From the NCBI GenBank assembly GCA_001602415.1, contig CP012155.1, positions 2,288,223 to 2,352,222 on the forward strand: a stretch of DNA of 64,000 nt. The letters run 5' to 3'. The notes beneath the pieces are model-generated. The model ran no database searches. It saw only the letters and a program-made list of their open reading frames with translations, and was not told where the DNA came from. A program made the translations under genes and the position numbers. Positions 1 through 64,000 of the stretch are shown here, piece after piece (position 1 is the stretch's first letter; each line of letters begins with the position of its first letter). The DNA is from Bacteroidetes bacterium UKL13-3 (lineage in GTDB: Bacteria; Bacteroidota; Bacteroidia; UKL13-3).

Positions 1-326
1 TAAGAGTGGAACAACGCTACCGAGCAGAATGTAGGTTTACAAATGCGGGTTATCGCAATAGATTTAGGTATAGATTAGGCTTATCATACTTATTTGGTGA
101 AGCTAAAGATGGATATAAACCTTATCAAATAAGTTTAAGTGATGAGATTTTTTTTACGGATAACGAACCTTACTTTGAAAGAAACAGGCTGCTGTTTGCC
201 TTTCATTATAAACCTTCAAAGACAACAACAATACAAATTGGTTACCTGCACCAATTTGATTATAAAATTAATGATGAAACTGGTAGAGACTTTTTTCAAA
301 TAGGATACTATATTGAACTACCCTAA
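1..326 (+). CDS. DUF2490 family outer-membrane protein, C-terminal part
   Basis: The reading frame is open from the left window edge, so the N-terminus is missing; about 107 residues are seen. The fragment has alternating polar/hydrophobic strands with the DUF2490 hallmarks: an EQRY start to a strand, RFRYRL, an SDEIFF strand, FERNRLLFAF, IQIGYLHQFDY, and a short terminal strand ending FFQIGYYIELP. Members are predicted small beta-barrels of the Bacteroidota outer membrane with unknown function. A GTG at position 6 is in frame but lies inside the conserved region, so it is not the start. Confident on family, nothing known of role. Confidence 0.75.
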   Translation, partial: RVEQRYRAECRFTNAGYRNRFRYRLGLSYLFGEAKDGYKPYQISLSDEIFFTDNEPYFERNRLLFAFHYKPSKTTTIQIGYLHQFDYKINDETGRDFFQIGYYIELP

Positions 327-592
327 ACAGTTAATGAATCAGGCACATACCATTAACATTTCAACCTGTTTTACGTTGGAATTGATATCACACATCTTAC
401 ACCCCTCAAATTTATTAAATAACCGCGGAGGAAATTCAAATGAATACATCCGAAATGAGGAGGCAATCGACAGAATGAACTACCCCGTAATCTGCCGCAG
501 GTGCCTTCAACCATTCCGCTGCGTGGAGCTCAGGTACCTTTGCTAAAATCCCTCGTCCCAAAATCAAATATCCTTCCATCAAGCATCGAGCC
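327..592. other. Intergenic stretch with an unexplained GC-richer block
   Basis: Between two tail-to-tail genes. Bases 327-425 are AT-rich and unremarkable. Bases about 425-590 are clearly richer in GC than their surroundings and contain a near direct repeat (CAGGTGCC at 497 and CAGGTACC at 531). Short frames there (12 codons from 440, 23 codons from 475, joined by an ATGA overlap and each preceded by a GGAGG-like run) are too short to call as genes. No terminator hairpin with a T-run is obvious. Confidence 0.4.
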
Positions 593-2682
593 TTAAAAAA
601 CTACCCTAACCTGAACCCGTAAATCACTCAACACGTTTCCATTCACTTTTTCTAAACCACTGCTTATTGAAGCAACATTACTGTATTGAGTGTGGCTGTA
701 TTTAAACCACACATCCAATCGTTTGTTGGCTTTGATGTGCGCAACAGCATAAAACCGAATACCGCTATTTTGGTAAAGAGGGACTGAATATTGATACAAC
801 ACATCCTGCTCGGTTGCATATACCCTGGCATTGTAATCATCCACAGAAAAAATAGCTGCGCGTGTTACCAAAGTATACCGTTTTTGAGGATGCGTGTATT
901 GCATATCTTGAAACAGCAATACTCCTTGTTTTGAGCCACTCAATTGATTAACATATACTACACTTTCCAATCGGCTTTTACCGCTAAGGTTATCGGAAAT
1001 TTTGTATTGTGCATGTACTCGGTATTGTTGGCGTTGTTGAGGAGAAACATGATCAACAACGGAACTATTACCAGATTGATTTTTCGTTTTTTGCTCGCTG
1101 CGGTAGCGGATATAAAACTGGGATTGTTTGTTGGGATTGTATTGCAACTCCACCAAATAATCTGTTCCATGTGAAGGTGCATCGGTGAGGTAACGTAACC
1201 AAGGCGAGCGGTACATATCCATATACATATTTAGCACCCATCCTCGTTTGGGCTTCCAACTCAATGCCGAGTAAATTCCTTCTTCATTTCGTGAATCACT
1301 GTTTTCACCAAACGCATTTGTAAATGTTGCTTGGTAATTTTTGCTGTAATTACGATATAAAAATGCCATGTCCAAGGATTGGTGCAACGGTATGGTTAAT
1401 CCAACAATATTGGCAAATGCCCCATTATCACTCCTACTGCATTCGCCAAACACATTGCTGTTGCGCAATTGAAATTGATAATCAACGCCCATATTGGTAA
1501 GTTGTTTTCCTTCAAACGAATACAACTGATATGGCTCATCTCCTACTTGAAAAGATTTGTTGTACAAGGTTGAAACAGCAGTTATTCCTACATCAAACTC
1601 ATCTGTTTTATATGTTGCGTGTGTGCCATAAATGGTTTGCAATACATTTTGCTTATTGGCTATTTCTGTTTGAGTGCGGTGTAATCCAGTTAATTGAATA
1701 CCACTAAAGCCACCTTCATCATCACTGTTAAGGGTATCAATGTTTCGATAATTGGTGCTAATGTATTTTCGAGAACCCAATAGTGTTACTTCTATATTTT
1801 TGATTGCATAGGTTACGGCAGCACCTCGTAAAAATTCATTTTCATTAACAGAGCGATACGGCCTTACTGTTTGAAAGTTTCTGCGCACATTTAATACATA
1901 GGCACTTTTACGCGCAGCCATTCCACTTCCAAAAGTTAATCCTTGTCCAAAACTTGCCTGATAATCGCCTAAAGCAACCGCTTTCCACTTGCCCGAGTTG
2001 CGCATAAAAAAATGGAATGAGTTAAAATCAAAACCCTTTTGTTGTGCGCCACTAAAAAAGACTCGCCCATATCTTTTTCGCCAGTATACCCAAAGCTTAA
2101 TTTGTTGCTGTAATTAAAGCGATAGCGTAAAACATACCGATACGGAGAGCCTTCGTAATAGGATTTGCCTTGCTCTTTTAGCTGCGGGTTGTATCCTGCT
2201 CTTGCTTGAAAATCGTTTTCGTGAAGGGCAATAATTTCATGCTTGCCCTTTTGTATTTTTTTTAGAAACGGTGTGTGATCTTGATTTAAATCACTCTCAA
2301 CCGTAACAAAATAAGATAAGAGGTAAAGCGTGCGTTCATCAAGTGCATCTACAGTTTGTAATTCATACATTGACAGGTAATCACCAAAATCTTTGCGGTG
2401 TTGCAACAAGGCATTAATCTGTTGATCCTCCAAAAAAAGCAATCGCTCCAACTGCAAACGATCCATTTTATTCAAATCCAACTTGTGTTTAAGATGGTAT
2501 TCCACTTGTTCTTGCAAATCGGTATAATCAACCGTTGACTCTTGGTTTTCGATAAGCCGTTCGAGCAAATCAGAGAGTATTTTCTCTTCAGATTCTCGCC
2601 TTGTTTGTGCAATCAATATATCTGCGTATGCAAGAAAAAATAGCAGACAAATAATTGATTCAATTTTTACACAAAACTTCAT
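593..2682 (-). pseudogene. Helix-hairpin-helix domain/beta-barrel protein, frameshifted
   Basis: Two overlapping frames make one protein of about 695 residues. The N-terminal part starts at ATG 2682 (MKFCVKIESIICLLFFLAYA, signal peptide), followed by a ComEA-like helix-hairpin-helix region (LDLNKMDRLQLERLLFLEDQ, then FGDYLSMYELQTVDAL) and the first barrel strands. The frame breaks at the six-A run 2054-2059. One extra base restores ESFFSGAQQKGFDFNSF leading directly into the downstream frame (FMRNSGKWKAVALGDYQASF), which then runs to 593 as a long barrel-like region. This architecture is a common Bacteroidota surface protein of unknown role. The start overlaps the stop of the upstream barrel gene (ATGA), so the two are co-transcribed. 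A single homopolymer slip may be a sequencing error rather than decay. Confidence 0.75.
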
Positions 2683-3494
2683 CTTGAAACCGGTATTGAA
2701 CATCCAACATGAGGAGTAAATCCGAGCACTTCATGAAAACTCGCAGCCATATCGAGCTTCATACTTTTCATCAACAGCGTGGTACCAAAAGTGTAATACG
2801 CTGGCTGAGTTGCTGCTCCAACTGCCAAATGCACCGCATCGTGAATGGCATAATACACCCCACCGCGCCAACTCAATTGTTGGTTAAGTATTTGATGTGC
2901 TTCTGCATGAAGAGCTACTTTTTCCGAAACATCATACACACATCCCATTTTTCCGTATGAGGGAATTTTTTCGGTAGTGTATGTTCCGTAGCTATTTTGC
3001 GTAGGATTAAATAACATAAATCCGATGCGGAGTTTAGGAATGGGAGTGGCTAAAATACCCACAGCGGTTGCAATATTACCTGCATGGCCCTGCTGCTCAA
3101 TAAAAGTAGAAACATAATTAAGTTGCACACCCAACGAAAAAGATTGCCCCAGGGCTTTACTCAAGGAAACACCCAGCTTTTGTTGGTTAAAAACGGAATA
3201 ACCAAAATAGGTTAAGGCAGCTCCCACGTTTACATGTTTTGAGGGAACCACAACACTTAGATTAGCCAAACGCAAATTGTTTTCGTTAAACCGCTCTTCG
3301 GAGTATAATCCAAACTGTGTATTTTGAAGGGAGGTAAAGGCCGCAGGATTGTTATTGACACTCCATAAATCCTTGTGAGCAACGGCAGTTCCACCAAGCA
3401 TCCATGATTTGGCACCAACAGTGCCAGTAATATTTTGAGCACAACACTGTAAAAGTGTAAAAGCTAAGGCAACAGCCAAACAATAGAGGTTCAT
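2679..3494 (-). CDS. Outer-membrane beta-barrel protein, PorV/FadL-like
   Basis: 271 residues with a signal peptide (MNLYCLAVALAFTLLQCCAQ) and the start-of-barrel signature GAKSWMLGGTAVAHKDLWSV followed by NNNPAAF. This pattern (GAR-x-MGMGG-A, then NNPA) is typical of PorV- and OmpP1/FadL-type barrels. The rest alternates strands and turns and ends in a short strand. It is translationally coupled to the helix-hairpin-helix barrel gene downstream through an ATGA overlap, a pairing often kept in Bacteroidota. Cargo or ligand is unknown. It is too short for classical FadL, so a small transporter or structural porin is equally possible. Confidence 0.6.
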   Translation of the reverse strand: MNLYCLAVALAFTLLQCCAQNITGTVGAKSWMLGGTAVAHKDLWSVNNNPAAFTSLQNTQFGLYSEERFNENNLRLANLSVVVPSKHVNVGAALTYFGYSVFNQQKLGVSLSKALGQSFSLGVQLNYVSTFIEQQGHAGNIATAVGILATPIPKLRIGFMLFNPTQNSYGTYTTEKIPSYGKMGCVYDVSEKVALHAEAHQILNQQLSWRGGVYYAIHDAVHLAVGAATQPAYYTFGTTLLMKSMKLDMAASFHEVLGFTPHVGCSIPVSR

Positions 3495-3517
3495 AAAAAA
3501 ATTTCATTAGAGCAAGT

Positions 3518-3546
3518 GAAAGGTACAATTTTTTCTCAAAAAACAA
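3518..3546 (-). promoter_or_regulatory. Candidate promoter for the 2679-3494 operon
   Basis: On the minus strand, TTG (3544-3546), an 18-nt spacer and TACCTTTC (3518-3525) match the Bacteroidota consensus TTG-N19-TAnnTTTG with one mismatch in the -7 box. It lies 23 nt before the start codon. Confidence 0.45.
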
Positions 3547-3749
3547 ATAGCACTTGGGCAGTGAGAATAGAAATGAAATGCCCAAATCTTGCATTTTAAA
3601 AATACCTTTCAACATCCTTACAAATTTCATGATGTGAGCTTAATTATCACATATATCATATCAAAACATTTATTCATAAGCAGTTATAGTGAAAGAATAA
3701 TCCATTAAACATCGTAAAAACTGCATGTATGAAAAACTGAATTAAATCT

Positions 3750-3757
3750 TATTTTTG
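3750..3757 (+). promoter_or_regulatory. Candidate -7 element for hppA
   Basis: TATTTTTG fits the TAnnTTTG consensus and lies 31 nt upstream of the hppA start. No TTG is found at the usual 19-nt distance, so this is only half a promoter. The 294-nt gap between the divergent genes is otherwise AT-rich and featureless. Confidence 0.4.
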
Positions 3758-3788
3758 CCTCCTTTAATCAGAACGAAAACAAAAAACT

Positions 3789-6149
3789 ATGGAGAAAGTA
3801 ATTTACTTAATTCCCGCGCTTGGTGTAGTTGGCTTATTGGTAATGGCCATTAAAAGTGCATGGGTTTCAAAACAAGATGCAGGTGATGCAAAAATGACTG
3901 AACTGGCAGGATACATTGCCGATGGTGCAATGGCATTCCTTAAAGCAGAGTGGAAAGTACTTAGTATTTTTGTGGTATTTGCGGCCGCTTTGTTGGCGTA
4001 TTCAGGAACCATTCATGAAGTAAACGGAAAAGAAATTCACTCAAGCTGGGTAATTTCAATAGCGTTCATTATAGGTGCAGTATTTTCGGCACTAGCTGGT
4101 TATATTGGTATGAAGGTAGCTACCAAAGCTAACGTTCGCACCACACAAGCTGCGCGAACGAGCCTAAAGCAAGCATTAAAAGTTTCCTTTACCGGTGGTA
4201 CCGTTATGGGACTAGGTGTTGCCGGTTTGGCTATCTTAGGCTTAGGCGGACTGTTCATTGTATTCTTAAGTGTCTTCGCAGACCTTGGACCAAACACTGT
4301 TATTACTTCAATCGAGGTATTAACCGGTTTTTCATTAGGAGCTGAATCAATCGCATTGTTTGCTCGTGTAGGTGGAGGTATTTATACCAAAGCTGCCGAT
4401 GTTGGAGCAGATTTAGTGGGTAAAGTAGAAGCAGGAATTCCAGAGGATGACGTTCGTAACCCAGCAACCATTGCAGATAACGTAGGAGATAATGTAGGAG
4501 ACGTAGCTGGTATGGGTGCCGATTTATTCGGCTCATATGTTGCTACTATTTTAGCTACTATGGTACTCGGACAAGAGATTACAGTTACCGATAACTTCGG
4601 TGGTATGTCGCCAATATTATTGCCAATGTTAATTTGTGGTTTGGGAATTTTATTCTCTATAGTAGGAACATGGTTTGTGACCATTAAAGACGATAAATCA
4701 AACGTACAAAATGCATTAAACTTGGGTAACTGGGCATCAATGGCTTTAACGGTTATTGCTTCTTACTTTATTGTAATGTGGATGCTACCCGAAACGTTAA
4801 ACTTACGTGGATATGAATTTTCAAACATTAACGTATTCTACGCTATTTTGGTAGGAACTGTTGTGGGCGCAATCATGAGTATTGTTACCGAATATTATAC
4901 AGCAATGGGTAAAGCTCCAGTTTTATCTATCATTCAACAATCTTCAACTGGCCATGCTACCAACATCATCGGTGGTTTATCGGTAGGTATGAAATCAACA
5001 GTAATTCCTATTTTAACCTTAGCAGGTGGTATTATGTTATCTTACCATTTTGCAGGTTTATATGGTGTAGCTATTGCAGCTGCAGGTATGATGGCAACAA
5101 CAGCTATGCAATTAGCAATTGATGCTTTTGGCCCTATTGCTGATAATGCAGGCGGTATTGCAGAGATGAGTCAGTTACCGCCAGAAGTGCGTGAGCGTAC
5201 CGATAATTTAGATGCCGTTGGTAATACCACAGCAGCAACAGGAAAAGGGTTTGCGATTGCTTCTGCTGCGTTAACCTCATTGGCTTTATTTGCTGCCTTT
5301 GTAGGTATTGCCGGTATTAATGCCATTGATATTTATAAAGCACCTGTTTTGGCAGGTTTGTTTGTTGGTGGTATGATTCCATTTATTTTCTCTGCATTGT
5401 GTATTCAAGCTGTAGGTAAAGCAGCAATGGATATGGTGCAAGAAGTTAGACGTCAGTTCCGCGAAATTCCGGGTATTATGGAATACAAAGCGAAACCTGA
5501 ATATGAAAAATGTGTGGCTATTTCTACCCAAGCGTCTATTCGCGAAATGATGCTGCCAGGTGCGATTGCATTGATTACTCCAGTAATTGTTGGTTTCATT
5601 TTTGGACCAGAAGTATTAGGCGGATTATTAGCAGGTGTTACCGTATCGGGTGTATTGATGGGTATTTTCCAATCAAACGCAGGTGGTGCTTGGGATAATG
5701 CAAAAAAATCATTTGAAAAAGGAGTATTAATTAACGGTGAAATGTTCTACAAAAAATCGGAGCCGCACAAAGCTTCTGTTACAGGTGATACTGTTGGTGA
5801 TCCATTTAAAGATACTTCAGGACCATCGATGAATATTTTGATTAAATTGATGTCTATCGTTTCATTAGTGATTGCTCCATACATTGCTGTTCAAGGTGGT
5901 TTAAAATCAGATAAAGCCATGATGATGCACGGTGAGAAAATGGAATGTTGCGCTCCAGCTGCCGAAGAAGGTTGTGAAACGATGATGGGCAAATGCGATA
6001 TGAGCAAATGCATGGAAATGACTAAAGACGAATGTGCTGCATACTGCGACAGCGTTGGATGCACAACTGAACAAAAAGAAAAATGCCTAAGTATGTATGG
6101 TGCTGATGGCAAATTTGACAAAGCTAAATGCAAAGAAATGTGTAAATAA
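3789..6149 (+). CDS. hppA: Membrane-bound ion-pumping pyrophosphatase with Cys-rich tail
   Basis: Integral membrane pump that couples PPi hydrolysis to H+ and/or Na+ export. It has all family hallmarks: [18 protein letters not shown] at about residue 195, the Mg-PPi-binding DNVGDNVGD at about 230, [12 protein letters not shown], and [14 protein letters not shown] near the end. [10 protein letters not shown] carries Ala at the position where K+-independent enzymes have Lys, so it belongs to the K+-dependent class; H+ versus Na+ is not decided. After the last membrane helix ([10 protein letters not shown]) comes a tail of about 70 residues with 11 Cys, many Met and acidic/Lys residues, such as [11 protein letters not shown] and [12 protein letters not shown]. 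In known structures the C-terminus faces the periplasm, so this would be a periplasmic, probably metal-binding or disulfide-rich appendage. At 786 residues it is longer than most relatives. Confidence 0.97.
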
Positions 6150-6317
6150 AAGCAAATGCTTGCATTTAGCATTGTGATAAAGGTTGCAAAACATAAACAG
6201 AAGTGCAAAAAAATCGCTATAAATGCGTGGGTTAACACAAAATACTTAAAAACTTGTGGTTATTAACACTGCACTCCAAAAAATAAAATGTAAGATTCAA
6301 TTCTTGCGTTAGATATA

Positions 6318-6353
6318 AATGCCCGATACAGCAATGTATCGGGCATTTTTTTT
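6318..6353 (+). terminator. Rho-independent terminator downstream of hppA
   Basis: A perfect 14-bp stem (AAATGCCCGATACA pairing with TGTATCGGGCATTT) around a GCAA loop, followed by a T-run. It lies about 170 nt after the hppA stop and before the next plus-strand gene. Its core CCCGATA/TATCGGG recurs in other palindromes of this window. Confidence 0.85.
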
Positions 6354-6410
6354 ACTTTCATGTCAAAATAATGATTTGTAAATCGCAGATTAAAAACGCT
6401 ACTTGCAAGT

Positions 6411-7247
6411 ATGAATAACCTATTCACAAAGGTATTATTAATGGTTTGTTTAATTAGTTTGATTAAACAATCGCAAGCACAAGATGTAGACTCAACTGAG
6501 CTCAAATGGACAATGCTACCCGACACCCATCTTGTTCCCTTATTTACAGCCGATAGCCGTGCGCATCGCTTAAGCATTCAAAAACCATTTAATGATAATG
6601 GCTATATTGGAAGCATGGGAGGAATTTTTCCTGTTTTTACAGTAACAAATAATAAAACAGCATTTCAACTAAGTGCAGCCTCAACAGTATACACTACACT
6701 AAGAAGATGGACAGACAGAGGCCGATTGATTAACGTGGATTTTTTTGTAGATATTTTTGGTGACTTAAAACTATCTGATCAATGGGCCATTCGAGGAGGT
6801 GTTGGTCATACCAGTCAACATTTAAGTGATGATGCCGTTGTTGATGAAGGAAAAACTCCCATTAACTATACGCGAGATTACGGACAACTTTTTGGAGTAT
6901 ACAACAGTACACAACACAATTTTAGAGCCTATGCTGGTTTAACATTCAATACCAACTTTAAAACTACTCGCAGCCTGGGCCCTATTCTCATTCCACAAAT
7001 AGGCTGGGAACACAGCGTGTTTAAATGGAAAAGCAATAACTATTTGTATTATGCTTTCGATATAAAATGGAGAGGTGAACTCAGTTATCGAACCATCCAA
7101 AATTATCAAATAGGCTATAAATATAGTATGCCTTACAAACATACCTTACGTTTTGCCATCAACCATTCGCGAGGATTAGATGAACGTGGACAGTTTTATA
7201 CCGAAACACGCAATTTTTCTACTTTAGGTCTTTTCTTCGATTTTTAG
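6411..7247 (+). CDS. Predicted outer-membrane protein, DUF1207-like
   Basis: 278 residues with a signal peptide ending in SQAQ. After a short linker (MLPDTHLVPLFTADSRAHR) the protein is strand-rich to a C-terminal TLGLFFDF strand. The segment GGVGHTSQHLSDD followed by NYTRDY resembles the conserved GH-x-SSHLGD / Y-RD region of DUF1207 proteins, so that family is the best guess, not proven. One nucleotide separates its stop from the next gene, so the two form an operon and probably act together at the envelope. Confidence 0.55.
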   Translation: MNNLFTKVLLMVCLISLIKQSQAQDVDSTELKWTMLPDTHLVPLFTADSRAHRLSIQKPFNDNGYIGSMGGIFPVFTVTNNKTAFQLSAASTVYTTLRRWTDRGRLINVDFFVDIFGDLKLSDQWAIRGGVGHTSQHLSDDAVVDEGKTPINYTRDYGQLFGVYNSTQHNFRAYAGLTFNTNFKTTRSLGPILIPQIGWEHSVFKWKSNNYLYYAFDIKWRGELSYRTIQNYQIGYKYSMPYKHTLRFAINHSRGLDERGQFYTETRNFSTLGLFFDF

Positions 7248-7248
7248 G

Positions 7249-8106
7249 ATGAAAAATAGAACGCTAATATTATTCCTATTCTTTATTACTTCTATTGCAA
7301 ACGCGCAAGATAGCAGCTCGCAAAACCGACTAAATACAAAACAAAAATTAGTAATTGGTGGATTAGCCATACAACAAGTTGCGAGTTTTGCAGTGCAGTA
7401 TAAATGGTGGTGGAAAGATGATTATCATTCCTTTCAATTTGAACCTGATGGATTCATCAATAACTATGCATTAGGGGTTGATAAAGCCGGGCATTTTTTT
7501 ACTTCTTATATGTATTTTCATAGCCTAAATGAAATCATGAAATGGGCAGAATTTACCCCAAAAGCCAGAAGAATTACATCGGTTGTGCTGCCCATGGCCT
7601 GGGCCATTAGTATCGAAATTGGTGACGGATTTTCCAGCTATGGTTATTCCTGGGAGGATTTAATCTCAAACACAATGGGTGTTGGTTTTGGTTTGGTGCA
7701 AGAGCGTTACCCTTATATGCGCAATTTCAAATTTAAAATGAGTTACTACCCTACAGCATTTTATCGCGATAATGGATTCAAAGATTGGTCGCTTACTTCA
7801 GATTATCGTGGACATTGTTATTGGTTGAGTTTTGATATTCACAACCTACTGCCACAAAAGGCACAACGCTACTGGCCGGAGTTTTTAAATATGGCACTTG
7901 GATATGGAATTGACCCAAAAACAACACGCGATCAGCAACCTCGTTTGCGCGATTTTGGTATTGCATTTGATTGGAATTTGAGCAGCATTAAAACCAAAAA
8001 TAAATCTGTTTATGCAGTGAAAGAACTCGTAGATTATTTTCATTATCCAGCACCTGGAATAGGTAAAGTGCAAGGTGAGCGAGGCAGGTTTATATTCTTT
8101 AGATAA
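7249..8106 (+). CDS. DUF2279 family envelope protein
   Basis: 285 residues with signal peptide (MKNRTLILFLFFITSIANAQ). The core has the DUF2279 pattern: WWWKDDYHSFQF, then NYALGVDKAGHFFTSYMYF, then SIEIGDGFSSYGYSWEDLI, then SNTMGVGFGLVQE. The conserved His, Glu and Asp residues in hydrophobic helices suggest a membrane-associated fold, called a periplasmic lipoprotein in databases, though no lipobox Cys is visible here. Function is unknown. It follows the preceding barrel-like gene by one base and is presumably co-translated. Confidence 0.75.
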   Translation: MKNRTLILFLFFITSIANAQDSSSQNRLNTKQKLVIGGLAIQQVASFAVQYKWWWKDDYHSFQFEPDGFINNYALGVDKAGHFFTSYMYFHSLNEIMKWAEFTPKARRITSVVLPMAWAISIEIGDGFSSYGYSWEDLISNTMGVGFGLVQERYPYMRNFKFKMSYYPTAFYRDNGFKDWSLTSDYRGHCYWLSFDIHNLLPQKAQRYWPEFLNMALGYGIDPKTTRDQQPRLRDFGIAFDWNLSSIKTKNKSVYAVKELVDYFHYPAPGIGKVQGERGRFIFFR

Positions 8107-8294
8107 AATTGGGTTAGAATTCTGTGGTTAACGTTTCAGAACTAACACCATTGTAATACTCTCGTTCGAGTTTTAACATAATACACAAACCATAACTATT
8201 TGAAGATGTAATGCAGACTCACCAGTTTAAGTATTTCTTCTGTTCAATATTTGCACATTCTTTCGAAATTCGAACTTACTTATTTCCGATTTTT

Positions 8295-9035
8295 TCACAA
8301 CATTGCCTTCCAAAAAATCTTCATATTATCCTTACCCCAATTCTTAATATCTTTAAGTAACTCTTCTTGGTATTGTTTAAATGTTACTGTTTTGCTTCCT
8401 TTAGTGGGCTTGACTGTAAATACCTTGGGGTCGGGTAATTGAGTTTCCACTTTTGTAGCAAAAAAGGTTAAGTTCATTCGAGGAATCACGATGCCCATAG
8501 CCATTCCGGGTAAGCCGTTAAACAATTCTGGACCGCCACTTACCGGAATAGCATCTGTGTAAAAGGCAATAACATAAACTGAATCCATAATAATTGTTGA
8601 GGCTTTACGGCAATTATATCCGGCTATTTCACGGTACTCTCCAGTAAGTTTCCATTTAAGCTGAGGTAACGAATCAACAACTAAATAATCGCGCTCATAC
8701 ACATTTTTTTCATCTATAATTGAGTGCTTGCTAAAATCCACTTGAACAGTGTTGCGATAGGCCACTCTCCAAAAATTTGTAGCTCCCATACCTTCATGTT
8801 CTTGATACATTTTATAAACACTTTGTTGCGAATTAAAGGTTAACGCAAACAAATCAACTCGATACTTGGGCAATGTTTTTTTCATGGCTTCTGCCCAGCT
8901 ATTATCATCATCTTCATCAAACATTTTGTGCATATTTTCCTTGCGTTCATACAAAATAGACCCTTGTAAAATCAATTGTTGAGCCATTGAACTTAGTGGA
9001 ACAAACAAAAGTAAAAACAGCATAATTTTATTCAC
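8295..9035 (-). CDS. GLPGLI family protein
   Basis: About 246 residues. It has the family-defining stretch ELFNGLPGMAMGIVIPRMNL near residue 170, preceded by YNCRKAS and IAFYTDAIPVSGGP. GLPGLI proteins are secreted or periplasmic Bacteroidota proteins of unknown function, nearly always next to a TonB-receptor-like barrel, as here. The N-terminus has no ATG that gives a charged signal peptide: GTG at 9035 gives VNKIMLFLLLFVPLSSMAQQ, while GTG 9041 and ATG 9023 are alternatives. It overlaps the end of the upstream gene by 8 nt if started at 9035, which indicates translational coupling. Confidence 0.85.
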   Translation of the reverse strand: MNKIMLFLLLFVPLSSMAQQLILQGSILYERKENMHKMFDEDDDNSWAEAMKKTLPKYRVDLFALTFNSQQSVYKMYQEHEGMGATNFWRVAYRNTVQVDFSKHSIIDEKNVYERDYLVVDSLPQLKWKLTGEYREIAGYNCRKASTIIMDSVYVIAFYTDAIPVSGGPELFNGLPGMAMGIVIPRMNLTFFATKVETQLPDPKVFTVKPTKGSKTVTFKQYQEELLKDIKNWGKDNMKIFWKAML

Positions 9036-11802
9036 CTGCACCTCCTTTTTTAAAATTCCATGTAAGTGAAACTAAAAAATACCTGCGTAAAACCGAGTAC
9101 GTATTTTCATTAATATAATTGCTATTGGCTGTTCGGTTAAACCCTAAATTCTGGTTCAACAAATCCTGAACCGAAAGCTTTACTACAAGAGTTTCTTTTT
9201 TCAAAAAACCCTTACTCAAGTAAGCATTGAGAATGGTATTATTTAAATTACGATCAAAATCAGATGTACGTTGACGAATATTCACTTCCACATCTGCACC
9301 CATTTTAAACTGCTTAGGCAAGAATACACTAAACCCTGCATCATAGTTGTAAATAAGGAATTGTGTTTTAACATCAGTGCGCAAACTGGAGGTAGAATAA
9401 TTGTAGTTCACATTCCCTCCAATATTACTCTCAAACTTTTCCTCTTTGCTGTAGTATAAACTCAACCTGTATCCGGTTCTTATGTTTTCGTTACGGTTGC
9501 TCTGCCCGTTAATGAAATTATTATTAACGCCATAACTCATGTTTGCTCCTTGCGAAATACCCAAATCAATACTTTTTATGGAGAACCAATAGTTGGTCCA
9601 TAAGTTGGCATTTTTATTCCCATCCACATTAACCGTTTGATGCGTTTTACGTCCTTGTTGATCTATAATATCATACGAAGCAAAATCATTTTGCACAAAT
9701 TCATACGAAAGTGACCCGTAAAAACTTCGACCGCTCAGAGCTTTATAATCGTTAAACGATATGCTAAAACTGTTGCGAAAACTTTGTTGTAAATTGGGGT
9801 TTCCTAAATATAGGTCCAATGGATTGCTGTTATCTAATAATGGTTGAATTTGCTGCAAACTAGGTTGTTGAGTATTACCATTGTAACTGGCGCGCAACGA
9901 TGTGTTGTTTTTAATTTTGTATTGTATGTTGGCAGCCGGAAAAATATTGAGGAAGTACTGGCTGGTTGGTTGGCTGGTTACCAAATTTTGTTGCCGCAAA
10001 TCGGTGTACGATATTTTTCCTCCAAACGAATAATTGAGTTTTTTACTTGCAAATTTTAGGGATAACCCACCTGCATTTATAAAAATATCGTAACGCAAAC
10101 TATTACTCAGTGAGTCGAGCGTATTTGCGTACTCATTATTACTGTTTTTAACAAATGTGAATCGTTTAGATTCATTGATCGTTGTTTTTACATCATACTC
10201 ACTTACCACAAACCATTTATCTGTTAATGGCTCGGTATACACAAAACTCCCCGTTATTGAATTTGTTTTGCTCGAATTTGTTTTTTTCTGATCTATAAGT
10301 GTGCTTTGATTGAGTGTTCCATCGGCATTGTAAATATTGGTTTTAGATGCTAAAAATCCATTTGAACTATTCGCTGCATAATCAATGCTTGTGCTTACAG
10401 ATAATGTTCGTCCTTTCGTTTTAAACTTTTTATTGAGTACCAACCCTCCTTTAAATGATTGGTTATCGCCCATATTGGTTTGCGTTCGGCTATTGCTGTT
10501 AACCAATGCTGCATTACTATTTAAATTTTCGGTGGTAAAGGTATTGTTATTGGTAAAGGTTCCTTGTGAACCCGACATGTTTAATTTAAGCGTGCTGAGT
10601 GAATCTAACTTAACCTCATACTTGGCACTTCCACTATTTTTTTGTTTGGTGTTATTGAATACGCTTTTTTGGTTGTTGAAGTACAATGTATCAGGCAAAA
10701 TATATTTGGTATAGTTGTTATTGTATCCATTCACCAGCATCTCTTTGTGGTTTGCATTGATCGTATAACTATGTTTATCGTCTTTGAGTTTATCGCTATA
10801 AAAACCTCCGTAATAAATTGTTTGAGGCACTCCCACACCATTGAATCCTTCGTTTCCATCATAATAAGAAATATAATAGCCCTCATCACTTAAAAAGGTA
10901 TTATCATTTCCTCCTTCGTATTTCTCTCTATCTTCCCAGTTCAATTCTGTTTTATTGGTATTACTTGTTGCTCCATAAACAGATAATTTTCGTTTGTTCT
11001 TAAACGTATTTGCCATTGCATCATATTCAAATCTTCGAATATTATTTTCATCCCTACCTTCTGCACCGCTAGCTTTTCCAAAGTATCCCTTTTTTGCATC
11101 TTCCTTTAATTTTAGATTAATGGTTTTGCTTTTTTCACCATCGTCAATTCCGGTAAATGCAGCCTGATCCGATTTTTTATCAAACACCTGAATGCTCTCT
11201 ACATTATCTGCTCGCAAATTTTTAGTGGCAACAGTTGGGTCATCTCCAAAAAACTCCTCACCATCAACCAATACCTTTTTTACTTCTTGACCTTGAGCCG
11301 TTATTTTTCCGTTTTTATCAACTTGTATGCCGGGTAATTTTTTCAATAAATCTTCAACATTTGAACTTTTGTTAACTAAAAAGCTGTCAACCAAATATTC
11401 GGTTGTATCTCCTTTAATGGTGATGGCATTCTTTTTTTCGCGTATAATAATTTCTTGGAGTAGGTTAGCTTTAGAAATGAGTGTAATAAGACCCAATTGC
11501 TTTTGCTCATTTTCAGCAAGCACAATTCGTTCTTCGTAATTGGCAAATGTTGGACGGGTAATTTGTAGTATATACGAACCTGCAGCCAATTGGTTAAACT
11601 CAAAATTACCTTTATCATCCGCCCAACGGTGCGTAATTAGAATAGAATCCTTTTGGCGAATAAGTGCAATGCTGGAATATGCCATCGGTTTGAAATTAAC
11701 CGTATCTGTGAGGCTTCCGCTTATAGACGATTGTTGCGCATTTACCGCCAAACAAAAGAAAAGAAGAAAGAATAAAAGGTTTTGGTGTTTGCTGATATTC
11801 AT
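9028..11802 (-). CDS. TonB-dependent receptor-like outer-membrane beta-barrel protein
   Basis: 924 residues from ATG 11802; an in-frame ATG 54 nt upstream would put non-signal residues before the signal peptide, so 11802 is preferred. Order: signal peptide, carboxypeptidase-regulatory-like beta-sandwich (SSISGSLTDTVNFKPMAYSS), a plug-like domain (VEDLLKKLPGIQVDKNGKIT, KKVLVDGEEFFGDDPTVATK, NVESIQVFDKKSDQAAF), then about 650 residues of barrel ending in FLVSLTWNFKKGG. This is the outer-membrane-protein-beta-barrel subfamily that pairs with GLPGLI proteins; no TonB box is evident. Substrate unknown. The downstream GLPGLI gene overlaps its end. Confidence 0.9.
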   Translation of the reverse strand: MNISKHQNLLFFLLFFCLAVNAQQSSISGSLTDTVNFKPMAYSSIALIRQKDSILITHRWADDKGNFEFNQLAAGSYILQITRPTFANYEERIVLAENEQKQLGLITLISKANLLQEIIIREKKNAITIKGDTTEYLVDSFLVNKSSNVEDLLKKLPGIQVDKNGKITAQGQEVKKVLVDGEEFFGDDPTVATKNLRADNVESIQVFDKKSDQAAFTGIDDGEKSKTINLKLKEDAKKGYFGKASGAEGRDENNIRRFEYDAMANTFKNKRKLSVYGATSNTNKTELNWEDREKYEGGNDNTFLSDEGYYISYYDGNEGFNGVGVPQTIYYGGFYSDKLKDDKHSYTINANHKEMLVNGYNNNYTKYILPDTLYFNNQKSVFNNTKQKNSGSAKYEVKLDSLSTLKLNMSGSQGTFTNNNTFTTENLNSNAALVNSNSRTQTNMGDNQSFKGGLVLNKKFKTKGRTLSVSTSIDYAANSSNGFLASKTNIYNADGTLNQSTLIDQKKTNSSKTNSITGSFVYTEPLTDKWFVVSEYDVKTTINESKRFTFVKNSNNEYANTLDSLSNSLRYDIFINAGGLSLKFASKKLNYSFGGKISYTDLRQQNLVTSQPTSQYFLNIFPAANIQYKIKNNTSLRASYNGNTQQPSLQQIQPLLDNSNPLDLYLGNPNLQQSFRNSFSISFNDYKALSGRSFYGSLSYEFVQNDFASYDIIDQQGRKTHQTVNVDGNKNANLWTNYWFSIKSIDLGISQGANMSYGVNNNFINGQSNRNENIRTGYRLSLYYSKEEKFESNIGGNVNYNYSTSSLRTDVKTQFLIYNYDAGFSVFLPKQFKMGADVEVNIRQRTSDFDRNLNNTILNAYLSKGFLKKETLVVKLSVQDLLNQNLGFNRTANSNYINENTYSVLRRYFLVSLTWNFKKGGAGE

Positions 11803-11910
11803 AGGTAACAAACAAATATTCGGAATAACCGGAATATTTCCAAACCGTTTATCCATATTATTCTTTGATTACAGATGCACACTACCTCTTTTTGCCCAAT
11901 AATCGGGTAG

Positions 11911-13035
11911 TTATTTATCATTAATTATGACGATATCGTTTGTTGTTTTAGGGGTAAAAACAATTCTTCCTTCTTTGGAAAAAAAAGGAAATCGATACAG
12001 ATCAGTTGTGGTATAATCAGTTATTGGCTTATGATCTAACAAACTATAATCTTTCAAATTATACTGATAAATATGAAAACTCGATTTATGTCTGATTATT
12101 ACTTTCACTTTGTTTTCGCTGATATAGTAATCACAAATACTTATTGGAATCACGAAGGATTCGCCCTTCTGTTTTCCAAGATAACTACCTTGATCTGAAA
12201 TGACGAGTTTTAATTCACGCGATTGCATTTTTTCGATGTCATACAAATATGGATTTGAATAGAACATCAATTTTTTATTCTTGTAGATGAAGTCAGACAA
12301 CCCATAACCACCAAGTGATTGCTTATTAAAGTTTGGAATTTCAAGCGGTAAAAAAGAATTAAATATCAATTTGCCTTGCTTTTGCTGCCATCTTCCTAAA
12401 AAATAATTTTTCCCGGACAAATTCATCTGAGGTTGAGCGACAGGTAGTATCCAATCACCCTCATCTTGAAAAAAATCAATTCCTCCTTGTAAAAAGTATC
12501 CTGTATTCATAAAGATATTTTCAATAGGGAGATATTTTACGATGGTATCGCGTCCGAGTTCAACCAAAACATGAAAGGGATCTAATTCGAAATCTTTATC
12601 CGGGTCATATGCTCTATTAATGTTTTGCTTGCTGACAGGTTTAACATCATATGCCTCTATAATGGTGAATATTCTGTTCGTTTCGTTAACATAGTATCTA
12701 CCTATTTTCAAAGGATCCTTAACATCATTCATATCATAAATATGCTTAACTCGTTTATAACTCTCACCTTCATCATTGGCATGCAGGCTATAAAGTTGCT
12801 TTTCAAACTTCTCCTCAAACGTGAAATGAAAAATTATTTCATTACTTACCGTATTAAATTGCCATAACTCCATATTGTCGTTACGAACAACAGTTACTAA
12901 ATCTCCAGAAAAAGAGAGAACAAATACTTGATTGGGTTTAATTGAACTCGGATAATTAATTTCACTTCTGGAGAAAGTACATCCAGAATATAATAGACTT
13001 ACTATAAGTAATAGTTGGTAATGTATTTTCATCAT
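11911..13035 (-). CDS. Putative lipoprotein, possibly a beta-propeller
   Basis: 374 residues. The N-terminus (MKIHYQLLLIVSLLYSGC) is a lipoprotein signal with Cys in a lipobox. The body has repeated short blade-like strands (FVLSFSGDLVTVVRNDNMEL, KKLMFYSNPYLYDIEKM, FHIYQYNLKDYSLLDH) that recall six-bladed propeller lipoproteins of Bacteroidota, but I cannot assign a family with confidence. The small secreted protein gene lies 59 nt upstream on the same strand, separated by a hairpin. That arrangement recalls small-peptide/propeller-lipoprotein pairs, by inference only. Confidence 0.5.
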   Translation of the reverse strand: MMKIHYQLLLIVSLLYSGCTFSRSEINYPSSIKPNQVFVLSFSGDLVTVVRNDNMELWQFNTVSNEIIFHFTFEEKFEKQLYSLHANDEGESYKRVKHIYDMNDVKDPLKIGRYYVNETNRIFTIIEAYDVKPVSKQNINRAYDPDKDFELDPFHVLVELGRDTIVKYLPIENIFMNTGYFLQGGIDFFQDEGDWILPVAQPQMNLSGKNYFLGRWQQKQGKLIFNSFLPLEIPNFNKQSLGGYGLSDFIYKNKKLMFYSNPYLYDIEKMQSRELKLVISDQGSYLGKQKGESFVIPISICDYYISENKVKVIIRHKSSFHIYQYNLKDYSLLDHKPITDYTTTDLYRFPFFSKEGRIVFTPKTTNDIVIINDK

Positions 13036-13055
13036 TTATGCAAGAATTAAGTAAA

Positions 13056-13078
13056 CGAGAGATAATTTGTATCTCTCG
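13056..13078 (-). other. Intercistronic hairpin
   Basis: Nine perfect base pairs (CGAGAGATA with TATCTCTCG) around a 5-nt loop, between the small secreted protein gene and the downstream lipoprotein gene. On the minus strand only a weak T-rich stretch follows, so it may attenuate or protect the transcript rather than terminate it fully. Confidence 0.5.
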
Positions 13079-13094
13079 GTTATCAGAGTTTAAA

Positions 13095-13406
13095 TTATTC
13101 TGGACTTTCTCCGCGGGTTAGTCCTTCGTCTGTAAATACACCTGTATCGTCAGCAGAATTCATGGGAGCTTGTAGTGTTCCATACCACCAGTCTCCACCC
13201 ATGTTAATTGCAATCGAGGAACCTGAAACAGCACAACACAACACTGTTACTGGCCCAGAGCATCTGACAGTTCCAGAGGTAGCTGTCCATGGATTTCCAC
13301 TCCAACTTATAAAAGCATAACCTGAATAAAACACCCAGGCTTTAGTCGAATGTCCCAGTAAACACAGAGACAAAATGAAAACAGAGGATAAAATGAACTT
13401 TTTCAT
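13095..13406 (-). CDS. Small secreted protein of unknown family
   Basis: 103 residues from ATG 13406, where a clear signal peptide begins (MKKFILSSVFILSLCLLG, ending HSTKA). An upstream ATG at 13460 would put 18 polar residues before it and is less likely. The mature part is rich in Trp, Gly, Ser and Thr with Cys at TVRCSG and VLCCAVSG and a polar acidic tail. No family recognised. It precedes the propeller-like lipoprotein gene on the same strand. A short CCCCGA/TCGGGG stem at 13433-13453 sits in its leader. Confidence 0.55.
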   Translation of the reverse strand: MKKFILSSVFILSLCLLGHSTKAWVFYSGYAFISWSGNPWTATSGTVRCSGPVTVLCCAVSGSSIAINMGGDWWYGTLQAPMNSADDTGVFTDEGLTRGESPE

Positions 13407-13507
13407 TGATGAAAATGAATTAAATAAAACAATCCCCGAAGAAAGTGTCGGGGCAAACACTCAGGTTGTTAATCATTTTCGCGCGAATAATTAAGGCCTA
13501 CTTAAAG

Positions 13508-13550
13508 ATAAAAAAAAAAAAACTACAAATCCAAATAATTTGTAGTTTTT
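13508..13550 (-). terminator. Terminator after the haem-motif lipoprotein gene
   Basis: A 13-bp stem (AAAAACTACAAAT with ATTTGTAGTTTTT) with a 7-nt loop. On the minus strand it ends in a long T-run (A-run 13508-13520 on plus), so it terminates the gene ending at 13596. Confidence 0.8.
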
Positions 13551-13595
13551 TATCTCGATACTAAGCCAAAGATGACCAAGCACTTGATTCATGAA

Positions 13596-14075
13596 TTATT
13601 GTATTAACAACTTTCTGATACGCTTGAGCGGACCACTGCAATAGTTCTCATGACAGTTGATGCACTTACCTATTACTAAGTTATGGTATTTCGACTGTTC
13701 TTTCGGATGTTTAAACAACTCGGTGTATGCTTCCTGAAACAGACGTGCATTTTCATAAAACTGTGGTTCCAATACATTTGGATCTGTTGGTTCAACCAAA
13801 TAAAAACGAATAAAAGGGTAACGTGTTGAATCCAATTGCTCGCCTCTTAAAATTTGTTGTTTCATGCTATCAGCATTGGCTGCAAGTTGGCGCATCATCA
13901 GGGCCATTGGTTTGGCATTATTAGGGTCTTTAATCGTTTCCTGACTGCAGGATGCATCATTGCTATCAGCAAATTCGTTATGTTGTTGAACGGTTGCCGG
14001 TTGCTTGTTTTCCGAGCATGAATACAAAACAGCTGCAAAAAAACTAGCACAAAAGATGATTGATGATATTTTCAT
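13596..14075 (-). CDS. Lipoprotein with c-type haem-binding motif
   Basis: 159 residues from ATG 14075. The signal ends in the lipobox AAVLYSC, so it is probably anchored in a membrane facing the periplasm. A single CxxCH haem-c motif (CINCH, Cys138, Cys141, His142) lies near the C-terminus within GKCINCHENYCSGPLKRIRK, preceded by an all-helical region with many Met (KPMALMMRQLA). It looks like a Bacteroidota monohaem protein of unknown electron partner. An in-frame ATG at 14114 would read through the terminator hairpin of the preceding gene, so the later start is chosen. Confidence 0.7.
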   Translation of the reverse strand: MKISSIIFCASFFAAVLYSCSENKQPATVQQHNEFADSNDASCSQETIKDPNNAKPMALMMRQLAANADSMKQQILRGEQLDSTRYPFIRFYLVEPTDPNVLEPQFYENARLFQEAYTELFKHPKEQSKYHNLVIGKCINCHENYCSGPLKRIRKLLIQ

Positions 14076-14087
14076 AATGATAGGGAT

Positions 14088-14117
14088 AAAAAATGCCCCG
14101 ATAAATCGGGGCATTTT
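14088..14117 (-). terminator. Terminator after the DUF4920 gene
   Basis: A 12-bp stem (AAAATGCCCCGA with TCGGGGCATTTT), TAAA loop, and a T-run on the minus strand. It lies between the DUF4920 stop (14139) and the next start (14075), and shows that the two lipoprotein genes are separate transcripts unless read-through occurs. Confidence 0.8.
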
Positions 14118-14138
14118 GATATTTTATGTATGAATAAG

Positions 14139-14639
14139 TTATTTCAAAATTACTCCTGAAGCTTCAAAAACTAATTCTTTCTTAGGCTCTTTAATTGCCT
14201 CAATTTCCTCTTTTGATTTTCCTGCATCTTTGGCATACTCTTTTAAATCGGCAACAGATGTTTCTTCAATTTTAGCTACACCTTCAACAATGGCTTCTTT
14301 TCCAGCAGCATCTTTAGGAACAAAAAAGCCATAGTCTTTGAAAGTTACGCGCATGGTTTCGCCTTCGGCAGTTTTCAAGTCCATCCAGCAACCTTTTTTC
14401 TGGCAAACGGCATCAACTGAGGCTTGCAATTTAACAGGCAACTCGGTTTTATCGCCCATCAATGTTTTCAACTCAGCAATAGGCTGTGCATTTTCTCCAG
14501 TAATTTTGTCGCCAAAAAACTGTTCTCCAACGGCTGCAGTTGCTGTTGAATCTGTGGCTGTGGTATTTTCTTGTTTAGGAGTAGAATTGCCACAAGCAAA
14601 TAAAAATGCAACGGCACCAATAACAAATATTCTTTTCAT
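14139..14639 (-). CDS. DUF4920 domain lipoprotein
   Basis: 166 residues from ATG 14639 (MKRIFVIGAVAFLFAC, lipobox Cys). After an Asn/Thr-rich linker comes the DUF4920 domain: GEQFFGDKITGEN at the start, a conserved Cys pair in CQKKGCWMDL, VTFKDYGFFVPKDAAGKEAI, then a helix and FEASGVILK at the end. Members are periplasmic Bacteroidota proteins with an OB-like fold and unknown role. A start 24 nt upstream (MYSKITLK) is possible but adds nothing. It ends before a strong terminator. Confidence 0.85.
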   Translation of the reverse strand: MKRIFVIGAVAFLFACGNSTPKQENTTATDSTATAAVGEQFFGDKITGENAQPIAELKTLMGDKTELPVKLQASVDAVCQKKGCWMDLKTAEGETMRVTFKDYGFFVPKDAAGKEAIVEGVAKIEETSVADLKEYAKDAGKSKEEIEAIKEPKKELVFEASGVILK

Positions 14640-14762
14640 TTTTAAAGTAATTTTAGAATACAATAATATGCGATTCTCTTAAACTTGAGACATGTTTTCT
14701 TCTTTTTAAGAAAAAGTTAAGAGCAAAAAAGAATTCTTTTTAGATTAAGAAAATAATATTTC

Positions 14763-14770
14763 TATATTTG
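14763..14770 (+). promoter_or_regulatory. -7 element of the tRNA-Cys promoter
   Basis: TATATTTG fits TAnnTTTG and lies 15 nt before the tRNA. At the -33 distance is TAG preceded by a T-run rather than TTG. Confidence 0.55.
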
Positions 14771-14785
14771 TGCCACTTGTAACAA

Positions 14786-14856
14786 GGTACCGTGGCCGAG
14801 TGGCTAGGCCGAGGTCTGCAAAACCTCTTACAGCAGTTCGAATCTGCTCGGTACCT
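14786..14856 (+). tRNA. tRNA-Cys (anticodon GCA)
   Basis: A 71-nt cloverleaf: acceptor GGTACCG pairs with CGGTACC and the discriminator is T, as usual for Cys. The D arm is GGCCGAGTGGCTAGGCC, and the anticodon stem GAGGT/ACCTC holds loop CTGCAAA with anticodon GCA. The T stem AGCAG/CTGCT holds TTCGAAT. CCA is not encoded. Confidence 0.95.
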
Positions 14857-14858
14857 CT

Positions 14859-14886
14859 AAAAGCTCGATTTATTCGAGCTTTTTTT
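14859..14886 (+). terminator. Terminator of tRNA-Cys
   Basis: A 10-bp stem (AAAAGCTCGA with TCGAGCTTTT), 5-nt loop, then a T-run, immediately after the tRNA. The converging yqgE gene ends two bases later, so the hairpin may serve both strands. Confidence 0.8.
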
Positions 14887-14887
14887 A

Positions 14888-15472
14888 TTAATTCCAGCTT
14901 CGATCTTCTGGGGCATCAGCCATGTGAGAGAAATTCCGGCCTAAATCTTTAACAATAACTCGCCACATATTTTCCAAATCGTCATCAAATACGCGTTTAA
15001 CATTACCATTACTCACCCACCAGGCTTTCTGCTCAATCTCCTCCTCCAGTTGCCCGGCAGCCCAACCCGAATAACCCGAAAAAAAACGAAATTCGTCTTT
15101 AGATGCAATTTTCTTGTCTATCAAATCGTCTATCATTTCAATATCTCCTCCCCAGTAAATACCATTGGCAATATGATGAGCGCCTGTAATTAATTCACCT
15201 ACCTTATGAATAAAATGCAAGGTATTAGGCTCTACTGGTCCGCCAAAAAACAAAGGGAAATTGTACTTCATTAGCCCAGGAATCACATCATCCGTTTGCA
15301 AATCAATCAATCGATTTAGTACAAAACCAACAGCACCCGCATCTGAGTGGTCGCTCACAAGAACAACTGTTCGCCTAAAATGATAATCATTCAAATAAGG
15401 TTCGCTTATCAAAAAACCACCCCGTTGAGGAGGTTGGAATTTGGGTTGAATATTCCTGATTGAAACCGTCAT
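14888..15472 (-). CDS. yqgE: YqgE/AlgH family protein (UPF0301)
   Basis: 194 residues. The family core is complete: GGFLISEPYLNDYHFRRTVV, SDAGAVGFVLNR, FFGGPVEPNTLHFIH, YWGGD and FFSGYSGWAAGQLEEEI. YqgE/AlgH proteins are cytoplasmic with unknown biochemical activity; AlgH is tied to alginate regulation in Pseudomonas, which need not apply here. ATG 15472 (MTVSIRN) is taken as start because the upstream in-frame codon at 15490 is TTG. Confidence 0.93.
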   Translation of the reverse strand: MTVSIRNIQPKFQPPQRGGFLISEPYLNDYHFRRTVVLVSDHSDAGAVGFVLNRLIDLQTDDVIPGLMKYNFPLFFGGPVEPNTLHFIHKVGELITGAHHIANGIYWGGDIEMIDDLIDKKIASKDEFRFFSGYSGWAAGQLEEEIEQKAWWVSNGNVKRVFDDDLENMWRVIVKDLGRNFSHMADAPEDRSWN

Positions 15473-15566
15473 GTTCTTAAAAAATTTCAACCACTAAGTT
15501 ACTTTAATTGGTTTGAATTAATAACATAAAACTACTAACACCTGAGAAAGATTGAAGTGAATAGAT

Positions 15567-15574
15567 TATTTTTG
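15567..15574 (+). promoter_or_regulatory. Candidate -7 element for pdxH
   Basis: TATTTTTG matches TAnnTTTG, 19 nt before the pdxH start. That is the same distance as the clpP and spoT promoters in this window. No TTG lies at the -33 spacing. Confidence 0.45.
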
Positions 15575-15593
15575 AACCAAATAAAAATACGGA

Positions 15594-16244
15594 ATGGCCA
15601 TTCAATCCAATCAAATAGCAAACCTTCGAGTTGATTATTCTTTGAAATCATTTGATAAAAACGACTTAAAAAGTGATCCATTTGAACAATTTGCCATTTG
15701 GATGGAGGAAGCTATTAATGCTGAGGTAAATGAACCCAATGCTATGACTTTGGCTACGGTTAAACCCGATGGAACACCATCTGCACGTATTGTTTTACTT
15801 AAAGGGTTTGATGATAGAGGATTTACATTTTTCACCAACTACCAGAGTGCAAAAGGGCAAGAATTATCAAAAAATGGAAACGTTGCATTGGTATTTTGTT
15901 GGCTCGAATTGCAAAGACAAGTGCGGATTGAGGGAGTAGCAACCCAAATAAGTCCTGCTGAGTCTGATGCATATTTTCACAGTCGCCCTTTGGGCAGCCA
16001 AATAGGTGCACATGCATCACCTCAAAGCTCGTTAATTAGTGGAAGAGAAGAATTGGAAAAGTCATACAGTCACTTCAAAGAACTATTTTCAAAAGAACCT
16101 ATTATGCGTCCCGAACATTGGGGTGGATTTATGGTTAATCCGCATAAAATTGAGTTCTGGCAGGGCCGATCAAGCCGCCTACACGATCGTTTTAGCTTTG
16201 CGCTTTATAAAAAAAATTGGGAAGCAGTGCGGCTTGCACCTTAA
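15594..16244 (+). CDS. pdxH: Pyridoxamine 5'-phosphate oxidase
   Basis: 216 residues, normal length. FMN enzyme that oxidises pyridoxamine or pyridoxine 5'-phosphate to pyridoxal 5'-phosphate, the PLP needed by enzymes such as IlvE in this window. Visible motifs are AMTLATVKPDGTPSARIVLL, KGFDDRGFTFFTNYQSAKG (FMN contacts), LELQRQVRIEG, the helix SRPLGSQIGAHASPQS, and the C-terminal substrate-binding stretch EFWQGRSSRLHDR. It stands alone between yqgE (divergent) and the wecA-like gene. Confidence 0.96.
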   Translation: MAIQSNQIANLRVDYSLKSFDKNDLKSDPFEQFAIWMEEAINAEVNEPNAMTLATVKPDGTPSARIVLLKGFDDRGFTFFTNYQSAKGQELSKNGNVALVFCWLELQRQVRIEGVATQISPAESDAYFHSRPLGSQIGAHASPQSSLISGREELEKSYSHFKELFSKEPIMRPEHWGGFMVNPHKIEFWQGRSSRLHDRFSFALYKKNWEAVRLAP

Positions 16245-16415
16245 ATACGCCAAAGGCAAAGCTATTTCGCTTTAAACCACAATAAACCTAATTTGTTTTC
16301 ATCAACCTAAAATTAATACGCTTTTAATTTCCAAAATTGTTTAAATTTGAACACCAAATTGTAGTTCGAATTAATACACGTTGTCAAAATTAAAACTACC
16401 TCAATATTAAAGTCT

Positions 16416-17540
16416 ATGCAGAATATTATACTCTCATTCTTAACATCACTGCTGGTTGTTATTTTTGGAATTCCGTCCGTTATAACGGTTGCCAAACAAA
16501 AAGGTCTTTTTGATAAACCCGACCACAGAAAATTACACGTTAACAAAGTGCCAAGGCTTGGAGGTTTGGCAATTATTGCAGGTTTTTCAATTGCAGTAAG
16601 TATTTGGGGTATCCCAACGGAAATAGCATCAAGACTGCAATATTTACAGGCGGCTTTAATCGTTCTATTCTTTTCGGGGTTAAAAGATGATATAGTAGTA
16701 CTTACACCTATAAAAAAGTTAATGAGCCAACTCTTAGCTGCAGCGTTAGTTGTTGTTGGAGAAGACATTAGAATTACGAGTTTTTACGGGTTGTTTGGTG
16801 TTACTGAACTCAATATTTGGGTAAGTTATATTCTATCCGTTTTTACAATAGTGGTTATCACAAATGCTTTCAACTTAATTGATGGAATTGATGGTTTGGC
16901 TGGAGGACTAGGGTTCATCATATCTATCACGTTTGGGCTTTGGTTTAACTTAATCGATCAAGTTGGGTGGTCAATTATATCCTTCTCATTGGCAGGAGCG
17001 TTGATAGGATTTTTGGTATTCAATTTCAATCCTGCAAAAATATTTATGGGTGATGCAGGATCATTATGTACCGGGTTTCTGCTCTCTATAATGGCGGTTC
17101 AGTTTATCGAGTTTAATAGACCCGAGGTCCAGAATTATTATAAAATTACAACTGCACCGGTTATTGCCATTGCAATATTGGTTATTCCGTTATTCGACAC
17201 CTTTCGTGTTTTCACAATCAGATTACTTAAGAAAAAATCACCGTTTTCAGCTGATCGAAATCACTTGCATCATATGTTACTTAAAACAGGTCTTGGACAC
17301 AAAGAAGTTTCGCTCGTTTTGTATATCGTGAACATTATTTTTGTGCTTATCGCCTTTTTATTAAAGGACAGTCCGATTTTAACAGTATTTATCACAATTG
17401 GAGTATTGGCGTTTGCCTTATCGCAAATACCAATCTACATCAACTCTCAGCGTATTGCAGATATTGAATCTGACACTAATGGTGTATTGAGTAAAGAAAT
17501 TACTGAAAATATTCTGTCTGATAAACACTTGAGTAATTAG
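16416..17540 (+). CDS. Undecaprenyl-phosphate sugar-1-phosphate transferase, WecA/MraY family
   Basis: 374 residues, polytopic inner-membrane enzyme that moves a HexNAc-1-phosphate from its UDP-sugar to undecaprenyl phosphate to start a surface polysaccharide. Motifs are KPDHRKLHVNKVPRLGG at the N-terminus, the catalytic NAFNLIDGIDGLAGG (about residues 149-163), NPAKIFMGDAGS (about 206) and the WecA-type DRNHLHHML (about 279). The last distinguishes it from MraY. It ends in a 4-nt convergent overlap with rdgB. Which sugar is used cannot be told. Confidence 0.9.
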   Translation: MQNIILSFLTSLLVVIFGIPSVITVAKQKGLFDKPDHRKLHVNKVPRLGGLAIIAGFSIAVSIWGIPTEIASRLQYLQAALIVLFFSGLKDDIVVLTPIKKLMSQLLAAALVVVGEDIRITSFYGLFGVTELNIWVSYILSVFTIVVITNAFNLIDGIDGLAGGLGFIISITFGLWFNLIDQVGWSIISFSLAGALIGFLVFNFNPAKIFMGDAGSLCTGFLLSIMAVQFIEFNRPEVQNYYKITTAPVIAIAILVIPLFDTFRVFTIRLLKKKSPFSADRNHLHHMLLKTGLGHKEVSLVLYIVNIIFVLIAFLLKDSPILTVFITIGVLAFALSQIPIYINSQRIADIESDTNGVLSKEITENILSDKHLSN

Positions 17541-18121
17541 GCCATTTGCCTCAAAAATTCAATAAATTTCAATGTTGCCTTTGCTCTGTGACTGATTTTA
17601 TTTTTTTCATCAATAGTCATTTGTGCTAAGGTTATATTGTAATTATTAGGTTTAAAAATTGGATCATATCCGAATCCATTCTCTCCAACTTTTTCAGAAA
17701 CAATTTGTCCTTCAAGAATGCCTTCGAAAAAGGTTTCTTTTCCATCCAAAATGCACGATATAACTGTTTTAAACCGTGCTTCTCTGTTTGAATTTCCCTT
17801 TAAATTGTGAAGCAGCAGATTAATGTTATCATTATCCGATTTTTGCACACCAGCATAACGAGCTGAAAACACCCCTGGTGCTCCATTTAATGCACTTACT
17901 TCTAAACCTGTATCATCTGCAAAACAACTTAAACCATATTTGTTAAACACGAAACTACTTTTGATAGAAGCATTTTCGGATAGTGTCAATCCCGTTTCTT
18001 CAATTTCATCGTGGCAAGCAATATCGCTGAGAGTCCTAATTTCGAACCCATCACCCAACAACTGTTGGACTTCGAATACCTTGTTTTTATTGTGTGTTGC
18101 AAACACTAATACCTTTTCCAT
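17537..18121 (-). CDS. rdgB: Non-canonical purine NTP pyrophosphatase (RdgB/HAM1)
   Basis: 194 residues. It hydrolyses dITP, ITP and XTP to monophosphates, cleaning the nucleotide pool. Motifs are VFATHNKNK at the start, FADDTGLEVSALNGAPGVFS (from residue 67) with the catalytic Asp, SARYAG, GENGFGYDPIF and the closing SHRAKA. Its stop overlaps the convergent wecA-like gene by 4 nt. It begins directly after the stop of the upstream unknown gene, so both are probably one transcript. Confidence 0.96.
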   Translation of the reverse strand: MEKVLVFATHNKNKVFEVQQLLGDGFEIRTLSDIACHDEIEETGLTLSENASIKSSFVFNKYGLSCFADDTGLEVSALNGAPGVFSARYAGVQKSDNDNINLLLHNLKGNSNREARFKTVISCILDGKETFFEGILEGQIVSEKVGENGFGYDPIFKPNNYNITLAQMTIDEKNKISHRAKATLKFIEFLRQMA

Positions 18122-18601
18122 TTATACTTTTAGTAATAATTGAATGGCATTCCACAACTTTGTTTTTTGTGGAATATCACGTAGGTAGGTAGAAACAGTA
18201 TCAACAGAAATAATCGAACTTTCGTTAAGTTTCAAAACCTCGTATTGAGTTACCGAAGTTAAATCTTGCATGATCCAATTCTCTGCTCCCCAAACCACAA
18301 CCCTGCTTGCTTTTATGATATTAATCATTTGCGATAAGCTTACCCCATTCGATACACTCAAATCCACAAAGGCTAAATCTTCCATCGTGAGTTTCATAGC
18401 CTTATGTATCAAATTATGAATCATCTCCTTATCTTCAACAGATAAAGATTGTTCAAACACAAAAACCAGTCCTGTTTTATTCCCCCCTTCAAAGTTGATT
18501 TTTATGGGATTTTTGTTTTCTTTGACCACATTATTGTGGGGCTCATCAATCAGGTAAAACTCATCGAAAAGCTCTTTTATTTCTTCTAATTCGTTAATCA
18601 T
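18122..18601 (-). CDS. Conserved-looking protein of unknown function upstream of rdgB
   Basis: 159 residues from ATG 18601 (MINELEE); an in-frame TTG at 18613 is less likely. Soluble, acidic, no signal peptide. It has an N-terminal coil (ELEEIKELFDEFYLIDEPHN), then alternating strands and helices with GGNKTGLVFVFEQ, LAFVDLS and the segment IIKASRVVVWGAENWIM. I do not recognise a family. It abuts rdgB with no gap, so its stop and the rdgB start are adjacent. The divergent ilvE begins within about 20 nt, leaving almost no room for separate promoters. Confidence 0.7.
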   Translation of the reverse strand: MINELEEIKELFDEFYLIDEPHNNVVKENKNPIKINFEGGNKTGLVFVFEQSLSVEDKEMIHNLIHKAMKLTMEDLAFVDLSVSNGVSLSQMINIIKASRVVVWGAENWIMQDLTSVTQYEVLKLNESSIISVDTVSTYLRDIPQKTKLWNAIQLLLKV

Positions 18602-18619
18602 TTTATGACTCAAAATTCA

Positions 18620-19678
18620 ATGGCAATATCTATAAAAATTAACAAAACTAAGCAGAGCCGAATTCATTTGTGCGATTTCAACAATATTCAGTTTGGAACC
18701 ATCTTTTCGGACCACATGTTTAGGGTTGATTTTGAAAATGGTACTTGGCAAAATCCTCAGATACTTCCTTACGGAGATATTTCCATTGCGCCTTCGCTTT
18801 CGGCTTTGCACTACGGACAATCAATATTTGAAGGAATGAAGGCATTCAAAAACCAAAAAGGTGAAGCGCAATTGTTTCGTCCAATTGATAATATTAAACG
18901 TATGAATCGCTCTGCTGTGCGCATGGCTATGCCTACCATGCCGGAAGAGCTTTTTATGGAAGGGCTCAAACAACTTGTGCAAATTGATAAAGATTGGATT
19001 CCAACGAAAGAAGGAAGTGCCTTATATATTCGTCCATTTATGTTCGCCACAGATGATTTTGTTGGTGTTCGTCCGTCAAAAAACTTTAGTTTCATCATCT
19101 TTTGCTGCCCTGTTAATAGCTACTATCCAAAACCTATTAACGTATTGGTTGAGCAAAAATACGTTCGCGCATTTGAGGGTGGTGTTGGTGCAACAAAAGT
19201 TTCGGGTAACTATGGGTTAAGCATGCTGCCAACTCAAGAAGCGCAACAAAAAGGGTTTGACCAAATTATTTGGACCGATGGAAAAGAGCATAACTATGTT
19301 GAAGAAAGCGGAACCACCAATTTGTTTTTTGCAATTGGCGATACTGTTATAACACCCGCTTTAGATGGAACTATTTTAGAAGGTGTTACCCGTGATTCCT
19401 GTATTCAGCTGCTCAAACACAAGGGTGTTAAAGTTGAAGAACGTAAAATTTGGATTGCCGAAATTATAGATGCCCACGCTAAAGGATTATTAAAAGATGC
19501 CTTTGGAACAGGAACTGCAGCGCTTATTGCAAAGATTGCGTCCATCCATTTTAGTGGTACAACATATGAACTACCTCCTGTTGAAGAGCGTTTTGTTTCA
19601 AATATGCTTTATAACGAATTGGAAGCTATTCGCACATCTCAAACAGAAGATCCGTTTGGTTGGGTGGTGAAAGCATAA
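18620..19678 (+). CDS. ilvE: Branched-chain amino acid aminotransferase
   Basis: 352 residues. PLP fold-type IV enzyme for the last step of Leu, Ile and Val synthesis and the first step of their breakdown. It shows QSIFEGMKAFKNQKG, GGVGATKVSGNYGLSM with the PLP-binding Lys at about residue 193, NYVEESGTTNLFF, and GTILEGVTRDSCIQLL. The later ATG (18620, MAISIKINKTKQSR) is preferred because the family starts close to the TxxSR segment; ATG 18605 would add five residues. A hairpin follows the stop. Confidence 0.95.
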   Translation: MAISIKINKTKQSRIHLCDFNNIQFGTIFSDHMFRVDFENGTWQNPQILPYGDISIAPSLSALHYGQSIFEGMKAFKNQKGEAQLFRPIDNIKRMNRSAVRMAMPTMPEELFMEGLKQLVQIDKDWIPTKEGSALYIRPFMFATDDFVGVRPSKNFSFIIFCCPVNSYYPKPINVLVEQKYVRAFEGGVGATKVSGNYGLSMLPTQEAQQKGFDQIIWTDGKEHNYVEESGTTNLFFAIGDTVITPALDGTILEGVTRDSCIQLLKHKGVKVEERKIWIAEIIDAHAKGLLKDAFGTGTAALIAKIASIHFSGTTYELPPVEERFVSNMLYNELEAIRTSQTEDPFGWVVKA

Positions 19679-19746
19679 TACCGAAAGCACTATTATTTCT
19701 AATTATTTCAAAATTTGACTTGGTAGAACATGTCATTTCATTATAC

Positions 19747-19785
19747 AAAAGAGCCTCTAAAATCATGTGTGTTAGAGGCTCTTTT
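19747..19785. terminator. Bidirectional terminator between ilvE and dcd
   Basis: A 14-bp perfect stem (AAAAGAGCCTCTAA with TTAGAGGCTCTTTT) and an 11-nt loop between two converging genes. A/T runs on both sides let it work on both strands. Confidence 0.85.
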
Positions 19786-19803
19786 GATAAACATGAAGTT
19801 ATC

Positions 19804-20340
19804 TTAAAATTTATTCTTCCACATCATACTCTCAACAGGTTTCACTCCGCGCTTGTTGTATTTAGCACTTTTCTTCGTGTTGTACATTGTTTCGATTTCT
19901 CCTTCAACAACAAAATAAATGAGTTGGCCAATTGGCATTCCGGCATAAATTCTTACCGGTTGAGCACAAGAAATTTCCAATGTCCATGTATTGCAAAAAC
20001 CAACATCTCCCTTTCCTGCAGTTGCATGTATATCAATTCCCAAGCGGCCCGTACTACTTTTCCCTTCCAAAAAAGGAACATGCGCATGTGTTTCGGTATA
20101 TTCAGCAGTAACACCCAAATACAATGTGTTAGGTTGGATTACAAAACCTTCTGTTGGAATCTCAAATAACTCGATTTTATTGTGCTCACGAGAATCAAGC
20201 ACTCGATCTTTATAAGTTGCCAAATAGCGCCCTAAATGAACATCGTAAGAATTGGTTCCTAAGCACTCCTTTTTAAAAGGCTCAATTAAAATATTTCCCT
20301 TTTCAATTTCTTCAAGAATACGTTTATCGGAAAGTATCAT
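19804..20340 (-). CDS. dcd: dCTP deaminase
   Basis: 178 residues. It converts dCTP to dUTP for thymidylate synthesis. Motifs are MILSDKRILEEI at the start, LGTNSYDVHLG, FVIQPNTLYLGVTAEY, LEGKSSTGRLGIDIHATAGK, and the ISCAQPVRIYAGMPIGQLIY core of the dUTPase-like trimer. A fused deaminase/dUTPase is possible in some lineages, but nothing here shows that. The upstream 105 nt before the glycosyltransferase stop hold no clear promoter. Confidence 0.95.
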   Translation of the reverse strand: MILSDKRILEEIEKGNILIEPFKKECLGTNSYDVHLGRYLATYKDRVLDSREHNKIELFEIPTEGFVIQPNTLYLGVTAEYTETHAHVPFLEGKSSTGRLGIDIHATAGKGDVGFCNTWTLEISCAQPVRIYAGMPIGQLIYFVVEGEIETMYNTKKSAKYNKRGVKPVESMMWKNKF

Positions 20341-20445
20341 GCTATATGAGATTTATGATGTGAGATTTGTGATTTAAAATAGATGATTTAACCTGCGCAA
20401 ATTAAACACCCCTCAGTTTTTAAAGTGTACAATTTGTTCACACTG

Positions 20446-21249
20446 TTAAATTGCCTTTCGGTTTTTAAATTTCCATTCACGATATTGTTTAAACCAGCTT
20501 GTGTGCTGAAAAGACCGAATAACCCAAACCTTTATATAAATGAGTGGATATAGTAATCTGTTTGAGAGTGCTATTAAGAAAGGGAAATATTGATTGCTAT
20601 ACCTTAACAACTCACGCTGACTTAACATTCGTTTGTAGTAACTTGCTCCCTGAATATCGTAATAAGCAACTATTCTATCCACAAAAAGCGCCTTCCCTTT
20701 TCCGGATTTAAAAAACCGAACAAACCATTCCGAGTCGGCTACTAACTTGTAACTATCATCATATAAACCAATAATGTCGAATGTACGTTTACGAAAAAAT
20801 GCTGCTTGATGGCAAATTGGATATTCACGATAAAAATCTTTCAACAAAACTGGCTTTCCATTTATATAGTTGATACCTGTTGGTTCATTAACAGTCTGAA
20901 CTTTACCGTACACTAAATCTATTTCAGCAGGAACATTTACAAAAATATCAGATAACACTTTTGAATCGAAGAAGGAATCACCTGCATTCAAAAAATAAAC
21001 CCATTCCCCTTTAGCTGCCTTTATGCCTTTATTCATGGCATCATAAATACCGTTATCCTTTTCGCTCAATAGTGTTCCAATGTTGGCAGAAAACCGGTTG
21101 GCAATGTTAACCGTATGATCCGTTGAGCCGCCATCAATAATAACCAACTCAATATTTTTATAGGATTGATTTATTGCCGAATGGAGCGTATCTGCAATAA
21201 GCAACTCGCCATTAAAAACTACTGTAATGATGCTAATAAGTGGCTGCAT
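20446..21249 (-). CDS. Family 2 glycosyltransferase
   Basis: 267 residues from ATG 21249 (MQPLISIITVVFNG). GT-A fold: SIITVVFNGELLIADTL, VIIDGGSTDHTVNI, KDNGIYDAMNKGIKAAKGEW, FLNAGDSFF and the acceptor-side CHQAAFFRKRTF. This subgroup adds sugars to polysaccharide or lipid-linked chains in the cytoplasm. It follows the 40-codon lipoprotein gene with a single base between stop and start, so the two are translated together. Longer N-terminal extensions in this frame read through that lipoprotein gene and are rejected. Confidence 0.88.
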   Translation of the reverse strand: MQPLISIITVVFNGELLIADTLHSAINQSYKNIELVIIDGGSTDHTVNIANRFSANIGTLLSEKDNGIYDAMNKGIKAAKGEWVYFLNAGDSFFDSKVLSDIFVNVPAEIDLVYGKVQTVNEPTGINYINGKPVLLKDFYREYPICHQAAFFRKRTFDIIGLYDDSYKLVADSEWFVRFFKSGKGKALFVDRIVAYYDIQGASYYKRMLSQRELLRYSNQYFPFLIALSNRLLYPLIYIKVWVIRSFQHTSWFKQYREWKFKNRKAI

Positions 21250-21250
21250 G

Positions 21251-21373
21251 TTAAAACCCATTTGGGCAATTACATTTCTTTTTGCCATGACCTTTACCGG
21301 AAACACAACCTGAATATGAAAACACCAAACCTGCAACCAATGCAATAAATAAAAGCCCTAATATTTTTTTCAC
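21251..21373 (-). CDS. Very small lipoprotein
   Basis: 40 residues if started at GTG 21373 (VKKILGLLFIALVAGLVFS). A lysine-led hydrophobic signal is followed by YSGC as lipobox and a short mature peptide of basic and Cys residues (VSGKGHGKKKCNCPNGF). A TAACTTTG -7 box ends 5 nt before the GTG, which supports this start and suggests a leaderless mRNA. The stop is one base from the GT2 start. Similar tiny Cys/Lys-rich lipoproteins are common in Bacteroidota and uncharacterised. An upstream ATG at 21460 would run across the divergent dedA start. Confidence 0.55.
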   Translation of the reverse strand: MKKILGLLFIALVAGLVFSYSGCVSGKGHGKKKCNCPNGF

Positions 21374-21378
21374 AGCCT

Positions 21379-21386
21379 CAAAGTTA
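21379..21386 (-). promoter_or_regulatory. -7 box of a leaderless small-lipoprotein/GT2 transcript
   Basis: On the minus strand TAACTTTG fits TAnnTTTG; TAG (21406-21408) stands at the 19-nt -33 position instead of TTG. Only five bases separate the box from the GTG start codon. Confidence 0.5.
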
Positions 21387-21421
21387 TGATTATTGCAGTA
21401 ATTAACTAAATAACCACAATT

Positions 21422-22069
21422 ATGGAAATTATTGATTTTGTATTGCACATAGACAAGCACCTTGAAGCTTTTATTAGCTCATATGGAACCTTGGTTTACC
21501 TCCTGCTTTTTTTAATCGTTTTTTGTGAAACAGGATTAGTGGTTACGCCATTTTTACCAGGAGATTCATTATTGTTTGCAGCGGGCGCATTAGCCGCTAA
21601 CCCCATTAATAATTTGAATGTTGGAATTATTATCGTTATTCTCATTATAGCAGCACTACTGGGGGATAACACGAACTATTTTATTGGAAAATTCTTGGCG
21701 CAAAAAGGAGAAGGGGCAAAACTATTTGGCATATTTACCATTCGTAAAGACTACTTGGATAAGACCCATACATTCTATGAGAAAAATGGTCCACGAACTA
21801 TTATCCTTGCTCGCTTTGTGCCTATCGTGAGAACATTTGCTCCATTTGTTGCTGGTGTTGGCAGTATGACGTATTCAAAATACATAACTTACTGTATTGC
21901 AGGGGCTATTTTATGGGTAACTTTACTTACGATTACAGGTTACGCATTTGGAAATATACCATGGATCAAACAAAATTTTGAATTGGTAGTATTTGGTATC
22001 ATTCTTGTTTCGTTACTCCCAATCGTGTTTGAGTTCATTAAAAACAAACGCAAGCAAACAAAATCATAA
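21422..22069 (+). CDS. DedA family (VTT domain) inner-membrane protein
   Basis: 215 residues with several membrane helices. DedA signatures are ETGLVVTPFLPGDSLLFAAG, GDNTNYFIGKFLA, YEKNGPRTIILARFVPIVRT and FAPFVAGVGSMTY. Members are implicated in lipid-carrier (undecaprenyl phosphate, phosphatidylethanolamine) transport across the inner membrane and in membrane homeostasis. It is followed 37 nt later by a T9SS-exported protein gene with no terminator between them. Confidence 0.92.
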   Translation: MEIIDFVLHIDKHLEAFISSYGTLVYLLLFLIVFCETGLVVTPFLPGDSLLFAAGALAANPINNLNVGIIIVILIIAALLGDNTNYFIGKFLAQKGEGAKLFGIFTIRKDYLDKTHTFYEKNGPRTIILARFVPIVRTFAPFVAGVGSMTYSKYITYCIAGAILWVTLLTITGYAFGNIPWIKQNFELVVFGIILVSLLPIVFEFIKNKRKQTKS

Positions 22070-22106
22070 CCATACATTTTATTTTATCACTACTAATCAA
22101 TTAATT

Positions 22107-23159
22107 ATGAAAAAATCATACATGCTATTCACACTGTTAAGTGGAGCATTATTTCACTTACAGGCTCAAATTACCATTACACGTTCCGACTTTGGATCGG
22201 TTGGAGATGTTCTTTATTACGGAAACGATACCACTGTAAGCAACTTATCTGTAGGTGCTTCGGGAGCGAACAAAACTTGGGATTTCTCTAAAACAGTTGA
22301 TGCCAATTATTACGATACCTCTGTGTTTGTAGATCCATCAACAATAGCAGGAGCTCCAGCCGAGGCTAATTTAGCACTTGATGGAGGCGAAGATGGTAAT
22401 GAAACTTTTTTTAATATTAATAACAACCGTGTTAAAACGATTTTACCACTTGGTGCATTCTTATTGGGTAATCAACAACTTACCATCACTAATTTCCCTT
22501 TAAACTTTGGTGATGATATTAAAGATTCAGCATTTATTAAAACACAGGGTAAACCTGAAGATTTGGGCTATACAAATACACCATTCGACTCCATTCGAAT
22601 TCGCGTTGTTATCAAATCAACATCAAAAGCGGATGGCTGGGGTTCAATTATTACACCTGTGGCTACTCATAGTGCATTACGCGTTCGCAGTGTCGTAAAT
22701 ACTGATTTTACTATTGAAGGAAAACTTCCATTCATTGGATGGTCGCCCTTGCCAAGAAATCCAGATGGACAACAAGTTTTATATGCCTGGTTTGGTAAAG
22801 GTAAAAATTTCTCATTAGCAGAGGCGAGTTTGGATACCAACGGAGTTATTAAATCTTTCCGCTACCAAGTTGATAGCATTCCACGCAAACCTACCACTGG
22901 ATTGGTTAACATCAACCGCATAACTCCAAGTATTTCGGCATACCCAAATCCAGCAAATGAAAAGCTAGTGTTTGATTTTACTAACGTTGAAGGGGAACTA
23001 GAAATTTTCACCATTACAGGTCAGGTAATTTCAAAACAGCCTATAAGTGGACCAAAAGTATCTGTTGAAACTCAATATTTGCCTGCAGGTATTTACTTTG
23101 TCAAAGCGAAAAATAAATATGGTGCGGCTACAACACTGAAGTTTGTAGTACAACACTAA
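22107..23159 (+). CDS. Secreted protein with T9SS type A sorting domain
   Basis: 350 residues from ATG 22107 (MKKSYMLFTLLSGALFHLQA). The longer upstream frame overlaps dedA and lacks a signal peptide. The middle of about 250 residues (ITRSDFGSVGDVLYYGNDTT and onward) is strand-rich and unrecognised. The last 75 residues are a typical type IX sorting domain: ISAYPNPANEKLVFDF, LEIFTITGQVISK, LPAGIYFVKAK. The protein should cross the outer membrane through the Gld/Por machinery encoded at the end of this window. Confidence 0.85.
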   Translation: MKKSYMLFTLLSGALFHLQAQITITRSDFGSVGDVLYYGNDTTVSNLSVGASGANKTWDFSKTVDANYYDTSVFVDPSTIAGAPAEANLALDGGEDGNETFFNINNNRVKTILPLGAFLLGNQQLTITNFPLNFGDDIKDSAFIKTQGKPEDLGYTNTPFDSIRIRVVIKSTSKADGWGSIITPVATHSALRVRSVVNTDFTIEGKLPFIGWSPLPRNPDGQQVLYAWFGKGKNFSLAEASLDTNGVIKSFRYQVDSIPRKPTTGLVNINRITPSISAYPNPANEKLVFDFTNVEGELEIFTITGQVISKQPISGPKVSVETQYLPAGIYFVKAKNKYGAATTLKFVVQH

Positions 23160-23161
23160 GT

Positions 23162-23989
23162 TTACAAATCACTTTCAAAACATACATAAGGCCTCAACTT
23201 CTCTGAAAGTTGGGGCCTTTTTGCATATAGAGCAAACATGGAAGAACCACTTCCGCTCATGCTTGCGTAAATTGCTCCTGACGAATACAAATCCGATTTT
23301 AATTCTGCCAAAATAGGCAATAATTGAAAAACAGAAGTTTCAAAATCATTTTGAATAACATCCTTCCATTGCACAACTGGGAGTTGTATGTTTTTCTTCA
23401 ATGAATTGCTCGGATATAGCACTTCCCTCCGGTTCACATTTTTATATGCCATTGCAGTGCTTGAGTGTAAATTTGTGTTGAGCAGAACAAAATAATAGCC
23501 ATCCAAAGAAATATGAATTGGTTCTAACTCATGCCCTTTTCCAAAAGCATACGCAGGTTTATTTTGGATAAAAAAAGCACAATCACTTCCCAAATGCGAA
23601 GCATATTCCTCCATTTTTGCATCAGAAAGGTTTAGTTCAAATTTTTTATTAAGCAGTTTTATTGTGAATGCTGCATCACTACTACCTCCGCCCAAACCAG
23701 CACCCATAGGAATTATTTTATGTAGGTGAATTTTTACTTTTGGTAAATGTAAATCATTATGCAACAGATAATAGGCCTTCACAATTAAATTATCAGATGC
23801 ACTCCCCTCAACTTTAAGTCCGCTTGCCGTAAAGATGAGTTGCTCAGTTTGCGTAGTATCTTCAATTATCTCCAGCACATCTGAAAACATTACAGGGTAA
23901 AATATGGTTTCTATGTTATGAAAACCGTCTGTTCGCCTATTAATTACGTTGAGACCTAAATTGATTTTTATATTCGGAAAGCAGATCAT
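23162..23989 (-). CDS. ispE: 4-diphosphocytidyl-2-C-methyl-D-erythritol kinase
   Basis: 275 residues. GHMP kinase that phosphorylates CDP-methylerythritol in the MEP pathway to isoprenoids. Motifs are FPNIKINLGLNVINRRTDGFH at the start, the ATP-binding PMGAGLGGGSSDAA (residues 94-107), and MSGSGSSMFALY near the C-terminus. Its last codons overlap a terminator hairpin that serves the converging T9SS cargo gene. Confidence 0.95.
   Translation of the reverse strand: MICFPNIKINLGLNVINRRTDGFHNIETIFYPVMFSDVLEIIEDTTQTEQLIFTASGLKVEGSASDNLIVKAYYLLHNDLHLPKVKIHLHKIIPMGAGLGGGSSDAAFTIKLLNKKFELNLSDAKMEEYASHLGSDCAFFIQNKPAYAFGKGHELEPIHISLDGYYFVLLNTNLHSSTAMAYKNVNRREVLYPSNSLKKNIQLPVVQWKDVIQNDFETSVFQLLPILAELKSDLYSSGAIYASMSGSGSSMFALYAKRPQLSEKLRPYVCFESDL
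23188..23222 (+). terminator. Terminator of the T9SS cargo gene, inside the ispE 3' end
   Basis: A stem of 13 pairs with one G-T wobble (AAGGCCTCAACTT with AAGTTGGGGCCTT) and a T-run, 29 nt after the plus-strand stop. It lies within coding sequence of the opposite-strand ispE. Confidence 0.7.
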
Positions 23990-24034
23990 CGTTTTATTAT
24001 CTTTACCATCGCAATTTGCATAATTATTTTAAAA

Positions 24035-25297
24035 ATGCTGGAATATAAAATAGCAGTAGCGCTAACCATAATCGTTTTTGTTTTGTTAGTTGACCTTTAC
24101 TCTTGGCAAGGGTTCAAAACTTTACTCAGAAATAAGTCGGCAAAAACGATTCAACGCCTTAAATACATTCATTACACTTTTGGCGTATTTGTTATCATCC
24201 TTTTTATCTCTACCATTTTTATAACCAAGTTGCAAACAAGTCATTACTTTAGAACTTATGTATCAGCTGCGTTGGTAATTGTATACATTGCCAAACTTAT
24301 ACAATGTATTTTTTTATTGATTGATGATATCCAACGTTTGTTGCGTTGGGTGGCTATAAAATTAAACCCTCCTAAGAAGGAAGTACAAAACAAAACAACC
24401 ATTACACGTGCCAAATTTTTAGCAACTACAGGATCTTTGGCAGGAGGAATTCCTTTAATAGCGCTAACTAAGGGAATATTCAAAGGTGCTTACGATTACC
24501 AAATTCACCGTGTTCCTCTATATTTAAAAAATTTACCCCTAGCCTTTGAAGGATTAAAAGTTGGTCAGTTATCGGATATTCATACCGGTAGTTTACTTGA
24601 TAAAGATTCGGTACATAAAGGAATTCAAATGCTGATGCAAGAAAAACCTGATGTAGTATTTTTTACAGGAGATTTGGTAAACAACCAAACAGATGAGGCA
24701 TACGAATTAATGAATCACTTTTCGGAAGTAAAGGCTCCAATGGGCGTATTCAGTATTTTTGGAAATCATGATTATGGTGATTATGTGAAGTGGGACAGCA
24801 CCTTGGCTAAAGAGCAAAACTTAAAAGATTTGGTTAAGGTACACAAAGATATGGGTTGGCATTTAATGCGAAATGACCATGTTATGCTTGAGAAAGGAAG
24901 TGAACGTATTGCATTGATTGGGGTAGAAAATTGGGGCGATAAAGGACGTTTCCAAAAGTTTGGCGACCTTGATATGGCCATGGACAAAATGCCTGATGCC
25001 CCTGTTAAATTGTTGCTTTCGCACGACCCATCTCACTTTGATAAAATAGTAATGCAACAACCCCATTACAAAGATATTCAAGCAACTTTTAGTGGACATA
25101 CTCACGGGTTTCAATTTGGAATTGAAAATAGTTTCATCAAATGGAGCCCTTCCCAATATTTATACCCTCATTGGGCAGGCTTATACAAAGAAGGAAACCA
25201 ACAAATTTATGTGAACCGTGGTTACGGATTTTTAGGTTACCCAGGTAGAGTTGGTATTCTTCCCGAAATAACCATTTTTGAATTAAGAAGAGCGTAA
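24035..25297 (+). CDS. Membrane-anchored metallophosphoesterase (YkuE-like)
   Basis: 420 residues. Residues 1-115 hold about three to four membrane helices. A TRAKFLATTGSLAGG stretch near 124 resembles a Tat signal but lacks the twin Arg. The calcineurin-like domain follows with LSDIHTG (181), GDLVN (212), GNHD (243), a metal-binding His in LLSHDP and GHTHG (about 353). Such YkuE-type enzymes have been linked to UDP-sugar or lipid A/phosphoester cleavage; the substrate here is unknown. It starts 45 nt from divergent ispE. Confidence 0.88.
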   Translation: MLEYKIAVALTIIVFVLLVDLYSWQGFKTLLRNKSAKTIQRLKYIHYTFGVFVIILFISTIFITKLQTSHYFRTYVSAALVIVYIAKLIQCIFLLIDDIQRLLRWVAIKLNPPKKEVQNKTTITRAKFLATTGSLAGGIPLIALTKGIFKGAYDYQIHRVPLYLKNLPLAFEGLKVGQLSDIHTGSLLDKDSVHKGIQMLMQEKPDVVFFTGDLVNNQTDEAYELMNHFSEVKAPMGVFSIFGNHDYGDYVKWDSTLAKEQNLKDLVKVHKDMGWHLMRNDHVMLEKGSERIALIGVENWGDKGRFQKFGDLDMAMDKMPDAPVKLLLSHDPSHFDKIVMQQPHYKDIQATFSGHTHGFQFGIENSFIKWSPSQYLYPHWAGLYKEGNQQIYVNRGYGFLGYPGRVGILPEITIFELRRA

Positions 25298-25298
25298 G

Positions 25299-25823
25299 CT
25301 AAACATTCATATAACGCTGCTGAATGATGTTTCGGTGGTGAATTTCGTGACCTAGAATAGCGAATAATATTGCACGAGGTGTAACTTCTTTACCATTGGC
25401 ATTGCCAGTACTGTCAAGCATTTCAACTGTAAAACTTTTAAATAACTCAATGGTGGATGCTCGAAGTAAAGAAAATTCCCTAACCATATCATTGATATTA
25501 CGAACTGTAGCTTTGCCCGCAACTACATATTCATTTTCGTCAAAGCCAGGTAATGCAACATTCTCCATCCTTGCGAAACATAAAGCTCTGTAACAAAAAA
25601 TTCGTTCAGCATCCATAATATGTTGCAGTATATCTAAAATAGTCCACTTACCTTCTGCATACCTTAAATGTAACGTTTCCAAATCTAAAGAGGTAACTAA
25701 GTCCATGGTATCCATATACGATTGGTATAGCTCCTCATAAATATGCTCTCCTTTAACCAAAGAAATATAATTATCAAAATACATGGGGTACGCTCCTGTT
25801 ATCGGTTTTGCTAATGCTGTCAT
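25299..25823 (-). CDS. DinB family protein
   Basis: 174 residues, four-helix-bundle DinB/YfiT superfamily. The three metal-binding His can be placed: DILQHIMDAERIFCYRALCF in helix 2 and GHEIHHRNIIQQRY near the C-terminus. Start MTALAKPITGAYPMYFDNYI is typical of this Bacteroidota subgroup. Members include thiol-dependent S-transferases, but many have unknown substrates. It lies tail-to-tail with the phosphoesterase, one base apart. The 213 nt upstream of it (25824-26036) show no clear element. Confidence 0.88.
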   Translation of the reverse strand: MTALAKPITGAYPMYFDNYISLVKGEHIYEELYQSYMDTMDLVTSLDLETLHLRYAEGKWTILDILQHIMDAERIFCYRALCFARMENVALPGFDENEYVVAGKATVRNINDMVREFSLLRASTIELFKSFTVEMLDSTGNANGKEVTPRAILFAILGHEIHHRNIIQQRYMNV

Positions 25824-26036
25824 TTACAATTTTCGTATTTCAAGGTAATATAATAGTTTTCATGGTGCGACAAAACTCCTTAATTTATTTTTGAAAAATA
25901 AAGGGTTATGCAGTTTAAATTGCAGATGTGATTTTATACTTATTTAACTAATTAGGCTGCAAGTAACGCACTCTTTTATGTGAATGGATTGGTTTTTAAC
26001 ACTACGATTATCATCTTTACAAGGCATATTTACGAG

Positions 26037-29000
26037 TTAAAAAGCACGGTTAATACCCACTATCCACCTGTACTTAACATATTCATTATCTACAAATGGT
26101 GTGTTATTTAGGAATAGCGGCATATCAAAACGTAGGGTGAGGGGTTTAATATCATCACGACTTCCCCAACGTTTTACTGTTAGAGCAAAACCTGCACCGG
26201 CACTCACCGTCAATGGAGTTGTTACTTTTGAGTATGATGCAGGAAATACTGTTTCGGTTATCATGGGATTGTTGCTTTGAAGGATTCCGGCATCACCGAA
26301 AAGATAACTATCTAAATGAAAATATTTTAACATCCCTTTGGGAGGAATATTGATGAATTTATCATAATCCAACTCAACATTTACGGCTGCTCCCGAATTT
26401 CCTTTGTATAAAAAGTACTGATTGCCATTAGCCGTAACAGGAGCCAAATAACCGGCATATCCTCTGATGTTTAACCCTCCACCTTGTTGGAAATTATTTA
26501 CATTAGCTCCGTATGTAAACATGTTTTGCGGTATGATACCCGCTGAACGTGTAAATTTATTTTCGGCCATTTCTTCAGGATTAGCACCTGCTAAAAACAG
26601 TTGTGATTCAGGTGCAGCATTCGAACCCGTCATGTATTGAGCAAACAACCTTGTTCGTAATTCAAATGATGTAAGCTCCTTTTGATTGACAATATTTACG
26701 TACAAACTCGCATAATCAAAATCACTGTACAACGCAGAAGTTCGCATACCTAGGAGTATTTTACCCGAACCCATTCCAACATTGTATCGATGTTCAAACT
26801 CTAGATTTAGCGTATTGTTCCATTGATTATTTGAGGTTATGTTTGGATAAAAGGACGTTGATTGGATAGTAATTGGATAATATGCTGGCAAATAATATGA
26901 CTGCACCCTGCGCATACTTTTAGCAAAAATTCTGTATGCCGAATTACCATGTGTTTTTTCCAAACCAATTTTATGCATCACCAAACCATCTAACACTCGT
27001 GATTGGAATGATAAATCAGTGAACTTTGCAACTCGGTTTAAATATGAAAAATTATAATGAACTGGATACCTTGCACTTCCTTGATTGTATATGCTATCAA
27101 CAAAGTTTGTTCCGGCTCCAGTATTGAACCAAGTGGTTAAACTAAATACATGTTTTTGGTTGAGATAATTTCCATCAAAATGTACTCCAGCTTTTATACC
27201 ATCGTATTGATTATACCAAATATCTGGTCGCCATTTTAGCAAGTAATGCTTACGATCAATAGGGTCACGTTTTAAATCATCTAACGAAAAATATATTGGA
27301 CATTTAGAACTATTGTTTAACTGATTGATATCTGCTAAGCGATAGGTAGGATCAATTTGTACATGCTTAACTTTTACTTTAGCTGGAAGTAAAACGGTTG
27401 CTTCATAATCTTCATTAAGAATACCCCACCCTTTCCATACAGGTAATACCTTTGTTTGGGCATTATGCGATTTTACAAAATATGTATTGGGAATAATATA
27501 TTTAAATTGTTGCGAGTCGGATGTATAAATGGTAAAATCAATTGGCATTTGCATACCTCCTTTGCGCTTAAATTCAATTTCATAAACAGCAGAGTCTTTG
27601 GTTTCGTTTAATCCTTCTTTTTCTACTTCGGTAATTGCATAATCAATGCTTTTGGTTGTTTCAATCCATTGATCAAAGAACCAATTCAAATCAGTATGGG
27701 TATAGTGAATAATTGAATTTCGAAAATCCTCGTAGTAAGGATGAGCTATTTTCCATTGATTAAAATAATGTTGTATGGCCTTTTGAAAAAGACTATCGCC
27801 CAACACATATTGCAAATTATAAAGCATGGTAGCTGTTTTGTAGTAAACATGCCCGTAGCCTCCACCATGATTTAACGCTCCACCAAAATCATCACTGTGT
27901 GTATTTAATGTTGCATCATTTTGGTTGATGGCATCGCGCAAATATCCCCAGTAAACTGTTTGATCCATTCTACTCATTGGGTTTGGGTTTTTCTTAGTTG
28001 GTTTCACTTCACCAAAAATCCTTGTCATGCTCCAATTGGTTAAAAACTGAGTAAATCCTTCATCCAAACTGGCACGGTATGTTTCATTATTACCTACCAT
28101 TCCAAAAAACCAGTTGTGACCAACTTCGTGCGCAAATAATCCATAGTAGCCTGGGCTTAATCCACCATCAAGTGTAAGCATTGGATATTCCATACCATCA
28201 CGGGCATCGGCAACAATCATTTTGGGATAAGCATAATACCCAATATCGTTTGAGTATACGTCAATCACCTTAGCCGTAAAACTTGCAGCATCTTGCCAAC
28301 GTGCGGAGTGGGGTTCTTGTGAAAGGGAAACGCACGAAACTTTATCCCCATTTTTTAATGTAAGAACTTCTTCACCAATTCTAAAAGTAGGATCAGCTAC
28401 CCATGCAAAATCGTGTGTATTGATGGATTTAAATTTCCAAGTTTTGGTGGTTCCATCCGGAGTAATTATTTTAGATGGTTCGGATTCGAGTGGTTTATCT
28501 TTAAAATTAGATACATCCAATTTTTTACGTAAATCGGCAGGTAAAACTTCCTCTCTATTTTGCAACTCACCTGTGGCATCTACAATATAGTGGTTCGGAA
28601 AAGTTAGCTCAACATCATAACTACCAAAATCACCATAAAACTCTTTACCCAAATGTTGATCCGTTTCCCAACCAAACTTTCGATCATACACACATATCCG
28701 TGGATACCAATGCACACCATCATACTGTTTATTTCCCCATGCATCGGTGAAAGTCTTCATGCGCCTCCGTTGATTTCCTCCTGCATCAAAATAGGTTTTA
28801 AATTTAATACGAACCTTAACACTTTGATTGGGTAAAACAGGTTGCTGTAAATCCACACGCATAATGCTAAAATCAATCATCGGTTTAACTTCATACTTGT
28901 TAAGCATAGGCTGAATAGCGGCTCTACCACCATTCTCATCAATAAAGGCTGTAGGATAATTTACAGAGAGGACTTCAATCTTTTCAATCTCAGTTCCTTT

Positions 29001-29357
29001 GCCGGCTGTTTCATAGGGACCGAATTTTTGTTTAAAGCTATTTGCTAAATTAAGTTGCTCTAAATAACCTCCCTTAATAAATGCATTTTGATATAAATGG
29101 AAATACAAAAACGATAATGTATCAGGAGAATTGTTGTAGTAAATCAACTCTTCTTCACCATCAACAATATCTGTTTTATCATTGATGGAAGCTTTTATTT
29201 TGTAGTCAACATCTTGCTGCCAGTAACCTACAAACGGCATTTTATTTTTCCAATAATACGGATTAGACACATCGCGGTATGGTTTGTTTTGGGCATACGT
29301 ATTTTTACTAGTTAGTGCAAAAATCAAAATTAAGATTATTGTTTTCTTTATATTCAT
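26037..29357 (-). CDS. M1 family metallopeptidase fused to an outer-membrane-like beta-barrel region
   Basis: 1106 residues with signal peptide ending NTYAQ. The N-terminal two thirds is an M1 aminopeptidase-like enzyme: exopeptidase-type DGMEYPMLTLDGG, zinc motif HEVGH at 410-414 and the third ligand Glu433 in ASLDEGF, plus a downstream Tyr-rich helix (GGYGHVYYKTATMLYNL). From about residue 690 the protein changes to barrel-like strands (HYLLKWRPDIWYNQYDGIKA, LFLAGANPEEMAENKF, SAGAGFALTVKRWGSRDDI) and ends YRWIVGINRAF. This suggests that a peptidase domain is held at the cell surface or periplasmic face by its own barrel. Specificity unknown. Confidence 0.88.
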   Translation of the reverse strand: MNIKKTIILILIFALTSKNTYAQNKPYRDVSNPYYWKNKMPFVGYWQQDVDYKIKASINDKTDIVDGEEELIYYNNSPDTLSFLYFHLYQNAFIKGGYLEQLNLANSFKQKFGPYETAGKGTEIEKIEVLSVNYPTAFIDENGGRAAIQPMLNKYEVKPMIDFSIMRVDLQQPVLPNQSVKVRIKFKTYFDAGGNQRRRMKTFTDAWGNKQYDGVHWYPRICVYDRKFGWETDQHLGKEFYGDFGSYDVELTFPNHYIVDATGELQNREEVLPADLRKKLDVSNFKDKPLESEPSKIITPDGTTKTWKFKSINTHDFAWVADPTFRIGEEVLTLKNGDKVSCVSLSQEPHSARWQDAASFTAKVIDVYSNDIGYYAYPKMIVADARDGMEYPMLTLDGGLSPGYYGLFAHEVGHNWFFGMVGNNETYRASLDEGFTQFLTNWSMTRIFGEVKPTKKNPNPMSRMDQTVYWGYLRDAINQNDATLNTHSDDFGGALNHGGGYGHVYYKTATMLYNLQYVLGDSLFQKAIQHYFNQWKIAHPYYEDFRNSIIHYTHTDLNWFFDQWIETTKSIDYAITEVEKEGLNETKDSAVYEIEFKRKGGMQMPIDFTIYTSDSQQFKYIIPNTYFVKSHNAQTKVLPVWKGWGILNEDYEATVLLPAKVKVKHVQIDPTYRLADINQLNNSSKCPIYFSLDDLKRDPIDRKHYLLKWRPDIWYNQYDGIKAGVHFDGNYLNQKHVFSLTTWFNTGAGTNFVDSIYNQGSARYPVHYNFSYLNRVAKFTDLSFQSRVLDGLVMHKIGLEKTHGNSAYRIFAKSMRRVQSYYLPAYYPITIQSTSFYPNITSNNQWNNTLNLEFEHRYNVGMGSGKILLGMRTSALYSDFDYASLYVNIVNQKELTSFELRTRLFAQYMTGSNAAPESQLFLAGANPEEMAENKFTRSAGIIPQNMFTYGANVNNFQQGGGLNIRGYAGYLAPVTANGNQYFLYKGNSGAAVNVELDYDKFINIPPKGMLKYFHLDSYLFGDAGILQSNNPMITETVFPASYSKVTTPLTVSAGAGFALTVKRWGSRDDIKPLTLRFDMPLFLNNTPFVDNEYVKYRWIVGINRAF

Positions 29358-29366
29358 TTAGTGTTT

Positions 29367-30134
29367 CTATTTATTTCTTATAGTGAATAAATACTGTCTT
29401 ATTTCCTTATTAATTTCTGAGTTAATTCCTTTTAAATTCAGAGGAGGAGAAAAGTAATCTAAGAGTTTTTGCTCCACCGCATCATACTGTTCATTTACAA
29501 AATAAAACATAACAAGATTCTTATGCATCCAATTTGTTATTCTTTCTTCATCTCTGATTTCAAACTTAGTCTTATTGTTAACTCCTAAGTCTCTTTTAAT
29601 TTTCTTTAATCCCATCAAAACACCTATACTTTTCCTTAATGTTGAACTACCAGAATTATTTCCTTTGAAATGTTGTTTATAATCTCGTTTGTATAGACTT
29701 TTTGAAGCCTTACCGACATAAATTACATTATACTTTTTTATTTGCTTGTAAACTGGATTAAAGCCCTTTATTGCCAATTTTGAATTTGGTTTGAGTGCGA
29801 TAATATAATTACCAGGAGAGTCAGGAATAGTTATGCTGTGAATTGCTGGATCAAACAAATTATCCTCAAAAAACTTTAAAAGAGACTTATCTACTTTATT
29901 AATTGATTCAGGCAATATTTTCGTTGAAATCTCTTTAGATATATTGCGCCTTTTTTTCTTGTACCCATCTTCCCACTTGTATACTGCTTTTCTAATTTTC
30001 TCCTTTTTTTGCATACCCATCGTTTTATGAATTAAATTAGCATGAATAGAAAATCCAAAAAAAAACATGATTCGATCTATCAAATAAAGAAGAATGAACA
30101 AAAAAAAGAATAGAAAGAATAAAAGAGCTAACAT
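29367..30134 (-). CDS. Membrane-anchored GIY-YIG-like nuclease-fold protein
   Basis: 255 residues, Lys-rich, in notably AT-rich DNA. Residues 1-28 form one strongly hydrophobic helix (LALLFFLFFFLFILLYLI). The C-terminal half carries a GIY-YIG pattern: SPGNYIIALK (107) and NVIYVGKASKSLYKRDYKQH (from 136) with Arg150 and His155, then NNSGSSTLRKSIGVL, EERITNWMHKNL and a final Glu221 with SPPLNLKG. The canonical first Gly-Ile-Tyr reads Gly-Asn-Tyr. Members cut or bind nucleic acid, so a membrane anchor is odd. It sits 9 nt after the M1 gene start and 12 nt before the next gene stop, so it may be an insertion into an operon. Confidence 0.65.
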   Translation of the reverse strand: MLALLFFLFFFLFILLYLIDRIMFFFGFSIHANLIHKTMGMQKKEKIRKAVYKWEDGYKKKRRNISKEISTKILPESINKVDKSLLKFFEDNLFDPAIHSITIPDSPGNYIIALKPNSKLAIKGFNPVYKQIKKYNVIYVGKASKSLYKRDYKQHFKGNNSGSSTLRKSIGVLMGLKKIKRDLGVNNKTKFEIRDEERITNWMHKNLVMFYFVNEQYDAVEQKLLDYFSPPLNLKGINSEINKEIRQYLFTIRNK

Positions 30135-30146
30135 AAATTATCTACA

Positions 30147-30677
30147 TTAATCTTTACTTTTTTCTCCCACAAACTGATCGTGTGGAAATTTAAACAATAC
30201 GTTAAAGGAAGTAAGCGATCCATAAATTTTGGTGATGTATTGCTGCATGTTTACTTTATCCTCATCGGATAGTTTGTCGTGGGCATTAATGCGTTGCTCC
30301 ATCACACGAAGCCTATCACGCAGCATCACAATTTTATGAAAAAAGGTATCAATAGGCATTTCTTTGTTTGACATGTTGGGATCACCCGGCTGCAAAATCA
30401 TTTTACCACCTGTCCATTTGGCTCCCAAACTCACATGCTCTGGCATTTCGGTCCAGCGTTGTAAAATACCAATTAATGTGCGCTCCAGTTCGGCATTGCT
30501 AATCATATCCTCCTGTGGTTCAACGGCTTCAATAATTTCCAACACATTGTGCTCACGCGAAATATCTTTTCTGCCTTCATGAATAAACGTAACGCTATAA
30601 TAATTGCTTTTCACATTCACCACCACTCCATCACCATAAGTTGCGTGTTTTACACGCGATCCAATTCCTAATTCCAT
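30147..30677 (-). CDS. Uncharacterised protein with Tudor-like N-terminus
   Basis: 176 residues, cytoplasmic. The first 35 residues (MELGIGSRVKHATYGDGVVV, then YSVTFIHEGRKDI) look like the small SH3/Tudor-type barrel at the C-terminus of UvrD/PcrA and in CarD-like proteins, which bind RNA polymerase or nucleic acid. The rest is helical with conserved-looking GAKWTGGKMILQPGDP and a coiled helix of Arg/Met. No specific family is known to me. It is divergent from the Nif3 gene, with 84 nt between starts. Confidence 0.6.
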   Translation of the reverse strand: MELGIGSRVKHATYGDGVVVNVKSNYYSVTFIHEGRKDISREHNVLEIIEAVEPQEDMISNAELERTLIGILQRWTEMPEHVSLGAKWTGGKMILQPGDPNMSNKEMPIDTFFHKIVMLRDRLRVMEQRINAHDKLSDEDKVNMQQYITKIYGSLTSFNVLFKFPHDQFVGEKSKD

Positions 30678-30761
30678 TATTGGGTTTATTTTTAAACCTG
30701 CAAGATGGTAATTCTATGTGTTTCCACAAATCTTTTCATTATAATTGACGATATAAAAAGT

Positions 30762-31871
30762 ATGACTACTATAACAGTTAAAGATATTACGCAGCACCTC
30801 GAATCATTAGCTCCGCTTAGCCTCCAGGAAAGTTATGACAATGCTGGATTGCTCACCGGCAACAACACACAACAAGTAACTAAAATTCTTGTTTCGTTGG
30901 ATGCCACAGAAGCTGTAATTGATGAGGCTATCGCAAAAAAATGTGAACTGGTTATTGCTCACCACCCCATTATTTTCGGTGGAATAAAAAAACTGAACGG
31001 CAAAAATTACGTGGAGCGAACCATCATTAAAGCTATTAAAAATGATATTGCCATTTATGCCATCCATACTAATTTAGATAACGTACACACTGGGGTAAAC
31101 CGAAAAATTGGCGAAAAATTAGGCTTACAGAACATGCAAATCCTTTCTCCCATGAAAGGGAACCTCAAAAAACTATCCGTATTTGTGCCAAACGTTCATG
31201 TTGCGGCCGTGCAAAACGCTTTATTTGCAATTGGTTGCGGCCATTTAGGTAATTATGCTGAATGCAGTTTTCTATCTGAAGGAACCGGCACTTACAAAGG
31301 CAATGCTTCGGCAAATCCCTATGCAGGCGAAAAAGGGAAACGTCATATCGAGCCCGAAACAAAACTGGAAACTGTTTTCCAAGCTCATATGCAGCAGCAA
31401 GTAATCAAAGCGCTAATAAAAAACCATCCCTACGAAGAAGTTGCTTACGACATTTATTCACTTGAGAACCAGAATTCTCAAACTGGAGCAGGAATGATAG
31501 GAAACTTGCCTCGCCCATTGGCTAAAAAAGATTTTTTGAACCACATAAAAACCAGTATGGAGGCAAACACCATCAGATATACCGAAACTTCTGAAAATGA
31601 AATACATAAAGTAGCTATTTGTGGTGGAGCCGGAAGTTTCCTTATTAAACACGCAATAGCCTCAGGAGCAGATGCCTTTGTAACGGCAGATGTTAAATAT
31701 CATGAATTTTTTGATGCCGAAAACCGCTTGATGATTGCGGATATTGGTCATTATGAGAGTGAAATTTTCACCAAAGAGCTATTAAAGGATGTAATTCTTG
31801 AAAAATTTCCTACATTTGCGGTCCTTTTATCGGAAACTATAACGAATCCAATTAATTATTATCATTCATAA
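30762..31871 (+). CDS. Nif3-like dinuclear metal-centre protein
   Basis: 369 residues from ATG 30762 (MTTITVKDITQHLE). The earlier ATG 30705 would prepend a hydrophobic stretch that the family lacks. N-terminal half: LSLQESYDNAGLLTGN, ELVIAHHPIIFGGIKK with the paired His metal ligands, and YAIHTNLDN. A PII/CutA-like insertion fills the middle (LKKLSVFVPNVHVAAVQNAL, HPYEEVAYDIY). C-terminal: GGAGSFLIKHAIASGADAFV, DVKYHEFFDAE, DIGHYESE. Hexameric toroid proteins of unclear function, often called GTP cyclohydrolase I type 2. It is followed two bases later by its usual zinc-ribbon partner. Confidence 0.92.
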   Translation: MTTITVKDITQHLESLAPLSLQESYDNAGLLTGNNTQQVTKILVSLDATEAVIDEAIAKKCELVIAHHPIIFGGIKKLNGKNYVERTIIKAIKNDIAIYAIHTNLDNVHTGVNRKIGEKLGLQNMQILSPMKGNLKKLSVFVPNVHVAAVQNALFAIGCGHLGNYAECSFLSEGTGTYKGNASANPYAGEKGKRHIEPETKLETVFQAHMQQQVIKALIKNHPYEEVAYDIYSLENQNSQTGAGMIGNLPRPLAKKDFLNHIKTSMEANTIRYTETSENEIHKVAICGGAGSFLIKHAIASGADAFVTADVKYHEFFDAENRLMIADIGHYESEIFTKELLKDVILEKFPTFAVLLSETITNPINYYHS

Positions 31872-31873
31872 AT

Positions 31874-32626
31874 ATGGCAGTAGCAACTGAAATCAGTGTT
31901 GAACAAAAACTAAAAGCTCTTTATAAGCTTCAAGTTATCGACTCAAAAATCGACAAATTAAGATCAGTACGTGGCGAACTTCCAATGGAGGTAGCAGATC
32001 TTGAAGACGAAATTGTCGGATTAAACACCCGTATGGATAATATCAACAACGATATTAAACAGTCTGAAGAAAATATATCTGTAAACAAAACCAAAATTGT
32101 TGACGCCAAAGCGCTTATCAAAAAATACGAAAAGCAATTGGATAATGTAAAAAACAACCGTGAGTTTGATGCTTTAAATAAAGAAATTGAAATTCAAGGT
32201 TTGGAGGTTTTAGCCGCTGAGAAACGTATCAAAAACAACCAATTTGATATTGAAGCTAAAAAATTGAATTTAGAATCAATTGCTACCGAACTTGAAGGTA
32301 GAAACCAAGATTTAAAAAACAAAAAAGGTGAACTCGACATGATTGTTGAAGAAACCGAAAAAGAAGAAAAGCATTTATTGGAAAGCCGCAGTGAAGCTGC
32401 TACCGTTATTGAAGATCGTTTGCTTATTTCCTACAACAAAATTAGAGGAAGTGTAAAAAACGGAATTGGCGTAGCAATGATTGTGCGCGATAGCTGTGGT
32501 GGATGTTTTGCTAAAATCCCACCTCAACGTCAATCAGATATTAAACAACGTAAGAAAATTTTAGTATGTGAACACTGTGGCCGTGTATTGGTTGACAATA
32601 CGCTTGCCGAAGAAGTAGCTATCTAA
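31874..32626 (+). CDS. Coiled-coil zinc-ribbon protein (C4-type, HP0958-like)
   Basis: 250 residues. Residues 10-190 form a long heptad-rich coiled coil (VEQKLKALYKLQVIDSKIDK and the following repeats). The C-terminus is a four-Cys zinc ribbon with DSCGGCF (Cys208, Cys211) and CEHCGRVLVDN (Cys232, Cys235). This fold matches the HP0958/zf-RING_7 group, which binds RNA or helps assembly in other bacteria. It is coupled to the Nif3 gene, an arrangement seen widely, which suggests a shared but unproven task. A TPR gene follows 16 nt later. Confidence 0.88.
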   Translation: MAVATEISVEQKLKALYKLQVIDSKIDKLRSVRGELPMEVADLEDEIVGLNTRMDNINNDIKQSEENISVNKTKIVDAKALIKKYEKQLDNVKNNREFDALNKEIEIQGLEVLAAEKRIKNNQFDIEAKKLNLESIATELEGRNQDLKNKKGELDMIVEETEKEEKHLLESRSEAATVIEDRLLISYNKIRGSVKNGIGVAMIVRDSCGGCFAKIPPQRQSDIKQRKKILVCEHCGRVLVDNTLAEEVAI

Positions 32627-32642
32627 GCTTACCTTACTTTAT

Positions 32643-34142
32643 ATGAATTTTACAAAAGGAGTTGGAATCGTATGTGCGTTTCAACTCCTTTTTTTATGCA
32701 CTACCGCTGCTCAACAAATTACTTTTGAGCATAGCAGCCAAGAGGTATTGGCAGTCATGGAGCATATAAGCAGTTTGAGGCTAGTAAAAGCAAAACAACT
32801 TTTAGCCGAAGAAACAGCCAAACACCCAAACAATGTTGCTTGTGATTATTTAAACGATTGTATCGACTACTACAACCTTGTTACCGATCCTGATCCTGCC
32901 CTTTTCAGCGTTCTTGAAAAAAACAAATCACAGCGCATTAACCGTATACAAAAACTTGCAGCAACTTCCCCCTATAAATTGTATGCCGAAGCTGAAATTC
33001 ATTTACACTGGAGCATTTTAAAACTCTATAAACACGATTATGTGAGTGGGGCTGTTGAACTCAGGGAAGCCTATCAACTTTTGGAGAAAAATAACAAGTT
33101 GTTTCCCTCGTTTTTACCAACAAAAAAAAGCTTAGGGTTTATTAAAGCTTTGCTTGGAACACTACCCGATAACTATGCTTGGATATTAAATATTGTTGGT
33201 CTTAAAGGTGATTACAATGAAGGCATTAAACTCATTCAACAATTTCTCATTCAAAAAAAAATACCTGATGAGCAATTATTGGATAAGCAGCAAGCTGATT
33301 TTTACTTTACCTTGTTAAACTTTTACTTTGGTAGCAAACAAACAGCATGGGAGTATTGCGAACCTATTACCCAAGATTATACAAGCAATTTACTCAGCTG
33401 CTACCTGCGTACGTTCATTGCTGCGCGAACAGCTCATTCAGATGAAGCAATTGCTTGTTTAAACAAACGGCCTAGAAGCAGTGAATACGCATCATTTGAC
33501 GAATTAGACTATTTAATAGGCTACACAAAACTCAACCGTTTGGATAATGATGGTGATATTTTCCTGAAAAAAATTGTAACGTTTGGACACAATAACAGTT
33601 TAAAAAAAGATGCCTACAGGCGTTTAGCATGGCATCATTTAATAGCAAACGATACTGCAAAATATCAGATTTACAAAAGTCTATCGTATAAGCAAAATGC
33701 TGCCAAGGATGATGAAGATAAAATAGTAGACAAGGATTTACAAAAAGGGATTTACCCACATATTGGCATTTTAAAAGCACGGCTACTTTTTGATGGAGGA
33801 TATTATGAGCAAGCTGAAAGAATGATGTCTGAAATCAACACTTCCCGTTTTAAGGGTAACCACCATGCTGCCGAGTATTATTACCGTTTTGGTCGTATTA
33901 TGCAGGAACAGAAAAAATATAGCAAAGCCATTGAGTACTTTACCCAATCTATACGTATAGCAGAACCTTTGCAATATTATATGGCTCCCTACAGTGCCCT
34001 TCAAATTGGATACATCAACCTTAAGTTAGGATACGTGCAAACAGCTAAATACTATTTTGAAAAAGCCATGACCTACAAAAACTATGATGCCAAGAATTAC
34101 ATACACCAAAAAGCCAACCATGCTTTGCGTGAAATAAAATAA
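32643..34142 (+). CDS. Exported tetratricopeptide-repeat protein
   Basis: 499 residues with a signal peptide ending CTTAAQ. The body is all-helical. Clear TPR units sit at the C-terminus (GGYYEQAERMMSEI, YYYRFGRIMQEQKKYSKAIE, SALQIGYINLKLGYVQTAKY) and degenerate ones in the middle. The organisation, with helical LREAYQLLEKNNKLFPSFLP and KKSLGFIKALLGTLPDNYAW, loosely resembles the DUF3808/TTC39 group, but this is a guess. Probably a periplasmic scaffold. It belongs to the Nif3 operon by spacing. Confidence 0.75.
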   Translation: MNFTKGVGIVCAFQLLFLCTTAAQQITFEHSSQEVLAVMEHISSLRLVKAKQLLAEETAKHPNNVACDYLNDCIDYYNLVTDPDPALFSVLEKNKSQRINRIQKLAATSPYKLYAEAEIHLHWSILKLYKHDYVSGAVELREAYQLLEKNNKLFPSFLPTKKSLGFIKALLGTLPDNYAWILNIVGLKGDYNEGIKLIQQFLIQKKIPDEQLLDKQQADFYFTLLNFYFGSKQTAWEYCEPITQDYTSNLLSCYLRTFIAARTAHSDEAIACLNKRPRSSEYASFDELDYLIGYTKLNRLDNDGDIFLKKIVTFGHNNSLKKDAYRRLAWHHLIANDTAKYQIYKSLSYKQNAAKDDEDKIVDKDLQKGIYPHIGILKARLLFDGGYYEQAERMMSEINTSRFKGNHHAAEYYYRFGRIMQEQKKYSKAIEYFTQSIRIAEPLQYYMAPYSALQIGYINLKLGYVQTAKYYFEKAMTYKNYDAKNYIHQKANHALREIK

Positions 34143-34214
34143 CGGCAGCTTTGATTAATATCATATTTTTACGATAACATAAAATACAACTTTGAACTAA
34201 CAAATACATAAGCA

Positions 34215-34985
34215 ATGATAGACTTTGAATATATTGAAGCAAACAAAGAAACGTTCCGAAATTCATTCTTAACTGCCAAACCTTTTTGTTTGCTGGCAAT
34301 TGATAATTTTTGCATTAAAGAAAAAGCGGAAGAATTATACAGCAGCATTCCAGAAATTGAAACGCAAAGTGCCGATTATGTGTTTGCCAAAAACAAGTTT
34401 GAAAAATCAAAGTTCTGGACCATGGGAGGCATCTTCCAAGAGTTGTATAATGATTTGACATCAACCCGTTTTCAAGAATGGTTAAAGTATGTAACCAATG
34501 AGGATGTTTTTGTTGACAGTGACTTTTACGGAGGAGGAATCCATCAGGGAAAAGCCGGTAGCTTTTTGGATATGCATGCCGACTTTAACTATCATCCTTT
34601 AAAAGAAACATGGTTCCGTAACCTTAACCTTTTGTTGTATCTAAATAAGGATTGGAAAAAAGAATACGGAGGAGAATTACGCCTAGAGCATTCGGAAACG
34701 CATGATAAAATAGATGTAGATGTTCCTTTTAATCGTTTTGTGATTATGCACAGCCGCGGATACACATTACATGGTTACGATCCCATTCGTTTCCCAGAAG
34801 GCAAATACAGAACCTCTATTGCTGCTTACGCATTCACCCTGCATGAAAAACAAATGGAGAATAGTCGCACAACTGTATGGCATGTTGAAAAATCTAACCC
34901 GATTAAATATTTACTTTCCAAAATATGGGTACCTGCTGTAAAACTCAAAAGTAAGTTTACAAAGAGTAAAACTGCAGACCATTAA
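34215..34985 (+). CDS. 2-oxoglutarate/Fe(II)-dependent oxygenase, prolyl-4-hydroxylase type
   Basis: 256 residues. Double-stranded beta-helix oxygenase with all ligands visible: His121 and Asp123 (DMHADFNYHP), distal His186 (YTLHGYD) and the 2-oxoglutarate-binding Arg199 (KYRTSIAAYAF). YGGELRLEH is the usual core turn. Such enzymes hydroxylate proteins or small molecules; in bacteria this subtype often lies with surface-polysaccharide genes. No partner is evident here. A Lys-rich C-terminal tail (KLKSKFTKSK) follows. Confidence 0.88.
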   Translation: MIDFEYIEANKETFRNSFLTAKPFCLLAIDNFCIKEKAEELYSSIPEIETQSADYVFAKNKFEKSKFWTMGGIFQELYNDLTSTRFQEWLKYVTNEDVFVDSDFYGGGIHQGKAGSFLDMHADFNYHPLKETWFRNLNLLLYLNKDWKKEYGGELRLEHSETHDKIDVDVPFNRFVIMHSRGYTLHGYDPIRFPEGKYRTSIAAYAFTLHEKQMENSRTTVWHVEKSNPIKYLLSKIWVPAVKLKSKFTKSKTADH

Positions 34986-35120
34986 TGCAGGGATCTTTAC
35001 TTGATGGAAAACTATTGAGGTTATGGATAATATGAAAATGTGATTTTGCTTAATGATTAAGAATAAGTAATTGGTTATTAGCTGTTGTAGGAAAAAACAG
35101 AAAAAACCTATACAAAGTAT

Positions 35121-35150
35121 TTGCACCGCTAACTGATTTACATATCTTTG
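35121..35150 (+). promoter_or_regulatory. Consensus promoter of tRNA-Leu(CAA)
   Basis: TTG (35121-35123), exactly 19 nt, then TATCTTTG (35143-35150): a full match to TTG-N19-TAnnTTTG. The tRNA begins 48 nt later, with an imperfect palindrome in the leader. Confidence 0.8.
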
Positions 35151-35170
35151 CCACCCATTTGCCAGCGGAG

Positions 35171-35188
35171 TCCCGATAATTATTGGGA
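35171..35188. repeat. Palindrome related to the TCCCGATAGCTATCGGGA element
   Basis: TCCCGATAATTATTGGGA pairs with itself apart from one G-T wobble. It differs at only a few positions from the 18-bp palindrome in each unit of the array at 39.6 kb, and likewise lies between a tRNA-Leu promoter and tRNA. Confidence 0.6.
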
Positions 35189-35198
35189 TAACACTAAT

Positions 35199-35278
35199 GC
35201 CCGGATGGCGGAATTGGTAGACGCGCTAGTCTCAAACACTAGTGGGAAACCGTGCCGGTTCGACCCCGGCTCCGGGTA
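35199..35278 (+). tRNA. tRNA-Leu (anticodon CAA)
   Basis: 80 nt, a class II tRNA with a long variable arm. Acceptor GCCCGGA pairs with TCCGGGT (one G-T), discriminator A. Anticodon stem CTAGT/ACTAG with loop CTCAAAC gives CAA, and the T arm holds GGTTCGACCCC. CCA is not encoded. Confidence 0.95.
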
Positions 35279-35290
35279 CTAAAGAAAAAT

Positions 35291-35327
35291 AAAGCCTTGT
35301 AAACCTTAAAATTTACGAGGCTTTTTC
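35291..35327 (+). terminator. Terminator of tRNA-Leu(CAA)
   Basis: A 13-bp stem with one G-T pair (AAAGCCTTGTAAA with TTTACGAGGCTTT), 8-nt loop, then T-rich sequence. Confidence 0.8.
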
Positions 35328-35351
35328 TTTTAGAGGGGGCAGATTATCCGT

Positions 35352-35359
35352 TACCTTTG
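35352..35359 (+). promoter_or_regulatory. -7 box directly before the DUF3109 start (leaderless candidate)
   Basis: TACCTTTG matches TAnnTTTG and ends 5 nt before ATG 35365. At the -33 distance stands TTA within a T-run. A start at the A of the ATG, about 7 nt past the box, would give an mRNA without a leader. Confidence 0.5.
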
Positions 35360-35364
35360 CCCAC

Positions 35365-35934
35365 ATGATTATCCACGAACAAACCATCCTTTCCGAAGAT
35401 CTTTTTGAGAAAAACTTCATTTGCAACCTCAGCAAATGCAAAGGTGCATGTTGTGTGGAAGGTGATCAGGGTGCACCCCTCAGTAAAGAAGAAATTGAGT
35501 TAATAGCCAATGATATTGAAGCCATTAAACCTTATCTTACGGATGCTTCAATACATGCCATTAACCAAAAAGGATTTTGGGAAACCGATCCTGAAGGAGA
35601 TTTGGTTACCACCTGCTTACCTTCGGGCGAATGCAATTTCTCGCGATATGAAAATGGAATTTTAAGTTGTGGCATGGAGCAAGCTTGGAAAGATGGTAAA
35701 ACAACTTTCCGCAAACCAATATCGTGCCACCTATACCCTATCCGAATTAAACAAGTTGGTGAATATGATGCATTAAATTACCACACTTGGGATGTGTGCA
35801 AACCTGCCTGCAAATTGGGCGATGAACATAAAGTGCCCGTTTATTCGTTTTTGAAAGATGCGCTTATTCGCAAATACGGTGAATCTTGGTATAATGAACT
35901 TGATGGGATTGCACAAGCCTTGCGTGAGGGGTAA
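35365..35934 (+). CDS. DUF3109 family cysteine-rich protein
   Basis: 189 residues, cytoplasmic. Conserved Cys clusters: FICNLSKCKGACCVEGDQGA near residue 18, TTCLPSGECNFS, LSCGMEQAW, CHLYPIRI (about 120) and WDVCKPACKLG. The spacing resembles YkgJ-like zinc or iron-sulfur proteins, and DUF3109 is predicted to bind a metal cluster; no reaction is known. It stands alone after tRNA-Leu with its own -7 box. Confidence 0.9.
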   Translation: MIIHEQTILSEDLFEKNFICNLSKCKGACCVEGDQGAPLSKEEIELIANDIEAIKPYLTDASIHAINQKGFWETDPEGDLVTTCLPSGECNFSRYENGILSCGMEQAWKDGKTTFRKPISCHLYPIRIKQVGEYDALNYHTWDVCKPACKLGDEHKVPVYSFLKDALIRKYGESWYNELDGIAQALREG

Positions 35935-36050
35935 CTTTATACAATCAATCAAACCATAAAAAGTCCTCTTCTCAGAAGACGTTCCGGAAGTGTATTGCTC
36001 AACTTCTATAAATAAACGCGCAAAAGCTCAATATCGGCCTCAATATTTCA

Positions 36051-36530
36051 TTAATGATGATGTCCGCCCGGACCGTGAACATGGCCATGAGCCAATTCCT
36101 CTTCGGTAGCTTCGCGAACGTCCAACAACTCTACATCAAAATTTAATTCTACACCTGCCAACGGATGGTTTCCATCAACAGTTACTGTTTCGGTACCAAT
36201 ATTGGTAATGGTAACGATAAAACGTTGCTCATCCGAACCTGCTTCAAACTGCATTCCTGGCTTTACTTCCTGTCCGCCAAATGCGCTTACCGGAATTTCC
36301 TGCACCATACGCTCATCGCGCACGCCATAACCTTTCTCGGGGCTGATTTTTAAGTTGAGTTTTTCACCTGTTGTTCTGCCATCCAATCCTTCTTCCATAC
36401 CTGGAATTAAATGACCCATTCCATGGATATAAGCTAGTGGTTCTCTTCCTGCACTCGAATCCAAAACAGTTCCATTGTTATCCGTTAACGTGTAGTGTAT
36501 CGATACCACTTTGTTTAAATCTACTTTCAT
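36051..36530 (-). CDS. slyD: FKBP-type peptidyl-prolyl isomerase, SlyD-like
   Basis: 159 residues. FKBP domain split by an insert-in-flap (IF) chaperone domain: VVSIHYTLTDNNGTVLDSS, PLAYIHGMGHLIPGMEEGLD, GEKLNLKISPEKGYG, then GNHPLAGVELNFDVELLDVR. The C-terminal His-rich tail (HGHVHGPGGHHH) binds nickel or other metals in SlyD. It catalyses prolyl isomerisation and folding in the cytoplasm. It has its own near-consensus promoter. Confidence 0.93.
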   Translation of the reverse strand: MKVDLNKVVSIHYTLTDNNGTVLDSSAGREPLAYIHGMGHLIPGMEEGLDGRTTGEKLNLKISPEKGYGVRDERMVQEIPVSAFGGQEVKPGMQFEAGSDEQRFIVTITNIGTETVTVDGNHPLAGVELNFDVELLDVREATEEELAHGHVHGPGGHHH

Positions 36531-36579
36531 ATTGTTTGTATTGTGGGATGCGTAAATCCCATTGATTATTAATTGGGCG

Positions 36580-36609
36580 CAAAGGTGTTATTACTTGGGA
36601 AATAAACAA
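36580..36609 (-). promoter_or_regulatory. Promoter of slyD
   Basis: On the minus strand TTG (36607-36609), exactly 19 nt, then CACCTTTG (36580-36587): one mismatch to TTG-N19-TAnnTTTG. It leaves a leader of about 43 nt before the ATG at 36530. Confidence 0.6.
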
Positions 36610-36636
36610 GCATGAAGTTAGAATATTGCGTTCGTA

Positions 36637-37182
36637 TTATTTACTTCCGTCCTGCTTTATCCATAACAAACGGGTTGTGTCAAATCCCGCATCCTGAGCA
36701 ATCTTAAGGTACTTTATTTTGATATCTTCGGGCAGTGAAGTGTTACGCGATAAAATCCATAAATAATCTCTGCTTTGACCAGCAACTAATGCGTATTGAT
36801 ATTCAGCATCCAGAGCAATAACATTGTAACCGGCATAAAACGGACCAAAGAAGGAAACTTTAAGCATGGCAACATCCTCTTTGCCTACAAACTTCGCTTT
36901 GCCTTCAGCCTTAACCCATTTACCTGTTTGAGTATTGTATCCTTGATTCAACACTTTAATAGAGCCGTCCTCATTTACAGAATATTCGGCAGTAGTATTG
37001 TTTAGGTTTTTTTCAAACCTAAAATCAAACCTGGCAATTTCATACCATTTGCCAAGGTATTTGTTCTTATCAAAAGATTTTACGGCAGTAACACCTTCGG
37101 GGATGGTATTGCATGACATGAATCCTATCAATAGCATTGTAATCATCCATAAATGAGTCGGTACTTTTTTATATTGTATCAT
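36637..37182 (-). CDS. blc: Lipocalin family lipoprotein (Blc-like)
   Basis: 181 residues. Lipobox LIGFMSC puts the mature protein on a membrane, as in E. coli Blc. The lipocalin core is SFDKNKYLGKWYEIARFDFR (Gly-x-Trp signature), NNTTAEYSVNEDGSIKVLNQ, KFVGKEDVAMLKVSFFGPFY and YALVAGQSRDYLWILSR. It binds fatty acids or lysophospholipids and is usually stress-induced. In some bacteria blc lies beside the photolyase/DUF2256/TIGR03643 cluster; here it is 8 kb away. Confidence 0.93.
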   Translation of the reverse strand: MIQYKKVPTHLWMITMLLIGFMSCNTIPEGVTAVKSFDKNKYLGKWYEIARFDFRFEKNLNNTTAEYSVNEDGSIKVLNQGYNTQTGKWVKAEGKAKFVGKEDVAMLKVSFFGPFYAGYNVIALDAEYQYALVAGQSRDYLWILSRNTSLPEDIKIKYLKIAQDAGFDTTRLLWIKQDGSK

Positions 37183-37238
37183 TACAAATAATAATTATTG
37201 CCAAAAATTGAATTCAATGATAGAGAATATTATTCATG

Positions 37239-39479
37239 CTACTTCACCAACTGCTGAGCATCTTCCCTGCTAACTTTAATTAACGGACTTGCTGCTTTAA
37301 TTTTATTCATCAACTCTTCCAATTGGTTCGTGTCAAAAACCTCTAATTCAATAGATCCTTCAAACATTCCCTCTTTAGAACCAACATGAATAGCATGCAT
37401 ATTAATTTGAAGTTGTTTAGAGATAATGTCGGTAATGGTACTAACAATGCCCACGCTATCAATTCCATTCAACTTAATATGTGTAATAAAAGCTCTTGAT
37501 TTACTTGCAGTGTTAGCCCATTTAGATCGAATAATACGATATCCGTAATTACTCATTAAACCTATTGCATTGGGGCAATTGGTGCGGTGAATTTTTACGC
37601 CCTCACCCACTGTAACAAATCCAAAAATATCATCACCTGGAATAGGATTACAACATTTTGCAAATGAATACGGCATATCAATGTCATCACCCAACACAAC
37701 TGCATCGGAGGCTATGTTTGGATTGGGTTTAGATGAAGAGTTGGCTCTTGCTACCCTAGCTTCGGCTGTTTGTGAAATACGTTGCTGTTTTACCTGCTCC
37801 AGTATTTTTTCAATATCAAGTTCCTTCTTATCTATCTTCTCATTGGCTACTCTGTAATATAACTCAGCAATGGTTGGCAACTTAAAGTAGATCATTAAAT
37901 CAGTAAGTGCTTCGCTGGTAAACGGAATTTTATTTTGCGCAAATTTACGTTCTATAATTTCCTTACCCATTGAAGATGCTCGAAGTTTCTCGTGCTTAAA
38001 CCAATCACGTATTTTCGATTTAGCTTTAGCAGTAGCCACAAATTCCAACCACTCCTCTTTGGGTGTTTGTTTAGTGGATGTTAGAATTTCAACCTGATCT
38101 CCATTGGTAAGCTTAAAATTCAACGGTACCAATTTATTATTAACCTTTCCGCCAATACACTTTGAACCCAACTCCGAGTGTAAATCAAACGCAAAATCTA
38201 GTATGGTAGCATTGGTTGGTAATTTGCGTAAATCACCTTTGGGCGTAAACACAAAAATTTCATCCGAAAATAAATTGAGTTTAAAATCATCCAAAAAGTC
38301 GAGGGCATTGGAATCTGCATTTTCTAAAATTTCACGAACCCTCGCCAGCCATTCCTCCAATCCGTCACCACTTTGCTGTGCCGCATCTTTATCCTTGTAC
38401 TTCCAATGCGCTGCGTATCCTTTCTCGGCAATCTCATCCATACGGCTGGTACGAATCTGTACTTCTACCCACTTACCTTGAGGCCCCATCACCGTGGTGT
38501 GCAGCGATTCATATCCGTTTCCTTTGGGGGTTGAAACCCAATCGCGCAAGCGGTCGGGATTCGGGCGGTAAAAATCCGTAATGATGGAATAAGCCCTCCA
38601 ACAATCTGATTTTTCATGTTCAACCTCACTGTCTAAAATGATACGAATAGCAAACAAATCATACACCTCTTCAAAAGGGATGTTTTGTTTTTTCATTTTG
38701 GTAAGAATAGAATGGATAGATTTGGGCCTTCCCTTAATTTCAAACGTAAAACCAGCTTCACTGAGCGAGGATGTTATTGGTTCGATAAACAGTTTAATGT
38801 AACGATTGCGTTGTGTTTTGGTTTCCTGTAATTTATCCTTAACAAAAATATAATTATCTGGCTCTAGGTATTTGGTTGCCAAATCCTCTAGCTCAGTTTT
38901 AATGGCATACAAACCTAAACGATGAGCAAGCGGTGCATAAACATATTGGGTTTCGGAGGCTATTTTCAACTGCGATTTAGGACTCATTGAATCCAACGTA
39001 CGCATGTTATGCAAACGGTCGGCCAGTTTAATCAATATCACTCGCACATCATCGCTGAGGGTGAGCAACATTTTACGGAAGTTTTCGGCCTGCATCGATT
39101 TATCCTGCTGATCGAACACGCCCGAAATTTTGGTGAGCCCGTCAATAATTACGGAAACTTTTTCGCCAAACTGCATCCGAATATCCGCCAACGAAATTTC
39201 GGTATCCTCTACCACATCGTGCAGCAAAGCACAAACAATAGAAGTAGTTCCTAAACCAACTTCCTCGGCACAAATTTGTGCAACGGCTAACGGATGAAAA
39301 ATGTATGGTTCACCCGATTTTCTGCGCATATTCTTGTGGGCATCTAACGAAAGATTAAAAGCCTCACGAATAACTTTTTTATCCCCTTTTTCGAGATTTC
39401 TTTTTGATGCCTTTAGTAGACTTCGGTATGCTTTTACAATCTCCTTATTTTCGAGTTCTGCTTCGGTAAGCGCGTTCAT
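37239..39479 (-). CDS. spoT: Bifunctional (p)ppGpp synthetase/hydrolase
   Basis: 746 residues, full-length RelA/SpoT homologue. The HD hydrolase domain is intact (IFHPLAVAQICAEE with His62, ALLHDVVEDTEI with His87-Asp88). The synthetase domain has RPKSIHSILTKMKKQ, FAIRIILDSE and GYESLHTTVMGPQGKWVEVQ. TGS (IFVFTPKGDLRKLPTNATIL), a zinc-finger/RIS region (AKCCNPIPGDDIFGFV, HRTNCPNA) and a C-terminal ACT domain follow. It should both make and degrade the stringent-response alarmone. A promoter lies 20 nt upstream, divergent from the tRNA-Leu array promoter. Confidence 0.96.
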   Translation of the reverse strand: MNALTEAELENKEIVKAYRSLLKASKRNLEKGDKKVIREAFNLSLDAHKNMRRKSGEPYIFHPLAVAQICAEEVGLGTTSIVCALLHDVVEDTEISLADIRMQFGEKVSVIIDGLTKISGVFDQQDKSMQAENFRKMLLTLSDDVRVILIKLADRLHNMRTLDSMSPKSQLKIASETQYVYAPLAHRLGLYAIKTELEDLATKYLEPDNYIFVKDKLQETKTQRNRYIKLFIEPITSSLSEAGFTFEIKGRPKSIHSILTKMKKQNIPFEEVYDLFAIRIILDSEVEHEKSDCWRAYSIITDFYRPNPDRLRDWVSTPKGNGYESLHTTVMGPQGKWVEVQIRTSRMDEIAEKGYAAHWKYKDKDAAQQSGDGLEEWLARVREILENADSNALDFLDDFKLNLFSDEIFVFTPKGDLRKLPTNATILDFAFDLHSELGSKCIGGKVNNKLVPLNFKLTNGDQVEILTSTKQTPKEEWLEFVATAKAKSKIRDWFKHEKLRASSMGKEIIERKFAQNKIPFTSEALTDLMIYFKLPTIAELYYRVANEKIDKKELDIEKILEQVKQQRISQTAEARVARANSSSKPNPNIASDAVVLGDDIDMPYSFAKCCNPIPGDDIFGFVTVGEGVKIHRTNCPNAIGLMSNYGYRIIRSKWANTASKSRAFITHIKLNGIDSVGIVSTITDIISKQLQINMHAIHVGSKEGMFEGSIELEVFDTNQLEELMNKIKAASPLIKVSREDAQQLVK

Positions 39480-39498
39480 ATATTAGTATCTCCTCGAG

Positions 39499-39531
39499 CA
39501 AAAATAACTTTTTCCAACCCAATGGCAGCAA
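39499..39531 (-). promoter_or_regulatory. Candidate promoter of spoT
   Basis: On the minus strand TTG (39529-39531), a 22-nt spacer and TATTTTTG (39499-39506), 19 nt before the spoT ATG. The spacer is at the long end of the range. Confidence 0.5.
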
Positions 39532-39591
39532 TCGTTTACAGCTATTTACCAATTATTTTCAACCTGATTGTGAGGAGATTTTTTACTTTTT

Positions 39592-39621
39592 TTGTGTTTT
39601 ATAAAAAAAGGCATACATTTG
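39592..39621 (+). promoter_or_regulatory. Consensus promoter driving the repeat array and tRNA-Leu(UAG)
   Basis: TTG (39592-39594), exactly 19 nt, TACATTTG (39614-39621): full match to the Bacteroidota consensus. The first 99-bp unit starts 11 bases after the -7 box, about where a tRNA 5' end would be expected. The intact tRNA starts 704 nt downstream. Confidence 0.8.
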
Positions 39622-39632
39622 CCGTCCCTTAA

Positions 39633-40325
39633 GCGCATGTGGCGTAATTGGTTCCCGATAGCTATCGGGAGTGCCAAACTTAGGATAACCAATTTATCCT
39701 ATTTATTCGCTACCTGCAATGAGAAAATAATGCGCATGTGGCGTAATTGGTTCCCGATAGCTATCGGGAGTGCCAAACTTAGGATAACCAATTTATCCTA
39801 TTTATTCGCTACCTGCAATGAGAAAATAATGCGCATGTGGCGTAATTGGTTCCCGATAGCTATCGGGAGTGCCAAACTTAGGATAACCAATTTATCCTAT
39901 TTATTCGCTACCTGCAATGAGAAAATAATGCGCATGTGGCGTAATTGGTTCCCGATAGCTATCGGGAGTGCCAAACTTAGGATAACCAATTTATCCTATT
40001 TATTCGCTACCTGCAATGAGAAAATAATGCGCATGTGGCGTAATTGGTTCCCGATAGCTATCGGGAGTGCCAAACTTAGGATAACCAATTTATCCTATTT
40101 ATTCGCTACCTGCAATGAGAAAATAATGCGCATGTGGCGTAATTGGTTCCCGATAGCTATCGGGAGTGCCAAACTTAGGATAACCAATTTATCCTATTTA
40201 TTCGCTACCTGCAATGAGAAAATAATGCGCATGTGGCGTAATTGGTTCCCGATAGCTATCGGGAGTGCCAAACTTAGGATAACCAATTTATCCTATTTAT
40301 TCGCTACCTGCAATGAGAAAATAAT
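39633..40325 (+). repeat. Seven identical 99-bp tandem repeats built on a tRNA-Leu 5' part
   Basis: Units start at 39633, 39732, 39831, 39930, 40029, 40128 and 40227; I see no difference between copies. In each unit, bases 1-20 equal bases 1-20 of the tRNA that follows. Bases 21-38 are the palindrome TCCCGATAGCTATCGGGA. Bases 39-54 equal tRNA bases 25-40 with one mismatch, including the TAG anticodon. Bases 50-68 form a second hairpin (AGGATAA/TTATCCT), and bases 69-99 are AT-rich filler without tRNA similarity. No unit has a T arm or 3' acceptor strand, so none can be a tRNA. Because 99 is divisible by three, one frame stays open throughout as a 33-residue repeat, but nothing suggests it is translated. 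Confidence 0.95.
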
Positions 40326-40407
40326 GCGCATGTGGCGTAATTGGTAGCCGTGCCAGACTTAGGATCTGGTGCCGAAAGGCGTGGGGGTTCGAGTCCCTCC
40401 ATGCGCA
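40326..40407 (+). tRNA. tRNA-Leu (anticodon UAG)
   Basis: 82 nt. Acceptor GCGCATG pairs with CATGCGC, discriminator A. D arm GGCGTAATTGGTAGCC, anticodon stem CCAGA/TCTGG with loop CTTAGGA (anticodon TAG), variable arm TGCCGAAAGGCG, and T arm with GGTTCGAGTCC. Intact and probably functional. It is reached by the promoter at 39592 only after the 693-nt array. Confidence 0.95.
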
Positions 40408-40422
40408 CTTAATGTAAAACAA

Positions 40423-40455
40423 AAAATAAGACTGATTCGTCAGTCTTATTTTATT
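40423..40455 (+). terminator. Terminator between tRNA-Leu(UAG) and tig
   Basis: A 13-bp stem (AAAATAAGACTGA with TCAGTCTTATTTT) closed by a stable TTCG tetraloop, followed by T-rich DNA. The trigger factor ATG is only 18 nt beyond, so the tig promoter must overlap the tRNA or its terminator, or tig depends on read-through. Confidence 0.85.
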
Positions 40456-40473
40456 TTAAAGCAAAACAGAACA

Positions 40474-41859
40474 ATGAACGTAACAATTGAAAAGAAAGAT
40501 GCATTAAACGCAACAATTGCGGTAAACATTAGCAGTGCAGATTACGCTCCCGAAATTGATCAAAAGCTTAAAGCTTATCAAAAAAAATCAAATATCCCTG
40601 GTTTTCGTCCGGGTGCGGCTCCAAAATCAATGATTGAAAAAATGTTTGGAACAAGTGTATTGCTTGAAGCCGTTAATGCTGCAGCATCTAAAGGTTTGTT
40701 CGATTACATCGACTCAGAAAAATTAAACATTCTTGGTCAGCCTGTTTTAACAGACGATAGCAAAATTGATGAGTTAAATAAAACTGCTGATTATACTTTC
40801 AAGTTTGATATTGGTTTGGCTCCTCAGTTTGATTTAAATGTATCAGATAAAGACACTTTTACCCGTTACGAAGTTACGATTGATGACGCCATGCTAATGG
40901 ATGAAATTGAGCGTATGCAAAGACGTTTCGGAACCCTTACCGATGAAGAAGTAGTTGGCGATAACGATATCGTTTACACCAAAATGAGCGAATTGGATGA
41001 AAACGGCAATGCGATTGAAGGTGGCGTAAACAATGATTCGGTTCCAGTATTAATTTCTTCTATAAAAAATGATGCCATCAAAAACGAGTTGATGGGTGCA
41101 TCTAAAGGAAAAGAAGTAGATGTAAATGTTTTTGATTTGTTTGATAACAACGAAACAGAAATTTCACACGCGTTAAACATCAACAAATTAACCGTTGCCG
41201 ATATCAGCAAAAACTTTAAGTTGGTTATTAACGAAATTAAGCGTAACGGCTTGGCTGAAATCAACAAGGATTTGTTTGACAAAGCATACAGCGATGGAAG
41301 CGTAAATACGATTGAAGAATTAAAAGATCGTATTAAAACTGAATTGCAAGCATACTTTGGCGGACAAGCAGATCACTTGTTTGAGCATGAGTTAACGGAT
41401 AGTTTAGTAGCTAAACAAAATATCCAGCTGCCGGATGCATTCTTAAAACGTTGGTTAATCGATAGACATGCCGATAAATTTAACACCGAGAATGTTGACC
41501 AAAACTACGAGAACGAAGCACAATACTTACGTAACCATTTGTTCGAAGAAAAGGTATTGAGCAGTGCAGGTGTGAAAGTAGAAGAAGCGGATATTAAAGC
41601 TGCTGCTATGAACTACACACGTGGTATGTTCGGAGCATACGGTAACACAGGATTCAACGATGAAATGTTGGAAAGCATTGTAGGTCCAAGCCTGGCAAAA
41701 GAAGACTACCGTTCCAAAATGATTAACCTTGCCGTATCGCAAAAAGTACGTGAAGTGTTGAAATCAAAAGTTTCGGTAAATACACAACAAGTAACTTCAG
41801 AGGAGTTTTTCAAAATTGTGGCTGAACACAACGAAAAACACCATGCACACAATCACTAA
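40474..41859 (+). CDS. tig: Trigger factor
   Basis: 461 residues from ATG 40474; the longer in-frame reading runs back through the tRNA and is rejected. Ribosome-bound chaperone at the exit tunnel. The N-terminal ribosome-binding domain contains NIPGFRPGAAPKSMIEKMFG, the equivalent of the GFRxGKxP signature. The PPIase-like middle is degenerate, as usual in Bacteroidota, and the C-terminal helical arms end in a His-rich tail (EHNEKHHAHNH). It lies far from clpPX in this genome (16 kb), unlike many bacteria. Expression may be tied to the tRNA-Leu unit upstream. Confidence 0.93.
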   Translation: MNVTIEKKDALNATIAVNISSADYAPEIDQKLKAYQKKSNIPGFRPGAAPKSMIEKMFGTSVLLEAVNAAASKGLFDYIDSEKLNILGQPVLTDDSKIDELNKTADYTFKFDIGLAPQFDLNVSDKDTFTRYEVTIDDAMLMDEIERMQRRFGTLTDEEVVGDNDIVYTKMSELDENGNAIEGGVNNDSVPVLISSIKNDAIKNELMGASKGKEVDVNVFDLFDNNETEISHALNINKLTVADISKNFKLVINEIKRNGLAEINKDLFDKAYSDGSVNTIEELKDRIKTELQAYFGGQADHLFEHELTDSLVAKQNIQLPDAFLKRWLIDRHADKFNTENVDQNYENEAQYLRNHLFEEKVLSSAGVKVEEADIKAAAMNYTRGMFGAYGNTGFNDEMLESIVGPSLAKEDYRSKMINLAVSQKVREVLKSKVSVNTQQVTSEEFFKIVAEHNEKHHAHNH

Positions 41860-41884
41860 GATTTTTTAGTGTAGATATTTTAAG

Positions 41885-41920
41885 AAGCCTCATCTGTCAA
41901 TTGACGGATGGGGCTTTTTT
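41885..41920 (+). terminator. Terminator of tig
   Basis: Long inverted repeat (AAGCCTCATCTGTCAA with TTGACGGATGGGGCTT, two G-T pairs) followed by TTTT, 25 nt after the tig stop. Confidence 0.8.
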
Positions 41921-41947
41921 GTGTTATTAGATTTACTGTTGTTTATT

Positions 41948-42588
41948 TCAACAATCACTCTCAATTCCATACTTTAAAAGATCTTCTCCCATACTAGTCA
42001 ACTTATAAGGACGATTAATTCCCATTTGATCAATAACGGCTAGATAGATTAATCCATAACTTAATAAACACTCACTTTCGTTACCTCTGAATTGTTTACT
42101 ATCTCTATATTCACTGAGCTTAAACAAGTCATGCACATAGGACTTCTCTAATACGTTTGCCAAACGTAAAAATTATCCATATCAATTTTATTAAGTACTT
42201 TCGCTTGAAGCAGTCTAGCTAATATCTTAGGCTTTTCCATATGATCAAACCTTTCCAATAGCATTAATAAGGTTTCTCCCGCACGCTGTCCATAACTTGG
42301 ATTATTTAAATCTTCAATAAATCTCATTCGAGCATTAGACGAAATATCCTTTATACCTAGTAAAAATAGGTATATCTTTTTTGTGAAATACTGTTCACGA
42401 ATTCCAATGCCAGCCTTTGCAAATTTGTAAATGGCTCCAATGATTGGAATATTCTTGATTACACCCTCTTCCATCATAACATCTATAAAAGACTCGCCAA
42501 GATCACTTGACAACTCAATCAATTTTTCACTTGTAACAGAATTAATAAGTTCAACTTCAATGTTATTTGAATTGTGCTCCGTGTTCAT
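41948..42588 (-). pseudogene. Unknown accessory protein gene, frameshifted
   Basis: About 213 residues in two frames. The first part (ATG 42588, MNTEHNSNNIEVELINSV) contains VIKNIPIIGAIYKFAKAGIG and IREQYFTKKIYLFLLGI, then a helical region to DMDNF. At the A-run 42168-42172 one missing base breaks the frame. Adding it gives DNFLRLANVLEKSYVHDLFK, which continues smoothly into the second part, a winged-helix-like tail (INRPYKLTSMGEDLLKYG) ending at 41948. The IPIIGxIYKFxKxxxxIREQ pattern occurs in scattered bacterial proteins of unknown function. It lies alone between tig and dtd. Sequencing error or true loss cannot be told apart. Confidence 0.65.
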
Positions 42589-42687
42589 TATCAATTTTTT
42601 TATATTAAGAAGAATTGTCCAGTTCAACGATATACTACCCAATGTTATAGATTGTGTATCGAATTGAGTAAACATTCCTTCAGCAAT

Positions 42688-43140
42688 TTATTCCTTATCC
42701 TTCGAATCCATCACAATCGTAACAGGACCATCATTCACCAGCGCTACTTTCATATCCGCTCCAAAAATTCCAGTTTGAATGGGTTTGCCTAAATCATTCT
42801 GTAATTGCTGAATCATCTGTTCGTATATGGGAATAGCAATATCAGGCCTGGCTGCTTTGATGTAGGATGGGCGATTACCTTTTTTGGTAGACGCATATAA
42901 GGTAAATTGACTAATCAATAATATATCTGCACCACAATCTTTTACCGATACATTCATAACACCTGCTTCATCGTTGAAGATCCGCAGGTTCACTATTTTT
43001 CCACTCAACCATTCCACATCTTCGTTGGTGTCGGCTTCTTCAATTCCTAGCAATATCATCAATCCGTTACCAATCGCTCCCTTCACGTTTCCTTCGATGG
43101 TTACGGAAGCTTCGCTCACCCGTTGTATTACTGCACGCAT
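42688..43140 (-). CDS. dtd: D-aminoacyl-tRNA deacylase
   Basis: 150 residues from ATG 43140 ([17 protein letters not shown]). It frees tRNAs mischarged with D-amino acids or glycine. Motifs are [40 protein letters not shown] (SQFTL active-site motif) and the closing [18 protein letters not shown] with the Gly-cisPro-like region replaced by NDGPVT as usual. The start codon shares bases with the rsgA stop (TAATG), so translation is coupled. An earlier ATG at 43260 would lie inside rsgA and is rejected. Confidence 0.96.
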
Positions 43141-44060
43141 TATTGGAAAATATCTTCGTTGTTTAAAATACTCAAATAGCTGGCATATCGTTCTTCGCGA
43201 ATGTGGCCTTCCATCACTGCTTTCATAACCACACAACCGGGTTCGTTCACATGTTGGCAATCGTTAAACTTACACTGCCCAATCAATGCTTTCATTTCTT
43301 TGAAATAATGAGAGACCAATCGTTTATCAAAATCCACCACACCTAATTCTTTGATTCCTGGTGTATCAATAATGTTTCCGCCAAAGGATAAATCGAACAT
43401 TTCGGCAAATGTTGTAGTGTGTTTTCCTTTATTGGAATAGTTGGAAATTTCGCCTGTTTTCAAATCTAAATTCGGTTCAACCGCATTGAGCAACGTTGAT
43501 TTCCCGACACCTGAATGTCCCATGAACAAGGTGGTTTTATGTTGAAGTAAGGCTTTTAATTCTTCAATCCCAACCTTGTTTGTAGCTGAACACAACAATA
43601 CTTTATAGCCAATATTTTGGTAGATGCTCATGGTATCGGCAAGAATATCTTTTAACGCTTCACCATACAAATCGCTTTTGTTAAAGATGATAATAGCCGG
43701 AACATGATACGCTTCGGCAGTTGCCAAAAAACGATCAATAAAACCTAAGGAAGTTGCAGGTTGAACCAAAGAGGCGACAACAATTGCCTGATCCATGTTG
43801 GAAGCCAGAATATGTGTTTGCTTAGAGAGGTTACTAGCCTTGCGGATAATGTAATTTTTGCGATCATGAATTTTGTGAATCACCCCTTCTTCCCTACCCT
43901 CTTCCATGTCAAAATCCACCACATCGCCAACGGAAATAGGATTGGTGTGTTTAATACCATCCATCCGAAACTTGCCTTTAATGCGGCATTGAATATATTC
44001 TCCACGCGCAATTCTTACACTGTACCAACTCCCTGTCGACTTTACAACAACTCCTTCCAT
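43140..44060 (-). CDS. rsgA: Ribosome small subunit-dependent GTPase A
   Basis: 306 residues. Circularly permuted GTPase that checks late 30S maturation. Order: OB domain (residues 1-70), G4 [11 protein letters not shown]1 [17 protein letters not shown]3 [11 protein letters not shown], and a C-terminal zinc-binding domain with [14 protein letters not shown]. It forms an operon with dtd. The 214 nt upstream of it (44061-44274) show no clear promoter and no terminator for the DUF429 gene that ends there. Confidence 0.96.
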
Positions 44061-44274
44061 TACGCTATTACTTGATGATAATGATTGTGAATAGAAAAAG
44101 TTGCAAAACTCAACACACTAATGCATAAATAGTGAAAACACATTCTCCAATATGCTTTACTCTTACTCATGCTTCCCATAAAATTGACTTCAAGTGTGTG
44201 TAGTTATTAGCTGTTTCAAAAGAGGAAGTTTTACCGATGATGGCTGTTTCCTTTCTGCCGCTAAGATAATAAGA

Positions 44275-44856
44275 TCAGATAAAAATCTGTCCTTCATCGT
44301 CACCAAATGTCATTTCCTGATCGTGGGCCATACGGTAACTGCTTATCCAGGCAATTAATGCATCTACATGATGCCAAGTTGGAAGCTGTTCAAGTTTAAT
44401 TTTTGCCGGAAAAAAATGCAGCAATTCCTTCACAAATGGAGCCAGCTGTTTGGGATCTTTTTTATTGTAATAAGAGCTTAACCCAAATTGTTTAACAAAA
44501 GCGGCAGGATATGTTTCAAACAATGGTACTTTAAATGATGCACATTCGTGTTTAAGTTTAATGGCACGGGCAGTGAGTCCGCCTAAAAACATGGGCGACA
44601 TTGCCTTTAGTTCCTTATCAACCGCACGGTAAAAATAATCTGTACCAGATTCTGGATTTGTATAAATAATGGGAAGTGTAAGAGGAGCGTCAATGGTGGC
44701 AAACTCAGGTTTACTGCTCGATAAAATCGAAAGCAAAAAAATATCCGCATCTTGCTTTTTAGTTGTACCAATAATATCCAGTTTTGTTTGGTTATTCCCA
44801 AAACAGATAACGGTTGTACCTGCCGTTTTACTGCCAAAATCAATCCCTGCCCACAT
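44275..44856 (-). CDS. DUF429 family, predicted RNase H-like fold protein
   Basis: 193 residues. WAGIDFGSKTAGTTVICFG at the start is an actin/RNase H-like first strand with an acidic residue, followed by ATIDAPLTLP, a YRAVDKELKAM helix, GGLTARAIKLKHE and FETYPAAFVKQFG, and a final acidic helix (HHVDALIAW). These match DUF429, predicted nucleases of unknown substrate. It is last in an operon with the DUF2256 and TIGR03643 genes, divergent from the photolyase gene, hinting at a light or DNA-damage link. Confidence 0.85.
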   Translation of the reverse strand: MWAGIDFGSKTAGTTVICFGNNQTKLDIIGTTKKQDADIFLLSILSSSKPEFATIDAPLTLPIIYTNPESGTDYFYRAVDKELKAMSPMFLGGLTARAIKLKHECASFKVPLFETYPAAFVKQFGLSSYYNKKDPKQLAPFVKELLHFFPAKIKLEQLPTWHHVDALIAWISSYRMAHDQEMTFGDDEGQIFI

Positions 44857-44867
44857 GTTTCTTTCGT

Positions 44868-45011
44868 TTAATTATTTCGTTTATTTCTGCAGGAATCACT
44901 GCAATATTTGACCTCGTTCCATACCTTTTCCCATTTTTTTCTCCAGGAAAAAGGTCTCCCACAAACAGCACATATTTTCTTAGGCAAATCCTGCTTTTTC
45001 ACACCTCTCAT
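44868..45011 (-). CDS. DUF2256 domain protein (47 residues)
   Basis: Small gene reading MRGVKKQDLPKKICAVCGRP, then FSWRKKWEKVWNEVKYCSDS and CRNKRNN. It is a compact zinc-ribbon-like protein with Cys14, Cys17, Cys37 and Cys41, matching the DUF2256 consensus. It lies 14 nt after the TIGR03643 stop and 11 nt before the DUF429 start, so it is part of a three-gene operon. DUF2256 genes are known to accompany photolyase/cryptochrome genes; the function is unknown. At this length it is easily missed by gene callers. Confidence 0.9.
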   Translation of the reverse strand: MRGVKKQDLPKKICAVCGRPFSWRKKWEKVWNEVKYCSDSCRNKRNN

Positions 45012-45025
45012 AAACGTTACTGATG

Positions 45026-45298
45026 CTATCGTTTACTGATTTTATTGCCGGTTATTACTCGTTGTAAGGTGCACTTAAACCTGTTTATGTCGGTATTTCG
45101 TTTTTTAGCATGTTTTTGCGAAAAACCCTGATGCACACGAGTCCTCCACAAACGCCAGCTTCCGGGCTTTAGTTCTCTGCGCATTAAAGCAACAACTTGA
45201 GCTTCCGAAAGTCCGAACTGAACATTAATGGCTTCAAAAGGGGTTCTATCCTCCCAAGCCATTTCAATTATACGATCTGTTTCTGCAACTGTTAACAT
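45026..45298 (-). CDS. TIGR03643 family protein
   Basis: 90 residues, basic. The N-terminal half looks like a helix-turn-helix (MLTVAETDRIIEMAWEDRTP, FGLSEAQVVALMRRELKPGS), followed by the conserved SWRLWRTRVHQG and a Lys/Arg-rich tail. TIGR03643 proteins are found with photolyases/cryptochromes. Here the gene is divergent from the photolyase with only 40 nt between starts, and it heads an operon with DUF2256 and DUF429. A DNA-binding regulator is a fair guess, unproven. Confidence 0.88.
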   Translation of the reverse strand: MLTVAETDRIIEMAWEDRTPFEAINVQFGLSEAQVVALMRRELKPGSWRLWRTRVHQGFSQKHAKKRNTDINRFKCTLQRVITGNKISKR

Positions 45299-45338
45299 GA
45301 ATTGTAAACACTTTATAAATTAGTTTGTTTTGTAATAA

Positions 45339-46883
45339 ATGGCAAAACAAAAAGTAAACATTGTATGGTTCAAAAGAGACTTACGGTTGCAAGATCATGC
45401 CCCACTAAAAATGGCTATCAATGATTCATTGCCAACCATCCTGCTGTATTGTTTTGAACCAAATTTGATGGAAGCAACTGACGCGGATATCAGGCATTGG
45501 CGATTTATTTGGCAAAGTTTGCTAGACATGCAACAAAAAATAACACAATATGCGTCTGGAAAAATTCAAGTTGCACATGCTAATGCAAAAGATGTATTTG
45601 GATGGTTGCAAACTCAGTTTGATATTCAACACATTTACTCTTATCAGGAAACTGGAAACCGAATATCATTTAACAGAGATATACAGCTTTCTCATTTTTT
45701 TTTCGAGTTTCAAATCAAGTGGACCGAATACCAAACCAACGGAATTATTCGTAAACTTAAAAACCGCACAACATGGAATGCTAACTGGCAAATAGCGATG
45801 GAGAAGCCAACCGATGATGTACATCTGTCAAAATTGAATTGCATATCAACATTGTTTCCTAAACAATGGTCGACAAAAAATTTGTTGCCAACTATTAAAA
45901 CATCCAACAACCAATTTCAATTCGGAGGAGAAACCGAAGCCTTTAAAACACTTCAATCTTTTATAGATACGCGTGCTGCTAGTTACATGAAACACATTTC
46001 AAAACCGGCAGAAAGTACAACAGGCTGTAGCCGGCTATCACCCTATTTAGCCTATGGAAATTTAAGTGTTAGACAAGTGTATCAAGCAAGTGTAAAAACC
46101 ATGCAAGCAGGAAAACACAAAAAAACACTTGCTTTTTTTATCTCACGGTTACATTGGCACTGCCATTTTATCCAAAAGTTTGAGCGTCTTTGTTCTATTG
46201 AATTTACTAATGTTAACGCTGCATTTGATTTGATTAGAAACGACCTTAATAACGATAGCTACAATGCTTGGGCTTTAGGCCAAACTGGATATCCTCTTAT
46301 TGATGCTTGCATGCACTGTTTGAAAGAAACGGGCTATGTTAACTTTAGAATGCGTGCCATGTTGGTTAGTTTTTTAACGCATAATTTATGGCAACATTGG
46401 AAAACAGGAGCACATCATTTGGCGCGTTATTTTTTAGATTATGAACCCGGTATTCATTACCCGCAACTGCAAATGCAAGCGGGCACAATGGGCGTTAACA
46501 CCATTCGAACCTACAACCCAATTAAACAATCTAAAGATCACGACCCTGAAGGTTTATTTATTAAACAATGGATTCCTGCCCTGCGCAACGTTCCTAAAAC
46601 GTTTATTCACGAGCCATGGAAAATGACCGATGCCGAACAAGTATTTTATGAGTGCATTATCGGGAAAAACTATCCTGCGCCCATTGTTGAACTCACTGAA
46701 ACTTCGCGAAAAGCAAACAAAAAACTGTGGGACCTCAAAAAAACAGATCACGCTCGTCAAGAAAATCAAAAAATATTGGGAACGCTCACCCTCCGAAAAT
46801 CAGAGATTGACATTGAGTTGAAAACAAAAAAAACAAGAAAAAACAATCGAAAAGAGTTAGATTTAAATCTGAAATTATTCTAA
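45339..46883 (+). CDS. Cryptochrome/deoxyribodipyrimidine photolyase family protein
   Basis: 514 residues. N-terminal photolyase alpha/beta domain (VNIVWFKRDLRLQDHAPLKM) and C-terminal FAD domain: GCSRLSPYLAYGNLSVRQVY, HWHCHFIQKFE, NAWALGQTGYPLIDACMHCL, VNFRMRAMLVSFLTHNLWQH and DYEPGIHYPQLQMQAGT. It repairs UV pyrimidine dimers or senses blue light. A Lys/Arg-rich tail extends about 30 residues past the fold. The PQLQMQAGTMGVNTIRTYNP stretch is a bacterial subgroup feature that I cannot place as CPD or (6-4) type. The DUF2256/TIGR03643 operon is divergent, and ppx follows at once. Confidence 0.92.
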   Translation: MAKQKVNIVWFKRDLRLQDHAPLKMAINDSLPTILLYCFEPNLMEATDADIRHWRFIWQSLLDMQQKITQYASGKIQVAHANAKDVFGWLQTQFDIQHIYSYQETGNRISFNRDIQLSHFFFEFQIKWTEYQTNGIIRKLKNRTTWNANWQIAMEKPTDDVHLSKLNCISTLFPKQWSTKNLLPTIKTSNNQFQFGGETEAFKTLQSFIDTRAASYMKHISKPAESTTGCSRLSPYLAYGNLSVRQVYQASVKTMQAGKHKKTLAFFISRLHWHCHFIQKFERLCSIEFTNVNAAFDLIRNDLNNDSYNAWALGQTGYPLIDACMHCLKETGYVNFRMRAMLVSFLTHNLWQHWKTGAHHLARYFLDYEPGIHYPQLQMQAGTMGVNTIRTYNPIKQSKDHDPEGLFIKQWIPALRNVPKTFIHEPWKMTDAEQVFYECIIGKNYPAPIVELTETSRKANKKLWDLKKTDHARQENQKILGTLTLRKSEIDIELKTKKTRKNNRKELDLNLKLF

Positions 46884-46884
46884 C

Positions 46885-47793
46885 GTGAAAGCCATTATTG
46901 ATTTAGGAACAAATACGTTTCACTTGCTTATAGCCGAAGTAGTGAATGGGATTATTATAGAACATCGTAAAATTCAAATTCCCGTAAAGATTGGAGAAGG
47001 AGGTATCAACCAACAGTATATTGCCCCGGTAGCATACCAACGTGGGATGAATGCATTGAAGGAATTTAGAACAGTGCTTAACGAATTTGGCATTAACGAA
47101 ATTACAGCCTTTGGTACATCAGCTATTCGTGATGCATCAAACGGAATAGATTTTATGAATGATGCGAGAAGATTGTATCAAATGAATATTGAATCAATCA
47201 CGGGTGAATACGAAGCAGAACTTATTTACAGAGGAATAGAATATTCCTTTGATCTGCCTGATGAAAATGTTTTGGTTATGGATATTGGAGGTGGCAGTAT
47301 TGAGTTTATTATTGGACGAAAAGAACAAATACTATGGAAACATAGCTATCCGTTGGGCGCTGCAAGATTGATTGAACGATTTCACCAAACAGATCCAATT
47401 TCAGATGAGGATATTGTTGCGTTGCAATCATACATTGTTCATAATATAAAATTGGTTCGCGATGCACTTATTCAATTTCCTACTACCACACTCATAGGCT
47501 CAGCCGGATCATTTGAAACATTGGTTGATGTGTTGCAAAACGATTTGAATAAAACTGTTCCAACATTAAGCAATCACGCGCAAGAAATTTCAATTGATGA
47601 TTTTAATGAATTTGTATTACTCATCACATCGCGTAACGCAAAACAAAGAGCAGAATTACATGGCATGGCCGATTTTAGGGTAGAGATGATTGTGGTGGCT
47701 GCTATTTTAATGGATGTAGTTATCAAACGATTTGAAATAACCCGCTTAATTGCTTCGCATTACTCACTGAAAGAAGGAATGTTATTCACGTAA
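46885..47793 (+). CDS. Ppx/GppA family phosphatase (exopolyphosphatase-like)
   Basis: 302 residues from GTG 46885, one base after the photolyase stop, so the two are one transcript. ASKHA fold: AIIDLGTNTFHLLIAEV (phosphate 1), FGTSAIRDASNG, LVMDIGGGSIEFIIG (phosphate 2), YPLGAARLIERF, IGSAGSFETLVDV and a C-terminal FRVEMIVVAAILMDVV. It removes phosphate from polyphosphate or pppGpp. It is short, lacking the C-terminal HD domain, as in the Bacteroidota form. Its 3' end overlaps the convergent thioredoxin-like pseudogene by 12 nt. Confidence 0.9.
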   Translation: MKAIIDLGTNTFHLLIAEVVNGIIIEHRKIQIPVKIGEGGINQQYIAPVAYQRGMNALKEFRTVLNEFGINEITAFGTSAIRDASNGIDFMNDARRLYQMNIESITGEYEAELIYRGIEYSFDLPDENVLVMDIGGGSIEFIIGRKEQILWKHSYPLGAARLIERFHQTDPISDEDIVALQSYIVHNIKLVRDALIQFPTTTLIGSAGSFETLVDVLQNDLNKTVPTLSNHAQEISIDDFNEFVLLITSRNAKQRAELHGMADFRVEMIVVAAILMDVVIKRFEITRLIASHYSLKEGMLFT

Positions 47794-49176
47794 AGCGTCT
47801 TGAATTTCCTTTACAATACCAGCACCACTCGGACGAGAAGGGTTGCTATTGATAATTTTACCCTGTCTATCAATTAAAAAACAACTCGGAATTCCCTCAA
47901 CTGCGTAAGCCTTCGGAACCGCATTTTCAAAACCTTTTGCATGTAAATGAACCCCATTCATTTTTTTAGCATCCATTGCTTTTATTCAATCTTCAAGATT
48001 ATCGTCAACACTCACATATAAAAAAACAACGTCTTGTTTGGCAAAGGTGTCCTGTAATTTTTTGGCAGAAGGCATTTCCATCATACACGGTCCGCACCAA
48101 CTTGCCCAAAAATCTAGATATACTACTTTACCCTTAAAATCGGTAAGTGAAACATTCTTACCATCACGTGTTTTAAGTGTAAACACAGAAGCATTATTAC
48201 CCGAAAACAAGGCAGATGTCTGCCTATACTGTAATTCGATTAAAGCCAAGGAAGAGGTGTCTTTGATATCTGAAAGAGCTATCGAATGCATTTCACAAAC
48301 GATTTCAGGTGTGTTATATTGGAAAGAGCGAAGTACCAATTGTTCGATTGCCTTTTCGCGAACACGTCCATTTAAAAATGTACGTGCAATTTGAACCTGG
48401 CTTAATACCGTAACGCTATCAGATTTTGATACTCTTTTTGAGTGTAATGGCGAATATAACTCTCCAAAAACATCACAAAATAAGGGGATAGTAAATAGTC
48501 TTCATTGCTTACTGAGTATTTATCGTAAAAGGAAGAATATGCTTCATCAACCCTTACAACGGAGTCTTTAATTCCTCTTATGTAATAATGCATAATCGGA
48601 TAATCGGCCTTGTCTTTTGCCGATTTGAATACAATCTCGGCAAATTGATACTGATAAAATGGTTTTCCTTAGATCCTTTTTCTTACTGTTTAAATATGTA
48701 AGTCGAATGGCTTCAACACTATCAATATATGCTAAAAAAGCACTAGGTTTAAGGGTAGCAATCTTACCAAAATGTTCGCGCTGAAATGTTTCAGACTCCA
48801 GATTATCCTCAAACTTAAGATACTGTTTAGCTAAATAATTATTGACAGCTGAACCTCTACCCAAATAAGTTACTATTTCATCAAATCTTTTGGTATCGAG
48901 GGTGAGGTAAATACTATCGCCAGAAGAAAGAAACGCATGTGTTACCTCTTCTCCATGTTCAATATCATGCGCAATAGGTTTGGCAATCCTTGTTACTATT
49001 TTGAAGTTGCCTCCTTTATCTAAGGATGCCGTTTGTGTGTGCATGTCTCCATCCCAATAAGATAGTTTAACAATCGACCCTTTAGGATGGGTAATTTTAC
49101 CACATACAACTGTTCGCGTTTGTGCAATCGAAACAACAGCTAAAAAAGTGCAGATGAGGTTCAGTAGGTTTTTCAT
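47782..49176 (-). pseudogene. TlpA-like thiol-disulfide oxidoreductase, multiply disrupted
   Basis: Four fragments, in order, make one protein of about 460 residues: signal peptide and DUF4369-like N-terminus (start 49176, VVCGKITHPKGSIVKLSYWD), helical middle, and a thioredoxin domain (VVYLDFWASWCGPCMMEM with CGPC, EGIPSCFLIDRQGKII). Breaks are one surplus base at about 48667-48672, a missing base in the T-run 48435-48439 (plus strand), and an in-frame TGA at 47986-47988 where DDNLEDWIKAM is expected (Trp codon TGG to TGA). Three lesions of different types point to a true pseudogene. The intact family reduces periplasmic disulfides. It lies upstream of nothing obvious and ends against ppx. 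Confidence 0.85.
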
Positions 49177-49192
49177 AGTATGCTAAATTTTG

Positions 49193-49759
49193 TTATCCTA
49201 AATTTTTCAACCGATCGTATAGTTTACTTACAGGTAATCCCATTACATTGTAAAAACAGCCGTTAATTTTTTCGACAGCGATATAACCAAACCAATCCTG
49301 AATGCCATAGCTACCAGCTCTATCAAACGGTTTATAGTGTTTGATGTAGTGCCAAATCTCTTCATCCGTAAGTTGTTTGATAAACACTTCGCTGCTGTCA
49401 TAAAACGGAATCATTCGATTATGCGTGCGCAAACAAACTCCTGTATATACCATGTGAACGGTGCCGCAAATTTCTTTGAGCATATCATAGGCTTCTTGTT
49501 CTGTTTCGGGTTTGTTTAACACGTGATTGTTTACCCAAACAATGGTATCGGCAGTAACCAGCACTTCATCTGCACCAATCGGTAATGGGTAGGCTTTTGC
49601 TTTTTTTTCGGCTAGATATAACGCAATCTCTTCTCCCTCTAATTCTAACGGAAAAGATTCGTCAACCTCATACGTACGCACTTCAAAAGGATATTCAAGC
49701 CCTTTTATCAACTCCTGCCTGCGAGGCGATTTAGATGCTAAGATTATTTTTTTAGTCAT
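49193..49759 (-). CDS. maf: Maf family nucleoside triphosphate pyrophosphatase
   Basis: 188 residues. ILASKSPRRQELIKGL is the substrate-binding start, VLVTADTIVWVNNHVLNKP the metal-binding core, and FDRAGSYGIQDWFGYIAVEK and NVMGLPVSKLYDRL the C-terminal signatures. It hydrolyses dTTP/UTP or modified nucleotides and is linked to septum control. It follows the nucleotidyltransferase gene by 8 nt on the same strand. Confidence 0.95.
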   Translation of the reverse strand: MTKKIILASKSPRRQELIKGLEYPFEVRTYEVDESFPLELEGEEIALYLAEKKAKAYPLPIGADEVLVTADTIVWVNNHVLNKPETEQEAYDMLKEICGTVHMVYTGVCLRTHNRMIPFYDSSEVFIKQLTDEEIWHYIKHYKPFDRAGSYGIQDWFGYIAVEKINGCFYNVMGLPVSKLYDRLKNLG

Positions 49760-49767
49760 AGTGGAAA

Positions 49768-50235
49768 CTACCTTTTCTTGAAGAGCTTCTTTAACATCTC
49801 AATATCGAGTTTATCTTTTGTTCTTGATACTGCTGTTTTAGCTTTGATTAAATCATCAACTCCGATTACACATAATTCTGTATCTTCTAATACTGACTGA
49901 ATTCTGTTAAGATATGCTTCATTGAAATCCAAACCCTTAACTGCTGTCATGATATCTATTTTCTGCGGCTCCCTACCAAAGCTATAAACATCATTACTGT
50001 CTCCAAGAAAATTTTCAATTGTCATATCAAATACAGGCATCCCAAAATCCCTAAAAGCCAGGTGAACTTTATGGTAATTTTCAGGTGTCTTATTCACCCA
50101 AATATCCATATCACCAGTTGTACGACCATAACCATGTACAAAAACAGAAAGTCCCCCAACAAGCATGTATTCTACTTTATTCTCGTTGAATGCTTTTATA
50201 AAATCCTGAAAATCTTCTGTGAATATATTAGCCAT
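49768..50235 (-). CDS. Nucleotidyltransferase-fold protein
   Basis: 155 residues from ATG 50235 (MANIFTEDFQDFIKAFN). The nucleotidyltransferase signature is YMLVGGLSVFVHGYGRTTGD followed by MDIWVNKTPEN (Gly-Gly then Asp-x-Asp-like), with a third acidic strand in KIDIMTAVKGLDF and DDLIKAKTAVSRTKDKLDIE, the Lys-x-x-x-x-R-x-K-D helix common in this fold. Similar to DUF6036/AbiEii-like and MNT proteins, some of which are toxin or antitoxin components that transfer nucleotides. The 65-residue gene upstream overlaps by 8 nt. Confidence 0.8.
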   Translation of the reverse strand: MANIFTEDFQDFIKAFNENKVEYMLVGGLSVFVHGYGRTTGDMDIWVNKTPENYHKVHLAFRDFGMPVFDMTIENFLGDSNDVYSFGREPQKIDIMTAVKGLDFNEAYLNRIQSVLEDTELCVIGVDDLIKAKTAVSRTKDKLDIEMLKKLFKKR

Positions 50236-50425
50236 TTTTTCGCATCTCAAAAACTGTTCGATCCAACTTCAGCTCATCCAGTGCATCTATTTTAAATGAT
50301 TGACAAGTTAGTAACCACCCATATTCAAATATCTCTTGTGTAGTCAACGACTTCCAAAAAGCAATATCATCATTTGATTCTTCAAACGTTTGAATCTTAA
50401 ATGCTGTTCGATCTAACTTATACAT
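50228..50425 (-). CDS. Small partner protein of the nucleotidyltransferase
   Basis: 65 residues: MYKLDRTAFKIQTFEESNDD, FWKSLTTQEIFEYGWLLTCQ, and a final ELKLDRTVFEMRKNG. The KLDRTxF motif occurs at both ends, an internal near-repeat. Small proteins of this pattern are commonly encoded just before a nucleotidyltransferase gene in Bacteroidota, and the 8-nt overlap shows coupling here. It is probably a partner or regulator of the enzyme, possibly as a toxin-antitoxin-like pair; no activity is established. Confidence 0.7.
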   Translation of the reverse strand: MYKLDRTAFKIQTFEESNDDIAFWKSLTTQEIFEYGWLLTCQSFKIDALDELKLDRTVFEMRKNG

Positions 50426-50434
50426 AGCTGCAAG

Positions 50435-51505
50435 TTAAAATTCTATTTTCAATTTTTTAGCCAAGGTTGTTAAATCCTCTATCACTTTATCATTTAATGG
50501 AATGCCATTTATCGAACGCTCTGCATACGCTGTAAGTTCAGGTTCACCCGGAATCACAACCGGAATATTTGCATCTATAGGTTCTGCTATTTTAAAACGA
50601 TCAATCCAATTATCCATGTGTTGTTTAAAATCAACGGCAGGTCTAAAAGCATCTATACGCATTGCTCCTACAAAATGTCCGATACCTTTACCCGGCTGAT
50701 TTTGCACTGGATCCAAAAACGAAACAAATGGCGGAACCCATGGACCGTAATTGGCTCCCGATAAAACTGCACTGAAAATATCCACTACGGCACTCAATCC
50801 AAAACCTTTATGACCGGCTTTGGTTTCGCCACTTCCCAACGGCAATAATACTCCTCCGTCTTTCAATGCATTAGGGTCGGTTGTATCGTTTCCGTTTTTA
50901 TCCATAATCCAACCTTTGGGAACTTGTTTGTTGGCGCGTTGCGCAATTTCTAATTTACCGTTGGCTGCAGTTGAGGTAGCTAAATCAACAACTACCGGTT
51001 TGTGTTTACCAGCAGGAAAAACATAACACATTGGATTGGTACCTAGCATGCGTTCTTTGGAATGTGTAGGTGCCACTAACGGACTAGCATTGGTCATGGC
51101 AATACCTATCATATCATACTCCAATGCCATCATTGCGTGGTAAGCAGCAATACCAAAATGATTGGAGTTTTGAATAGCCACCCACCCTGTTCCAACTTGT
51201 TTGGCTTTATCAATTGCAATTTGCATGGCTTTGGGAGCTACTGTTAAACCGAGTCCACCATCTGCATCAATAGTTGCTGTTGAAGGTGTTTCATGAATAA
51301 CCTTCCAATCGGGATTCATCTTTGCACGACCAGCTTCATACAATCTCACATAACCGCTCAACCGCGCCAACCCATGGGAATCAATACCTCGCATATCAGC
51401 CGTAACTAATACTTCTGCTGCCAATTTTGCATCAGTAGTATTCATCCCGCAATGTTCAAATACATCTTGTGTAAATCGTAATAGTCTTTCGCTAGAAAAA
51501 TTCAT
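50435..51505 (-). CDS. Ldh family (MDH2-type) NAD(P)-dependent oxidoreductase
   Basis: 356 residues. Malate/L-lactate/sulfolactate dehydrogenase superfamily unrelated to classical LDH. Features are VLVTADMRGIDSHGLARLSG (catalytic His), NSNHFGIAAYHAMMA, GIAMTNASPLVAPTHSKERM, LGTNPMCYVFPAG, DLATSTAANGKLEIA and HKGFGLSAVVDIFSAVLSGA. It interconverts 2-hydroxy and 2-oxo acids with NAD(P)H; the exact substrate is open. It is first in the same-strand run that continues into the nucleotidyltransferase pair. Confidence 0.92.
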   Translation of the reverse strand: MNFSSERLLRFTQDVFEHCGMNTTDAKLAAEVLVTADMRGIDSHGLARLSGYVRLYEAGRAKMNPDWKVIHETPSTATIDADGGLGLTVAPKAMQIAIDKAKQVGTGWVAIQNSNHFGIAAYHAMMALEYDMIGIAMTNASPLVAPTHSKERMLGTNPMCYVFPAGKHKPVVVDLATSTAANGKLEIAQRANKQVPKGWIMDKNGNDTTDPNALKDGGVLLPLGSGETKAGHKGFGLSAVVDIFSAVLSGANYGPWVPPFVSFLDPVQNQPGKGIGHFVGAMRIDAFRPAVDFKQHMDNWIDRFKIAEPIDANIPVVIPGEPELTAYAERSINGIPLNDKVIEDLTTLAKKLKIEF

Positions 51506-51548
51506 TTGTTAGCTACAATTCGTTATCCTTAATACTCAATTTGCTCCT

Positions 51549-52451
51549 TTATTTTCCATCCAATATCACCGGTGTATTTCCTTTACCCATAATAATCACT
51601 TTGGCATTCGGTGATTTTGCCAACTCTAAGTTAGCTTTAATCATTTCGTATTGAAGTTGTTTGTCACTCAACCCTGTGCTGATAATTCTTTGGTAGTCGG
51701 CAATACCCTGAGCTTCCACACGTTTACGCTCGGCTTCTTGTTTTTCTTTTTGCAACACAAACTGCATTTTTTGAGCATCTTGTTCAGCGTTAATTTTTGA
51801 TTCAATAGATGCTTTTACCGAAGTTGGTAGCGTAATATTTCGAACCAACAATTGTTCCAACACCAATCCGCGTTTTTTAAAATCATCCTCAATACTCTTA
51901 AAAATACGTCCCTGAAATTCATCACGTTTAGATGAATACAAGGCAACCGCATCATAGTAAACAGCGTTATCGCGTATTTTGGTGCGTGTAAGTGGGCGAA
52001 CAATTTTATCAGTATAATCAGCACCGGTTTCACGCAATAAACGAGGTGCCTCACCAGGAATCAAACGATACAGAACCGTTAAATCAATTGTAACCTCCAA
52101 CCCATCAGCAGTTAATACCCTAATGGCATCATCTCCATTTTGAGCGCCCTCATCATGAATACCACTCATGGTGTAATTTTGTGTTTTGGTATCTAGTGTT
52201 TTTACATCAACAACCGGGTTTACAAAATTCAACCCACTAGTCAATATATCTTCATCAACTTTTCCAAATAACACTTTCACCCCAACCTGGCCAGCGTCAA
52301 TTTGCTTAAAGCATGAAGTGGCTACCCCGGCCAAAATGAATAAAATAGCAATACTTCGTATGGCAGGAACAGCCTTTTTTAACTGTTCAACTTTTGCAAC
52401 AACTACTGTGCTTACTACCAGCATCAGTAAACCTAAAATAAGTAGAAACAT
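51549..52451 (-). CDS. Prohibitin/SPFH (band 7) family membrane protein
   Basis: 300 residues. Two hydrophobic helices at the N-terminus (LLILGLLMLVVSTVVVAKV; IAILFILAGVATSCF). The SPFH domain follows (IDAGQVGVKVLFGKVDEDIL, ITLPTSVKASIESKINAEQD), then a coiled helix with the typical QKMQFVLQKEKQEAERKRVE and a terminal AKVIIMGKGNTPVIL. Such proteins form ring scaffolds at the inner membrane and modulate proteolysis and membrane domains. No FtsH or NfeD partner is next to it. Confidence 0.9.
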   Translation of the reverse strand: MFLLILGLLMLVVSTVVVAKVEQLKKAVPAIRSIAILFILAGVATSCFKQIDAGQVGVKVLFGKVDEDILTSGLNFVNPVVDVKTLDTKTQNYTMSGIHDEGAQNGDDAIRVLTADGLEVTIDLTVLYRLIPGEAPRLLRETGADYTDKIVRPLTRTKIRDNAVYYDAVALYSSKRDEFQGRIFKSIEDDFKKRGLVLEQLLVRNITLPTSVKASIESKINAEQDAQKMQFVLQKEKQEAERKRVEAQGIADYQRIISTGLSDKQLQYEMIKANLELAKSPNAKVIIMGKGNTPVILDGK

Positions 52452-52547
52452 TTTTTTTTGATTAGTTATGTGAGAATTTGAATAGCACTATTTTGGGGTA
52501 ACTATGTTAACAGATGTATTATCTTAACAAACCACTCTTGTTAAAAT

Positions 52548-53267
52548 TTATAATCCTTGTGCCAACACATCTGCAATATGCAACACTTTGAGCGGTAAAT
52601 TCTTTTTCTTAATTACACTGTCTAATTGGAGCAAGCAAGAGTAATCTGTAGAGATAACATACTCGGCTCCTGTAGCCTGAATATTTTCAATTTTTTGTAC
52701 GGCCATACTCACCGATATGGCTTCATTTTTTACGGCAAACGACCCGCCAAATCCACAACACGTTTCGCAGTCCTTCATCTCTACCAACTCTAATCCCTTC
52801 ACGTTATTGAGTAATTCTCGTGGTTGTGATTTAATTCTGCATTCGCGAAGTGCACTGCACGAATCATGGTAGGTTGCCTTTCCAGTGAGGATAGAACCAA
52901 AATCGGTAACCTTCATTACATCAACTAAAAACTCACTTAACTCAAATGCTTTTTTCTGAAGCTGTTTAAATTTATTGTGATAGGAAGAATTTTGAAACAA
53001 CAAATCATACGAATTGCGCATCATTCCCACGCATGATCCGGCAGGGCAAACCAAATTCCTATTGGGGTCAAATTCCCGTAACATCTTTTCCGCAACTTCA
53101 CGAGCATCGTTCCAATGACCAGCATTAAAAGCTGCTTGCCCGCAACAGGTTTGCTCAACATTATAGTTTACCTGACAACCTGCTTTTTCCAACACCTTAA
53201 TCATGTTAAAAGCAGTTTCAGGTCTGAGCTGATCAATAAAACACGGAATGAATAAATCTACTTTCAT
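52548..53267 (-). CDS. lutA: (Fe-S)-binding protein with two CCG domains, LutA/YkgE type
   Basis: 239 residues. Two CCG domains: LFIPCFIDQLRPETAFNMIK and VEQTCCGQAAFNAGHW in the first half, YHDSCSALRECRI and CETCCGFGGSFAVKN in the second. LutA is the electron-relay subunit of the L-lactate oxidation complex LutABC (glycolate oxidase-like). LutB and LutC are not seen in this window, so it may be a solitary paralogue. Its start is directly next to the upstream UMF1 stop (52548-53267, 53268), so they share a transcript. Confidence 0.85.
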   Translation of the reverse strand: MKVDLFIPCFIDQLRPETAFNMIKVLEKAGCQVNYNVEQTCCGQAAFNAGHWNDAREVAEKMLREFDPNRNLVCPAGSCVGMMRNSYDLLFQNSSYHNKFKQLQKKAFELSEFLVDVMKVTDFGSILTGKATYHDSCSALRECRIKSQPRELLNNVKGLELVEMKDCETCCGFGGSFAVKNEAISVSMAVQKIENIQATGAEYVISTDYSCLLQLDSVIKKKNLPLKVLHIADVLAQGL

Positions 53268-54677
53268 TTATGGATGCAAGGTCTTGAAATTTTTGATGCG
53301 TGCAATGAAAAATAATCCTATCACAAAATATACAGCCAATGCAACAATGGAAGCGCGCATGTCTCCAGTTGTTTGCAATAACAATCCATAACTAAAAGTA
53401 CCGATTACAATGGCCAGCTTTTCGCATACATCGTAAAAGCTAAAATAGGATGCATGATTTGGTGTATCATCAGGAATAATTTTGGCGTACGTTGAGCGGA
53501 ACATCGATTGAATACCACCCATCACAAATCCAACAATTACAGCCAAGCAGTAAAACTCATTAGCAGTTTGTGTAAAGTATGCAATCCAACAAATCACAAT
53601 CCAAATAATAATCATTATGATGAGCGTATAAATATTACCAATACGGCCCGATAAACGAGAGAACAACCAAGCACCCAATATGGCTATTAACTGAATAATC
53701 AGAACCGTGCCGATGAGTTGTGCTGTTTGTAAATGTAATTCTTGCGAACCAAAGATAGTGGCAACATACATTACAGTTTGTAATCCCATACTCACAAAAA
53801 AGAAACCCCACAAATAACGTTTGATGTGATTGTGACTGTTGTTATTTTTAATTTCAAACCACACCTTTTTCAACTCTTCAAATCCTTTCGCCAATGGGTT
53901 GGCAAGCGCATTGGAAATAGCTTTTCCATTGGGTAAATGTTTAAATGGAATTTGAGCCCATCCTGCCCACCATAATCCCACAGATACAAACGAAAGTCTG
54001 CTTGCCAATCCTTCGTAATATCCCTTTGCATCCGCAGTTGCAACTTCCAGAGAAAGTCCAGGCGTGGCAGCCATCAATGTCTCTACCTTATCAGAAACTG
54101 GGAAAAGCAATTCGGGAAACATAATCATAACCAAATTGATGATGAGCAGTAACACACTTCCGATATAGCCCATTGAAAAACCTTTAGCACTTACCCGGTC
54201 AAATTGATCCTCGGTGGCAATTTCAGGCAAAAATGCATTGTAGTAAACAATACTTCCTCCAAAACCCACAAGTGCAATGATGAATAACACTAAGCCCAAT
54301 ATTAATGTTGTAGAAGTAAAGAAAAACAACAATGTAGAAGCGAGGGCACCCATGTAACAGAATAATTTGAGAAAACTCTTTTTATTTCCTTTGGCATCAG
54401 CAATACCAGAAAGCAGCGGACTTAATATGGTAACCAGCAAAAAGCCAATTGACAACGCATAAGAATACATTGCTGTATTTAATAGTTTATGTCCGAACAC
54501 CTCAATATAGTAGGGTCCATCAACAGCACTTCCACTTGCTATTGCTGCTTTTTTACTCATGGCCTCAAAATAAGGTGGAAAAATAGCCGTTGCTATGGTA
54601 AGTGAAAAAACAGAATTGGCCCAATCATACATGGCCCATGCGTTAATCACTTTTTTGTTGTTGAGAGGTGTACTCAT
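53268..54677 (-). CDS. UMF1 family MFS transporter
   Basis: 469 residues from ATG 54677 (MSTPLNNKKVINAWAMYDWA). The TTG nine bases upstream is a weaker start. Twelve predicted helices. The signature WAMYDWANSVFSLTIATAIF and the Atg22/UMF1-type YYNAFLPEIATEDQFDRVSA, GGIQSMFRSTYAKIIPDD and FSFYDVCEKLAIVIGTF are present. A periplasmic or loop insertion lies around residues 185-215. UMF1 proteins are putative effluxers; the substrate is unknown. It is adjacent to lutA without a gap. Confidence 0.9.
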   Translation of the reverse strand: MSTPLNNKKVINAWAMYDWANSVFSLTIATAIFPPYFEAMSKKAAIASGSAVDGPYYIEVFGHKLLNTAMYSYALSIGFLLVTILSPLLSGIADAKGNKKSFLKLFCYMGALASTLLFFFTSTTLILGLVLFIIALVGFGGSIVYYNAFLPEIATEDQFDRVSAKGFSMGYIGSVLLLIINLVMIMFPELLFPVSDKVETLMAATPGLSLEVATADAKGYYEGLASRLSFVSVGLWWAGWAQIPFKHLPNGKAISNALANPLAKGFEELKKVWFEIKNNNSHNHIKRYLWGFFFVSMGLQTVMYVATIFGSQELHLQTAQLIGTVLIIQLIAILGAWLFSRLSGRIGNIYTLIIMIIIWIVICWIAYFTQTANEFYCLAVIVGFVMGGIQSMFRSTYAKIIPDDTPNHASYFSFYDVCEKLAIVIGTFSYGLLLQTTGDMRASIVALAVYFVIGLFFIARIKNFKTLHP

Positions 54678-54743
54678 ATACCGCAAATTATAGCAAAAGG
54701 ATCGACAAATATGCAGTGTGCTAAAAAGGTGGAAAAAATATCT

Positions 54744-56120
54744 TTAGCGAACAATCAATTGCTGCTCGGTTATTCCATCAGCCGTTTTTATTTTGAGTAC
54801 ATAATTTCCGGAAGGAAGATGTTGTATATTTATTGACGTATGAGGGTTTACGTTTAACCAAGTTCCCACTTCTTTTCCGGCCATATTAAATAACTGCACC
54901 TTGGTAGACTGAATTGAAAGATAGAACGTATCTCCAGTAGGATTTGGGTATGCCTTTATCTTAATATCATTACTTGAAATTATGCGTTCACCGGTTGTAA
55001 TACCATCAAACAACCAATCATAAGATGCTCCAAATTCTCTGTTCCAAAACCACTCACTGTGTTTACCATCTTCATGAGTTACAAACATCATTTCCAGATC
55101 GGAATATCCTTTCGACTTTAATAAAAAAATCATGCGTTGAATATCCTGAACCATATCGTTGCTTTCGGTTGTGCCCGACATGAAATAAAATTTTGTTGCC
55201 GATTTATTTGATAGCCCTTCAACGTAAGAATACAATGAATCACTAAACCAAAACGAAGGAGAAAATATACCGGCTTTGCTAAAAACTTCGGGATAGGTAA
55301 TTGCTGCATAAAATGAAATAAGTCCGCCAAGCGAACTTCCAGCAATAGCCGTAAATTCACGTTCAGGTTTTGTTCGATACAAAGAGTCGATGTATGGCTT
55401 GAGTGTTTGAACAATAAAATCACAATACGCCTTTCCTTGTCCACCACCATATCTTGGGTTATTAAATGCCGAATACTCATCAATTCTTGTGGAGCCTCCG
55501 TGATCAATAGCCACAACGATACAGCCCTTATCGCCCTTATTTTGTTTGGCACTGAGAGTTTCATCAACACCCCATTCTCCTGCATAAGAAGTAACCAAGT
55601 CAAACACATTTTGCCCGTCATGCATGTATATTACAGGGTAACGCTTTTGTGATTGAATAGCATAATCATTAGGAAGATACATCCACACCCTCCGTTTTTT
55701 GTTGAGTTGCGGAATAAAAAACGAATCGCTCACTATTTTAACATTCGGCAAGGCTGTAGATGTAAGCGTAGTTTTTCCTTCCCATCCATTAACAATAACA
55801 TCAATCACAATATTGGGAGCATACGTAAATGAGCGATTCCCAATCTGCGCACCGGTAACTGTTCCCTCAACCGTTTCCCAACTTCCTTGGGTAATTTTAA
55901 ACTGCCCGTTTCCCGTTGCTGCAGGAATGGTTAATTGATAGTTGTTACCAACTTTGGTAAACAAGTATGCCGAATCGCCCGGAATCCAATTATTAAAGGT
56001 ACCGGCTGCAAACAAATATGGATCATTGGGCGTGTTGGTTGGTAAATTGGTGATACGAAAAGTTACCTGAGCATTTACACTCAATACTAAAGTTGCAAAA
56101 TGAATAATAAAAAAACGCAT
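54744..56120 (-). CDS. T9SS-exported alpha/beta-hydrolase (esterase) with CBM-like domain
   Basis: 458 residues from ATG 56120 (MRFFIIHFATLVLSVNAQ, signal peptide); the codon at 56144 is TTG. An N-terminal beta-sandwich of about 100 residues with NDPYLFAAGTFNNWIPGD looks like a glycogen-binding/starch-binding-type module. An esterase-D-like hydrolase follows: VIYMHDGQNVFD, nucleophile in IAGSSLGGLISFYAA and His in DGKHSEWFW. The last 75 residues are a T9SS sorting domain (IKAYPNPTGDTFYLSI, LFNMAGKEVGTW, LPSGNYVLKIK). It is exported to the surface or medium, perhaps to deacylate carbohydrates. Its ATG lies inside the clpX terminator hairpin. Confidence 0.85.
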   Translation of the reverse strand: MRFFIIHFATLVLSVNAQVTFRITNLPTNTPNDPYLFAAGTFNNWIPGDSAYLFTKVGNNYQLTIPAATGNGQFKITQGSWETVEGTVTGAQIGNRSFTYAPNIVIDVIVNGWEGKTTLTSTALPNVKIVSDSFFIPQLNKKRRVWMYLPNDYAIQSQKRYPVIYMHDGQNVFDLVTSYAGEWGVDETLSAKQNKGDKGCIVVAIDHGGSTRIDEYSAFNNPRYGGGQGKAYCDFIVQTLKPYIDSLYRTKPEREFTAIAGSSLGGLISFYAAITYPEVFSKAGIFSPSFWFSDSLYSYVEGLSNKSATKFYFMSGTTESNDMVQDIQRMIFLLKSKGYSDLEMMFVTHEDGKHSEWFWNREFGASYDWLFDGITTGERIISSNDIKIKAYPNPTGDTFYLSIQSTKVQLFNMAGKEVGTWLNVNPHTSINIQHLPSGNYVLKIKTADGITEQQLIVR

Positions 56121-56139
56121 ACACGAATGTATGCGTTTT
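56108..56139 (-). terminator. Terminator of clpX, overlapping the start codon of the esterase gene
   Basis: A 12-bp stem (AAAACGCATACA with TGTATGCGTTTT), CGAA loop, T-run on the minus strand, 25 nt after the clpX stop. The right-hand arm in the minus direction contains the esterase ATG (56118-56120) and following codons. Confidence 0.75.
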
Positions 56140-56164
56140 ATCAAAAAATATTATCACTTATGGG

Positions 56165-57409
56165 TTATGCTGCTTTCAAACTTTTTAACCTTAGTTGGTC
56201 AATTTTTTTATTAGCAATAGTAAGTGTTACATGCAATTCGTTCACATCACTTTTTGATGGCATATCATACATATAATCCATCATCACAGCTTCACAAATA
56301 CTGCGTAATCCGCGGGCACCAAGCTTAAATTCAAATGCTTTTTCTACTATCAAATCAATTACGGCATCGTCAATTGTTAAAACCACACCTTCCATCTCAA
56401 ACAACTTTACATATTGCTTAATTAGCGCATTTCTAGGTTGTGTTAAAATGTTTCTCAATGCATCTTTATCAAGTGGATTCAAATGACACAATACCGGCAT
56501 ACGACCAATAATTTCAGGTATTAATCCAAAAGTTCTTAAATCGGATGGGGAAATATATTGCAGAAAGTTTGCTTCGTCAGAAGTGTCAATTTCAGGTCCA
56601 ATTGAAGTAAACCCAATAGCCTGTGTTTGCAACCTCCGAGCAATAATTTTATCAATACCCTCAAAGGCTCCACCACAAATAAATAAAATATTTTCGGTAT
56701 TCAACTGAATCATTTTTTGCTCAGGGTGTTTACGTCCGCCTTGCGGTGGAACATTAGCAACCGTTCCTTCTAAAATTTTAAGTAACGCTTGTTGCACACC
56801 TTCTCCACTTACATCGCGTGTTATACTTGGATTATCACTCTTGCGAGAAATTTTATCGATCTCATCTACGTATACAATGCCACGTTCGGCAGCAGCCACA
56901 TCATAATCAGCAGCCTGCAATAACCTCGATAAAATACTCTCTACATCTTCACCAACATAACCTGCTTCGGTTAACACCGTGGCATCGGCAATGCAAAAAG
57001 GAACATTCAATATTTTAGCCAGTGTTTTAGCCAATAATGTTTTACCTGTTCCCGTTTCGCCAACCATTAAGATGTTTGATTTTTCCAACTCCACCTCATT
57101 CTTATCTTGTTTATAGCGCAACCGTTTAAAATGGTTGTATACAGCAACTGCCAAAACTTTTTTAGCTTCATCTTGCCCAATTACATACTCATCCAAATGC
57201 GCCTTGATTTCTGCCGGTTTCAGGAGTTTTGTTTCCGTTTGCTTAACACTTGGCTTAACGTCCTTCTTCAAATCCTCATGCACCAACTTGAAAGCCTGAT
57301 CAATGCAATGATCGCAGATGTATGCAGAAATTCCCGAAATGAGAAATTCTGTTTCTGCCTTATCTCTGCCACAAAACGAACAGGTATCACTATTTGCCTT
57401 TTTAGCCAT
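56165..57409 (-). CDS. clpX: ATP-dependent Clp protease ATP-binding subunit ClpX
   Basis: 414 residues. The unfoldase hexamer feeds substrates to ClpP. N-terminal C4 zinc-binding domain ([22 protein letters not shown]), Walker [16 protein letters not shown], pore and sensor region [20 protein letters not shown], Walker [41 protein letters not shown], and ClpP-binding IGF loop QAIGFTSIG. Its ATG shares bases with the clpP stop (TAATG), so it is co-translated. Confidence 0.97.
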
Positions 57410-58098
57410 TATTTCTTTTCTGTGGGTTTATTTTTAATCAATACATCATCAATCATTCCATAAGCTTTTGCTTCATCTGCAATCATCCAATAATCGCGAT
57501 CGCTATCTGCTTGAACCTTATCAAATGGTTGGCCTGAATGTGTTGAAATAATGTCGTATAATTCTTTCTTTAATTTTTGAATTTCGCGAGCTGTGATTTC
57601 AATATCAGAAGCTTGCCCCTGAGCACCGCCTAATGGCTGATGGATCATCACTCTTGCATGACGCAATGCCGTACGTTTTCCTGCGGCTCCTGCACATAAT
57701 AAAACTGCTCCCATGGATGCTGCCAACCCCGTACAAATAGTTGCTACATCAGGATTAACCCATTGCATGGTGTCATAAATACCCAAACCAGCGTAAACCG
57801 ATCCTCCAGGAGAATTGATATACATTTGGATATCTCTACGTGCATCTTGCGAATCTAAAAAAAGCAGTTGAGCCTGAATAATATTGGCAACGTAATCGTC
57901 AATAGGCATTCCTAAAAAGATAATACGATCAGCCATCAAGCGAGAGAATACATCAATCTCTCTAAAGTTCATCGGACGTTCTTCAATCACCGTACGGGTC
58001 ATGCTTTCTACCGAACTTTCAATAAATGTATCAACTTTCATGCTGCTTATACCATGGTGTTTCACAGCGTATTTTCTGAATTCTTTTCCGTCTATCAT
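57409..58098 (-). CDS. clpP: ATP-dependent Clp protease proteolytic subunit
   Basis: 229 residues. Serine protease tetradecamer. Catalytic Ser in [20 protein letters not shown], His in [20 protein letters not shown] and Asp in [20 protein letters not shown], with [20 protein letters not shown] and the N-terminal [11 protein letters not shown]. The 30-residue N-terminal extension before the mature protein is probably self-cleaved. It is transcribed from a full-consensus promoter 20 nt upstream, with clpX. Confidence 0.97.
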
Positions 58099-58117
58099 GT
58101 TGTATGTTGTGTTTAGT

Positions 58118-58147
58118 CAAAAATAGTAAATGCCGTCAAAGCATCAA
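58118..58147 (-). promoter_or_regulatory. Consensus promoter of clpP-clpX
   Basis: On the minus strand TTG (58145-58147), exactly 19 nt, TATTTTTG (58118-58125): full match to TTG-N19-TAnnTTTG. The ATG follows 19 nt after the box. The remaining intergenic DNA (58148-58328) shows nothing else. Confidence 0.75.
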
Positions 58148-58328
58148 TAGTTTTGCCAAAAAGAAATATCTGACATTTTGCGTTGGTTGGTTATTGTGTT
58201 ATAAAGTTGATTTGATGATAGGTTTAAATCATGAATACATCAATAATGTCATGGTTGTTACAATTTCATCATTGATTATGCAAAACCACCCAGACTTGCT
58301 CAATACTTTCGCTTCGATTGGTGCCTAT

Positions 58329-58362
58329 AAAAAAGGAGCTGCACGTGGTGAAGCTCCTTTTT
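58329..58362 (-). terminator. Terminator of the gld operon
   Basis: An 11-bp stem (AAAAAGGAGCT with AGCTCCTTTTT), 11-nt loop, T-run on the minus strand, 50 nt after the gldN stop. It separates the operon from the clpP promoter. Confidence 0.8.
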
Positions 58363-58413
58363 GTATTTTATAATATAGTCAACTAATCACTTAATCAACC
58401 GATCACTTCAATG

Positions 58414-59262
58414 CTAGTATTCCCAAAGATCATGCTCCTTTTCGAACAAGTCGTATTTAATACGCTCAGATTCCAACATGGCAGCTACTTTGTTGTCTCT
58501 AAAGTCTTCAAAGTCTTTGATACGGTTATCGTATTGATTTGCCTCTTTGGTAATGTAACTGCTGAATAAACGTTGTTCGAACCAATCATCAAAAGTTACA
58601 CGGGCAGCATCATTTTGCCTATTGAACACTTCCATGTTTACAGTGATATCACGTATATCATTTCTATCTGCATCATCTGGTGATCTGTGGTATTTTAATA
58701 CACACAAATCTTGCTCCCCAAGCTCAATACCAGCAACCTTTGGATTAAATAAAGGAGCGATTGCAATGATACGAACATACATTCTCGACTCCTTTTTGTC
58801 AAAAATCCAATCTTCTAATACTCTGTATTTTTTGATTTTCTCTTCTGGTCTAAAAGGAGTGTAAACAGTATCTGTTCTTGTTAATGTAGGATCATTTTCA
58901 TCATAAGGTGTTTCAACATAATCCGTGTCAGAACCTCGCCCTAAAAACTCCTCAACAGTCATCACAGATCTTAAAGAATCATCAACATAAGGAATAAGCT
59001 TTCCATCACGAACAGCATTGTATAATACCAAACTTAACGGATTTTTAGGCCACTGCATGCATTGGTTTTGTTTTTCCCTAACATCAATAACACGTGTTAT
59101 GCGCTTTGCCCAGAAAACATCAGCTTCACGTAGGTATGGCCATGGAACTACTTTTCGCTCCTGTACAGCCTGACGCGTGTAGATGAAATCATCATATACA
59201 CCTTGCGCTTTACCAACGGTAATGCTTACTAAACTAATAATGACGAAAAGATACTTTTTCAT
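58414..59262 (-). CDS. gldN: Gliding motility/T9SS protein GldN
   Basis: 282 residues with signal peptide ending GKAQ. Family pattern: VYDDFIYTRQAVQERKVVPW, YLREADVFWAKRITRVIDVR, PLSLVLYNAVRDGKLIPYVD, PFRPEEKIKKYRVLEDWIFD and the C-terminal FDDWFEQRLFSSYITKEANQ. GldN works with GldK as a periplasmic ring at the outer membrane, linked to the GldL/M motor. Last gene of the operon, 6 nt after gldM. Confidence 0.95.
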   Translation of the reverse strand: MKKYLFVIISLVSITVGKAQGVYDDFIYTRQAVQERKVVPWPYLREADVFWAKRITRVIDVREKQNQCMQWPKNPLSLVLYNAVRDGKLIPYVDDSLRSVMTVEEFLGRGSDTDYVETPYDENDPTLTRTDTVYTPFRPEEKIKKYRVLEDWIFDKKESRMYVRIIAIAPLFNPKVAGIELGEQDLCVLKYHRSPDDADRNDIRDITVNMEVFNRQNDAARVTFDDWFEQRLFSSYITKEANQYDNRIKDFEDFRDNKVAAMLESERIKYDLFEKEHDLWEY

Positions 59263-59268
59263 TTTTTT

Positions 59269-60822
59269 TTAATTAACAACGAGTGACAATGAAGTCGGGA
59301 TAATAACAGGACCTGCCGGACCAACTGCTTTGATCTGCGCCAAAGTGATACGATCACCTGAACGAACGTTGCTTAACATTGCTTTAATAGCAGGTGTTAA
59401 CGCAGCACCATTTCCCTTTTCAGCTCTACCATCACCTTTTTTAGGTTGGTAAACAATGTAATATTCAGTAGGGGTAAACTTAATTCCCTCAAATGCAAAA
59501 TCTTTTAGCGTTGTAAATACAAACGTTGCTGATTTTAATACTCCAGCAGGTACTGGTCCGCTTTGTTCAATAGAACCTAACATTGGTGTTGGCTTTGGAA
59601 TTGGACGAACACGGTATTTTTGAATACCCATTTTCTTTACAGAACCTTTAGGATCTTTTACAGAAGCCGTAATTTCAATTTCTTTCTGAGTACCATTTAC
59701 TTTTAGTAGATAAGTACCTGCTTGAGCATCTTTTGATAACGTTCCTCCAGCACTTGCAGAAACTTGTACTTGATTAGCAGAATATCCTGGTACCGAAACA
59801 GAGATTGGGTTCTCCAAACCAATATACACAACATTCATCTTGGTAGCCGAAATTACCGCTAAAGGTTTCAATGCAGTATAGCTCGATTTGAATGGATATG
59901 TTTCAATTTTACCGTTAGAACGTTTAGTTGTAATAACACCACTGTATTCAATCTCACCTTCACGAGATGGATTAACAGTATATTTACCTACACCATTTTC
60001 AACTCTTACTGTTGCGCCACCAACTTTAATATCAGCTTCCTGACGTGTAGATGCTGCCAAAAATATGTCTGCTGAGTATTCGCTTCCAAGGGTAATGTAT
60101 GTTCCGTTATTCGGAATAACTTTAGCTTCGAAGTTCTCTACGATCACGATATCGTCAGTTAAACCAGCCTTCAAAATATCCAAAACCTGAGACTCTGTAT
60201 TTTTGATGTCATTTACGGTTTTAGACAACAAAGCTACGACAGCAGCTAAAGGTGTGTGCTCAAACACCTCTGATTGCCATGTTTGAACTGATCCTTTTTC
60301 TGTTTCAGTATTTAGATCGCTCTTAACCAAGCCTCTTTTATCAAGAGGAACTAAAGCTATAAGTTTCTCTCTTGTTTCGTTGATTTTATTTTTCAATGCT
60401 TCTCCATTTGCACCACCATCTTTTTGAATCAAGTAGTTTGCGTGCAATTCTATATTATCTGCTTTCGTTAATTCGCCATCAGGATTTTCATCTTTTCTGC
60501 CTTCAGCTTGTTGAATTAAAAAATCCTTCAACTCTGTAACATACCTAGAAGCCTCATCTGCGATTTTTGAAGCCTCTACAGACTTTTTATAAATCACGTT
60601 ACCCAGAGAATCACCTGGGTTTTTTTGGTTGTATGCTTCGATAGACTTGAGTGTATTTCTATTTTTCTCATCAATATTCACACCTGCCTTATCCATACTC
60701 ACCTCCACCATGTGGAATGCTTTCAAGATTTCAGCCGATACGTTCAAAGCGAGCATGGCTGTTAACACGAGGTACATCATGTTAATCATCTTCTGCCTTG
60801 GACTTATATTTCCTCCTGCCAT
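59269..60822 (-). CDS. gldM: Gliding motility/T9SS motor protein GldM
   Basis: 517 residues. Single N-terminal membrane helix (MMYLVLTAMLALNVSAEILK) preceded by GGNISPRQKMIN, then a long periplasmic arm of helical and Ig-like domains ending DRITLAQIKAVGPAGPVIIP. GldM dimers with a GldL pentamer use proton-motive force to drive secretion and gliding, and its periplasmic arm touches GldK/N. It is 58 nt downstream of gldL. Confidence 0.95.
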   Translation of the reverse strand: MAGGNISPRQKMINMMYLVLTAMLALNVSAEILKAFHMVEVSMDKAGVNIDEKNRNTLKSIEAYNQKNPGDSLGNVIYKKSVEASKIADEASRYVTELKDFLIQQAEGRKDENPDGELTKADNIELHANYLIQKDGGANGEALKNKINETREKLIALVPLDKRGLVKSDLNTETEKGSVQTWQSEVFEHTPLAAVVALLSKTVNDIKNTESQVLDILKAGLTDDIVIVENFEAKVIPNNGTYITLGSEYSADIFLAASTRQEADIKVGGATVRVENGVGKYTVNPSREGEIEYSGVITTKRSNGKIETYPFKSSYTALKPLAVISATKMNVVYIGLENPISVSVPGYSANQVQVSASAGGTLSKDAQAGTYLLKVNGTQKEIEITASVKDPKGSVKKMGIQKYRVRPIPKPTPMLGSIEQSGPVPAGVLKSATFVFTTLKDFAFEGIKFTPTEYYIVYQPKKGDGRAEKGNGAALTPAIKAMLSNVRSGDRITLAQIKAVGPAGPVIIPTSLSLVVN

Positions 60823-60880
60823 TTTGTGTTAATCTTTATATTTAAGTGATAAATCTATTAAGTAAAATGTATGCAGCTAA

Positions 60881-61690
60881 TTAGTTACTAGAACGGTTAA
60901 CATTCATTGCAGCAAGCATGTTTCCGTAAACATTGTTCAATGCAGTTAAGTTACCTGATAATTTACCAATTTCATTTTTGAAGTTATCAGCCTCTTTTTG
61001 TGAATCAGCTAAACTGTTTACCACTTTAGAAAGGTTACCTACAAATTCGTTAATTGATTTCAAATGGTTATTTGACTCAGCAATTTCTAATTCGTAAACC
61101 GAATTCAATGAAGCTAAGTTTTTAGTCATTTTCTCAACTTGAACACCATATTCTTTAGAACCTTCTGAGGCGCTTACCATAGCCCCCATTGCCTCTACAG
61201 CTTGATTGTATGAACTGTTTAAACCCATTACAGATTTAGCAGCAACATTTACATTTTTCGCATACTCATCAGTAGCAACGGCAGCTGAAGAAAGATCTTT
61301 TAAGTTATTAACGTTTTCGCTAAGTGACTTTAGTCCGTTACCCAAACTTCCAATTAACTCAGGACCTACTTTTGTTTCTTCTAACATTTTATCTAATTGT
61401 TGAGAAACAGTACCTTGTCCTTTTGAAGACTTTTTGTTTGAAGATTCTGATTCAATGCCTGCAAATTCAGGGTAAACCAACGACCAATCATATTCTTTAT
61501 GTGCTGGCTCGAACGCTGAAATAACAAAGATGACAACCTCAGTACCCATACCCAAAATCAACATAGGATCGGCACCAGGCCAGTGTTTAATCTTGAAGAG
61601 TGCTCCAAGAATTACCACTGCCGCTCCAATACCATAAACTTTTGCCATGAAGTTTTTAAATCCTTTGCTTTCAAAAATGCTCTGTTTCAT
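60881..61690 (-). CDS. gldL: Gliding motility/T9SS motor protein GldL
   Basis: 269 residues. Two membrane helices at the N-terminus (VYGIGAAVVILGALFKIKHW; MLILGMGTEVVIFVISAFEP) with the conserved Glu in MGTEVVIF and the KHWPGADPM linker, followed by a cytoplasmic Ser/Asn-rich helical tail (about 190 residues). It forms the proton channel of the T9SS motor with GldM. It lies between gldK and gldM with 80- and 58-nt gaps, room for internal control but without an obvious promoter. Confidence 0.95.
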   Translation of the reverse strand: MKQSIFESKGFKNFMAKVYGIGAAVVILGALFKIKHWPGADPMLILGMGTEVVIFVISAFEPAHKEYDWSLVYPEFAGIESESSNKKSSKGQGTVSQQLDKMLEETKVGPELIGSLGNGLKSLSENVNNLKDLSSAAVATDEYAKNVNVAAKSVMGLNSSYNQAVEAMGAMVSASEGSKEYGVQVEKMTKNLASLNSVYELEIAESNNHLKSINEFVGNLSKVVNSLADSQKEADNFKNEIGKLSGNLTALNNVYGNMLAAMNVNRSSN

Positions 61691-61770
61691 CTTAATGTTA
61701 GATTTTAATTTTTTTAAGTTAGTTAAATTGATTGTATTGTAAAAAAGTAAGCAAGCTTATGTGCTGTAGA

Positions 61771-63057
61771 TTAGTTCTTATCTCTGTTGGAGCGGCCAAC
61801 GTAGCTCATTACACAGCGGAAACCTGTGTATGAATTTGCACTATCTTGGTACTCATACGTTCTGGTACCACAATTAATAAAGTGCGCGATGTCTTTCCAG
61901 GAACCTCCACGGATAACCTTACGTTTTAATGTTTCAGGTTCATCTGCTTTTGCATCATATTGATAATCCGGATTCAAATCATGTGAGAACATGTTACCCG
62001 ACTCTGCATAAGCAGAAATAGTCCATTCGGCAACATTACCAGCCATATCATACAAACCAAAATCGTTAGGGAAATACGATGAAACTTTTACGGGATACAA
62101 ACCTCCATCTTGCATGTAATCTCCACGCATTGGCTTAAAGTTAGCCAAAGAGCACCCTTTAGCATTTTTCACATAAGGACCGCCCCAAGGATACATATTC
62201 AAATCTCTACCTCCACGAGCAGCATATTCCCACTCATACTCTGTTGGCAAACGAAAATCGGTAACGGTACTTTCTTCCATATCGTTGTAGAACGAATTAA
62301 GGTAAATTGTTCTCCAACGGCAAAATGCTTTTGCTTGATTCCAATTAACACCCACTACTGGATAGTCGTCATATTTCGGATGCCAGAAATAAACTTGGGT
62401 CATTGGCTCGTTGTATGAATACGTGAAATCACGCATAAAAACAAGAGTGTCTGGGTAAATCTTCTCCTCTTCAACCGTCTTGTATTTACCTCTGTTAGTG
62501 GCATAACCATTTTTTCGGTGTAAACGTGAAGCAGAGCGTAAGTCAATATTTTCGTATTTGTAGATCAACTTTCTAACGTCAATCTGCTTCATTCTATAAT
62601 ATGTTTCTTCTTGGTTATAGTATAATTCTTTTATGGCCTCGTTACCGGCAACATCTTCAGGTAGAATTTTAGCTTCATAATTCAAGAAATGTTCACCTGT
62701 TTCATCGTCTGTAATCCAATACGTTTCAGGGTTTTGTTCGCCTAATCGCTCTCTGACCATTGAATCCAATACGTTTTGAACAAATTGGCGGTATTCATTA
62801 TTGGTAATCTCTGTCTCGTCCATATAGAACGCCACAATTGATACCTGTTTGTTAGGTGAAACTTGGGCCATAGGCACATCTTGCTCGTTAGCTCCAATGT
62901 GGATGGAACCAGTAGGTATATAAATGGTACCGTAAGGCTGAGGGTGAAACCATTGTGGTCGGCCCTGAACTCCTGTTAACTCACCTTTATCTCCAGTTGA
63001 ACAAGCAACAATTGAGCCCGCTACTAAGAAGAGTAAAATCAAACGAATACTTTTCAT
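61771..63057 (-). CDS. gldK: Gliding motility/T9SS lipoprotein GldK
   Basis: 428 residues. Lipobox AGSIVAC, then an FGE-sulfatase-like fold (PTGSIHIGANEQDVPMAQVS, FYMDETEITNNEYRQFVQNV, YPVVGVNWNQAKAFCRWRTI, LPTEYEWEYAARGGRDLNMY, GLYDMAGNVAEWTISAYAES, RKVIRGGSWKDIAHFI, YTGFRCVMSYVGRS). GldK with GldN forms the outer-membrane-associated ring of the T9SS. It is transcribed from a full-consensus promoter just upstream. Confidence 0.96.
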   Translation of the reverse strand: MKSIRLILLFLVAGSIVACSTGDKGELTGVQGRPQWFHPQPYGTIYIPTGSIHIGANEQDVPMAQVSPNKQVSIVAFYMDETEITNNEYRQFVQNVLDSMVRERLGEQNPETYWITDDETGEHFLNYEAKILPEDVAGNEAIKELYYNQEETYYRMKQIDVRKLIYKYENIDLRSASRLHRKNGYATNRGKYKTVEEEKIYPDTLVFMRDFTYSYNEPMTQVYFWHPKYDDYPVVGVNWNQAKAFCRWRTIYLNSFYNDMEESTVTDFRLPTEYEWEYAARGGRDLNMYPWGGPYVKNAKGCSLANFKPMRGDYMQDGGLYPVKVSSYFPNDFGLYDMAGNVAEWTISAYAESGNMFSHDLNPDYQYDAKADEPETLKRKVIRGGSWKDIAHFINCGTRTYEYQDSANSYTGFRCVMSYVGRSNRDKN

Positions 63058-63087
63058 TTTGTTACTATATACTTATGTTAAGTAATG

Positions 63088-63117
63088 CAAATCTATAAAA
63101 TGTTTTAAACTACGCAA
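63088..63117 (-). promoter_or_regulatory. Consensus promoter of gldKLMN
   Basis: On the minus strand TTG (63115-63117), exactly 19 nt, TAGATTTG (63088-63095): full match. It lies between the porP-like stop and the gldK ATG, giving a leader of about 24 nt. It shows that gldKLMN need not depend on the porP-like gene. Confidence 0.75.
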
Positions 63118-63170
63118 GTTTTTTTATGCCTGGATGTAAACTAAACGTTATATTATTGCTGCTTATTGTA

Positions 63171-64000
63171 TTATAAAAAGCGAGGGGTTAACCTTGGCAC
63201 AGGTGGCTTATCTGGTTTAGGGTTAAATTTAGGCATAAAACAATACCTCAATGCTATTTCATGCGAACCAGTACTGTAGCTAATAATGTTACTGGTTGTT
63301 AAATCATACGAATAACCAACCTGCAAGGTTTCGGTGAACTTGTAACCTATTAATATCACAACAGCATCAGCGGTACGATAGCTTAAACCTCCTCTAATTT
63401 TGTTGTTGTACATTAACATTGCATTGATATCGGCTGATGTTTTGGCCACATCTGTTTTAATCAAAATATTGGGTTCAATTGCCAATGAAGGCGATAGTTC
63501 GTATGAAGCACCTGTCATCAAGTAATAATGCATTTTCATAGGATTATCAATTTGATCATACTTAGCATTACCTTGATTTAAGTGTGTTGCAGATAAACCT
63601 GCATACACGTTATTAAATCTCCACAACGTTGGCATTGTATAATACAAACCAATATTTATATCGGGTGCAAAACCAGTTACATCTGTGCTAGGAATGAATG
63701 CATCCCCATCTTGAAGCGGCTTTAATTTACCTCCCGCCAACGACTTTTGCATGAAACCAACACCCACCCCCAACGCTAACACATTGTCGTTTTTAAAACG
63801 TTGGCGATATGATAAAGCCAACGTAGGATTCAAACTATTTTCCCAACCCAACTGATCACGAACAATATTAGCGCCCACACCAAATTTTCCAGCAATAGGT
63901 GCATGGATATTGATTACTTGCGTAGAAGGGGATGCTCCATCTTTACTGTTACCAAACCCTAACCATTGCGTACGAGCAAGTCCGGTAACACAAATTTTAT
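63171..64000 (-). CDS. PorP/SprF family T9SS outer-membrane protein, 3' part
   Basis: The frame runs open to the right window edge; about 276 C-terminal residues are visible. PorP/SprF pattern: VTGLARTQWLGFGNSKDGAS at the edge, PSTQVINIHAPIAGKFGVGA, then an 8-10 strand barrel with SYRQRFKNDNVLALGVGVGF, YAGLSATHLNQG, YLMTGASYELSPSLAIEPNI and LQVGYSYDLTTSNIISYSTG, ending EIALRYCFMPK. It helps export or anchor adhesins and gliding machinery. Position before gldK matches por operons. The internal ATG at 63878 lies in the barrel and is not the start. Confidence 0.9.
   Translation of the reverse strand, partial: KICVTGLARTQWLGFGNSKDGASPSTQVINIHAPIAGKFGVGANIVRDQLGWENSLNPTLALSYRQRFKNDNVLALGVGVGFMQKSLAGGKLKPLQDGDAFIPSTDVTGFAPDINIGLYYTMPTLWRFNNVYAGLSATHLNQGNAKYDQIDNPMKMHYYLMTGASYELSPSLAIEPNILIKTDVAKTSADINAMLMYNNKIRGGLSYRTADAVVILIGYKFTETLQVGYSYDLTTSNIISYSTGSHEIALRYCFMPKFNPKPDKPPVPRLTPRFL

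Follow-up and report, generated by a model that had tools for sequence, protein, structure and literature searches.

What are seven defective copies of a tRNA gene doing in front of the real one? In the genome of Bacteroidetes bacterium UKL13-3—a single 3,236,529-bp contig, 99.96% complete—seven 99-bp units lie at 39633–40325 of the window, preceded by a Bacteroidota promoter and followed by the sole tRNA-Leu(UAG) gene of the genome. (The window is the whole stretch of 64,000 nucleotides that was analysed, 2288223–2352222 of the contig.) The initial annotation offered three origins: expansion by slippage, a tRNA-derived regulatory RNA, or a decoy for enzymes that process or target tRNAs. We lean toward a fourth, which sequence comparisons lead us to regard as somewhat likelier than the rest taken together: that the array belongs, as a tandemly amplified form without a nuclease, to a family of selfish palindrome repeats nested in tRNA genes. 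The family is widespread and apparently undescribed; for the array as such, a selfish or neutral nature is probable.

Anatomy of the array

The features of the locus, all on the + strand, are as follows.

39591..39621, +: Bacteroidota-type promoter TTTG-N19-TACATTTG of tRNA-Leu(UAG), read in the sequence; box kept in most relatives
39633..40325, +: seven 99-bp units in tandem, all identical, from sequence, repeat finding and pairwise comparison
39633..39731, +: unit 1, beginning at the expected tRNA start
39732, 39831, 39930, 40029, 40128, 40227, +: starts of units 2–7
39633..39652 (unit 1; every 99 bp), +: exact copy of tRNA-Leu(UAG) bases 1–20, from sequence
39653..39670 (unit 1; every 99 bp), +: palindrome TCCCGATAGCTATCGGGA, 18 bp, replacing D-loop bases 21–24, from sequence
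39671..39686 (unit 1; repeated), +: copy of tRNA bases 25–40 with one mismatch, from sequence
39682..39700 (unit 1; repeated), +: second hairpin AGGATAACCAATTTATCCT, from sequence and folding; a diverged version stands at the same locus in genome G075
40326..40408, +: intact tRNA-Leu(UAG), sole genome copy, found by ARAGORN and Rfam
40423..40456, +: TTCG-loop hairpin and T-run, a likely terminator, read in the sequence; stem flagged by folding

Tandem Repeats Finder reports a period of 99, 7.2 copies and a 100% match over 39633–40345, and all seven units are pairwise identical, just as the initial annotation had it. Its promoter is there as well: TTTG at 39591–39594, a 19-nt spacer and TACATTTG at 39614–39621, a −7 box kept in most relatives, with unit 1 beginning 11 nt further on. 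Its description of the unit needs one amendment, a G to A mismatch in the copy of bases 25–40 that falls in the anticodon stem; the unit then ends, as described, in a 45-nt AT-rich tail with the second hairpin. Exact partial copies of the tRNA are found from −693 to −99 relative to the tRNA, and ARAGORN and Rfam agree on one intact tRNA (55.2 bits), after which comes the likely UUCG terminator already recognized, its hairpin at 40423–40452.

The units themselves have no Rfam tRNA match, even at E ≤ 10, and do not pass as functional tRNA genes. To judge from the layout, transcription probably runs through them before it reaches the tRNA, because they lie on its 5′ side. The palindrome is no accident of composition, appearing in 0 of 100 shuffles of the window. 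An ORF of 251 aa (window 39592–40347) does run through the array, and exists because 99 = 3 × 33; we take it to be a by-product of unit length, not a gene. Comparison with integron attC sites by eye revealed no GTTRRRY core in the unit. Nor does the unit have a nuclease gene, which sets it apart from free-standing homing endonuclease elements with their intact GIY-YIG gene. What the locus does present is a loop-replaced partial copy of the adjoining tRNA beside the intact tRNA.

The same palindrome at other tRNA genes

The TCCCGATAGCTATCGGGA palindrome occurs dozens of times in this genome, and forms five tandem arrays. All five abut or overlap a tRNA gene:

tRNA-Leu(UAG): 99 bp × 7, 5′ side
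tRNA-Asn, 5′ side: 80 bp × 11
tRNA-Asn, 3′ side: 410 bp × 8, each unit encoding a GIY-YIG protein
tRNA-Leu(UAA): 63 bp × 13, after the tRNA
tRNA-Thr(GGU): 65 bp × 7, after the tRNA

A single palindrome unit accompanies tRNA-Thr(UGU), and most of the 35 tRNAs of the genome are without a palindrome-interrupted copy. The palindrome replaces the D-loop in the 5′-side arrays, and the T-loop in the 3′-side arrays. Dispersed copies distant from tRNAs are never arrayed; these single palindromes (L012–L036) often sit inside CTCAAATCTC / GAGATTTGAG repeats.

The tRNA-Asn gene is flanked on both sides (L011 2211–5543 and 5593–6493; G000:C1 about 170710–174990), by eight 410-bp GIY-YIG copies on one side, the eight nuclease genes being near-identical, and by eleven 80-bp copies on the other. 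Both arrays have diverged copies at the end distal to the tRNA and near-identical copies close to it. Because of this gradient, the sequences suggest that the arrays grow at the tRNA-proximal end. Only two of the five arrays show the polarity clearly, and the 99-bp array has no variation at all by which to judge it.

Empty sites and changes in copy number

In nearly all of about 30 relatives, a −7 box of the TACATTTG type lies 12–22 bp before tRNA-Leu(UAG) with nothing between. The array therefore sits inside a promoter-to-tRNA interval that is otherwise conserved, and most relatives, having no units at this tRNA, represent empty sites. Units are present in the sister species, G001, which has at least two, different in sequence, split in the D-loop and with the palindrome TCCCGCTGCGCGGGA, and in G075, whose unit is degenerate and shares the tail of the 99-bp unit. 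Units at one and the same tRNA thus differ in sequence between G000 (the genome studied here), G001 and G075.

At tRNA-Asn, the 5′ units number 11 in this genome versus one in the sister species, and the GIY-YIG genes eight versus one. The inference of recent expansion or homogenization, drawn originally from the identity of the 99-bp copies, gains support from this sibling array. The sister's 5′ unit is identical to ours in its tRNA-palindrome part and diverged in its spacer; no 3′ partial copy with a palindrome was found at its GIY-YIG gene. Among other relatives, several have nuclease genes or interrupted copies at tRNA-Asn, and others have none. The 99-mer, which the initial annotation had proposed to seek elsewhere, has one partial match (G022) and no full match in 39 other genomes. 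A D-loop tRNA-Leu pattern, likewise, occurs among 395 genomes in this one only; hence the exact variant is rare, but the family is not.

Architecture of the family

Across the family, the plan is an intact tRNA with a partial copy of it alongside, and in this partial copy a short palindrome takes the place of one or more loops—D, anticodon/variable, or T. Between the intact and the partial copy lies either a short spacer, as in the 99-bp array, or a single-domain GIY-YIG gene. About 28 loci supplied 37 palindrome-interrupted copies, and in these the palindrome occupies recurrent tRNA positions: about 57|62 in the T-loop (a label that includes two copies in the variable region), 13|18 or 21|25 in the D-loop, and 25|36, 30|44 or 36|47 in the anticodon/variable part. 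Some copies (L215, L223, L235) have two or three palindromes.

The palindrome has the ends TCYCG…CGRGA in 32 of the 37, a consensus that is partly circular because part of the set, many loci in all, was found with the palindrome pattern. The same ends occur at loci found independently of the pattern (L129, L136, L165, L190, L280, L285, L294). Exceptions include TCCGC…GCGGA, and L051, L054 and L215 contain other palindromes besides. A class-wide pattern matched in 43 of 395 genomes, against three matches in all for the reversed control; of 30 pattern loci examined, 12 proved to be no more than 1 kb from a tRNA, and seven satisfied a strict test for a partial copy. Other genomes, too, have short arrays that lack a nuclease gene, like the one at tRNA-Ala in L218.

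One lineage of GIY-YIG nucleases

Each of the eight 410-bp units at tRNA-Asn encodes a single-domain GIY-YIG protein of 94 aa. Three members of the lineage match PF01541 at 44–74 bits, and the nearest sequences in the PDB are UPF0213 proteins, followed by the SLX1 structure-specific nucleases. A profile built from four such proteins (A1; invariant residues Y6, Y17, R27, H31 and E63) matched 80 loci in 84,980 genomes. The genes of this lineage sit beside intact tRNAs, in most cases along with a palindrome-interrupted partial copy of the tRNA concerned. The hosts belong to Bacteroidota, Balneolota, Cloacimonadota, Fidelibacterota, Nitrospirota, Ignavibacteriota and Patescibacteria, with one Erysipelotrichaceae; outside Bacteroidota, this amounts to about six other phyla, each with a single genome and about one locus, and many of the relatives compared are MAGs.

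How close these genes are to tRNAs was counted over the 79 loci found by GIY-YIG protein only, one near-duplicate having been removed. Of 16 tRNAs, 15 are found less than or equal to 300 bp from the nuclease gene, in a zone that makes up 13% of the DNA (p = 5e-13). In eleven cases the nuclease gene has a same-strand tRNA upstream of it, and behind seven of these genes an exact piece of that upstream tRNA, 10 nt or longer, recurs downstream of the gene; mismatched tRNA–nuclease pairs yield 15 recurrences in 726 (2.1%). Downstream of the remaining four, no partial tRNA copy was detected.

The tRNA-linked nucleases also cluster in the tree (8 label changes versus 18.8 when shuffled; 0/500 shuffles). 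Five members of the main tRNA group carry no tRNA label, and all five show tRNA fragments with inserts, four with clear palindromes; four of the five lie near a contig end. Other small GIY-YIG genes, at 29 high-scoring family loci, are mostly not at tRNAs and fall in a different part of the tree. In IMG/VR, 18 relatives of the nuclease occur in viral contigs; only two of them have a tRNA as near as about 2 kb, and in neither case is it directly adjacent.

Other explanations

Could the array be there for the RNA it makes? Promoter-driven tRNA mimics might titrate enzymes that bind, process or cleave tRNAs, and copy number would then be selected. No terminator separates the units from the tRNA promoter upstream of them, they retain the anticodon stretch, and as RNA the 99-mer folds far better than its shuffles (z = −4.8), adopting a three-way shape that an acceptor-like stem closes; the conservation of the tRNA-palindrome part in the sister's tRNA-Asn unit, beside a diverged spacer, would fit as well. 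Yet the other units fold at z −0.5 to −2.5 only, the acceptor-like stem reaches a p of only about 0.03–0.04, and unit sequence varies between genomes at the same tRNA, as we have seen. No unit matches tRNA in Rfam, and the T-loop units have no anticodon. Because these units lack the anticodon and fold less distinctly, a regulatory or decoy RNA fails to explain the family, distinct as the fold of this particular unit is, and we consider it an unlikely account of the array.

Expansion by slippage or unequal crossing-over alone—a chance duplication with a dispersed, hairpin-prone palindrome, amplified without any nuclease—seems to us similarly doubtful. Palindromes and direct repeats are known hot spots, and the perfect identity of the copies and the nuclease-less arrays of other genomes are what such expansion would leave behind. 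But where this palindrome is dispersed at a distance from tRNAs it forms no arrays, the position within tRNA loops is precise and recurs in many genomes, and the association with one GIY-YIG lineage is tight. The recent expansion or homogenization proposed in the initial annotation is supported, then; but since several tRNAs of the genome have arrays, and the family has a nuclease-bearing form, neither slippage by itself nor a regulatory RNA specific to the locus is a complete account. Slippage may nonetheless serve as the amplification step within the nuclease model.

The dispersed palindromes and tandem arrays do resemble BIMEs, and the genome has Y1_Tnp proteins of the size of RAYT, the transposase that mobilizes REP repeats. 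The Y1 genes examined have other repeats, however, with no TCCCGATAGCTATCGGGA within about 1.5 kb, and REP repeats are not known to carry halves of tRNAs; we give this origin very little credence. RAYT/REP was rejected as the carrier of TCCCGATAGCTATCGGGA, eight of ten Y1_Tnp loci being without the palindrome within two mismatches. (RAYT-sized Y1 transposase genes at L269–L271 have different repeats of their own.) That the true copy number is lower, and the array an artefact of assembly, would surprise us greatly: identical repeats are hard to assemble, but the genome is a single contig, the sibling arrays hold variant copies in order, and homologous units occur in single copy in other genomes.

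A possible mechanism

Our preferred reading, a selfish repeat nested in a tRNA gene, takes its start from what is observed—the architecture, the specificity for tRNAs, the link to one nuclease lineage, the empty sites and the changes in copy number—and adds a process that is partly borrowed from analogy: GIY-YIG cutting and recombination probably create the units and restore the tRNA each time. The nuclease would be made in this genome from the eight-copy array at tRNA-Asn, and would cut in a tRNA loop or close to one. Recombinational repair from a copy of the element would then insert a unit carrying its own copy of the tRNA end, and the insertion would be tolerated because this copy restores an intact tRNA. 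The displaced end would remain, its loop capped by the palindrome, perhaps as a mark or a block. Renewed cutting, or recombination between the repeated stretches of tRNA, would add units beside the intact tRNA, and arrays built in this way would be polar and near-identical. For the nuclease-less 99-bp form, the nuclease is assumed to act in trans. All of this covers the tRNA-linked palindromes; the dispersed ones away from tRNAs fall outside it.

A wider proposal we would put at about an even chance: that these are a new class of minimal (60–400 bp) selfish elements in the tRNA genes of several bacterial phyla, which enter tRNA loops by means of a conserved hairpin and a structure-selective GIY-YIG nuclease and rebuild the tRNA as they do so, with nuclease-less tandem forms that include this array and possibly the rtT repeats of Escherichia coli. 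In the open-access literature we found no paper with the palindrome TCCCGATAGCTATCGGGA or with such elements. If the proposal is true, near-minimal mobile repeats exploit essential tRNA genes without killing them, and a widespread lineage of small GIY-YIG proteins acquires a role. Tandem repeats at bacterial tRNA genes would be accounted for, perhaps those of E. coli too, and array growth driven by a GIY-YIG nuclease, familiar so far from phage SegB, could be put to the test on bacterial chromosomes. Where an array separates an essential tRNA from its promoter, expression of the tRNA could also change with copy number.

Relation to known systems

Islands and prophages that integrate into tRNA genes by tyrosine integrases restore the tRNA that they enter with a carried copy of its end. 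The elements considered here are alike in that their tRNA-end copy would restore the tRNA, but they are only 60–400 bp in length, have at most one GIY-YIG gene, carry a palindrome in the displaced copy, and would insert in loops, on the 5′ side included. With REP/BIME repeats and RAYT they share short, dispersed and sometimes tandem palindromes; they differ in the tRNA-loop position, and their palindrome is unlinked to the Y1 genes examined in this genome.

Phage SegB, a free-standing GIY-YIG homing endonuclease of the T4/T6 tRNA region, is likewise tied to tRNA genes, and through recombination brings about tandem amplification of a tRNA segment, in cis and in trans (PMC13096335, PMC2988022). 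In phage T6, cutting by SegB followed by recombination gives rise to tandem tRNA-Tyr/segB repeats, in trans as well (PMC13096335). SegB is, however, a phage gene among tRNAs, and the papers cited describe neither palindrome-interrupted partial tRNA copies nor 60–400-bp units (PMC13096335, PMC2988022). The proteins of the repeat family are single-domain and nearest in the PDB to UPF0213 and SLX1, unlike SegB.

Downstream of tRNA-Tyr in the tyrTV region of E. coli MG1655 (L242, NC_000913.3:1285500–1288000) are tandem units in which a hairpin-rich insert divides the 3′ part of the tRNA within the T-loop (AAGGTTCGA … AATCCTTCCCCCACCACCA). These tandem repeats at tyrT/tyrV are known as rtT repeats and are long unexplained; one split tRNA-Tyr 3′ copy also lies between tyrT and tyrV. 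No open paper stating that rtT units are split in the T-loop was found. The insert is different, about 65 nt and without a simple TCYCG palindrome, and the features annotated in the 2.5 kb analysed include no GIY-YIG gene. The architecture is shared, by sequence, and the mechanism is possibly common to both. Tandem units bearing the 3′ end of the upstream tRNA, as in rtT, are what the Leu(UAA), Thr(GGU) and Asn 3′ arrays of our genome consist of; the 99-bp array is not of this type, being a 5′ version.

Three further loci deserve mention. In L039 (about 1100–1450; G000:C1 near 2559200), a tandem array of an unrelated palindrome, GGTGGTTGAGCGAAGTCGAAACCACC, adjoins a different GIY-YIG gene, away from tRNAs, and in L038 a GIY-YIG gene is flanked by GGTGCCTGAGC…GGTCGAAGGCACC hairpins; these two hint that the pairing of GIY-YIG genes with palindromes is broader than tRNA genes. 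In L243 (about 700–1050; G000:C1 near 62200–62500), tRNA-Arg(CCU) has a copy of its 5′ half directly upstream, closed by the inverted repeat CGGATAG…CTATCCG, and another partial copy 238 bp from its start.
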